Under the pieces are notes generated by a model. The model did not search any database. It saw nothing but the letters and a program-made list of their open reading frames with translations, and was not told the origin of the DNA. Position numbers and translations under genes: made by a program. A stretch of 37,059 nt of DNA, taken from contig RQOS01000028.1 in NCBI GenBank assembly GCA_008373205.1, forward strand, positions 1 through 37,059. The letters run 5' to 3'. This document shows, in pieces, positions 1 through 37,059 of this stretch (positions are counted from its first letter, which is position 1; each line of letters starts with the position of its first letter). The stretch is from SAR202 cluster bacterium. GTDB lineage: Bacteria; Chloroflexota; Dehalococcoidia; Lucifugimonadales; Lucifugimonadaceae.

Positions 1-338
1 AAGAAAACTTAACATTGTATGAGAAAATAGCAAAAATATCTCTTGATTTGAATGATAAAGATAACATTGGATTAGTTATGGGTGCTACTTATCCAGATCA
101 GTTAAAAACTATAAGAAATTCAGTTCCTGATCTTCCATTCTTAATACCTGGGATAGGTCATCAACAAGGTGATCTAGATAAAGTCTTAAAAAACTCTATA
201 ATTGATAATCCAATAATATTAATTAATTCATCAAGAGGAATAATTTATGCATCATCTGATAAATATGATTTTGGATTGAAAGCAAGAGAAAAAGTTATAG
301 AAATGAATATTCAAATTTCTCAATCATATTCATTTTAA
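1..338 (+). CDS. pyrF: Orotidine 5'-phosphate decarboxylase, C-terminal part (5' end outside window)
   Basis: This is the C-terminal portion of the enzyme that decarboxylates OMP to UMP, the last step of pyrimidine synthesis. The reading frame is open to the left edge (first whole codon at 3), so the start lies upstream. The visible part carries GLVMGATYPDQ, the PFLIPGIGHQQGD phosphate-binding stretch and NSSRGIIYAS, which are the late motifs of the type 2 (longer) OMP decarboxylases. The frame ends at TAA 336-338. An internal TTG at 15 could be read as a start but the homology runs through it, so it is not the true start. Family assignment is confident; the missing N-terminus prevents checking the catalytic Lys-Asp cluster. 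Confidence 0.88.
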   Translation, partial: ENLTLYEKIAKISLDLNDKDNIGLVMGATYPDQLKTIRNSVPDLPFLIPGIGHQQGDLDKVLKNSIIDNPIILINSSRGIIYASSDKYDFGLKAREKVIEMNIQISQSYSF

Positions 339-387
339 CTGCACGAAAATTTATTGACCTAATTTTCAAATTATATATTCTGTAAAT

Positions 388-948
388 ATGGAAGAAATGA
401 TAATTGATAGCTTAAAGATAAATGCTATGGGCCAAAGAGTTTTAATTCTAAAACAGAAAAAAGGCCCACTGTTTTTAGCTATTTGGATTGCTGCTGCAGA
501 AGCTGATGCTATTGCAATTCGAATGCAAAAAGTAGAAATACCTAGACCCTTAACTCATGATTTATTATGTAACGCTATAGAAAAATCAGGCGGGAAAATT
601 AAATCAGTCCAAATAGAAAAAGTTGAAAATGGAACCTTTTTTGGTTCACTTTTGATTTCTAGAGCGAATGAAAATGAACAATCTAATAATGACTTAATTT
701 TAGATTCAAGACCCTCAGATGCTATGGTTGTGGCATTAAAACTAAATATTCCAATAATGTGCGACAAAACTGTTTTAGAAAAAGCTGGATTTCAAAAATC
801 TAAACTAGATATAGATAATCCCATTGAGGCAGAAGCTACAGTGGAGGAAAATGGAAAAGCTAATGATTTTTCTCCTATTGGAGAAAAAGAACGACAAAGT
901 CTTTCTGTTTTTGAATCTTTTATTGATAGTTTAGATATAGATGAGTAA
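388..948 (+). CDS. Bifunctional nuclease family (BFN/DUF151) protein
   Basis: A 186-residue protein of the BFN/DUF151 family, some members of which have reported DNase/RNase activity. Recognisable features are the early VLILKQKKGPLFLAIWI strand region, the E-A-I-A helix, RPLTHDLL, and the later SRPSDAMVVALKLNIPI signature (about residues 107-123). The C-terminal 50 residues are acidic and carry no UVR domain that I can see. No Shine-Dalgarno precedes ATG 388; a TATATT box lies at 374-379, so the message may be nearly leaderless. Its last codons overlap atpZ by 8 nt (ATGAGTAA), so it is probably co-transcribed with the ATP synthase genes. A link to ATP synthase function is not implied by the family. 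Confidence 0.85.
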   Translation: MEEMIIDSLKINAMGQRVLILKQKKGPLFLAIWIAAAEADAIAIRMQKVEIPRPLTHDLLCNAIEKSGGKIKSVQIEKVENGTFFGSLLISRANENEQSNNDLILDSRPSDAMVVALKLNIPIMCDKTVLEKAGFQKSKLDIDNPIEAEATVEENGKANDFSPIGEKERQSLSVFESFIDSLDIDE

Positions 949-1177
949 AAAAAATAATCCTAACGATTCTTCAAGTAAATTGATTTTTTCATCAATTTTT
1001 CTTGTAGGAAAATATTTGGGATTAGGCTGGGTAATTATTACTCCAACTATAATTTTAACTTTTGGTGGTAATTTTTTAGATAATAAGTTAAATCTTGGCT
1101 ATTTTATGACCTTAATGGGTTTGATGATTGGATTAATTATAGGTATTATTGGAACGGTTAGAATTTTAAAAAGTTAA
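941..1177 (+). CDS. atpZ: AtpZ/AtpI-type small membrane protein of the ATP synthase operon
   Basis: A 78-residue protein with two hydrophobic segments (about residues 20-45 and 53-75) separated by a short charged loop containing GGNFLDNKL. This is the pattern of the AtpZ/AtpI family (ATPase_gene1) that commonly opens bacterial atp operons; in other bacteria such proteins assist c-ring assembly or cation supply to the FoF1 complex. It overlaps the upstream BFN gene and is followed 12 nt later by atpB, which supports the assignment. Function here is inferred from family and position. Confidence 0.8.
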   Translation: MSKKNNPNDSSSKLIFSSIFLVGKYLGLGWVIITPTIILTFGGNFLDNKLNLGYFMTLMGLMIGLIIGIIGTVRILKS

Positions 1178-1189
1178 AAAATAAATTAA

Positions 1190-2458
1190 ATGCTTTTGAG
1201 ACCTAAATTTATAATTATATTTTCTTCAATTTCTGCAATTCTTGCTATATCTGTTTTGGGTGGAGCTTTAGGAGCAAGTTTTGGTTTTGGCTTTTTAGGT
1301 GGACCAATGCCTTTCATATCTATTGCTGCGGAAACTGTTTATAGTATTTCTACTCCTTTTTCTTATAATTTGAAAAACTCCACAGTCATGCTTTGGATTG
1401 CAATGTTAGTACTTATATTCCTTTCTTGGAGAGCTACAAGGAACATTAAGGATGTACCATCTGGACTACAAAATGTATTTGAACTTATTTTTCAATTTTT
1501 CATTGATACTGCTGACGAAGCTGGTGGTAAAAAAGCTCGAAGATTTCTACCGGTGGTTATAACAATATTCCTTGCAGTTTTAGCATTCAACTGGATGGGT
1601 ATTCTTCCAGGTGTTGGGTCCATAGGTAAAGTTGAAACTATTGAAGAATGGGTTCATCATCATTCTCATTCTGGTCATTGTTATGATGTTGCTAAAACCT
1701 CTAAAAATAAAAATATAGATAAGTATTTATTGGCAGAACTTTGTGTTCTAGAAGAAGATGCATCTCATGGATTTGTAGTTTTTGATGATGTAAGTTCAAT
1801 TAATATAATGCCGTTAGGTCGAGGTGAAAGTGCAAGAGCGCCTTTGCATGCTATTGGAGACTACGAAGTACAAGATATTGTTGATATCAAGAAAAAAATT
1901 ACATCCGGTACCAAACCTGAAGATATAAATGAGTTCAATACAATTAAAGAAAATATTAAATCTGGTAAAGTTTTGAAACTTTATGAGAATCCTGACGATG
2001 GAACAATAAGTCCAGAATCTTACTTAGGTAAGAATACTGGAGAATTAATTCCATTTTTTAGAGGAGCTTCTACTGATGTTAATACAACCCTGGCTATAGC
2101 TATATTTGCAATGATAGCTATACAATTTTGGGGATTTTCATCATTAGGGTTCAGTGGTTATGGTGGAAAGTTTATTAATTTTTCACATGGACCAATCAAT
2201 GCCTTTGTAGGTATTTTAGAGTTATTTGGAGAATTTGCTAAAACTATAAGTTTTACTTTTAGACTTTTTGGAAATATGTTTGCTGGAGAAATAGTTTTGA
2301 TTTCTATGGGATTTTTACTTCCTTTAATAGGAATGATGCCTTTTATGGGATTGGAACTTTTCGTAGGTGTAATACAAGCATTCATATTTTCAATGTTAAC
2401 TTTAGTTTTTGGGGTTATGGCAGTAACATCACACTCAGAGCATGAAGATCATGATTAG
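1190..2458 (+). CDS. atpB: ATP synthase Fo subunit a, with a large extracytoplasmic insertion
   Basis: Membrane stator subunit that forms the two proton half-channels against the c-ring. The C-terminal core is canonical: TFRLFGNMFAGEI contains the essential arginine (R358 here, equivalent to E. coli R210), followed by long hydrophobic helices. At 422 residues it is much longer than the usual 230-290. The excess lies mainly between the second membrane helix (ending near ILPGVGSIG, residue 146) and FFRGASTDVNTTLA (from 289). By family topology this loop faces the outside. It is charged and includes a His/Cys-rich patch at 156-164 (HHHSHSGHC) and another Cys at 185. The N-terminus also carries an extra hydrophobic segment. 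The C-terminus ends in SHSEHEDHD. Identity is certain; the role of the insertion is unknown. Confidence 0.96.
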   Translation: MLLRPKFIIIFSSISAILAISVLGGALGASFGFGFLGGPMPFISIAAETVYSISTPFSYNLKNSTVMLWIAMLVLIFLSWRATRNIKDVPSGLQNVFELIFQFFIDTADEAGGKKARRFLPVVITIFLAVLAFNWMGILPGVGSIGKVETIEEWVHHHSHSGHCYDVAKTSKNKNIDKYLLAELCVLEEDASHGFVVFDDVSSINIMPLGRGESARAPLHAIGDYEVQDIVDIKKKITSGTKPEDINEFNTIKENIKSGKVLKLYENPDDGTISPESYLGKNTGELIPFFRGASTDVNTTLAIAIFAMIAIQFWGFSSLGFSGYGGKFINFSHGPINAFVGILELFGEFAKTISFTFRLFGNMFAGEIVLISMGFLLPLIGMMPFMGLELFVGVIQAFIFSMLTLVFGVMAVTSHSEHEDHD

Positions 2459-2493
2459 CAAATTTTAAAAAAAAAATATGAAGGGAGTATAAG

Positions 2494-2721
2494 ATGGCAA
2501 GTGAATGGCAACCAATAGGAGCAGCATTATCAATGGGATTAGGAGCTGTTGGATCAGGTTTAGGTATAGGGATGCTAGCAAATGGAGCTTTACAGTCTTT
2601 AGGTAGAAATCCAGAAGCAAGAGGTCCTGTGCAACAGAGTATGATTTTAGCTATTGCTTTTACAGAGGCTATAGCAATTTATTCTCTAGTTGTAGCCATA
2701 TTAATATTGTTTGTACTATAA
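2494..2721 (+). CDS. atpE: ATP synthase Fo subunit c (proteolipid)
   Basis: A 75-residue two-helix hairpin protein forming the rotating c-ring. Helix 1 has the glycine-rich AVGSGLGIGMLANGA, the polar loop is GRNPEARGP, and helix 2 carries the ion-binding glutamate E58 in AFTEAIAIYSLV. The residue after E58 is Ala, and the Na+-binding Gln/Ser-Thr set of sodium-type rings is not evident, so a proton ring is more likely. A strong Shine-Dalgarno (AAGGGAG at 2481-2487) precedes ATG 2494, and a strong hairpin follows the stop codon, both consistent with the high expression needed for this multi-copy subunit. Confidence 0.97.
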   Translation: MASEWQPIGAALSMGLGAVGSGLGIGMLANGALQSLGRNPEARGPVQQSMILAIAFTEAIAIYSLVVAILILFVL

Positions 2722-2723
2722 AG

Positions 2724-2752
2724 TTTTCAGCTGATTATTTGTCAGCTGAAAA
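2724..2752 (+). promoter_or_regulatory. Strong RNA hairpin between atpE and atpF
   Basis: Perfect 11-bp arms TTTTCAGCTGA (2724-2734) and TCAGCTGAAAA (2742-2752) enclose a 7-nt loop. The hairpin starts two bases after the atpE stop codon and runs directly into the atpF Shine-Dalgarno (AAGGAG, 2751-2756). No U-tract follows on the plus strand, so it is not a typical intrinsic terminator. It could protect the 3' end of an atpE-containing mRNA or damp atpF translation, matching the excess of c over b in the complex. The structure is seen; the role is inferred. Confidence 0.65.
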
Positions 2753-2767
2753 AGGAGAGCTAAAAAT

Positions 2768-3262
2768 ATGGATGCATTAGGTATAAATTTATCGGGTTTA
2801 ATAACCCAACTTCTTAGTTTTATAATTTTATTTTTAATACTAAGGAAGTTACTCTTTGGACCAATTAGTTCAATACTACAGAGTAGAGCTACAAAAATTC
2901 AAGAAAGTCTTGAGGCAGCTGAAAAAGTCAAAAATGAAGCTGATGAATCTGCCGAAAAACTTGAGAAAGAAATTAATATTGCTAGACAAGAAGGTCAAAA
3001 ATTGATCAGTGACGCTAGAGAAGCTGCTGAAAAGTATCGTGACCAAGAAATGAAAAAAGCACAAGAAGAATCACAAGAGATTGTCAACAAGGCTAATAAA
3101 GCTATTGAAAAAGAAAGAGATCTTGCAATTCAAAGTGTTAGGAAAGAATTTTCTTCTCTAGTTATTTCTGCAGCTTCAAAAGTAGTTGAGAAATCTATAG
3201 ATGAAAAAGATCATAAAAACATAATAGATAAGGCACTAGAGGAAGAAATTAAAAAGAATTGA
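2768..3262 (+). CDS. atpF: ATP synthase Fo subunit b
   Basis: A 164-residue peripheral-stalk subunit. One N-terminal membrane helix (about residues 8-28, SGLITQLLSFIILFLILRKLL) is followed by a long charged helix rich in Glu/Lys/Ala (ESLEAAEKVKNEADESAEKL and onward) that dimerises as a coiled coil and binds the delta subunit. A Shine-Dalgarno lies right after the atpE-atpF hairpin. The stop is followed after one base by atpH. Length and architecture are normal for the family. Confidence 0.95.
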   Translation: MDALGINLSGLITQLLSFIILFLILRKLLFGPISSILQSRATKIQESLEAAEKVKNEADESAEKLEKEINIARQEGQKLISDAREAAEKYRDQEMKKAQEESQEIVNKANKAIEKERDLAIQSVRKEFSSLVISAASKVVEKSIDEKDHKNIIDKALEEEIKKN

Positions 3263-3263
3263 T

Positions 3264-3809
3264 ATGGCAAGTTCAGTTGTAAAAAGATATGGAAAAGCGA
3301 TTTTGGAAATTGCTTCAGAATCCAAAAAAATTGATAATTGGATCAATAATTTTAATGATTCAGAAGAATTAATCCAAGATGATGATCTCTATTCTTTTCT
3401 AAGTTCACCTCAAGTTCCTAATTCAGAAAAGTTAAATTCTATAGACACGTTAATGAAAGGTTATGAGGCACTTTTTGTTAATTTTTTAAAAGTGTTAGTT
3501 ACTCGCGGTCAGGTAGAGTTATTTGAGGATATCAAAGAAGAATTTTTAGATCAAAATAAAATACTTCTTGGTAAAGTATCAGCGAGTGTTACTTCATCAG
3601 TAAAACTCACGGATAACCAAAAGAAATTATTGAAGGAAAAAATATGTGAAATATTTAACGTCACTGATGTTGATATCAACGAACATAATGATGAATCAAT
3701 AATTGGAGGTTTTATAATCAAAGTTGGAGATACTATTATTGATTCTTCAACTCAAAATAAGCTTAATGGATTAGAAAAACATTTATTAAGATCAACGACA
3801 TTAAAGTAA
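3264..3809 (+). CDS. atpH: ATP synthase F1 subunit delta
   Basis: A 181-residue stator protein that links the top of the alpha3beta3 head to subunit b. The N-terminal helical domain begins VVKRYGKAILEIASES and the C-terminal part contains the family signature around DESIIGGFIIKVGDTIIDSSTQNKL (about residues 143-168, given here only as landmarks IIGGF and IKVGD). ATG 3264 lies one base after the atpF stop, indicating translational coupling. The next gene, atpA, starts 15 nt downstream. Nothing unusual is seen. Confidence 0.95.
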   Translation: MASSVVKRYGKAILEIASESKKIDNWINNFNDSEELIQDDDLYSFLSSPQVPNSEKLNSIDTLMKGYEALFVNFLKVLVTRGQVELFEDIKEEFLDQNKILLGKVSASVTSSVKLTDNQKKLLKEKICEIFNVTDVDINEHNDESIIGGFIIKVGDTIIDSSTQNKLNGLEKHLLRSTTLK

Positions 3810-3824
3810 ATATGGAGAAATATT

Positions 3825-5336
3825 ATGTCACCAAATAGTCAAGATATAGCATCAATAATCAAGAAACAAATTGAAGAATTTGGAGGGGACTTTTCAATGG
3901 TTGATATAGGAACCGTTGTTGAGGCTGGTGATGGTGTTGTGAGGATACATGGATTATCCGGAGTTAAGGTAAATGAATTACTTCAGTTCCCTAATGATAT
4001 TATTGGACTTGCACTAAACCTAGAGGAAGATAGTGTTGGAGCAGTGATTTTAGGTGACTATCTAGGTATTAAGGAAGGCGATGAAGTAAGGTCAACAGGA
4101 AGAATTGTCGAAGTTCCTGTGGGAGAAAATCTATTAGGAAGAGTTGTTGATCCCTTAGGAAGACCTTTGGATGGTAGAGGTGATATAGATACATCTGATT
4201 CACTTCCTGTAGAAAAAATTGCAGCTGGAGTTGTAGAAAGAAAATCTATTGATCAGCCTGTTCAATTTGGTTTGAAAATAGTTGATGCAATGGTTCCGGT
4301 TGGAAGAGGTCAAAGAGAACTTGTTATCGGTGATAGAACTACAGGTAAAACTTCATTGTGTGTAGACGCTTTAATTAATCAAAAAGATTCTAATATAATA
4401 GGAATTTATGTTGCTATAGGTCAAAAAGCGTCTAAGGTTTCTCAAGTTGTAACAAGATTTGAAGAACAAGGTGCATTGGAAAATACAATTATTGTAACAG
4501 CGAATGCATCAGACTCAGCCGCACTACAATACTTGGCTCCCTATGCTGGAGTTACCATGGCTGAATATTTTATGGCACAAGGAAAAGACGTATTAATCGT
4601 GTATGATGATTTGAGTAAGCATGCATGGGCTTATAGACAGATGTCTTTATTATTAAGAAGACCTCCTGGTAGAGAAGCTTATCCTGGAGATGTTTTTTAT
4701 CTTCATTCAAGATTACTTGAAAGAGCTGCAAAATTAGATGAAAAATATGGAGGAGGTTCAATTACAGCATTGCCAATAATTGAAACTCAAGCAGGAGATG
4801 TTTCAGGTTATATTCCAACAAATGTTATTTCTATTACAGACGGTCAGCTTTATCTTGAGCCAGATTTATTTAACTCAGGTATAAGGCCAGCTGTAAATGC
4901 AGGTTTATCTGTAACAAGAGTGGGCTCATCAGCTCAAAGAAAAGCAATGAAAGAAGTATCAGGGTCTCTTAAAGGTGAGATGGCTCAATACGATTCATTA
5001 AAAACTTTTGCTCAATTTGGAACTGATGATTTAGATGCAATAACTAAGCAACAGCTCGCTAGAGGTGAGAGATTAACTGAATTGTTAAAACAGAATGAAA
5101 ATGAGCCTCTATCCTTTGAAAATCAAGTTTCTATATTTTATGCAGCAAATCAAGGAGCATTAGATGATGTAGAAATAGAAAAAATATCTGACTTTGAAAA
5201 ACAATGGTATGATTTTGTTTCAGCTAATTTGCCAGAGGTAATGAAATCTATTTCTGAAGAAGGAGAACTTTCTGATGATTCAAAGAAGAGTCTTGACGGA
5301 GCAATTAAAACATTTAAAGGAACTTTTGGGAAATAA
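3825..5336 (+). CDS. atpA: ATP synthase F1 subunit alpha
   Basis: A 503-residue non-catalytic nucleotide-binding subunit of the hexameric F1 head. The Walker A segment is GDRTTGKTS at residues 169-177; the family almost always has Gln at position 172 (GDRQTGKT), so Thr is a notable substitution. Walker B is [20 protein letters not shown], followed by [21 protein letters not shown], which contains typical alpha-subunit motifs, and the conserved arginine region [27 protein letters not shown] motif precedes the start. It sits in normal operon order between atpH and atpG. Confidence 0.97.
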
Positions 5337-5340
5337 TTAG

Positions 5341-7634
<2,294 letters not shown>

Positions 7635-7898
7635 ATGGCAAATAACCTAAGTGTAAATATAGTTTCTCCATCAGGTGAGATTTTCTCAGGAGAAGCCAAA
7701 AGTGTTCAAGTGCCTGGTGAAATAGGGCAGATGACTATTCTACCTAAGCATGCTGCTATACTATCTACCTTAGTTAATGGGAAAATCTCTGTTACAACAG
7801 ATGATGATAATATTACGGATTTCGAAATAAATTCTGGGTTTATAGAGAACTCTAATGATAAATTGACGATTATAATAGAAAAGCTAGCTAACGAATAG
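7635..7898 (+). CDS. atpC: ATP synthase F1 subunit epsilon, short form lacking the C-terminal helices
   Basis: An 87-residue protein that corresponds to the N-terminal beta-sandwich domain of epsilon: LSVNIVSPSGEIFSGEAKSV, then PGEIGQMTILPKHAAILSTL, and a final strand region NSGFIENSNDKLTIIIEKL. The usual protein is about 130-140 residues because of a C-terminal two-helix domain that inhibits ATP hydrolysis; that domain is absent here. ATG 7635 abuts the atpD stop. The stop codon TAG sits in the loop of a strong hairpin (7875-7911), so the short form is not an artefact of a nearby frameshift as far as I can see. Short epsilons are known in some phyla. Confidence 0.92.
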   Translation: MANNLSVNIVSPSGEIFSGEAKSVQVPGEIGQMTILPKHAAILSTLVNGKISVTTDDDNITDFEINSGFIENSNDKLTIIIEKLANE

Positions 7899-7911
7899 CG
7901 AGCTTTTCTAT
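7875..7911. terminator. Bidirectional terminator-like hairpin between atpC and the convergent zinc-ribbon gene
   Basis: Perfect 11-bp arms ATAGAAAAGCT (7875-7885) and AGCTTTTCTAT (7901-7911), extended after one mismatch by GCTA/TAGC around the loop ACGAA. It contains the atpC stop codon, and its right end touches the stop codon of the minus-strand gene ending at 7911. A-rich and T-rich arm segments make it usable in either direction, though the run of T after the stem is short. It most likely ends the atp operon. Confidence 0.7.
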
Positions 7912-8075
7912 TAAGCTACCTTACTTGATTGCAATTTTTTCAACAAACCTAAAGCTTCTACTTTTGTAATCTCTCGGCTACATTGAATACAAGCAAGATG
8001 ATATTTACCTTCAGTGTCAGTATTTATTTCAACGTCCCCTTTTGCATCGCATGGGCAGCACTTAGAATAAATCAC
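7911..8075 (-). CDS. Small zinc-ribbon protein (54 aa)
   Basis: A short gene read from GTG (8075-8073) to TAA (7913-7911). The protein begins MIYSKCCPCDAKGD and carries two paired-cysteine knuckles, C6/C7-x-C9 and C29-x-x-C32 (YHLACIQCSREI), typical of a small zinc ribbon; the tail is a Lys/Leu-rich helix. A clear Shine-Dalgarno (AAAAGGAG) lies 5 nt before the GTG, and a promoter-like TTGACT/TATTAT pair lies upstream, so it is very likely expressed. It faces atpC and shares its terminator hairpin. I do not recognise a named family; a DksA/TraR-like or transcription-associated zinc ribbon is possible but not shown. Confidence 0.72.
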   Translation of the reverse strand: MIYSKCCPCDAKGDVEINTDTEGKYHLACIQCSREITKVEALGLLKKLQSSKVA

Positions 8076-8118
8076 TTGTACTCCTTTTATTTTTTATATT
8101 TTTACTAATTCCAAAAAT

Positions 8119-8148
8119 ATAATAACTGCAGTTATCGTAATTAGTCAA
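8119..8148 (-). promoter_or_regulatory. Candidate promoter of the small zinc-ribbon gene, with palindrome in the spacer
   Basis: On the minus strand TTGACT (8148-8143) and TATTAT (8124-8119) are separated by 18 nt, about 45 nt before the GTG start. The spacer contains the perfect 14-bp palindrome ATAACTGCAGTTAT (8122-8135), which also overlaps the -10 box and could be an operator. The boxes and palindrome are seen; use as a promoter is inferred. Confidence 0.4.
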
Positions 8149-8230
8149 GTGCATTAATAATTTATTCGTTAACAAAATGTAAACTTTTTTTTAGATTTTT
8201 ATAAACTAAACGAAATCATTTGTATTATAA

Positions 8231-8259
8231 TTGACATGCTTCGTGTTAATTATTATTAT
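8231..8259 (+). promoter_or_regulatory. Candidate promoter of the hspR-grpE-dnaK operon
   Basis: TTGACA (8231-8236) and TATTAT (8254-8259) are separated by 17 nt, a near-consensus vegetative promoter. The predicted start of transcription, near 8266, coincides with the Shine-Dalgarno AAGGGAG (8267-8273), giving a very short leader and excluding the in-frame ATG at 8236 as the hspR start. I found no clear HAIR (HspR) or CIRCE inverted repeat around it. Confidence 0.6.
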
Positions 8260-8277
8260 ATTAATCAAGGGAGTTTT

Positions 8278-8721
8278 ATGGATAACAATAGAGGTTGGAT
8301 AATTTCTAAGACGGTAACTGTATCTACCAAAAAAGATCAAAGTTCTGAAAGTGAACAATTTAATTATGATCCAGTTGTTGGTGTTTATACTATAAGTGTT
8401 GCTTCGGAACTTATATCAATGCATCCTAATACTCTTAGAAAATATGATAAAAATGGTTTAGTTAAACCTTCGCGAACTGATGGAAAACGAAGGTTATATT
8501 CTGAAAATGATTTATTAAGATTACAAATTGTTAAATTATTAACAGATAAATATGGCTTAAATCTTGAAGGGGCTAAATTAGTACTTGGATTATCTATGAG
8601 AATTAAAGAAGTTGTAAACTTGCTTGAACAAGGAGTAAGTAATCAGGTTTATAAGAATTCCGCTAAAGTAGCTTCAGTCGAGTTAAGGAGACTGTTCCTA
8701 GATTTAGGAATAAAAATATAA
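8278..8721 (+). CDS. hspR: HspR-like MerR-family heat-shock regulator
   Basis: A 147-residue protein with the MerR-type winged-helix motif YTISVASELISMHPNTLRKY, DKNGLVKPSRTDGKRRLYSE and NDLLRLQIVKLLTDKYGLNL, which matches HspR, the repressor of dnaK operons in actinobacteria and some other phyla. HspR usually binds operator DNA together with DnaK, giving feedback control; gene order here (first in the dnaK operon) agrees. An N-terminal extension of about 35 residues precedes the HTH. I chose ATG 8278 over 8236 because it has AAGGGAG just upstream and because the longer form would start inside the promoter. The stop is 2 nt before grpE. Confidence 0.85.
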   Translation: MDNNRGWIISKTVTVSTKKDQSSESEQFNYDPVVGVYTISVASELISMHPNTLRKYDKNGLVKPSRTDGKRRLYSENDLLRLQIVKLLTDKYGLNLEGAKLVLGLSMRIKEVVNLLEQGVSNQVYKNSAKVASVELRRLFLDLGIKI

Positions 8722-8723
8722 AT

Positions 8724-9239
8724 ATGTCAAAAGATAATAAAGAATTAGAAGATCAATTAAATCAAAATAAAGAATTACAAGAACAGATAAATCAGTTAAC
8801 TAATGAAAGGGACAAGTATTTAGATATAGCTCAGAGAGCTCAAGCAGATTTGGTTAACTACAGAAAAAAATCTTCAATTGACCTTCAAGAGTCTGAGGCA
8901 AGATCTCAAAGAAGAATTTTGCATCAAATAATTATGATACTTGATCAAATTAATATGGCTTTATCAGCAAAAGTAAATACAAAAACATATAAATCTTGGA
9001 TTGAAGGTATTGGTTCAATTAATAAAAATCTTGTTACTATGCTTTCAAGTTTTGATTTAATTGAAATCAATCTTGAAAAAGATGATAAGTTTGATCCAAA
9101 TATTCATGAGGCAATCTCTAGTGTGGAATCAGATAAATTTAAGGATGGTGAAATTGTTAGACAAATATCCCCTGGATATAAACACAAAGATTATTTACTA
9201 CGACCAATTTTAGTAGAAATAGCGATAAATAAAAAATAA
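8724..9239 (+). CDS. grpE: GrpE nucleotide exchange factor of DnaK
   Basis: A 171-residue co-chaperone that releases ADP from DnaK. The N-terminal half is a long helix (NKELEDQLNQNKELQEQINQ and on) that dimerises; the region with RAQADLVNYRKKS is the family's N-terminal signature. The C-terminal beta-domain contains FDPNIHEAISSVES, GEIVRQISPGYKHKDYLLRP, which contact the DnaK nucleotide-binding domain. It follows hspR by 2 nt and precedes dnaK by 27 nt. Length and motifs are normal. Confidence 0.95.
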   Translation: MSKDNKELEDQLNQNKELQEQINQLTNERDKYLDIAQRAQADLVNYRKKSSIDLQESEARSQRRILHQIIMILDQINMALSAKVNTKTYKSWIEGIGSINKNLVTMLSSFDLIEINLEKDDKFDPNIHEAISSVESDKFKDGEIVRQISPGYKHKDYLLRPILVEIAINKK

Positions 9240-9266
9240 AGAAATACAAAGGAAAAGGAAATACAA

Positions 9267-11159
9267 ATGGCTAAAGTAATAGGTATTGATTTAGGAACAA
9301 CTAATTCAGCGATGGCTGTGATGGATTCAGGTGAACCTTCAGTGATTGAAAATAATGAAGGGAAAAGAACCACTCCTTCAGTTGTTGCTTTGAATACTAA
9401 ATCAAGCGAAAGGTTCGTAGGAGAAACTGCAAAAAGACAATCAATCACTAATCCTGAGAATACAGTATATTCAGCTAAACGTTTTATGGGTAGAAGGTTT
9501 GAAGATACAGACTTAAAAAAAGAAATATCTAGAGTATCTTATGGAATAAATAAAAGAGATAACGGAGATGTTGGAATTAAGCTAGGTGATAAGAATCATG
9601 CACCTGCAGAAATTTCAGCTATGGTTCTAAGAAAACTTAAAGAAGATGCTGAAAATAAATTAGGTGAAAAAGTAGAACAAGCTGTAATAACTGTACCAGC
9701 TTATTTTAATGATTCTCAAAGAGAAGCAACAAAAGTTGCAGGCCAAATTGCAGGATTAGAAGTTTTACGAATTATAAATGAGCCTACAGCTGCCTCACTG
9801 GCATACGGTTTAGATAAAGAAGGAGACCGTACTATTGCAGTTTATGATCTTGGAGGTGGAACTTTTGATGTTACTATTTTGCAACTTGGCGAAGGAGTTT
9901 TTGAGGTTAAATCAACAAATGGTGATACTCAATTAGGTGGAGATGATTTTGATAATACGTTAGTAGATTTTGTTTGTGATGATTTTCAAAATGAAAATGG
10001 TATTGATTTGACTAAGGATGCAGCAGCTCTTCAAAGAATTAGAGTCGAGGCAGAAAGATCTAAGATAGAATTATCATCATTAAACCAAACTGAAATAAAT
10101 CTTCCTTTTATTTCAGCTGATTCAAATGGTCCCAAACATTTGCAGATGACTCTTACCCGAGCTAAATTAGAAGAACTTACTTCTTCTCTAGTAGAAAAAA
10201 CAGTAAAACCAACACTTGATGCTTTAAAAGATGCAGGTGTTAAACCTGAGGAAATTAATGAAGTTGTACTTGTTGGTGGAATGACTAGAATGCCTTTAGT
10301 TTCAGAAAAAGTTAAGGAATTATTTAAGAAAGAACCAAATAAAACAATTAATCCTGACGAAGTTGTAGCTTTAGGAGCTGCTATTCAAGCCGGAGTCTTA
10401 CAAGGAGATGTTAAAGATGTTTTGTTACTGGATGTAACTCCACTAACACTAGGAATTGAAACACTAGGAGGAGTTAAGACTCCATTGATTGAAAGAAATA
10501 CAACTATTCCTACATCAAAAACTGAAACCTTTACTACTGCTGCTGATAACCAACCTAGTGTAGAAATTCATGTAGTTCAGGGTGAAAGAGATATGGCCAA
10601 TGATAATGTTTCTATAGGAAGATTTTCACTTGATGGAATTCAACCTGCTCCTAGGGGTATCCCCCAAATTGATGTTACTTTTGATATAGACGCTGATGGA
10701 ATTGTAACTGTTAAAGCTAAAGATAGAGCTACAAATAAAGAACAACAAATTACAATTACAGGTAGATCAGGAATGGCTGATGATGAAATAGATAAAATTA
10801 TTAAGGATGCAGAAAAATTTGCTGAAGATGATAAAAAATTACGCTCTAAAATAGAAGCAAAAAATTCCTCAGAAGCTGTAATTTATCAAGCTGAGAAGTT
10901 GATATCTGAAAATTCAGATAAAGTACCAGAAAATATAACAAATGATTTACAAACTGAAATTGATAGTTTGAAAGCAATAATTACCAATGAAGATTCTGAG
11001 GTTGAAACAATTAATGAAGGTTTAGAAAAACTAAATGTTGCTCTTCAAGCGTTTGGTCAAAATTTACCCCAACAGGAAAATAATGATTCAAACCCTCCAA
11101 ATGATAGTGACAATTCAGATGAAGATGATACTGTTGATGGTGAATATAAAGAAGTCTAG
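9267..11159 (+). CDS. dnaK: Hsp70 chaperone DnaK
   Basis: A 630-residue ATP-driven chaperone. The N-terminal ATPase domain has [15 protein letters not shown], the second phosphate loop [13 protein letters not shown], and [13 protein letters not shown]. The substrate-binding domain begins near [15 protein letters not shown], and the C-terminal lid is followed by an acidic tail ending [11 protein letters not shown], close to the usual EEVD-type bacterial tail. A Shine-Dalgarno AAAGGAAAAGG precedes ATG. No dnaJ follows in this operon, so the J-domain partner must be encoded elsewhere. The downstream FAH-family gene is 9 nt away and its ribosome site overlaps the dnaK stop. Confidence 0.97.
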
Positions 11160-11168
11160 AGGGTATCG

Positions 11169-12023
11169 ATGAAAATTTATCAAATTGGAAAAACTGTTGT
11201 TGTAGAAGATGAAAAAAACATAAAAAACATTACTAGTTTAAGACCATCTATAAAAACTTCTATAGATTTAATTAAAGTTGCTTTAGGGAATGATCTTACT
11301 GTTTCTGAATATCTTAAGAAGACTATGGATACAAAAGAAGGAGACTCACCAAGCTCTATTCTTTCTAACTCAAGAATACCCATTGATTCTCCAGAGACTT
11401 GGGCGTTTGGAGTGACATATGAAGATTCTATGAAAGAAAGACAGGCTGAATCTGATACACCTGATGTTTATGGTAAAGTTTATGTTGCGGATAGGCCAGA
11501 AGCCTTTTTCAAGAGTACATTAGATAGAATTAAAGGAAATAATGATAAGGTGGGGATTCGAAGTGACTCAACTTGGGATGTTCCTGAACCAGAACTAACT
11601 TTTATTGTTTTTCATGGAAAGATAGTAGGTTTTACTGTTGGTAATGATATGTCTAGTAGGTCTATAGAAGGAGAAAACCCTCTTTATATACCTCAGGCAA
11701 AAATATTTAATAACTCTGCATCGATTGGACCGTGTTGGGTACCAATTGAATTAATTGATTACAACAACTTAAATGTTGAGATGATAATTAAAAGAAATTC
11801 TATAGAAGTATTCTCAGGATCTGGCAATACAAGTCTAATGAAAAGAAAATGTGATGAATTAAATGAGTGGCTACATAGGAGCAATGATATACCAGATGGA
11901 ACAACTGTAATGACTGGAACAGGAACTATCCCACCTGAAGAATTTACTCTGCAACCTGGTGATGAAATATCTATAACAATTCAAGACATTGGAACTTTAG
12001 TTAATGAAGTAATTAAAGTTTAG
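11169..12023 (+). CDS. Fumarylacetoacetate hydrolase-family protein, 2-keto-3-deoxy-sugar-acid dehydratase-like
   Basis: A 284-residue FAH-fold enzyme. WAFGVTYEDSMKERQ, VYVADRPEAFFKST, the metal-binding acidic run WDVPEPELTFIV, VGNDMSSRSIEGENPLYIPQ and TGTGTIPPEEFTLQPGDEI fit the branch that includes 2-dehydro-3-deoxy-D-arabinonate dehydratase rather than the classical fumarylacetoacetase. The expected chemistry is Mg-dependent dehydration of a 2-keto-3-deoxy sugar acid. AGAGGG overlapping the dnaK stop provides its ribosome site, so it is probably the last gene of the heat-shock operon. Its stop overlaps the convergent pyruvate kinase stop by 4 nt (TTAG). Exact substrate is not determinable; another hydrolase or isomerase of the same fold is possible. 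Confidence 0.75.
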   Translation: MKIYQIGKTVVVEDEKNIKNITSLRPSIKTSIDLIKVALGNDLTVSEYLKKTMDTKEGDSPSSILSNSRIPIDSPETWAFGVTYEDSMKERQAESDTPDVYGKVYVADRPEAFFKSTLDRIKGNNDKVGIRSDSTWDVPEPELTFIVFHGKIVGFTVGNDMSSRSIEGENPLYIPQAKIFNNSASIGPCWVPIELIDYNNLNVEMIIKRNSIEVFSGSGNTSLMKRKCDELNEWLHRSNDIPDGTTVMTGTGTIPPEEFTLQPGDEISITIQDIGTLVNEVIKV

Positions 12024-13444
12024 TTTATTGTTATAACTCTAATTAAGTTTGTATTTCCTTTAAACCCTATAGGAAGCCCTGCGACTACTACAATTGTGTC
12101 ACCAGAAGAAGCTAAATTTTCTTTTTGTACTAATTGTTCAGAGTATGAAAACATTTTTTCAATATGATCAAAGCTATCTACACTAATAGTGTTTACTCCC
12201 CACCTTAATCCTAAATTTATCCCAGCATGTTTATCAGGAGAAATCGCAATGACTGGCTGAGAAGGTCTGTATGCAGCAACTCTAGCTGCAGTAGATCCTG
12301 ATTCAGTAAATGCCAAAATTAATTTTGCATCAAGTTGTTCAGCTATATTGGCAGCACCATGGGCTATTAGTTCGTCAATTTGATTAGAATTTTTAGAATC
12401 TAAATAAGATACCCTTTTACTTCTAAGATCAATATGGTCAATATCATTTTCTGCAATTGAAGATATTTCTCTCATAAACTCTACGGCTCTATTTGGATAC
12501 TTTCCGATTGAAGTTTCTCCAGAAAGCATTATAGCGTCAGATCCATCTAAAACTGCATTATGAACATCAGTTGATTCAGCTCTTGTTGGTTGAGGATTTT
12601 CTGTCATAGATTCTAACATTTGTGTAGCTGTTATTACTTCTTTACCTTTTTTGTTACAAGAAGAAATTATAAATTTTTGAGCAGCAGGTACCTGAGATAT
12701 AGGTAAATGAACACCTAAATCTCCTCTAGCAACCATAATAGAATCTGAGTTATGAATTATTTCATCTAAGTTATCTAAAGCAGTTTGAAGTTCAATTTTA
12801 GATATTATTTTTAGTTGTCTATTTTTTAATTGCTTCTTGACTTTCACTATATCTTCAGCATTTCTTACGTATGATAAACCAATATAATCTATGTCATTTG
12901 ATATAACAAAATTTAGTGCACTTATAGTTTCTTCGGTAAAATAATCGAGCATTGAGGGAAACCCTCTAGCTACAACAGCTTTATTACTGCTTATTTTTCC
13001 TGAGAGATTTACTTTGGTCCTTATTAGGCTATTTTTTATTTCAATAACTTCTAATTCAACTGCTCCATCATCAATAAGTAAGATCGCTCCAACCTTAACA
13101 TCATTGTGAATTCCAGGAGGCCAAATTATTAGATTTTCATTATCATTTTGTTCACTACATTCAAATGATATTTCTTCATTTACTTTTAATTCTAAGAAGT
13201 CACTATCTATTGTTCCTACTCTGTATTTTGGACCAGGTAAATCGGCAAGAATTGGTATTGAAGAATCCATTTTATCAGAAGCTTTTCTGATATTTGAAAT
13301 CATCTTAATATGATCTTCTTCACTACCATGCGAAAGATTAATTCTTGCTACATTCATACCTGATTTAATTAGGTCTGTAAGCGTGTCAATTGAGTCAGAA
13401 GAAGGACCTATAGTACAAACAATTTTGGTTTTTTGTAAATCCAT
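12020..13444 (-). CDS. pyk: Pyruvate kinase
   Basis: A 474-residue glycolytic enzyme converting phosphoenolpyruvate and ADP to pyruvate and ATP. It shows KTKIVCTIGPSSDS and MNVARINLSHGS at the N-terminus, the active-site lysine/metal segment IISKIELQTALDN followed by IMVARGDLGVHLP, and the family signature ITATQMLESMTENPQPTRAE with SDAIMLSGETSIGKYP. The B domain and C-terminal allosteric domain are both present, so length is normal. GGGA lies 8 nt before the ATG. It is divergent from the zinc-ribbon gene at 13548 and overlaps its convergent neighbour by 4 nt. Confidence 0.96.
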   Translation of the reverse strand: MDLQKTKIVCTIGPSSDSIDTLTDLIKSGMNVARINLSHGSEEDHIKMISNIRKASDKMDSSIPILADLPGPKYRVGTIDSDFLELKVNEEISFECSEQNDNENLIIWPPGIHNDVKVGAILLIDDGAVELEVIEIKNSLIRTKVNLSGKISSNKAVVARGFPSMLDYFTEETISALNFVISNDIDYIGLSYVRNAEDIVKVKKQLKNRQLKIISKIELQTALDNLDEIIHNSDSIMVARGDLGVHLPISQVPAAQKFIISSCNKKGKEVITATQMLESMTENPQPTRAESTDVHNAVLDGSDAIMLSGETSIGKYPNRAVEFMREISSIAENDIDHIDLRSKRVSYLDSKNSNQIDELIAHGAANIAEQLDAKLILAFTESGSTAARVAAYRPSQPVIAISPDKHAGINLGLRWGVNTISVDSFDHIEKMFSYSEQLVQKENLASSGDTIVVVAGLPIGFKGNTNLIRVITIN

Positions 13445-13547
13445 TAAGATTTCCCTTAAGTATATTTAATATCTTTTAGAAATTAGAATATAGTTTATAT
13501 CTTATATTTCGTATTATATATTATAGAAAACAACAATTAGATAAATT

Positions 13548-14249
13548 ATGTCTGAAGAAAATTTAAATTATTTTGAAATACAAAAGTATGATACTGAAAT
13601 CTTATCTTTTCAGAAAGAGATTTCTGCCATTGAAGAAAAACTAAAAGAACAAATGGGGTTGGAAGAACTTAAACAAAAACTTTCAATGATACAGAATAAA
13701 ATTGAAGAGCAAGAAAAAATTCAAAGAAAAATATTAACTTCAATAAAGGAAAATGAAGAGTCAATTAACAACATAAATACTACTATATATTCAGGAAAAA
13801 TAAGAAATAATAAAGAATTAGAAGCACTTCAAATAGAAATAAACACCAAGACAGAATTTATTTCAAATATTGACCCCAAAAAGCAAATTGTAGCAAATAA
13901 TATTATAAAACTAATTGGTATTAAGGAAAATGCAGAACTTAAGATTATAGATACTGAGGATAAATGGGTTTTAGAAGAACAAAAATTATTTAAACAAAAG
14001 AAAAGCCTTTCTCAAAAAATAGAATTGAATATAAGTTCAAAAAAAAATATTTCAGCAAAACTAGATAAAAACATTCTTAATCTATACGAAAACTTTCTCT
14101 CTATTAGTGGAGGCGTAGGTATAGGTAAATTAGAAAATAATAAATGCTCATCTTGTAAAATTGAACTTCCAAATGCATTTGTAGAGAAAATAAAATCTTC
14201 AGAAAATCCTATTATATGTAATTGTGGTAAATCTTTAATTTCGGAGTGA
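13548..14249 (+). CDS. Coiled-coil protein with C-terminal C4-type zinc ribbon (DUF164/CdsZ-like)
   Basis: A 233-residue protein whose first ~165 residues are almost entirely charged helix (repeated Glu/Lys heptads), followed by a small C-terminal zinc ribbon. This is the architecture of the bacterial zf-RING_7/DUF164 family. The metal ligands appear to be C200 and C203 (KCSSCKIELP) and C224 and C226 (IICNCGKSL); the second knuckle is CxC rather than the usual CxxC. Family members are widespread and of poorly defined function. The recombinase-like gene starts 5 nt after its stop, so the two are probably co-transcribed. Confidence 0.75.
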   Translation: MSEENLNYFEIQKYDTEILSFQKEISAIEEKLKEQMGLEELKQKLSMIQNKIEEQEKIQRKILTSIKENEESINNINTTIYSGKIRNNKELEALQIEINTKTEFISNIDPKKQIVANNIIKLIGIKENAELKIIDTEDKWVLEEQKLFKQKKSLSQKIELNISSKKNISAKLDKNILNLYENFLSISGGVGIGKLENNKCSSCKIELPNAFVEKIKSSENPIICNCGKSLISE

Positions 14250-14254
14250 ATTAA

Positions 14255-15373
14255 TTGAAAACATTAGCCTTACTAGAGGATCTAGATAGCTCAGAAGAGA
14301 AGAATAAATTAATAGATTATTGCAAGTATGAAAATTTAGAAATTGATATTTTTTATCAAAATAATAATATTAATGAGATAAAGCTTCTTATAAATTCTGA
14401 TGAAATATCTAAAATTATTATTTCTTCTCCAGCATCTCTAGATAATGATTTATTAGGATTTTGTAAAAAAATGATATCTTTAATCGATCTAAAAATTTTG
14501 ATTTTCTGTGCTTCATATGATTTTCCTGATCCTTTTCAAAATGCAATACGAACTTTACCTTATTTTGGTAATAGTCCTCAAAGAATATCGAGAATTAAGG
14601 AGTCTATAAATAAAAAAGCCTCAAGAGGACAAGTGTTGGGAAAAATTCCCTTTGGTTATAAAAAAAGCTCATCTAGTCTTTTTATTGTTGAACAAAACCA
14701 AGCTGATGAAATAAAAAAAATATTCAGTATTTTTTTAGAGAATAAATCAATTAATAAAACCGTAAATCAATTGAATGAATTTAGTTCAAGGAAATGGTCA
14801 TATCAGTCAATAAAACATGTTCTACAAAATGATTTTTATATCGGAAATTATAGAAGATATAACATTCTTATTCCAAACTCACATGAACCTATAATTAATA
14901 ACACAATCTTTACAGCGGTATCTGATGAAATAAATAATAAAGTAAGTAGAAAATATAAAAAAAATTCTTGGAACAAAATTTTATATTGTAAAATTTGTGA
15001 CTCTAAATTAGTTACCACAAGTCATAAAAATTATTGGTATAACAATGGACAAAGAAAATCTAAAAGTTATAAATATTACTCTTGTAAAAATATAAATTCA
15101 AAAGATAAAAATTGTAAATCATTAAGTATAAAATATGAAAAACTCAACTCATTGCTAGAGGAAAAATTTTCAGGATATAATTTTTTTGATCAAAAGTATT
15201 CAGATAAATATTTGTACAAAATTGTTTCTGAATTAACTTCAGGAAAAATTGATTTTTCTGAATTTAAGTCAGAATTCAAAAAATTAGTTTTTTATCTTGA
15301 TAATTCACAAAAAGTAATCAAGAAAATTTTTGTGAATAAAGATTCTAAAGAAATTATTTTAAGTTCATCATAA
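14255..15373 (+). CDS. Serine-recombinase-like protein with degenerate catalytic domain
   Basis: A 372-residue protein starting at TTG 14255 with GGAG 8 nt upstream. Residues 111-230 match the recombinase domain of large serine recombinases: an E-helix-like ISRIKESINKKASRGQVLGK, IPFGYK, then the segment with WSYQSIKHVLQNDFYIGNYR. A recombinase zinc ribbon follows with C245, C248, C277 and C287. The N-terminal ~108 residues look like a decayed resolvase domain: the expected RVS catalytic motif is replaced by the LLEDLDSSEEK region, and the DRLxR arginines are absent (SSPASLDND). No phage genes, inverted repeats or att-like repeats surround it. It sits between a zinc-ribbon gene and RNase P RNA. 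I infer a DNA-binding protein without recombination activity; a fast-evolving active enzyme is less likely. Confidence 0.72.
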   Translation: MKTLALLEDLDSSEEKNKLIDYCKYENLEIDIFYQNNNINEIKLLINSDEISKIIISSPASLDNDLLGFCKKMISLIDLKILIFCASYDFPDPFQNAIRTLPYFGNSPQRISRIKESINKKASRGQVLGKIPFGYKKSSSSLFIVEQNQADEIKKIFSIFLENKSINKTVNQLNEFSSRKWSYQSIKHVLQNDFYIGNYRRYNILIPNSHEPIINNTIFTAVSDEINNKVSRKYKKNSWNKILYCKICDSKLVTTSHKNYWYNNGQRKSKSYKYYSCKNINSKDKNCKSLSIKYEKLNSLLEEKFSGYNFFDQKYSDKYLYKIVSELTSGKIDFSEFKSEFKKLVFYLDNSQKVIKKIFVNKDSKEIILSSS

Positions 15374-15380
15374 TTTAGTT

Positions 15381-15386
15381 TATAAT
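15381..15386 (+). promoter_or_regulatory. -10 box of the RNase P RNA gene
   Basis: A perfect TATAAT ends 14 nt before the first base of the RNase P P1 helix, placing the transcription start near 15393. The -35 position (about 15358-15363) is only a weak match. It lies just after the stop codon of the recombinase-like gene, so RNase P RNA can be made from its own promoter. Confidence 0.55.
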
Positions 15387-15396
15387 TAGGATATTG

Positions 15397-15753
15397 GGTT
15401 AAAGAAGGACGAGTGATCGCTGATATTTATATCAGAGGAAAGTCCGAGCACCACTAGGAAAAGTGCCTGCTAACAGCAGGGCAAGGCGACTTGACGGAAA
15501 GTGCAACAGAAAATATACCGCCAATTTTTGGTAAGGTTGAAATGGTGAGGTAAGAGCTCACCACTTAATTTGGTAACAAATAAGGTATGGTAAACCCCAC
15601 TTGGTGCAAGGCTAAATAGAGGAGCTTAGTTTCCTAGACTGCTCCCGGGTAAGCTGCATGAGCTAATTGGTGACAATTGGCCAAGATGGATGATCACATA
15701 TACTTTTAAAAGTTAAAAGTAGAACAGAACTCGGCTTATAGTCCTTCTTTACC
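15397..15753 (+). ncRNA. rnpB: RNase P RNA (bacterial A-type-like)
   Basis: Catalytic RNA that matures tRNA 5' ends. The P1 helix is perfect: AAAGAAGGAC (15401-15410) pairs with GTCCTTCTTT (15741-15750). Conserved region I is GAGGAAAGTCCGAGCACC from 15435, the central GAAAGTGCAACAGAAAATA / ACCGCC block lies at about 15499-15523, and the 3' conserved ACAGAA (15724-15729) with GGCTTATAG follows. The overall length, about 350 nt, is usual. The convergent D-aminoacylase gene ends at 15765, only about a dozen bases beyond the RNA. Confidence 0.95.
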
Positions 15754-15764
15754 TAATCGCAATA

Positions 15765-17345
15765 TCAAGGAACTGCTTGACCTGCAAATATACCCGTACA
15801 CTCTTCATTATTTACAGCTATACTTCCATTTACTATTACATATGGAATTCCAACTGGGAATTGTTTAGCATCGTCGTATGTAGCAGTATCTATTATTTTA
15901 TTTTCATCAAATATTACTATGTCAGCAAAAAAATCTTTTTTCAAAGATCCTCTTCCTTTTAAGTTAAAGGTTTTTGCTGGATTATTTGAGATTCTCTGTA
16001 TCATTTGCTCTAGAGATATTATTCCATACTGTCTTCGCAATCTTCCAACAAATCTAGGGAAAGTTCCATATGCTCTTGGATGTGGGAAGTTTCCTATAGG
16101 AATTGAATCACTACCAATCATATAGTCTGGCCTTGATATAAATTCCATAGCATCTTTACTTAACTGTTTCCAAATAGAGATACTTTGCGGAGGAATAAGC
16201 CAAAACCCTACCTGTAAATCTTGTTCAATCAATAAATCACAAATTAGATCTCCCATTGATATACCTCTTAATTGTGAAAGTTGAGTAACTGTCATTCCTT
16301 CTAATTCTGGATTTTTAGGTAAATAAGAAAGTAATACTTCATCCATTCTTCTTTTTTTATTTAGTTTAAAACTTTCAATAATTTTTTTTCGAGAATTTTT
16401 ATCGCTTAATCTTTCTAAAATATTTTTTGGACCTCCTTCATGTGCCCAACTTGGAAGATTACTTAATAGAAAGGAACTTCCAGTTGGATAAGGATACAAC
16501 TCCAGAGTACAATTAACTCCTTCATTCTTTGCTTCATCGATCAGCTCTAAAACTTCAGAAACTTTTCCAGCGTTGTCAGCGCTTGTTCTAGTATGAGAAA
16601 AATGGACCCTAACTCCTGATTTTCTACCAATTTCGAGAGCTTCAGGAACTCCACCTCCTCCAAAACCTCTTTCTGGATTTACATCCCTTAGATGAGTTAT
16701 ATAAACGCCGTTATTTTCTCTGACAACTTTACATAGTTCTATTAATTCTTTAGTATTACTCCAAGCATTCGGATGATATGACATTCCAGTTGCTAACCCA
16801 ACAGAACCTTGAGATAAACCTTCATTGAGTAAATTTTTTGCATGATCTAATTGTTTGCCTTCTAATGGTTTGTCATAAAATCCTACTGATTCCATCCTTA
16901 GAGCACCATGAGATACAGGATAAGCTGTATTTATAGAAACCTTTTTATGATAGTGAGATCTAAATGATTTTACACTACTCATATCTAGATTTTTGGGAGC
17001 ATTACCTAGAATTCCTCCTAAATATTTTCTTTGAATTTCATAGTTATTTGGTGAAAGAGGAGCATATGAAAGACCATCTTGACCAAGAATTTCTGTTGTT
17101 ACTCCTTGTCTCAAACTGCTAGCATGTTGAGGATTATTTAATAAAACTCCATCATGATGAGTGTGAGCATCTATAAATCCTGGAGCTACTATTAAACCAC
17201 TTGCATCAATAACTCGTTTTGAGTCTTTATTATTTGAATCACCAATAAAAACAATCTTTTCACCATTAATGCCAATGTCTGACTTATATCTAGGTTGACC
17301 TGAACCATCAATAATATATCCATTTTTTATTAGTAAATCGAACAT
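15765..17345 (-). CDS. D-aminoacylase / N-acyl-D-amino-acid deacylase family amidohydrolase
   Basis: A 526-residue metal-dependent amidohydrolase. VAPGFIDAHTHHDG carries the first metal-binding histidines, followed by QGVTTEILGQDG, GLATGMSYHPNA, THLRDVNPERG, VHFSHTRTS and the final metal Asp in MIGSDSIPIG, then the NNPAKTFNLKGRGSLKKDFFADIVIFD composite tail (seen as shorter motifs NPAKTF and GSLKKDFFADI) that rebuilds the N-terminal beta domain. Relatives cleave N-acyl-D-amino acids or related amides such as dihydropyrimidinase-like substrates. It is the last gene of a minus-strand trio with an enolase-superfamily enzyme and a TPP enzyme. Substrate is unknown. It could supply carbon and nitrogen from D-amino-acid-containing organic matter. 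Confidence 0.85.
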   Translation of the reverse strand: MFDLLIKNGYIIDGSGQPRYKSDIGINGEKIVFIGDSNNKDSKRVIDASGLIVAPGFIDAHTHHDGVLLNNPQHASSLRQGVTTEILGQDGLSYAPLSPNNYEIQRKYLGGILGNAPKNLDMSSVKSFRSHYHKKVSINTAYPVSHGALRMESVGFYDKPLEGKQLDHAKNLLNEGLSQGSVGLATGMSYHPNAWSNTKELIELCKVVRENNGVYITHLRDVNPERGFGGGGVPEALEIGRKSGVRVHFSHTRTSADNAGKVSEVLELIDEAKNEGVNCTLELYPYPTGSSFLLSNLPSWAHEGGPKNILERLSDKNSRKKIIESFKLNKKRRMDEVLLSYLPKNPELEGMTVTQLSQLRGISMGDLICDLLIEQDLQVGFWLIPPQSISIWKQLSKDAMEFISRPDYMIGSDSIPIGNFPHPRAYGTFPRFVGRLRRQYGIISLEQMIQRISNNPAKTFNLKGRGSLKKDFFADIVIFDENKIIDTATYDDAKQFPVGIPYVIVNGSIAVNNEECTGIFAGQAVP

Positions 17346-17367
17346 ATTATTTAAAATTCCTAACTAG

Positions 17368-18543
17368 TTATTCTGATTGCCCTCTTTTTGCCCAATCCAT
17401 TTTCTCAAACATATTTAAGCCTGGGTCTAAATTAATTCCATCCTTATTTTTTTCTGGAGGATGAGAAAGTATAAAATCTTCATTTAATTCAACTCCCCAA
17501 CCAGGTTTTTCTGGAAGACTAAAGAAACCATCCTTAACTTCAGGGTAGAAGTTTGCAGCTTCTTTTACAAAAGGATCTGCAAAGTCATTAAAGTGTTCAA
17601 GAATTTTTACATTTCTTAGGGTAAAACATAAGTGTATTGCAGCTAAAGTAGATATAACTCCACCTACATTGTGTGGGGCTACCATTATCGAGTAAATTTC
17701 AGCAGTTGAAGCAATTTTTTTAGTTTCGAAAATGCCACCACATTGTGTGATATCAGGTTGAATAATGTCTACGGAATTATTTGACCATATTTCCCTAAAT
17801 TCAGATGCTCCATAAAGTCTTTCACCTGTTGCTATGGGCAGAGAAGTTTGAATTCTGACTTTATCTAAACTTGGGTTATCGCTTGGTCTTACAGGTTCTT
17901 CAATCCAACCAATATTTAGTTGATCAATTTTGTTTGCAATTTCTACAGCTTGATGAGCTGCAAATCTACCATGCATTTCAATCATCATTTGCATATCGTC
18001 TGTAATAGCATCAGAAACAGCTTCAATTATTTCAATTGATTTGAAAAGTTCATTTCTTGAAAGTTCTAAATCACCATTCCCAAAAGGATCAAATTTTAAT
18101 GCTTTATAACCTTTAGATACTACTTTTGATGCAGCTAATGCAAAACTACCTGGAGTTCTTTCTACCGTATACCAACCATTTGCATAGGCCTGAATTTTAT
18201 CTTGTACTTTTCCTCCAAGTAATTTATACACTGGTTGATTAGTGGCTTTACCCATAATATCCCAAAAAGCCATTTCTACCATTGCTAAACCTGTATGAAC
18301 AACTTCTCCAGCCTTACCAAAATCAAGTAAGGTAAATCTGCGAAACAAAGCCTCTATATCAAATGGATCATGTCCAATAAAGTGTCTCTCAACATCCTTT
18401 AGATACTCGGCCACAGTATGAGTTTTTCCTAATACTCTAGCTTCACCTATTCCACTTATACCTTCATCAGTTTCAATAACTATATAAGATAAGTTTCTCC
18501 AAGGGGTTCCTAATTGTAATAATCTAAATCCAGTGGTTTTCAT
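17368..18543 (-). CDS. Enolase-superfamily (mandelate racemase/galactonate dehydratase-like) enzyme
   Basis: A 391-residue enzyme with the N-terminal capping domain (IVIETDEGISGIGEA) and a C-terminal barrel. YKALKFDPFG holds the acid/base lysine region; metal ligands are expected in MIEMHGRF, WIEEPVRP and ATGERL; the opposite base is likely in DIIQPDITQCGG and VAPHNVGG (His). The EMHGRF and GERLY patterns resemble D-galactonate/mannonate dehydratases more than true mandelate racemases, so sugar-acid dehydration is the best guess. It lies 1 nt downstream of the TPP-enzyme gene and 22 nt upstream of the D-aminoacylase gene. Marine SAR202-type genomes are known for expanded enolase-superfamily genes, which fits but does not prove the lineage. 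Confidence 0.82.
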   Translation of the reverse strand: MKTTGFRLLQLGTPWRNLSYIVIETDEGISGIGEARVLGKTHTVAEYLKDVERHFIGHDPFDIEALFRRFTLLDFGKAGEVVHTGLAMVEMAFWDIMGKATNQPVYKLLGGKVQDKIQAYANGWYTVERTPGSFALAASKVVSKGYKALKFDPFGNGDLELSRNELFKSIEIIEAVSDAITDDMQMMIEMHGRFAAHQAVEIANKIDQLNIGWIEEPVRPSDNPSLDKVRIQTSLPIATGERLYGASEFREIWSNNSVDIIQPDITQCGGIFETKKIASTAEIYSIMVAPHNVGGVISTLAAIHLCFTLRNVKILEHFNDFADPFVKEAANFYPEVKDGFFSLPEKPGWGVELNEDFILSHPPEKNKDGINLDPGLNMFEKMDWAKRGQSE

Positions 18544-18544
18544 A

Positions 18545-20218
18545 TTACTTTACTATTTTCCCGCCAGTTATACTTTCGTCATTATAGTATCTGCTAAATC
18601 TTCCTTCTTGTTGTGTAATCACCTCAATAAGAGCACTTTGCCCGTCATTATTTGTTTTTTGTGCATCTTTAATAGCTGGAACTATTTCTTCAGGTTTTTC
18701 AACATAGATTCCTTTAGCTCCTAGACCCTCAGCAATTGTAGTATAGGAACCTGTATTATTTCCTGCTCCGTATCTTTCCATAGCTATAGGCATGTGGTGG
18801 TCATAACCACCCATAGTACTGTTGTTCAATAGTATAGTTGTAATTGGGCTTCCAGATCTAACTGAAGTTTCTAAATCTAAACCAGAAAGACCAAAGGCTG
18901 TGTCTCCCATAAAATTAACACAAAATTTCTCTGGGTGAGCTATTTTAGCACCGATTACTAGAGGTAACCCATATCCTAAATGAGTAGATTTACCCCATCC
19001 AATGTAGCTATTTGGAACAGTTGCTGGATAGAACGGCATAATTTGATCTCTAGGATGACCAGCATCATGTGTCATTATTGTATTTTCATGGTCAACTGCA
19101 TTATTAATTTCAGTTATCAATCTATATGGATTTATAGGAACATCATTAGAATTTAATAGCGGAGCCCAATCTGCTTCCCATTCCTGTTTTACCTGTGCAA
19201 TTGATTCTACAGTTTTTGTATCCTTAGTTCTTGAATCGCCATAATTTCCTTTTGCTTCATCAATTAGCATTCTTAGAGTAGACTTTACATCTCCTAATAG
19301 TCCAATTTCAGTTGAATATTCTTTATCAATATCTTCAACATTATTTGTATTATGTATTATAAATTTTCCTTCAGGTATATCTATTCCAAATGTAGTTTTT
19401 GAAAAACTAGCACCTAAACCTATAAGTACATCAGAATCCTTTAGCCATGACCATACAGCTTTAGGAGCAGTTCTATTTGCAGCTCCTAATGATAGTGGAT
19501 GACGTTCATCAAAAGCAGATTTCCCTGGCATTGTTGTAATAACAGGAATTTGCATGATTTCTGCAAATTCTTTTAGTTCTTCAGTAGCTGCACCATATAA
19601 GACTCCTTGGCCTGCCCAAATTACAGGATTTTTTGCATTTCCAAGAGCCTTAATCGCATCCTTAACATCTGAAAGACTTGGAGAAGTCACAATAGCATTA
19701 GGACTAGAATAATCATCTGTATTATCTACTTCTCCTGCCATAGCATCGCTTCTCATTTCAAGAAGCACTGGTCCAGGTCGACCATTTTTTAATGCCGACA
19801 TAGCTCTTCTCATTTGAGTAGAAATTTCAGAGCTCTTTGTTATTGATGAATGCCATTTAGTTATATGAGCAAAGTTAGTTTGAGGATCAAAATTTGGTTT
19901 TACTTCTGCTACATTTGCAGGGGACCCAGCTGGAAGATATAGAACAGGAACAGCTTCAGCCCATGCTTGTGCAAATCCTCCAAAAGAATTTTCTATTCCA
20001 GGTCCTCCCTGAGAACAAAAAACACCTCTTTTACCTTCCTTGGCTAACATTCTTGCGTATCCATCTGCAGCCATTATTCCACCACGTTCTTGCCTAAACA
20101 CTATAGGTCTTAATCCACCTTTACCAGCAGCTTCAATTAATGGGTTAGCTGGAAAACATGCTATCCATTCAAATCCTTCTTTTTTTAATATATCTACAAC
20201 AGCGTCATAACCATTCAT
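18545..20218 (-). CDS. Thiamine-pyrophosphate enzyme, acetolactate synthase/benzoylformate decarboxylase-like
   Basis: A 557-residue three-domain TPP enzyme. The N-terminal PYR domain has the activating glutamate E44 in FRQERGGIMAADGYAR and QGGPGIENSFGG; the central domain has NPVIWAGQGVLY; the C-terminal PP domain has the TPP/Mg motif starting NFMGDTAFGLSGLDLET and ending near LLNNSTMGG. It resembles acetolactate-synthase-like decarboxylases or ligases rather than IlvB proper, because it lacks an IlvH partner and sits with catabolic genes. GGAG lies 8 nt before ATG 20218. It starts the operon with the dehydratase and D-aminoacylase, so it may act on a 2-keto acid made by them, but the substrate is unknown. 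Confidence 0.83.
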   Translation of the reverse strand: MNGYDAVVDILKKEGFEWIACFPANPLIEAAGKGGLRPIVFRQERGGIMAADGYARMLAKEGKRGVFCSQGGPGIENSFGGFAQAWAEAVPVLYLPAGSPANVAEVKPNFDPQTNFAHITKWHSSITKSSEISTQMRRAMSALKNGRPGPVLLEMRSDAMAGEVDNTDDYSSPNAIVTSPSLSDVKDAIKALGNAKNPVIWAGQGVLYGAATEELKEFAEIMQIPVITTMPGKSAFDERHPLSLGAANRTAPKAVWSWLKDSDVLIGLGASFSKTTFGIDIPEGKFIIHNTNNVEDIDKEYSTEIGLLGDVKSTLRMLIDEAKGNYGDSRTKDTKTVESIAQVKQEWEADWAPLLNSNDVPINPYRLITEINNAVDHENTIMTHDAGHPRDQIMPFYPATVPNSYIGWGKSTHLGYGLPLVIGAKIAHPEKFCVNFMGDTAFGLSGLDLETSVRSGSPITTILLNNSTMGGYDHHMPIAMERYGAGNNTGSYTTIAEGLGAKGIYVEKPEEIVPAIKDAQKTNNDGQSALIEVITQQEGRFSRYYNDESITGGKIVK

Positions 20219-20296
20219 TTTTTATCTCCAAATTATTATCTATCAATTTTTTTTAAAATAACCTTATTTTAATAATAAATATATATTCAAAAATGC

Positions 20297-20319
20297 CTTA
20301 AATACGTTTTAAGTTGAAC
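20297..20319. promoter_or_regulatory. Inverted repeat next to a -35-like box upstream of the first ftsZ
   Basis: CTTAAA (20297-20302) and TTTAAG (20308-20313) form perfect 6-bp arms around TACGT, immediately followed by TTGAAC (20314-20319), a -35-like hexamer for the plus strand. No convincing -10 is at the ideal distance. It lies in the 188-nt divergent spacer between the TPP-enzyme operon and ftsZ, so it could be an operator for either. Low confidence. Confidence 0.3.
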
Positions 20320-20406
20320 GTTAACAAATTCTTTATTTATTTTAGATTTAAATATCAAGTAAAAATTTTTTTAATATTTAATAAATAAACATTAGGGGAA
20401 ATTACA

Positions 20407-21486
20407 ATGGTGCAAGAAAGATTAATTGGTTTTGGTACTGCTAACATCAAAGTTTTTGGTGTTGGAGGTGGTGGAGGAAATGCAATAAGTAGAATGTATA
20501 AGGATACGATTCCTGGGATTCAATTTGTCGCAGTCAATACTGATAACCAAGCCTTAGAGAATTCTATTATTCCAGAAAAAATTAGAATTGGAGATAGAAT
20601 CGCTAGAGGTATGGGTGTTGGAGGAGATCCAAGTAGAGGAAAACAATCTGCTGAAGAGAGTAGATCTGAAATTAAGGAATACTTGAGTAATGCAGATATG
20701 GTATTCATTGCTGCTGGAATGGGAGGTGGTTCAGGAACTGGAGCTGCTCCTGTAATAGCAGAAATTGCAAAAAGTTCAGGAGCTCTTACTATTGGAGTAG
20801 TAACTAAGCCTTTTGGTTTTGAAGGTACTCAAAGACTGGATGCTGCACTTGAAGGTATAGAAAATATTAAGAAATATGTTGATACTTTAATTGTTGTACC
20901 CAACGACAGATTGCTTCAAACTGAGGATAATTTATCTATGTCAGCTGCATTTAATTTAGCAGATGATGTACTTAAGGTGGGTATTCAATCGATAGCTGAG
21001 CTTATTTTAGTTCCTGGAGAAATAAACTTAGACTTTGCAGATGTAAAAACTATTATGGAAAATGCAGGCCCAGCATGGATGGGAATAGGTGAAAGTGATG
21101 GGGAAAACAGATCTGTAGAAGCAGCTGAAAGAGCAGTATCTTCGCCTCTACTTGAAATGCCAATTGATGGCGCAAAGGGAGTTATATTTAATGTTTCGGG
21201 AGGTCAAGATATAACACTAGATGAGGTTACTTCCGCATCAGAAGTAATAAAATCTAGAGTACATCCGGATGCTAATATAATATTTGGTAGTGTTACCAAC
21301 CCTAAATTAAATGGGAAAATAAAAATAACAGTAATAGCTACAGGATTTCCTGTACTTGTTGATGATGATTTTATTGACAGAAATATTAAGCAAGAAGGTG
21401 TTAGTATTGATGATCTTGAAGTACCACCTTTCCTTAGGAAACATCCTGGTGCATTAAGAAGACTTCGATCAGGAACTTTAGAATAA
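20407..21486 (+). CDS. ftsZ: Cell division GTPase FtsZ, copy 1 (short linker, extended C-terminus)
   Basis: A 359-residue tubulin-like GTPase. The N-terminal glycine loop is GVGGGGGNAISRMY, the tubulin signature is GGGSGTGAAPVIA, and the T7 loop NLDFADVKTIME is present, so GTP hydrolysis should be intact. After the core, the linker is only about 15 residues, then a C-terminal peptide DDLEVPPFLRK (the FtsA/SepF-binding consensus) followed by a basic extra tail HPGALRRLRSGTLE that canonical FtsZ lacks. Its own AGGGGA ribosome site precedes ATG 20407. It is not next to ftsA, unlike the second copy at 32119-33195. Its stop codon abuts that of the next, convergent gene. Confidence 0.93.
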   Translation: MVQERLIGFGTANIKVFGVGGGGGNAISRMYKDTIPGIQFVAVNTDNQALENSIIPEKIRIGDRIARGMGVGGDPSRGKQSAEESRSEIKEYLSNADMVFIAAGMGGGSGTGAAPVIAEIAKSSGALTIGVVTKPFGFEGTQRLDAALEGIENIKKYVDTLIVVPNDRLLQTEDNLSMSAAFNLADDVLKVGIQSIAELILVPGEINLDFADVKTIMENAGPAWMGIGESDGENRSVEAAERAVSSPLLEMPIDGAKGVIFNVSGGQDITLDEVTSASEVIKSRVHPDANIIFGSVTNPKLNGKIKITVIATGFPVLVDDDFIDRNIKQEGVSIDDLEVPPFLRKHPGALRRLRSGTLE

Positions 21487-21960
21487 TTAAGATTTTTTAT
21501 TAGGAAGATCGTCAAGTACTTTATTCAAATTTGAAGTATGTCCATTGTATATAGGATCAGAAATCACTTTGAATGCATTTGATACTTTTTCAATATGATT
21601 CGAATCGATTGAAATCATATTATATTCAAATTGTCTAATAATTTTTTTTACTTTGTTAATGTTTGATTTTGACAAAGACGTAGATCGTATTCTGTTCTCA
21701 TTCATGCCTAAATCATGTATTAGTATTAATTTTACTAACTCATTATTTTTATTAACATTCAAAATATCTTTGAGAGTTTTATATATAGAATTGCAATGAG
21801 TTATATAGCAAATTTCATCTTCTTGAAAGATAGATATTATTCCATTTCTATCTCCTAAAAACCATACATTGTCTTCTAAAAGTTTGTATCTTTGATTATT
21901 TATTAGTCTTAAGTAATCATTCTTCCAACTCTTCAAATGTGATTCTGTAAATTGATTCAT
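21487..21960 (-). CDS. Hypothetical protein, possible degenerate GIY-YIG domain
   Basis: A 157-residue protein not recognised with confidence. Its layout resembles small GIY-YIG nucleases: NGIISIFQEDEICYITHCNS (around residues 39-58) sits where GIY...YIG is expected, and DPIYNG near the end resembles the LKPxYN tail of such proteins. The key residues are altered (GII for GIY at 40-42, YIT for YIG at 52-54, Lys where the catalytic Arg is expected), so if related it is probably inactive as a nuclease. There is no Shine-Dalgarno directly before ATG 21960. It converges on ftsZ copy 1 with zero spacing. It may equally be an unrelated lineage-specific protein. Confidence 0.55.
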   Translation of the reverse strand: MNQFTESHLKSWKNDYLRLINNQRYKLLEDNVWFLGDRNGIISIFQEDEICYITHCNSIYKTLKDILNVNKNNELVKLILIHDLGMNENRIRSTSLSKSNINKVKKIIRQFEYNMISIDSNHIEKVSNAFKVISDPIYNGHTSNLNKVLDDLPNKKS

Positions 21961-21994
21961 TGTTGCATACTAATAGGAAAAAGTTGTGATTTTT

Positions 21995-22000
21995 TATAAT
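21995..22000 (+). promoter_or_regulatory. -10 box 8 nt before the CinA-like gene (leaderless promoter)
   Basis: A perfect TATAAT at 21995-22000 ends 8 nt before ATG 22009, and no Shine-Dalgarno is present. Transcription starting 6-8 nt after the box would begin at or next to the start codon. No good -35 is seen. Confidence 0.45.
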
Positions 22001-22008
22001 ATTATATT

Positions 22009-22566
22009 ATGGATAAAGAAATCACCAATATCATTAACCAAATACATTCTAATCCTGAGATCAAGGGTTCACTAGTTGTTACTGGTTGTGGCTCAAATTC
22101 GTTGTCTTGGCTATTATCTGTTGCAGGTGCATCTAAAACTATACTAACTACTTATGTCCCTTACTCTAAAAAATCATTAGAAGTTTTTTTAGGCAAACAG
22201 CTCGCAAATCATGTTAGTGAACAAGAATCTATAAATATTGCTGATAAAGCATACGAAAATTCTTTAGATCTTATAGAACCTGAAGATAAAATTTCTGTTT
22301 TTGGATTGGGATGTACTGGAGCTATTAGTACTAATAGAATTCGCAAAGGAGAAGATAAAGCTTATATATCAATAAGATCTGAAAATTCTATAACTTCTTA
22401 CTCTATTTTTTTTGATAAAGAACGCAGAGATAGAACCTCAGAAGATATAATTATAAGTAAACAAATTATTAATTCAATTGCATGTTTACATGGTATAGAT
22501 TACGAACTCTCACTAGAATTATTCGACAATGAAAAACTTCAAAGAACACATAAAATCGTTAAGTAA
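22009..22566 (+). CDS. CinA C-terminal-domain-like protein
   Basis: A 185-residue protein with the pattern VVTGCGSNSLSWLLSVAGASKTIL, VPYSKKSLEVFLG and VFGLGCTGAIS, which matches the CinA C-terminal (PncC, nicotinamide-nucleotide amidase) fold. The usual catalytic details are changed enough (GCGS instead of GGLL-type) that activity is uncertain. In some plants and bacteria a similar domain is fused to a NadD-like nucleotidyltransferase; here the next gene encodes exactly that partner and overlaps by 38 nt, so the pair is a split version of the fusion. Role in NAD metabolism or nucleotide repair is inferred. Confidence 0.65.
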   Translation: MDKEITNIINQIHSNPEIKGSLVVTGCGSNSLSWLLSVAGASKTILTTYVPYSKKSLEVFLGKQLANHVSEQESINIADKAYENSLDLIEPEDKISVFGLGCTGAISTNRIRKGEDKAYISIRSENSITSYSIFFDKERRDRTSEDIIISKQIINSIACLHGIDYELSLELFDNEKLQRTHKIVK

Positions 22567-23134
22567 TGGAAAAATCACTTATTTTATTACAGATTCAAAA
22601 CTAGATATATTTCATGAAAATATTGATAATTCTGTAATCCTTTCTGGGTCATTTAATCCTGTTCATCGTGGCCATGTAAAATTACTTACCTATTCTTCGC
22701 AAATGCTTGATATTGATAAGTACTATGAAATATCTCTTTCAAATGTTGATAAACCTGATATAGATCAAGCTGATTTAATAAAAAGAATAAAAAACTTTCA
22801 TTCAGGAGAAAAAATTATAATCAGCAGAAGTAGTAAATTTACAGATAAATCAGAAATTTATAAAAATTCATATTTTGTTGTTGGTTATGACACAGCTGTT
22901 AGGATTCTAGATGAATCATATTTATCACCGGGAGAATCTTTGGACGACTTATTCAATGTGTTAAGAAAAAACAACTGTAGTTTTATAGTTGCAGGACGCG
23001 TTGATGTTTCAGGCCCAAATTTTGATAATTTAGATATAAAAGATCTAGCATATAGAGATTTTTTTAGAGTTATATCTGAAGAAGAATTTAGAGAAGATAT
23101 TTCCTCAACTGATAAGAGAAGACATAATCTTTGA
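22529..23134 (+). CDS. NadD-like nucleotidyltransferase
   Basis: A 201-residue protein with the cytidylyltransferase motif GSFNPVHRGHVKLL (nucleotide-binding HxGH) and the C-terminal ISSTDKRRH, close to the ISSTxxR motif of nicotinate/nicotinamide mononucleotide adenylyltransferases. It would transfer AMP from ATP to a pyridine nucleotide or similar acceptor; the substrate is not certain because the middle region is divergent. The start at ATG 22529 lies inside the end of the CinA-like gene, in another frame, with no clear ribosome site, so translational coupling is likely. The stop codon lies inside the TTGACA of the umuD promoter. Confidence 0.68.
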   Translation: MKNFKEHIKSLSNGKITYFITDSKLDIFHENIDNSVILSGSFNPVHRGHVKLLTYSSQMLDIDKYYEISLSNVDKPDIDQADLIKRIKNFHSGEKIIISRSSKFTDKSEIYKNSYFVVGYDTAVRILDESYLSPGESLDDLFNVLRKNNCSFIVAGRVDVSGPNFDNLDIKDLAYRDFFRVISEEEFREDISSTDKRRHNL

Positions 23135-23160
23135 CAATTCATACTGTAGATAATTATCAT
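23131..23160 (+). promoter_or_regulatory. umuDC promoter with palindrome over the -10 box
   Basis: TTGACA (23131-23136) and TATCAT (23155-23160) are 18 nt apart. The 10-bp palindrome GATAATTATC (23149-23158) overlaps the -10 box and is a candidate LexA operator, although it is neither an E. coli-type CTGT-N8-ACAG nor a Gram-positive GAAC-N4-GTTC box. Transcription would begin only a few bases before ATG 23170, which has no Shine-Dalgarno. Confidence 0.5.
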
Positions 23161-23169
23161 ATCTGATCT

Positions 23170-23571
23170 ATGGATATTATTATAGAAAAGATTAATTATT
23201 TTGATTCAGGAATATCAGCTGGATTTCCTTCACCTGCTGCAGATTTTTTATCATCTGAATTAAACATACATGACTACATAATAACTAATCCTTCTTCAAC
23301 CTTTTGCGTTAAAGTTTCAGGAGACTCAATGATTGGTGCAGGTATAAACTCTGGGGACATTCTTGTTATAGATAGATCGATTAAGCCTAGTCAAAATCAT
23401 ATAATTTTATGTTCACTAGAAGGCGATTTCTTAATAAAAAGGTTGAGAATAAATAATAAAAAAATATATCTAATTCCGGAAAACCCTCAATATCAAGCTA
23501 TTCTAGTTGATAAATATAAAAATTTTGAAATTTCTGGTGTAGTTATTGCTGCTGTGAAAAAATTTATATGA
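23170..23571 (+). CDS. umuD: UmuD-like S24 peptidase, SOS mutagenesis regulator
   Basis: A 133-residue self-cleaving protein that, once processed, partners UmuC to form a translesion polymerase. The sequence SAGFPSPAADF contains the self-cleavage bond A17-G18, and the catalytic dyad is S53 (SGDSMIGAG) and K90 (GDFLIKRL), all in the positions expected from E. coli UmuD. Cleavage should remove only 17 residues. No lexA or recA is in the window. The stop overlaps the umuC start (ATGA, 23568-23571), so the two subunits are made together. Confidence 0.93.
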   Translation: MDIIIEKINYFDSGISAGFPSPAADFLSSELNIHDYIITNPSSTFCVKVSGDSMIGAGINSGDILVIDRSIKPSQNHIILCSLEGDFLIKRLRINNKKIYLIPENPQYQAILVDKYKNFEISGVVIAAVKKFI

Positions 23572-24818
23572 TTTTTTTAGTTGATTGCAATAATTTTTAT
23601 GTTTCATGTGAAAGAATCTTTAGGCCTGATTTGAAAAATGTACCTGTTGTTGTTTTATCAAATAATGATGGTTGTATTATCTCAAGAAGCAATGAGGCAA
23701 AAAAATTAGGGATTAAGATGGGAGAACCAGTATTTAAGATAAATAAATTTATGAAAGAAAATAATATAAGAGTTTTTTCTTCTAATTTTGAACTGTATGG
23801 TGAAATTTCTAATAGAGTAATGAAATCGTTGAGTAAATTTTCTGATGATCTAGAAATTTATTCTATTGATGAAGCTTTTATGAGTATTAAGTATAGTTCT
23901 GATTATTCTATTATTGCTAAAGAGATTATAAGTAATATAAAAACCGATGTAGGCATACCTGTGTCTGTTGGTGTTTCTAAAACTAAAACTCTTGCTAAAG
24001 TAGCTTCTTCTATAGCAAAAAATATTGATCAAAATTATTCTATTTTAAAAAATGAATTAAGGATATTTCAATCCTTAAGAAATCTTCCTGTCCATGAAAT
24101 ATGGGGAATTGGATATAGATATTCTAAATTTCTTAATAAGAATAAAATATTCACGGCGATTGATCTAGTTAATCGTAATAAAAATTGGATTCTCGGAAAT
24201 ATGAATATAAATGTTTTGAAAACTACTCAAGAATTAAGAGGAGTAGAATGTTTTCCCATCATTAATGTTCCACCTTCTAAAAAAAGTATAACTGTTTCAA
24301 GATCATTCAGAGAAGATATTTTTAATTATTTAGACTTAGAGAAAAGAGTGAATGATTATGCATTCAGGTGTTCAAAAAAACTAAGAGAAGAAAAATTACG
24401 GGCCTATACATTATCTGTTTTTATAGTTACGAATAGATTTAAAAATAATAATAAATCTTATTATTATGGCTTTTTATCAGAAAATTTTTTAGCTTCTACA
24501 AATAATTATATAGATATAGTATCAATGTCTAATAAAATACTAAAAAAAATATTTAGAAGAAATTTAGGTTATAAAAAAGCAGGAGTTATATTGAGTGACT
24601 TAAGTGACATCAATGAATATCAGTCATCTTACCTAAAATTGCCTAGTAAAGCACAAGATTCATTGATGAATTCTATTGATCATATTAATAAAATATTTGG
24701 ATCAAATATGGTGAAACTAGCTTCTCAGAATTTTCATGACTTATCTAATGATTCTAGAAAAAAACTTTCTAAAAAATATATGAGTTCTTGGAAAGATCTA
24801 ATGGATATAAATATTTAA
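23568..24818 (+). CDS. umuC: UmuC, Y-family translesion DNA polymerase (Pol V catalytic subunit)
   Basis: A 416-residue Y-family polymerase. The palm shows the metal-binding aspartates in FLVDCNNFYVSCER and YSIDEAFMS (D and E), with KKLGIKMGEPVFK and GVSKTKTLAKVASSIAK between them; the little-finger region begins near SITVSRSFREDI. Length and order fit UmuC. It overlaps umuD by 4 nt and its own stop overlaps the convergent FIST gene by 4 nt (TTAA). The pair is a standard SOS mutagenesis unit and is not obviously mobile here; its base use is like the neighbours. Confidence 0.94.
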   Translation: MIFLVDCNNFYVSCERIFRPDLKNVPVVVLSNNDGCIISRSNEAKKLGIKMGEPVFKINKFMKENNIRVFSSNFELYGEISNRVMKSLSKFSDDLEIYSIDEAFMSIKYSSDYSIIAKEIISNIKTDVGIPVSVGVSKTKTLAKVASSIAKNIDQNYSILKNELRIFQSLRNLPVHEIWGIGYRYSKFLNKNKIFTAIDLVNRNKNWILGNMNINVLKTTQELRGVECFPIINVPPSKKSITVSRSFREDIFNYLDLEKRVNDYAFRCSKKLREEKLRAYTLSVFIVTNRFKNNNKSYYYGFLSENFLASTNNYIDIVSMSNKILKKIFRRNLGYKKAGVILSDLSDINEYQSSYLKLPSKAQDSLMNSIDHINKIFGSNMVKLASQNFHDLSNDSRKKLSKKYMSSWKDLMDINI

Positions 24819-25999
24819 TTATTCTCTCTAAATATCGCAAAAGAAGAAGTATAGCCGTGTAAATAAGTTCTGTCACCAATAGGACTTATTTCACCATTAG
24901 AGAAAAATCCAGTAATCGGTGAATTATTATCAATAATATTCTTGTATAGATTAATATCATGATGCGATTCACCTAGTAAGTATTTTCCTCTTCCTACACT
25001 TGAAAACATTAATGTAGATTTTATTATTTGATCATCATTAATTTTATATTCAGTTAACATCTTTTTTAGTTCTTCTTGAGCTGCTCCTGAGTCTCTTAGG
25101 TGAAATTGAACTACCTGCCCATCAGTAATTGATTCCCCAATCGTTATAGAACCAGTATCCTTGTCAATAGAAGATATATTTCTGATCATATAAGTTATTT
25201 CATCATCAATATCTCCTAATCTATCCATCAATATACCAATTTGAAGAGCATTATTCATAATACCTTTTTCATCTTCAGGTAGCTCATCATATAATTTTTT
25301 TATTGCTACAATAGGTAAGTCGCTATCAAGTTCATTAATTACGTTGTTATTTGATTGTGTAACAATCATTGGCTCTCCTATAGGTCTGCAACTTTGAGCA
25401 ACTAAGATATCTAATTCAAAATCACCAGATATTACTACTCCTGAGCAACCTTTAGAATATGTTTCTCCATTTACAAATAAAGCATTATCACCAGGTTTAT
25501 TACCTCCAGAAGCTAATGCTCCTATAATTTTAGTATTAGGAAATGCAAAATCTAATCCATCTAAGACATACTCAGTTCTTATAGAGAAAGGATCTGGGAA
25601 TAAAATTATTGTTTTAGGATCATCGTCTAAAACATCTACAGTTTCCTTCCATGCATCAGGTGATTCGTCAGGGTTAGGTAGAATGTCTTGAGTGAAGTGA
25701 AAGGGCTTTAAAGTTACATTTGGTAAGCTAGCCACTGTTAATGAAACACCAGGTAAATACTCAAATTCTTTACCCTCTCCAATAACTCCAGAGCCTGAAC
25801 ATCCTAAAATAAATTCACAATTTATTTTTTCTTTTATTTTTTCAGTAATTTCTTCATACGAAGATGAATGATGAGAAGAGATAAAAACTAAACCTAAATC
25901 AGGTTTATTATTACCTAATTTCTTTGATATTTCTCTAGTTACATCTTCAATGGCTAAATCCAAAGAAGGTGAATTTGAAACAGATGAACACCAATGCAT
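24815..25999 (-). CDS. FIST-domain sensory protein
   Basis: A 394-residue protein with the FIST N and FIST C arrangement: early VFISSHHSSSYEEIT, INCEFILGCSGSGVIGEGKE, then IIGALASGG, a middle FVNGETYSKGCSGVVISGD, and the C-terminal GRGKYLLGESHHDINLY and TGFFSNGEISPIGDRTYLHGYTS (seen as GFFSNGEI). FIST domains bind small ligands, perhaps amino acids, in signal transduction. Here it is a stand-alone gene with no kinase, GGDEF or chemoreceptor domain attached, so its output partner is unknown. AAAGG precedes ATG 25999. It is divergent from birA and convergent with umuC. Confidence 0.85.
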   Translation of the reverse strand: MHWCSSVSNSPSLDLAIEDVTREISKKLGNNKPDLGLVFISSHHSSSYEEITEKIKEKINCEFILGCSGSGVIGEGKEFEYLPGVSLTVASLPNVTLKPFHFTQDILPNPDESPDAWKETVDVLDDDPKTIILFPDPFSIRTEYVLDGLDFAFPNTKIIGALASGGNKPGDNALFVNGETYSKGCSGVVISGDFELDILVAQSCRPIGEPMIVTQSNNNVINELDSDLPIVAIKKLYDELPEDEKGIMNNALQIGILMDRLGDIDDEITYMIRNISSIDKDTGSITIGESITDGQVVQFHLRDSGAAQEELKKMLTEYKINDDQIIKSTLMFSSVGRGKYLLGESHHDINLYKNIIDNNSPITGFFSNGEISPIGDRTYLHGYTSSFAIFRENN

Positions 26000-26162
26000 A
26001 AAATTACCTTTCTTAAGTTATTTGAGGAGTATTTTTCAGTAAAAAAAATACTTTAGAACAAACATAATTCCATCTTACATGATTGAAAAAATAAAAGCCT
26101 AAGAATTTTATTACGAGGTTTTTCGAGTAATTAAAACTTATTAATTTAAATACCATAGATAT

Positions 26163-26909
26163 ATGAATAAAATTTATTTAGGAAAAAAAGTTTATATCTT
26201 TGAAAAAGTGACATCTACCATGGATGTGTCGAAAAGACTTATAAGTAATCAAGTTGATGAAGGAACTGTAGTTGTTTCAAAATTTCAAACCAATGGTAGA
26301 GGTAGTAATAAAAGAGAATGGCATTCAGAAGGAAAGGATGCACTATTTTCACTTATCCTCAAACCTGACGATAAGTATATAAATTTGTTATCTGTACTTA
26401 CAGCTTTTTCAATATCTAAAGTTTTGGAAAAATTTATTGATACTGAAATAAAAATCAAATGGCCAAATGACGTGTTGGTAGGAGGTAAAAAAATTTCTGG
26501 AGTATTAATTGAAAATTACATAAAAGAGGAGAATTATTCTGTTATAGGAATTGGTATAAATGTAAATTCTAATCATAATAGAAATAACTCTTTTATTTAT
26601 CCATCTGTAAGCCTTAAAGAAGTAATAAAAAGAGAAATTTCTACTTATGAATTAATTAATCATATAATTTTGGCATTCGAAAATGACTTAAATGATTATA
26701 TAGCTGGGAAAATTAAAATCTCTGAAATATCGAATAAACTTTTTGGTTTAAATCAAAAACTAACCTTTAGAACCAATTATAAAGCCTTAGATAAAAAAGC
26801 AAAGAATTCTGAATACAAAATAATTAAGTTAAATGATGATGGAACTTTATTAGTTTCAGATAATCAATGCAATAAATTTTCACTAAATGCTTCTGAAATA
26901 GTAATTTAA
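26163..26909 (+). CDS. birA: Biotin-[acetyl-CoA-carboxylase] ligase BirA, without DNA-binding domain
   Basis: A 248-residue enzyme that activates biotin with ATP and attaches it to carboxylase carrier domains. The biotinyl-5'-AMP loop is NGRGSNKREW (usually GRGRxxRxW), followed by IKWPNDVLVGGKKISGVLIE and GIGINVN. A short SH3-like C-terminal domain follows (LNDDGTLLVSD). There is no N-terminal helix-turn-helix, so it is a class I ligase that cannot act as a biotin repressor. No Shine-Dalgarno precedes ATG 26163; a TACCAT box lies 6 nt upstream, so leaderless translation is possible. Confidence 0.92.
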   Translation: MNKIYLGKKVYIFEKVTSTMDVSKRLISNQVDEGTVVVSKFQTNGRGSNKREWHSEGKDALFSLILKPDDKYINLLSVLTAFSISKVLEKFIDTEIKIKWPNDVLVGGKKISGVLIENYIKEENYSVIGIGINVNSNHNRNNSFIYPSVSLKEVIKREISTYELINHIILAFENDLNDYIAGKIKISEISNKLFGLNQKLTFRTNYKALDKKAKNSEYKIIKLNDDGTLLVSDNQCNKFSLNASEIVI

Positions 26910-26910
26910 T

Positions 26911-27156
26911 TCATAAATTCTTAAGAACAGTTCCAATTATTTCCAATAATAATATAGCTGCTATGGGAGAGAAATCCAAAGATCCCATTTGAGGTAAGAT
27001 ACTCCTTATTTTACTTAGAAATGGTTCTGTTATTAAAATAAGAAATTGAACTATTTGATAGTTTCTAGAATTTGGAATCCATTCAGATAGCACTCTAACT
27101 ACTATAACAATAGAATATAAGTCTAAAATCCTAGCAATAAAGTCAAATATACTCAT
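26911..27156 (-). CDS. YggT-family small membrane protein
   Basis: An 81-residue protein with two hydrophobic segments (about residues 7-25 and 60-80) and the conserved loop VLSEWIPNSRNYQIVQFL, ITEPFLSKIRSILP, the YggT family signature. It is downstream of proC by 2 nt, a frequent neighbour in bacterial genomes where YggT is often beside proC and division genes. Function is poorly known; envelope or division links are suggested in other bacteria. The birA stop is only one base from its stop codon. Confidence 0.85.
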   Translation of the reverse strand: MSIFDFIARILDLYSIVIVVRVLSEWIPNSRNYQIVQFLILITEPFLSKIRSILPQMGSLDFSPIAAILLLEIIGTVLKNL

Positions 27157-27158
27157 TT

Positions 27159-27968
27159 TTAGCTCTCTTTTGAAAGTTCAATACTTTTGTCGATTGCGGC
27201 TTTAATTGTCCCAAATATAATTTCTTCAAAATCATTATTACTCATAAAATTTAGTCCAGCTTCAGTTGTACCTCCTGGAGAAGTTACTGCTTCTCTAAGT
27301 TTATTAGGAGATTCATTAGTAATTCTTAAGAGTTCTGAACTTCCAATTAATGTTTCAATTGCCAAAATTCTGCTCATTTCTTTATCTAGTCCAGATTTTT
27401 CTCCTGCAGATATCATACTTTCTAAAAATTTATATATAAAGCCAGGTCCACTACCTGATAGAGCTGTGGAAATATCAATAATGTTCTCAGACTCTACTTC
27501 TATGCATTTACCGAATGAATTTAATATTTTTTCTACAGTTATCTTGTCATTTTTTGATATATTATCTGATGATTTCCAAACACTGATACCCCTAGAAACT
27601 TGAGCCGGAGTATTAGGCATTACTCTTACAACTTTTTCATGTTCAGTGTGATTTTGAATATTGCTTATCTTGATTCCAGCCATTATAGAAATTAGAATTT
27701 GATCTTCGCTTAAGAAACTTTTTATAATTTTTGACAAATCATCAAATGACTGAGGTTTTACACATAAAAAAATAAACTTTGAAGAGTTTATTTCAGAATT
27801 TATTTTTTCTATAAAATTAAGTCTTTTCTCCTCTAGTTTAAACTTTGATGTATCACTCTCAATAATATTTATTTTGGTAAATATATTTTCTTTTAATATT
27901 CCACCAACTATTGCTGAACCCATATTCCCAAATCCAACAAACGTTATTTCTTCGTTATTTAGAATCAT
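27159..27968 (-). CDS. proC: Pyrroline-5-carboxylate reductase
   Basis: A 269-residue NAD(P)H-dependent enzyme making proline from pyrroline-5-carboxylate. The Rossmann loop is FVGFGNMGSAIVGGI at the N-terminus, KPQSFDDL and VRVMPNTPAQVSRG follow in the middle, and the C-terminal helical domain has TALSGSGPGFIY and VTSPGGTTEAGLN, the ProC signature. Length is typical. Its start overlaps the pdxA stop by 4 nt (27965-27968), so the two are translationally coupled. Confidence 0.95.
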   Translation of the reverse strand: MILNNEEITFVGFGNMGSAIVGGILKENIFTKINIIESDTSKFKLEEKRLNFIEKINSEINSSKFIFLCVKPQSFDDLSKIIKSFLSEDQILISIMAGIKISNIQNHTEHEKVVRVMPNTPAQVSRGISVWKSSDNISKNDKITVEKILNSFGKCIEVESENIIDISTALSGSGPGFIYKFLESMISAGEKSGLDKEMSRILAIETLIGSSELLRITNESPNKLREAVTSPGGTTEAGLNFMSNNDFEEIIFGTIKAAIDKSIELSKES

Positions 27969-28972
27969 AATTCTGAATCATATGCCAAACTATTAGCTAA
28001 AGTAATTGCTTCTATCATACTAGTAGGATCAGCAATATTTTTACCTGCAATATCAAAGGCTGTACCATGATCAACGGATGTTCGTATAAATGGAATTCCT
28101 AAATTAACTGAAATAGATTGTTCAAAACCATATACCTTAATGGGAATGTGACCTTGGTCATGGTACATTACAACAACAACATCATATTTATCATTTATTG
28201 CATCATAAAAAACAGAATCAGCAGGGTGAGGACCAGTTACATTAAAACCATCTTTTTTACAGTTTATTATTGCTGGTAAAATCTCTTCTTGTTCTGTATT
28301 TCCTATAAGTCCTCCATCAGAAGCATGAGGGTTTAATGCTGCAACACCAATTCTTGGTTTAGGAAAGCCCCACTCTACAAAGTGCTTTTGAGTTAGCCTT
28401 ATTGCTCTTTCAACATTTTCTGTTGTTACATAATCACAAGCTTTTGATAGAGAAAGATGAGTTGATAAGTGCATACATCTTAATTTACCTGATACTAACA
28501 TTGTAGCTACATAGTTCGAATTACTTTTTCTCTTGAAAATTTCTTGGTGGCCAATATCCTTAAATTTTGCCAATTGCCAACTTTCCTTATTAATAGGGGC
28601 AGTACAAATAGCATCAACTTTATTTTGTATTGCTAAATCAGTGGCTATTTCAACCCATTCATGAGACGCAATTCCCGCATCCACAGAATTCTCCCCTTTA
28701 ATAAAGTTCTTATCAGAATACTTTTCATTATCTAGAACAAATATAGATTTTGATTCACTTCCAATTTCAGAAACATTTTTTATCTTTTTTACTTGAATAT
28801 CAGTATCCAAATTGCTAAAAGCATCATTTACAGTATTAGTATCACCTATGATAAAAGGTAATTCGTCTCCCTTATTAGAAAGATGTTGAATCGACTTCGC
28901 CACAACTTCAGGCCCTATCCCTGAAGGATCACCTAATGTCATAGCTATTTTACTTTTGTTATTATTATTCAA
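27965..28972 (-). CDS. pdxA: 4-Hydroxythreonine-4-phosphate dehydrogenase PdxA
   Basis: About 335 residues; oxidises 4-phospho-hydroxythreonine in pyridoxal phosphate synthesis. Motifs are KIAMTLGDPSGIGPEVV at the N-terminus, metal-binding histidines expected in MHLSTHLSLSKACDYV, NPHASDGG and YHDQGHIPIKV, and SVDHGTAFDIAGKNIADP near the C-terminus (seen as DHGTAFDIAG). I place the start at TTG 28972, which gives a normal N-terminus; a longer reading frame reaches 29026 but overlaps nrdJ coding sequence and adds residues unlike the family. It is downstream of nrdJ by 4 nt. Confidence 0.9.
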   Translation of the reverse strand: MNNNNKSKIAMTLGDPSGIGPEVVAKSIQHLSNKGDELPFIIGDTNTVNDAFSNLDTDIQVKKIKNVSEIGSESKSIFVLDNEKYSDKNFIKGENSVDAGIASHEWVEIATDLAIQNKVDAICTAPINKESWQLAKFKDIGHQEIFKRKSNSNYVATMLVSGKLRCMHLSTHLSLSKACDYVTTENVERAIRLTQKHFVEWGFPKPRIGVAALNPHASDGGLIGNTEQEEILPAIINCKKDGFNVTGPHPADSVFYDAINDKYDVVVVMYHDQGHIPIKVYGFEQSISVNLGIPFIRTSVDHGTAFDIAGKNIADPTSMIEAITLANSLAYDSEL

Positions 28973-28976
28973 ATTT

Positions 28977-31451
28977 TTAACATTTAGAATAACCACAACT
29001 GTAACACTTCTGACAACCTTCTTCAAATGCTAGGGTTCCAACTGAGCACTCAGGACAGTTTGGCATTGAAGCTGCATTTGCTGCCACTGTAACAGAAACA
29101 GTATCTTCATTTATTTTTTTTTTTTCTTCAATATTTATCATTGAAGGCTGCTGGGCATTATCAGTTACATTGAACATAGATTTTTGGGTAGCTTCACTAA
29201 TAACATTTGAAGATTTATTTGTGACAACTTTATCAAGTACCATTGCAAGAGCATCAGGAACAGATCTAACAAGGTTACCTTCATCCCATGCAGGAATATC
29301 TGTTATACCTCTTAGTTGTTCAATTATTTCTTTTGGATCTAATCCCGATCTAAGGCACAAGGAAGAAACTCTTGATACAGCTTCAGCCATAGCAGCATCA
29401 TTACCTCCGGCTTTACCATGAGTTGTAAAAATTTCAAAAGGCTTTTCTCCAGCCATATTTATAGTTACGTATAAATTACCTCTACCTGTTTTTACTCTAG
29501 ATGTAATACCATATAATTCTTGAGGTCTATCCATTGGCGTAATATAGCCATTTACTGATTTCTGAGGAAGAATATTGTCTAATTCATCATTTGAAGATTC
29601 ACCATTTAAATCATCTCTAGTTTTGTCATTAGAAGTATCATGACCAGAAGTTAGTACTTCTACCTGTCTTGATCCTGATCTATATACAGTGATACCTTTA
29701 CATTTTGTTTCCCAAGCCAGCATATATGCATTTTCTACATCTTCAATTGTAGCTTCGTTAGGGAAATTTATGGTTTTTGATATACCTGCATCGGTACTTT
29801 CTTGGAAAGCACTTTGCATTAATACATGAGATGTGGGTGAAATATCAGCAGCTGTATGAAATAAATTCTTTACACTTTCAGGTACATCATCTCTATCTAA
29901 CAATGAACCACCATCTGATAAATATTCCATTAGTTCTTCAGAGTATATATTTTCATACCTACAAATATTTTCAAAATTCTTATCAACATAAAAAAGAGTT
30001 TCCCCTTCTAGAATGTTATGTTTTCTGTAAGCAAGAGAAAAAATAGGCTCTATTCCTGATGATGCGCCTGCAATCATTGAAATTGTGCCTGTTGGAGCTA
30101 CAGTTAGCCTACATGCATTTCTTAGAGGCTCTTCTCCACGTTTTTCCATCTCTGAACCTGTCCATTTTGGGAATGGACCTCTCTCAATAGCTAAATCTCT
30201 TGATTCATTATCTGACTCTTCTTTGAAGAAAGCCATTATTTTTCTTCCGATTTCAACACCTTCGTCAGAATCATATGCAACCCCGAGTTTTACTAGTAGA
30301 TCTGCAAATCCCATTACTCCAAGTCCAAGTTTTCTTGTTCCGAGGTTCATTTCTTCTATTTCTGGAATAGCATACTTATTTGCATCAATTACATTATCTA
30401 AAAATCTGGTTGTCAGCCTAATTGTCTTACTTAACTTCTTCCAATCTATTTCAACTGTACCATCTGAATCTTTAATAAATTTGGCAACGTCAATTGATCC
30501 TAAATTACATGATTCATTTGGAAGTAATGGTTGCTCTCCACAAGGGTTAGTTGCAGTTATCATACCTACATGTTTAACCGGGCTATTTCTGTTAACTTCA
30601 TCAAGAAAAATCATACCAGGTTCACCATTTAGCCAAGCTCCATGTACTATTTTTTCAAATACTTTTCTTGCATCTAGTCTTCCTGCTTCAACTCTTTCAC
30701 TTTTTTCATCAGCTGGGTTTGATTTAACATAAAGTGCATAATCTGTACCATTTTTGACTGCCTCCATAAACTCATCAGAAGCACCGACAGATATATTAAA
30801 GTTATGAATTTGTCCTTCTATAGTCTTACATTCGATGAAGTCCAATATATTAGGATGGTGAACATCCATAACAGCCATATTTGCTCCATCTCTTTTACCA
30901 CCTTGGGTAACTAATGTAGATACAGAAGATAAGTGTTTTAGCACTGCAATTGGACCACAAGCCTTACCGTGAGTAGTGGCTATTGGTGTTCCAGTAGGTC
31001 TTATTTCAGACAAAGAAAAACCAGTTCCTCCACCAAATTTTTGAACCATAGCTGCATCGTGTGCTGCTTTCATTATTCCTTCCATTGAATCTGTTAATGG
31101 AAGAACAAAGCAAGCAGACAGAGTTCCTGCGCCGGTTCCGGCGTTCATAAGTGTTGGAGAGTTCGGTAAAAACTCTAAGCTAGCCATTGATTGATAAAAT
31201 AAGTTCTCAATTTGTTTGATTTTCTTATCCGCTACTCCGTAATCTTTTTCAGGTTTTGCCAATGCTTTTGCAACCCTAATAAACATTTCATTGGGAGTTT
31301 CAATTACTTCATCATTTTCATCTTTCAGTAAATATCTTTTCTCTAAAACAACTTTAGAGTTGTCAGTTAAAGGAGCTGGTTCAAAATCTTCTATTAAGTC
31401 TCCATATCTAGTTATATCCGTGTTAGTTTTGTTTATTTGAACCATTGACAT
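28977..31451 (-). CDS. nrdJ: Vitamin B12-dependent (class II) ribonucleotide reductase
   Basis: An 824-residue enzyme that reduces ribonucleotides with adenosylcobalamin, so it does not need oxygen-made tyrosyl radicals. It has the N-terminal NSPTLMNAGTGAGTLSACFVLP catalytic region (shorter landmark: NSPTLMNAG), NPCGEQPLLPNESCNLGSI and later AYRKHNI and VAPTGTISMIAG. A C-terminal zinc cluster (CPECSVGTL, CYSCGYSKC) holds the re-reducing cysteines. Two in-frame starts exist: ATG 31451, 3 nt after GGAG, and ATG 31445, 9 nt after it; the latter is the better-spaced. It overlaps nrdR by 23-29 nt and follows its NrdR-controlled promoter. Cobalamin supply is not encoded in the window. Confidence 0.95.
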   Translation of the reverse strand: MSMVQINKTNTDITRYGDLIEDFEPAPLTDNSKVVLEKRYLLKDENDEVIETPNEMFIRVAKALAKPEKDYGVADKKIKQIENLFYQSMASLEFLPNSPTLMNAGTGAGTLSACFVLPLTDSMEGIMKAAHDAAMVQKFGGGTGFSLSEIRPTGTPIATTHGKACGPIAVLKHLSSVSTLVTQGGKRDGANMAVMDVHHPNILDFIECKTIEGQIHNFNISVGASDEFMEAVKNGTDYALYVKSNPADEKSERVEAGRLDARKVFEKIVHGAWLNGEPGMIFLDEVNRNSPVKHVGMITATNPCGEQPLLPNESCNLGSIDVAKFIKDSDGTVEIDWKKLSKTIRLTTRFLDNVIDANKYAIPEIEEMNLGTRKLGLGVMGFADLLVKLGVAYDSDEGVEIGRKIMAFFKEESDNESRDLAIERGPFPKWTGSEMEKRGEEPLRNACRLTVAPTGTISMIAGASSGIEPIFSLAYRKHNILEGETLFYVDKNFENICRYENIYSEELMEYLSDGGSLLDRDDVPESVKNLFHTAADISPTSHVLMQSAFQESTDAGISKTINFPNEATIEDVENAYMLAWETKCKGITVYRSGSRQVEVLTSGHDTSNDKTRDDLNGESSNDELDNILPQKSVNGYITPMDRPQELYGITSRVKTGRGNLYVTINMAGEKPFEIFTTHGKAGGNDAAMAEAVSRVSSLCLRSGLDPKEIIEQLRGITDIPAWDEGNLVRSVPDALAMVLDKVVTNKSSNVISEATQKSMFNVTDNAQQPSMINIEEKKKINEDTVSVTVAANAASMPNCPECSVGTLAFEEGCQKCYSCGYSKC

Positions 31452-31968
31452 TTACTCCGTTTCTTTTTGTTTGTTTTTTATCATTTGGAAAAAGTTCCAT
31501 TTGTTTTTTATCTACTATACTGCCTTCGTTTTTTATTTTGTCTATTTCGTTGACAAAACTATTTTCATCTTCAAAATTTCTGTAGACGCTTGAAAATCTG
31601 ATATAACTTACTTTATCTAAATCCATAAGTTCATTTAAAACCAATTGACCTATCAAGCTAGACTTTATTTCAGAACCATAATTTTGAAGTAAGTTTGATT
31701 CTATATCAACAACTACTTTTTCAATTTTTTCTAAAGAAATTGGTCTTTTTTTACAAGCTGTAGAGATACTTTTAGTTAGCTTTTCTATTGAAAAAGCTTC
31801 TTTAGTATTATCTCTTTTGATAACGCTAAGTAGCTGTGTGTGTATTTTTTCATAGGTGGTAAATCTAAGAGAACACATCAAGCATTCTCTTCTTCTTCTT
31901 ATACCATCTTGAACATACCTTGAATCAACTACCTTAGAATCTTGAGTTTCGCAAAAAGGACAATTCAT
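31423..31968 (-). CDS. nrdR: NrdR, transcriptional repressor of ribonucleotide reductase
   Basis: About 181 residues from ATG 31968. The N-terminal zinc ribbon is MNCPFCETQDSKVVDSR with the second knuckle RRRRECLMCSLRFTTYE, then an ATP-cone domain (VIKRDNTKEAFSIEKLTKSI and on). NrdR senses dATP/ATP and represses nrd genes. A longer frame starts at GTG 31986, adding MFWFNI, but the family begins at MNCPFC. The last ~30 residues (from ELFPNDKK) are a basic tail beyond the usual end. Two NrdR-box-like sites lie upstream. It overlaps nrdJ, so repressor and target share one transcript and autoregulation is likely. Confidence 0.9.
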   Translation of the reverse strand: MNCPFCETQDSKVVDSRYVQDGIRRRRECLMCSLRFTTYEKIHTQLLSVIKRDNTKEAFSIEKLTKSISTACKKRPISLEKIEKVVVDIESNLLQNYGSEIKSSLIGQLVLNELMDLDKVSYIRFSSVYRNFEDENSFVNEIDKIKNEGSIVDKKQMELFPNDKKQTKRNGVNVNGSNKQN

Positions 31969-32010
31969 AATATTAAACCAAAACACCTTAAAAAATATGG
32001 GTTAGTTACA

Positions 32011-32062
32011 ATATCTACTATTTGTAGTGCCTTTGTCAAGGTACATGTACAACATATTGTGC
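32011..32062 (-). promoter_or_regulatory. nrdR-nrdJ promoter with two NrdR boxes
   Basis: On the minus strand, TTGACA (32039-32034) is followed about 18 nt later by a weak -10 (GATATT). One box, core CTACAAATAG (32027-32018), lies in the promoter spacer. A second, core CAATATGTTG (32059-32050), lies just upstream of the -35. Against the NrdR core CwATATATwG they match 8 and 9 of 10 bases, and both begin with GCA. The core centres are 32 bp apart, about three helical turns, the usual NrdR tandem spacing. Confidence 0.65.
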
Positions 32063-32118
32063 ACCATAAAAATTATTAAAACAAATTTATGATAGGAATA
32101 AAGTAATTTATAATAACT

Positions 32119-33195
32119 TTATTTTCTTAAGAAAGGAGGAATATCAAGGTCGTTTTGGTTATTAGAATTTGAAGAATCTTGGCTTGTACTAGTTCTATTA
32201 ACTGGCCTATTTGATTCAGTTTTCTCAGGTTTATAACCACCTAATGTTGGGAATCCTGTACCAATCAGTGTAATTCTCATTTCATTATTTAATCTTTCAT
32301 CAGTAACTGTTCCAAAAATAATATTAGCATCTGGATCAACAACAGAAGAAATTGTTTGTGAGGCTTGTTCTATCTCGTTTATCGATAAATCTGATCCGCC
32401 AGTTATGTTAAATAAAACACCCTTTGCTCCATCAATAGTTTGTTCAAGCAATGGAGATGATATTGCCATTTCGGCTGCTTCAATGGCTTTATCTTCTCCT
32501 TTTCCAGTTCCTATTGCCATCCATGCTGGCCCAGCATTTTTCATTATTGTTGTTACATCTGCAAAATCAAGGTTGATTTCACCGGGAACAAGAATAAGTT
32601 CAGCAATAGATTGAACTCCTTGTCTAAGGACATCATCAGCTCTTCTAAATGCCATATCCATTGATATATTCGTTTCTGAGGCTAATAGTAGTCTGTCATT
32701 TGGAACAACAATTAATGTATCACATTGTTGTTCTAAACTGGCAACACCTTCAGTAGCTTGCTTAGTTCTTTGAGAACCCTCAAAGGCAAAAGGCTTTGTA
32801 ACAACACCGACAGTAAGGGCACCTGCTTCTTTTGCGACACTAGCAACAACTGGAGCTCCTCCAGTTCCTGTACCTCCACCCATTCCTGCTGCTATAAATA
32901 CCATATCTTGCCCATCAACTAATTCAAGAATATGTTCACGATCTTCTTCGTGGCAAAGTCTACCTTTTTCAGGATTTCCTCCAACACCCATACCTCTTGC
33001 CAATCTGTCTCCAACTCTTAGCTTACTAGGTACGTCTGAATTTGATAGTGCTTGGGCATCTGTATTGATTGTTGCATATTGAATGTGAGGTATTTTGTTT
33101 CTATACATTCTATTTACTGCATTAGAACCTCCACCTCCAACACCAATTACTGCAACCTTAGCTTGTCCTATATTTTCATTTTTATCTTCTACCAA
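32119..33195 (-). CDS. ftsZ: Cell division GTPase FtsZ, copy 2 (canonical, with ftsA)
   Basis: A 358-residue FtsZ with GVGGGGSNAVNRMY, tubulin signature GGGTGTGGAPVVA and T7 loop NLDFADVTTIMK. After the core there is a polar disordered linker of about 35 residues rich in Ser, Asn and Thr, then the terminal peptide NDLDIPPFLRK that binds FtsA/SepF. It starts at TTG 33195 with AGGA 7-8 nt before it, 2 nt after the ftsA stop. It is about as long as copy 1 but the two differ in linker, tail and neighbourhood, so they are likely ancient paralogues with separate jobs. Confidence 0.95.
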   Translation of the reverse strand: MVEDKNENIGQAKVAVIGVGGGGSNAVNRMYRNKIPHIQYATINTDAQALSNSDVPSKLRVGDRLARGMGVGGNPEKGRLCHEEDREHILELVDGQDMVFIAAGMGGGTGTGGAPVVASVAKEAGALTVGVVTKPFAFEGSQRTKQATEGVASLEQQCDTLIVVPNDRLLLASETNISMDMAFRRADDVLRQGVQSIAELILVPGEINLDFADVTTIMKNAGPAWMAIGTGKGEDKAIEAAEMAISSPLLEQTIDGAKGVLFNITGGSDLSINEIEQASQTISSVVDPDANIIFGTVTDERLNNEMRITLIGTGFPTLGGYKPEKTESNRPVNRTSTSQDSSNSNNQNDLDIPPFLRK

Positions 33196-33197
33196 TA

Positions 33198-34514
33198 TTA
33201 TTTCCTATTCTTTATTGAAGAAATTATTTTTTGTATATTCACATTTATACTCAATAATAACATTTTAACACTATTTTCTATGGAAGATGAAATACTGTTG
33301 ATTTTTTGAGGTTCCCTGTTGAATAATTTATTTTGATTTTTTGATGTCTCAAATCCAGATTTATAAACATATTGATTATTGAAGTCTAAGTCATGGATAT
33401 AATTTGCTGATGAAATAACACTCATTGATTCTATTGGTAGATTTTCTCCTAAAAACTTCATGTTTTTTGTATCAGCTAATCTTGTTTTTGACTGAAAAAT
33501 ATATCTAGCAAGGGCAACCATTCCTTCTAACTTGCTACCTCCTCCACAAAGTATAATTCTTTCAGGAAGATTATCTACACCTAATTTTTCAATAATATCC
33601 TGCCTAATTAAGGTGAATATTTCTACTGCTCTTTCTTTTAGAACTTGAGAAATTTGTCTTTTTGTTATTTCAAATGTTTTTGAAGAATCTTTATCTTTTA
33701 CTATAACTTTTTCTGCAATTCTTTCATTTTCCGGAGTACAGCTTGTTTCAAATTTTAACTGATTAGCAAAATCAATATTAGTTGAAAAAGCAATTGATAA
33801 ATCAGAGGAAAATTGTGAACCACCTACAGGAAGAGCACCGGTCATTACTGGGTTGCCTTTTTTAGAAATACAATAACTTGTAGAAGAAGCTCCTATATCT
33901 ATAATCAGAGATCCTATTTCTCTTTCATCTGAATTAAGCAAGTATAGAGATGAAGAAATTATATCTGAAGTTATGTAGTTGCAGTTAAGGCCAGATTCAG
34001 AAATGATTTTTATAATTTTTTCAAAATGATCATTTTCAATATTTACATATAAATTTTGAACCGATAATTTACTTGAATGCATTCCTAGTGGGTGCCTAAT
34101 TCCAATCATTCCATCTAAGTTATAATCTAAAGGAATTATATGAGCAGTTTTCTTTGTAGTGAAAGAGTTTATTTTAGGATTATTTTTAGATAATAAATTT
34201 AATTGATCTTGTGAAATTATTGAATTTTTATCAATATTTTCTATTGAAGATTCTATAATTACGGAGCTAACATTGGTTCCTCCAAATGATATATTGCAAT
34301 CTATAATTTCTTTATCTACATCATTAAAATCTCTAATTAAGTTTTTTAGTTGATTAGAGATTACTTCAATCATTTCATCAGAAAGATTATCTCTAACAGG
34401 ATTAGCATATTTCTTTTCAGCATAAAATAAAATCTCAATATTATTGAAATTTTTTTCAGTTAAGCATAATTTGCAGGATGATGATCCAATATCTAGAGTT
34501 AAGTTTTTTGACAT
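33198..34514 (-). CDS. ftsA: Cell division protein FtsA
   Basis: A 438-residue actin-like protein that tethers FtsZ to the membrane. N-terminal phosphate loop LTLDIGSSSCKLCL, second loop SLIIDIGASSTSYCI, an SHS2-like 1C region in between (GIRHPLGMHSSKL), adenosine motif RIILCGGGSKLEGM. It ends in a predicted amphipathic helix (KMLLLSINVNIQKIISSI) of membrane-targeting type. The sequence is divergent from E. coli FtsA but the fold motifs and position before ftsZ are clear. Its start overlaps the rsmH stop (TAATG). Confidence 0.88.
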   Translation of the reverse strand: MSKNLTLDIGSSSCKLCLTEKNFNNIEILFYAEKKYANPVRDNLSDEMIEVISNQLKNLIRDFNDVDKEIIDCNISFGGTNVSSVIIESSIENIDKNSIISQDQLNLLSKNNPKINSFTTKKTAHIIPLDYNLDGMIGIRHPLGMHSSKLSVQNLYVNIENDHFEKIIKIISESGLNCNYITSDIISSSLYLLNSDEREIGSLIIDIGASSTSYCISKKGNPVMTGALPVGGSQFSSDLSIAFSTNIDFANQLKFETSCTPENERIAEKVIVKDKDSSKTFEITKRQISQVLKERAVEIFTLIRQDIIEKLGVDNLPERIILCGGGSKLEGMVALARYIFQSKTRLADTKNMKFLGENLPIESMSVISSANYIHDLDFNNQYVYKSGFETSKNQNKLFNREPQKINSISSSIENSVKMLLLSINVNIQKIISSIKNRK

Positions 34515-35452
34515 TATAATATTCTTTCTATTACTCTAAGTTTTGCACTTCTACTTCTTCTATTACTTGCAATTTCATTTGAAGATGGAGATATAGGTTT
34601 TTTAGTTATAATCTTAAGTTTTGGTTCATGGTTACATTCACATTTTGATACATTTGGTAGACAAATACAATATTTTGATTCCTTTCTAAAGAAATTTTTT
34701 ACAATTCTGTCTTCTAAAGAGTGATATGAAATTACAGCTAATTTTCCACCTATTCCCAAAATATCTAAAGATTGTTCCAATGCGTCAGATAATGCTGAAA
34801 GTTCTTCGTTGATATATATTCTTAAAGCTTGAAATGTTTTCGTTGCTGGATTTATTTTAAAATTAGTTACTTTTATATTTTTTTTGATTATTTCTGCTAA
34901 CTCACTAGAGTATTTGATTGGTCTATTTTGTACGATTATTTTAGCAATTTTTCTAGCTCTTCTTTCTTCACCAAAGTTATATAAGATATCAGCTAGCTCA
35001 TTTTCTTGAAAACTATTTACTACTTGGTCGGCCGTTAACTTTTGATTGAAAGAAAATCTCATATCTAGTGGTGATTTTCTCATGAACGAAAACCCCCTAG
35101 TTTCAAGATTTAATTGAAGAGAAGAAACTCCTAGGTCCATTAAGATGCCGTGTGAAGGAATAAAATCTTTTCTCATAGCAATTTTTTTTAAGTTTCTAAA
35201 ATTATCGTTAACCGACACGAATCTTTCTTGGTAGTCAATTAATCTAGAATGTGAAACTTCTATTGCTTCGTGATCTGCATCAATTCCTAATACTTCTCCT
35301 CCAGGAGTACTTGCATCAAGAATAGATTTAGTGTGACCAGCCTCTCCAAGGGTACAGTCAATATATCTTCCTCCAGATGTAACTTCGAGATATTTCAAAA
35401 TCTCTGGAACCATCACTGGATTATGTTGTATGTCTAAATCTTTCAATAGCAA
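34514..35452 (-). CDS. rsmH: 16S rRNA (cytosine-1402-N4)-methyltransferase RsmH
   Basis: A 312-residue SAM-dependent enzyme that methylates C1402 in the ribosomal P site. HNPVMVPEILKYLEV starts the protein, DCTLGEAGHTKSILD is the SAM motif, HGILMDLGVSSLQLN and RGFSFMRKSPLDMRF follow, and FQALRIYINEEL and ISYHSLEDRIVKNFF complete the RsmH signature. It begins at TTG 35452, with AAAGG 8 nt upstream. It heads the reduced division cluster rsmH-ftsA-ftsZ; mraZ, ftsL, ftsI and the mur genes that normally join it are absent from this stretch. Confidence 0.95.
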   Translation of the reverse strand: MLLKDLDIQHNPVMVPEILKYLEVTSGGRYIDCTLGEAGHTKSILDASTPGGEVLGIDADHEAIEVSHSRLIDYQERFVSVNDNFRNLKKIAMRKDFIPSHGILMDLGVSSLQLNLETRGFSFMRKSPLDMRFSFNQKLTADQVVNSFQENELADILYNFGEERRARKIAKIIVQNRPIKYSSELAEIIKKNIKVTNFKINPATKTFQALRIYINEELSALSDALEQSLDILGIGGKLAVISYHSLEDRIVKNFFRKESKYCICLPNVSKCECNHEPKLKIITKKPISPSSNEIASNRRSRSAKLRVIERIL

Positions 35453-35544
35453 ATATAATACCTTTATTTATATTATAAAGTTTTATAATCTCATTTTTTA
35501 CCTTTATTTTTCAATTGGAGTTCAATACGACTTTAAAGATGTTT

Positions 35545-35550
35545 TATAAT
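35545..35550 (+). promoter_or_regulatory. -10 box 7 nt before the mogA-like gene (leaderless promoter)
   Basis: A perfect TATAAT ends 7 nt before ATG 35558, in the divergent spacer with rsmH. No Shine-Dalgarno is present, so the transcript probably starts at or one base before the start codon. The -35 region is weak. Confidence 0.5.
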
Positions 35551-35557
35551 ATAAGTT

Positions 35558-36037
35558 ATGAAAAAATTTGTTTACATAACGATTTCAGACTCTAGGTCCC
35601 AAGATTCAAATATATCTGATGGGGCAGGGCTAAAAATTACAGAAATATTAGAAAAAAAATATCAACTCATTGAAAAAAAAATTATTCCTGATGATGAAAT
35701 AACTATTCATCAAACATTAAAAGACTTTATAAATTATGATGATTTAGATCTCATAGTTACAACTGGAGGAACAGGAGTTTCAGCAAGAGATGTCACTCCA
35801 GAGGCAACTAAATCACTATTAGAAAAAGAAATTCCAGGTATATCTGAACTTATCAGGAATGAATTTTATAAAGATATTAAGACTTCTGTTTTGTATAGAG
35901 GTTTATGTGGGATATCAAAAAATAAATTGATATTAAATCTTCCAGGTAGCCCTCAAGGAGTTCAAGATGGATTAAGTGTTTCTGTTCCTTTGTTTGACCA
36001 TATTTTTAATTTGATTTCAGGAAATACTAAACACTAG
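35558..36037 (+). CDS. Molybdopterin adenylyltransferase MogA/MoaB-like protein
   Basis: A 159-residue MPT-binding-domain protein: YITISDSRSQDSNISDGAG, then IVTTGGTGVSARDVTPEAT, and LILNLPGSPQGVQDGL. These are the substrate-binding motifs of the MoaB/Mog family that adenylates molybdopterin during molybdenum cofactor synthesis. No other moa/moe gene is here, so a molybdoenzyme must be encoded elsewhere. It is 2 nt before trmD and probably in the same transcript. Mog and MoaB cannot be separated from sequence alone here. Confidence 0.87.
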   Translation: MKKFVYITISDSRSQDSNISDGAGLKITEILEKKYQLIEKKIIPDDEITIHQTLKDFINYDDLDLIVTTGGTGVSARDVTPEATKSLLEKEIPGISELIRNEFYKDIKTSVLYRGLCGISKNKLILNLPGSPQGVQDGLSVSVPLFDHIFNLISGNTKH

Positions 36038-36039
36038 TT

Positions 36040-36723
36040 ATGAAAAATATTGACATTGTAAGCTTATTCCCTGAAATCATTGATTTATATATTAAGAATT
36101 CTCCAATAACAAAATCTCTTGATGATAAAGATTTATTAATTTCTACTCATCAACTCAGAAATTTTTCTTTAGACAAACATAAAAGAGTTGATGATAAACA
36201 ATATGGAGGCGATCCAGGCATGGTTTTAATGGCTGAACCTCTTATCAAATCTATAGATCATATCTCAGAACTAAGAGGTTCTAAACCCTTAACAATTTTA
36301 ATGTCTCCTCAAGGTAAAAAACTTGATCCAAAATTATTATCTGAAATTTTAGAGAGAGATTTTATAGCTGTTATTTGTGGAAGATATGAGGGAGTAGATG
36401 AAAGATTTATAGAAGAGAAAGTTGATATTGAGGTTTCAATAGGTGACTTTATTGTATCTGGAGGGGAATTGCCATCTTTGATATTAATAGAATCACTCTT
36501 AAGATTCCTACCAGGTATTATAGGAAACGAAATGTCTTTGGATAATGATTCATTCGGAATTAATTTCCAAAATTTATTGAAAGGTCCAGTCTATACTAGG
36601 CCAAAAATCATTAATGGTAGAGAGGTTCCAGAAATACTTTTATCTGGTGACCCTAAAAAAATTTCAAAATGGAGAGAAAATATTTCTAAAAAAAGAACTC
36701 AAGAAAGAAGAAAAGATTTATAG
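36040..36723 (+). CDS. trmD: tRNA (guanine-37-N1)-methyltransferase TrmD
   Basis: A 227-residue SPOUT-fold methyltransferase that protects reading frame by methylating G37. Diagnostic motifs: DIVSLFPEIID at the N-terminus, QYGGDPGMVLMAEPL, MSPQGKKL, CGRYEGVDERFIE and the knot region SIGDFIVSGGELPSLI, then LLKGPVYTRP. In most bacteria trmD is followed by rplS, so the repeat-bearing gene downstream may encode L19. It starts 2 nt after the mogA-like gene. Confidence 0.96.
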   Translation: MKNIDIVSLFPEIIDLYIKNSPITKSLDDKDLLISTHQLRNFSLDKHKRVDDKQYGGDPGMVLMAEPLIKSIDHISELRGSKPLTILMSPQGKKLDPKLLSEILERDFIAVICGRYEGVDERFIEEKVDIEVSIGDFIVSGGELPSLILIESLLRFLPGIIGNEMSLDNDSFGINFQNLLKGPVYTRPKIINGREVPEILLSGDPKKISKWRENISKKRTQERRKDL

Positions 36724-36749
36724 AAATAATACAAAATAATCAAAGAATT

Positions 36750-36755
36750 TATAAT
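36750..36755 (+). promoter_or_regulatory. Candidate -10 box upstream of the repeat-bearing gene
   Basis: TATAAT in the 94-nt spacer after trmD, 62 nt before ATG 36818; the -35 region is weak (TAATAC). It would give the downstream gene its own promoter and a leader of about 55 nt. Confidence 0.3.
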
Positions 36756-36817
36756 AGATAAGTGTTATGATTAACTACTTCGTTAGAAATTATATTTTAC
36801 ATTTATAGGTCAAGATT

Positions 36818-37059
36818 ATGACACAAGAAGAAAAAAACCAAGAAGAAGTAAAAGCCGAAGAAGCTCCTGCTGAAGAAGAAGTAAAAGCCGAAGAAGCTCC
36901 TGCTGAAGAAGAAGTAAAAGCCGAAGAAGCTCCTGCTGAAGAAGAAGTAAAAGCCGAAGAAGCTCCTGCTGAAGAAGAAGTAAAAGCCGAAGAAGCTCCT
37001 GCTGAAGAAGAAGTAAAAGCCGAAGAAGCTCCTGCTGAAGAAGAAGTAAAAGCCGAAGA
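36818..37059 (+). CDS. Repeat-rich acidic protein, N-terminal part (cut by window edge; possible L19 extension)
   Basis: From ATG 36818, with AGGT 7 nt upstream, the frame reads MTQEEKNQEE and then VKAEEAPAEEE repeated without variation to the window end. All residues seen are low-complexity, acidic with Lys, Ala and Pro, so no domain can be identified. The position directly after trmD is the usual place of rplS (ribosomal protein L19), so this may be an extended N-terminus of L19; that is inference only. The 3' end is outside the window. Confidence 0.6.
   Translation, partial: MTQEEKNQEEVKAEEAPAEEEVKAEEAPAEEEVKAEEAPAEEEVKAEEAPAEEEVKAEEAPAEEEVKAEEAPAEEEVKAE
36848..37059 (+). repeat. Perfect 33-bp coding tandem repeat, six full copies plus a partial
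   Basis: Six identical 33-bp units start at 36848, 36881, 36914, 36947, 36980 and 37013, and a partial one at 37046 runs into the window edge. Each encodes VKAEEAPAEEE, in frame. Not one base differs between copies, including third positions such as GCC, which is unusual in this AT-rich DNA; this indicates recent duplication or gene conversion rather than old selected repeats. No spacers occur, so it is not a CRISPR. Confidence 0.95.

Follow-up and report, generated by a model that had tools for sequence, protein, structure and literature searches.

Non-catalytic homologues of large serine recombinases in Dehalococcoidia: probable domestication of an integrase as a DNA-binding regulator

Serine integrases are enzymes of mobile elements and are also used as genome-engineering tools. 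Large serine recombinases (LSRs) such as A118/LI Int, SPbeta YokA, Bxb1, and phiC31 share one order of parts: a resolvase-like N-terminal domain (NTD), a recombinase domain, and a four-cysteine zinc ribbon with a coiled-coil insertion. The αE helix is the dimer interface of LSRs, and the half-site of an active LSR is about 25 bp long. The recombinases of programmed rearrangements (SpoIVCA type, XisF) are LSR relatives in the service of the cell, and they act by cutting DNA. A predicted inactivated serine recombinase, exapted to an obscure role, has been described in Vaccinia virus as F16 (PMC4304020).

The family described here, designated dLSR for non-catalytic LSR homologue, shares domain order and fold with the large serine integrases. 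Unlike them, it lacks the Ser/Arg set of the active site, resides in a chromosomal operon instead of an att/cargo context, and has a longer zinc-ribbon hairpin and a shorter coiled-coil region. It differs from the SpoIVCA-type enzymes in lacking the residues for cutting; its likeness to F16, a viral protein of eukaryotic hosts with no operon parallel, is one of role. A full-text search of open papers, which is no proof of absence, returned no earlier report of the family.

The gene studied lies in the window, i.e., the whole 37,059-nucleotide stretch of SAR202 cluster bacterium DNA that was analysed, at 14255..15373 on the plus strand; it encodes 372 amino acids and begins with a TTG codon 5 nt past the stop of a zinc-ribbon gene (13548-14249). 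The initial annotation recognized a recombinase domain plus a zinc ribbon in one protein, and profile searches agree: PF07508 (Recombinase) matches residues 149-227 (E 6e-13), the recombinase zinc ribbon residues 242-304 (E 4e-4, under the curated cut-off), and the PHROG 95 integrase family residues 112-310 (E 6e-34). XisF of NCBIfam matches weakly, and the weak Pfam hits Tap-RNA_bind and Erf4 were dismissed as chance. PF00239 (Resolvase) has no Pfam match in the protein or in the source genome (82% complete), where dLSR is the sole PF07508 match. Both PF07508 and PF13408 were found in 77/77 family members. The resolvase-fold NTD, devoid of catalytic residues and with the DRLxR position replaced, covers residues 1-100 (14255..14554, +); it is followed by the strongly conserved DNA-binding recombinase domain (residues ~125-230; 14627..14944, +), the zinc ribbon (residues ~238-300; 14966..15154, +) with ligands C245/C248/C277/C287 and a lengthened beta hairpin, and a shortened helical hairpin that replaces the LSR coiled coil (residues ~301-372; 15155..15370, +).

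An AlphaFold2 model of the window protein (pLDDT 88.5) displays the full LSR architecture. Over residues 1-372 it matches SPbeta integrase with Z 15.9 and 313 aligned residues, the rmsd of 12.0 reflecting a different domain placement; its N-terminal part matches the catalytic domain of TP901-1 integrase (3bvp; Z 10.6, 114 residues, 3.9 Å), and the C-terminal domain of A118 integrase is matched with Z 16.1. In this model dLSR retains the three-domain LSR fold, comprising the NTD, recombinase domain, and zinc ribbon. The outer Cys-to-Cys span of the zinc ribbon has a median of 42 aa (ordinary LSRs: 33), and the length after the last zinc cysteine a median of 138 aa (ordinary LSRs: ~200; window protein: 86). 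In the window protein, DSSP assigns the terminal hairpin to helices H313-328 and H334-349. A long coiled coil is still present in the model of the Tepidiforma protein. In neither model is the αE helix continuous: it is broken into H93-100/H108-123 in the window protein and into H108-118/H126-138 in that of Tepidiforma.

It had been proposed from the window sequence that the NTD has lost the catalytic serine and the DRLxR arginines. This is borne out when the protein is aligned with gamma-delta resolvase and with ordinary LSRs, the serine and both arginines being absent; the genome-derived LSR controls agree with the resolvase sequence used. The loss, however, is not local to one genome but common to a class-wide family. 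Among 108 aligned members, Arg68, the first arginine of DRLxR, occurs in none (His occupies this position in 71/110 alignment rows), Arg71 in three, and Ser10 in nine, never together with Arg68 or Arg71. No member retains more than two of the four residues Ser10/Arg45/Arg68/Arg71, and position 10 is varied (D, N, T, K, Q, L, and others), with no consistent substitute. The borderline sequence L187 also turned out on alignment to be a dead member of the family. By contrast, ordinary LSR controls from the same phylum (24, representing 23 distinct sequences) have the arginines in 24/24 and the serine in 23/24, reading Y-R-S-D-R-x-R-R at the catalytic positions. The one exception, L177 (G635), has G at position 10 and a frame start that looks garbled, and was retained as an ordinary LSR with reservation because its arginines are kept. 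As far as residues can tell, all members of the family have a dismantled active site, and dLSR is an LSR homologue by fold but not an LSR enzyme.

Nor does the window gene stand in a phage or att context, as was noted at the outset: no att-like direct repeats flank it, apart from AT-rich matches, its neighbours are of housekeeping type, and its relatives occupy a conserved chromosomal operon without att flanks. These observations make it very improbable that dLSR remains a working recombinase whose active site is rearranged and non-canonical. The intact overall LSR architecture would suit such an enzyme, as would the retention of Tyr6 in most members and of D36 or R8 in about half, but the nucleophile and both DRLxR arginines are lost over 108 members with no consistent residue at position 10, the coiled coil is shortened, and αE is broken.

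What has been preserved lies elsewhere in the protein. An alignment of 77 members shows no variation at the zinc ligands C245, C248, C277, and C287, nor at W181, N192, Y195, R201, W261, Y272, Y274, and Y275. Counting from the zinc cysteine places Y272 at Tyr297 of A118 integrase, which makes a major-groove contact (PMC3783163). The DNA-binding domains (recombinase and zinc ribbon) are the best conserved parts of dLSR, with a mean top-residue fraction of 0.65; the NTD reaches 0.49 and the C-terminus 0.42. The lengthened hairpin of the zinc ribbon (window residues 249-276) is near-invariant class-wide, reading GVTRRQ-W-x-RKDG...YRYYQCQS, and has drifted in the window genus.

Selection is purifying: dN/dS (NG86) is 0.06-0.31 overall, with dS saturated in several pairs, and 0.03-0.42 over the first 100 codons, again with some dS-saturated pairs; the low values in this region indicate that even the dead NTD is under constraint. 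The reading frame is open in the collected members. Contigs end within the dLSR gene in several relatives (G003:C86/C88, G004:C5, G021:C45), and the apparent truncations in G003 and G004 are merely such contig ends, without mutations. In G004, G045, G052, and G427 the RNase P RNA gene (rnpB) was not found, and three of the four also have no dLSR match; together with the contig ends, it looks as if the locus assembles poorly. That dLSR is no more than a neutrally evolving remnant of some ancient prophage, persisting only through its housekeeping-gene flanks, is scarcely credible: the missing catalytic residues, the patchy class distribution, and the fast divergence of the window genus would fit a relic, but open frames, purifying selection that includes the dead domain, and class-wide invariant DNA-binding residues do not.

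A dLSR match was found in 52 of 60 genomes of the same genus, family, and order, nearly all at one location. In a 400-genome sample of Chloroflexota, profile scores were bimodal (>270 bits for dLSR, <170 for other LSRs), and members above 270 bits were confined to the class Dehalococcoidia. With a 77-row profile, 133 of 294 class genomes carry one dLSR and none carries two; the figure of 133 is approximate, because the calling threshold of at least 208 bits was chosen once the score gap was visible, and a catalytically intact LSR (204 bits) and two partial matches of the family (~180) score near it. Hosts include SAR202 cluster bacteria, other Dehalococcoidia, Dehalococcoidales-type MAGs, and the cultured Tepidiforma flava. 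As many lineages are without the gene, it is dispensable. In a quick IQ-TREE tree, one branch (SH-aLRT 98) separates 43 dead proteins from 24 others, which suggests a single origin of the family. The dead lineages closest to active LSRs are of the Tepidiforma/Dehalococcoidales type; the window genus forms a long branch and diverges fast, and such long branches make the inner placements uncertain.

Four catalytically intact LSRs (L189, L190, L191, L192) form a small clade most similar to the dLSR family, and the gene of L191 adjoins AbrB-like and PIN-type genes. Two hosts in this clade, G662 and G633, carry the intact LSR plus a dLSR copy. Such coexistence, along with the retained LSR DNA-binding domains, could speak for dLSR as an integration shield that sits on an attB-like site and blocks related active elements. 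This role is nevertheless distinctly unlikely, for in the source genome dLSR is accompanied by no further LSR or resolvase, dLSR loci revealed no conserved att-like site, and the expectation that the most dLSR-like active LSRs would be located beside rnpB was disproved, as neither rnpB nor the zinc-ribbon gene is adjacent to them.

The zinc-ribbon gene that precedes dLSR (13548..14249, +) is the first of the operon and encodes a COG1579, CT398/FlgZ-like coiled-coil protein with a C4 zinc ribbon; the window copy gives a weak Pfam hit, while its same-position relatives match CT398_CC (1e-11 to 1e-19) and Zn_ribbon_9. It belongs to the COG1579/DUF164 proteins, which are not dLSR homologues. Among these, RpoN is the target of FlgZ (HP0958) and CT398 (CdsZ), and an association with promoters, and possibly with RpoD, is described for Wcw_1456 (PMC3372290, PMC6426960). 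COG1579/DUF164 genes are reported in neighbourhoods with RNase H and, in Borrelia, with rnpB (PMC3372290); the text consulted mentions no serine-recombinase neighbour.

The initial annotation had placed dLSR in an operon with a C4 zinc-ribbon gene beside RNase P RNA. The first part holds without exception: in 76/76 loci with enough sequence, COG1579 precedes dLSR in the same orientation, with a gap of at most 60 nt in 69 loci and mostly of 0-13 nt. The second needs qualification. In the window, class A rnpB is found at 15401..15754 on the plus strand (RF00010, 303 bits, E 1.5e-98), and it was beside dLSR in 16/16 loci scanned first and in 7/11 subsequent loci with usable flanks. Over the 76 loci, with its presence judged by a conserved core motif, it follows dLSR in the same orientation and at no more than 2.5 kb in 55 (~72%). 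RNase H intervenes between the two in Dehalococcoidales-type MAGs, and Tepidiforma and about a quarter of the loci keep COG1579-dLSR with no rnpB nearby, which makes COG1579 the better partner candidate. Moreover, in 9/10 inspected genomes with rnpB and without dLSR, COG1579 lies within ~3.3 kb upstream of rnpB, in some loci with RNase H between them. Since dLSR-less genomes keep the pair, the older locus was presumably COG1579-(RNase H)-rnpB, with dLSR inserted after COG1579, and the adjacency of dLSR to rnpB would be inherited from it.

A direct tie of dLSR to RNase P, by control of rnpB transcription or as an accessory factor bound to RNase P RNA, is unlikely for these reasons and because an ordinary RnpA is encoded elsewhere in the genome, although the proximity in 55/76 loci, and in most order-level loci, does favour it. 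So does the position of a TATAAT -10-like box of rnpB (15381..15386, +; a consensus match only), which starts 8 nt past the dLSR stop. The box is kept in seven same-genus genomes, and any -35 element would fall inside the dLSR coding end; in an alignment of close relatives, the dLSR-to-rnpB intergenic DNA is conserved chiefly at the rnpB start. That dLSR substitutes for the RNase P protein was rejected, given RnpA and the LSR fold.

Other window neighbours tested were genes for pyruvate kinase, an amidohydrolase, an enolase-superfamily enzyme, and an Hsp70 protein. In L063-L066, L071, L073, and L090, a dihydroorotate dehydrogenase-like gene, named by sequence appearance, follows dLSR instead of rnpB. 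A biotin protein ligase-type gene is downstream in 16 dLSR loci (L092, L094, L095, and others); the window has one at 26163-26909, ~10 kb from rnpB.

The operon promoter presumably lies in the divergent intergenic region between the pyruvate kinase and zinc-ribbon genes (13445..13547). A shared operator was not found upstream of the operon: 54 non-redundant upstream regions were enriched in k-mers of sigma-70-type -10/-35 boxes only, and inverted repeats of at least 7 bp were absent from one well-conserved clade. In L076, L077, L080, L082, and L084, a promoter region of ~75 bp upstream of the zinc-ribbon gene is well conserved while synonymous sites are saturated; it contains no inverted repeat of at least 7 bp and is possibly the footprint of divergent promoters or of a regulator. 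No sigma-54 match was obtained in the 82%-complete source genome, so the partner was rejected as an RpoN chaperone and the FlgZ-RpoN precedent is not literally transferable.

The domestication suggested by the initial annotation is well supported as a non-catalytic one, in view of single copy, synteny, clade-wide conservation, and purifying selection, the marks by which exaptation was judged. The DNA-binding or regulatory role that went with it is deduced from the conserved domains and operon context; with DNA-binding parts preserved, the active site destroyed, and the operon retained, dLSR probably now works for its host as a regulator that binds DNA. The reading we favour, with rather better than even confidence, is that dLSR is exapted and non-catalytic, binds DNA sequence-specifically, and acts together with the zinc-ribbon protein. 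Early in Dehalococcoidia, a mobile-element integrase may have become stranded downstream of the COG1579 gene and upstream of RNase H/rnpB, lost cleavage, and been kept for sequence-specific binding. A dLSR dimer would bind a bipartite site via its recombinase and zinc-ribbon domains, the split αE helix counting against dimerization, and the bound protein would act as a transcription factor or a DNA-architecture protein. By analogy with COG1579 relatives that act on sigma factors or promoters, the co-produced partner might be an adaptor linking dLSR to RNA polymerase. Autoregulation of the operon, or control of rnpB, is possible. A more specific proposal, conceivable though doubtful, is that dLSR and COG1579 are joined in a class-specific complex that regulates transcription (or binds RNA/DNA), with the integrase recognizing sequence through the lengthened zinc-ribbon hairpin; as the hairpin is conserved class-wide, the target would then be deeply conserved too, for instance rnpB, other stable-RNA genes, or the promoters of these genes.

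Class-wide, single-copy, catalytically dead, and in a cellular operon, dLSR would provide a clear example of integrase exaptation in bacteria. The family may also provide natural DNA-binding LSR scaffolds without cutting ability, and the cultured host Tepidiforma makes its function testable. For Dehalococcoidia, the abundant marine SAR202 bacteria included, dLSR represents a candidate regulator family.
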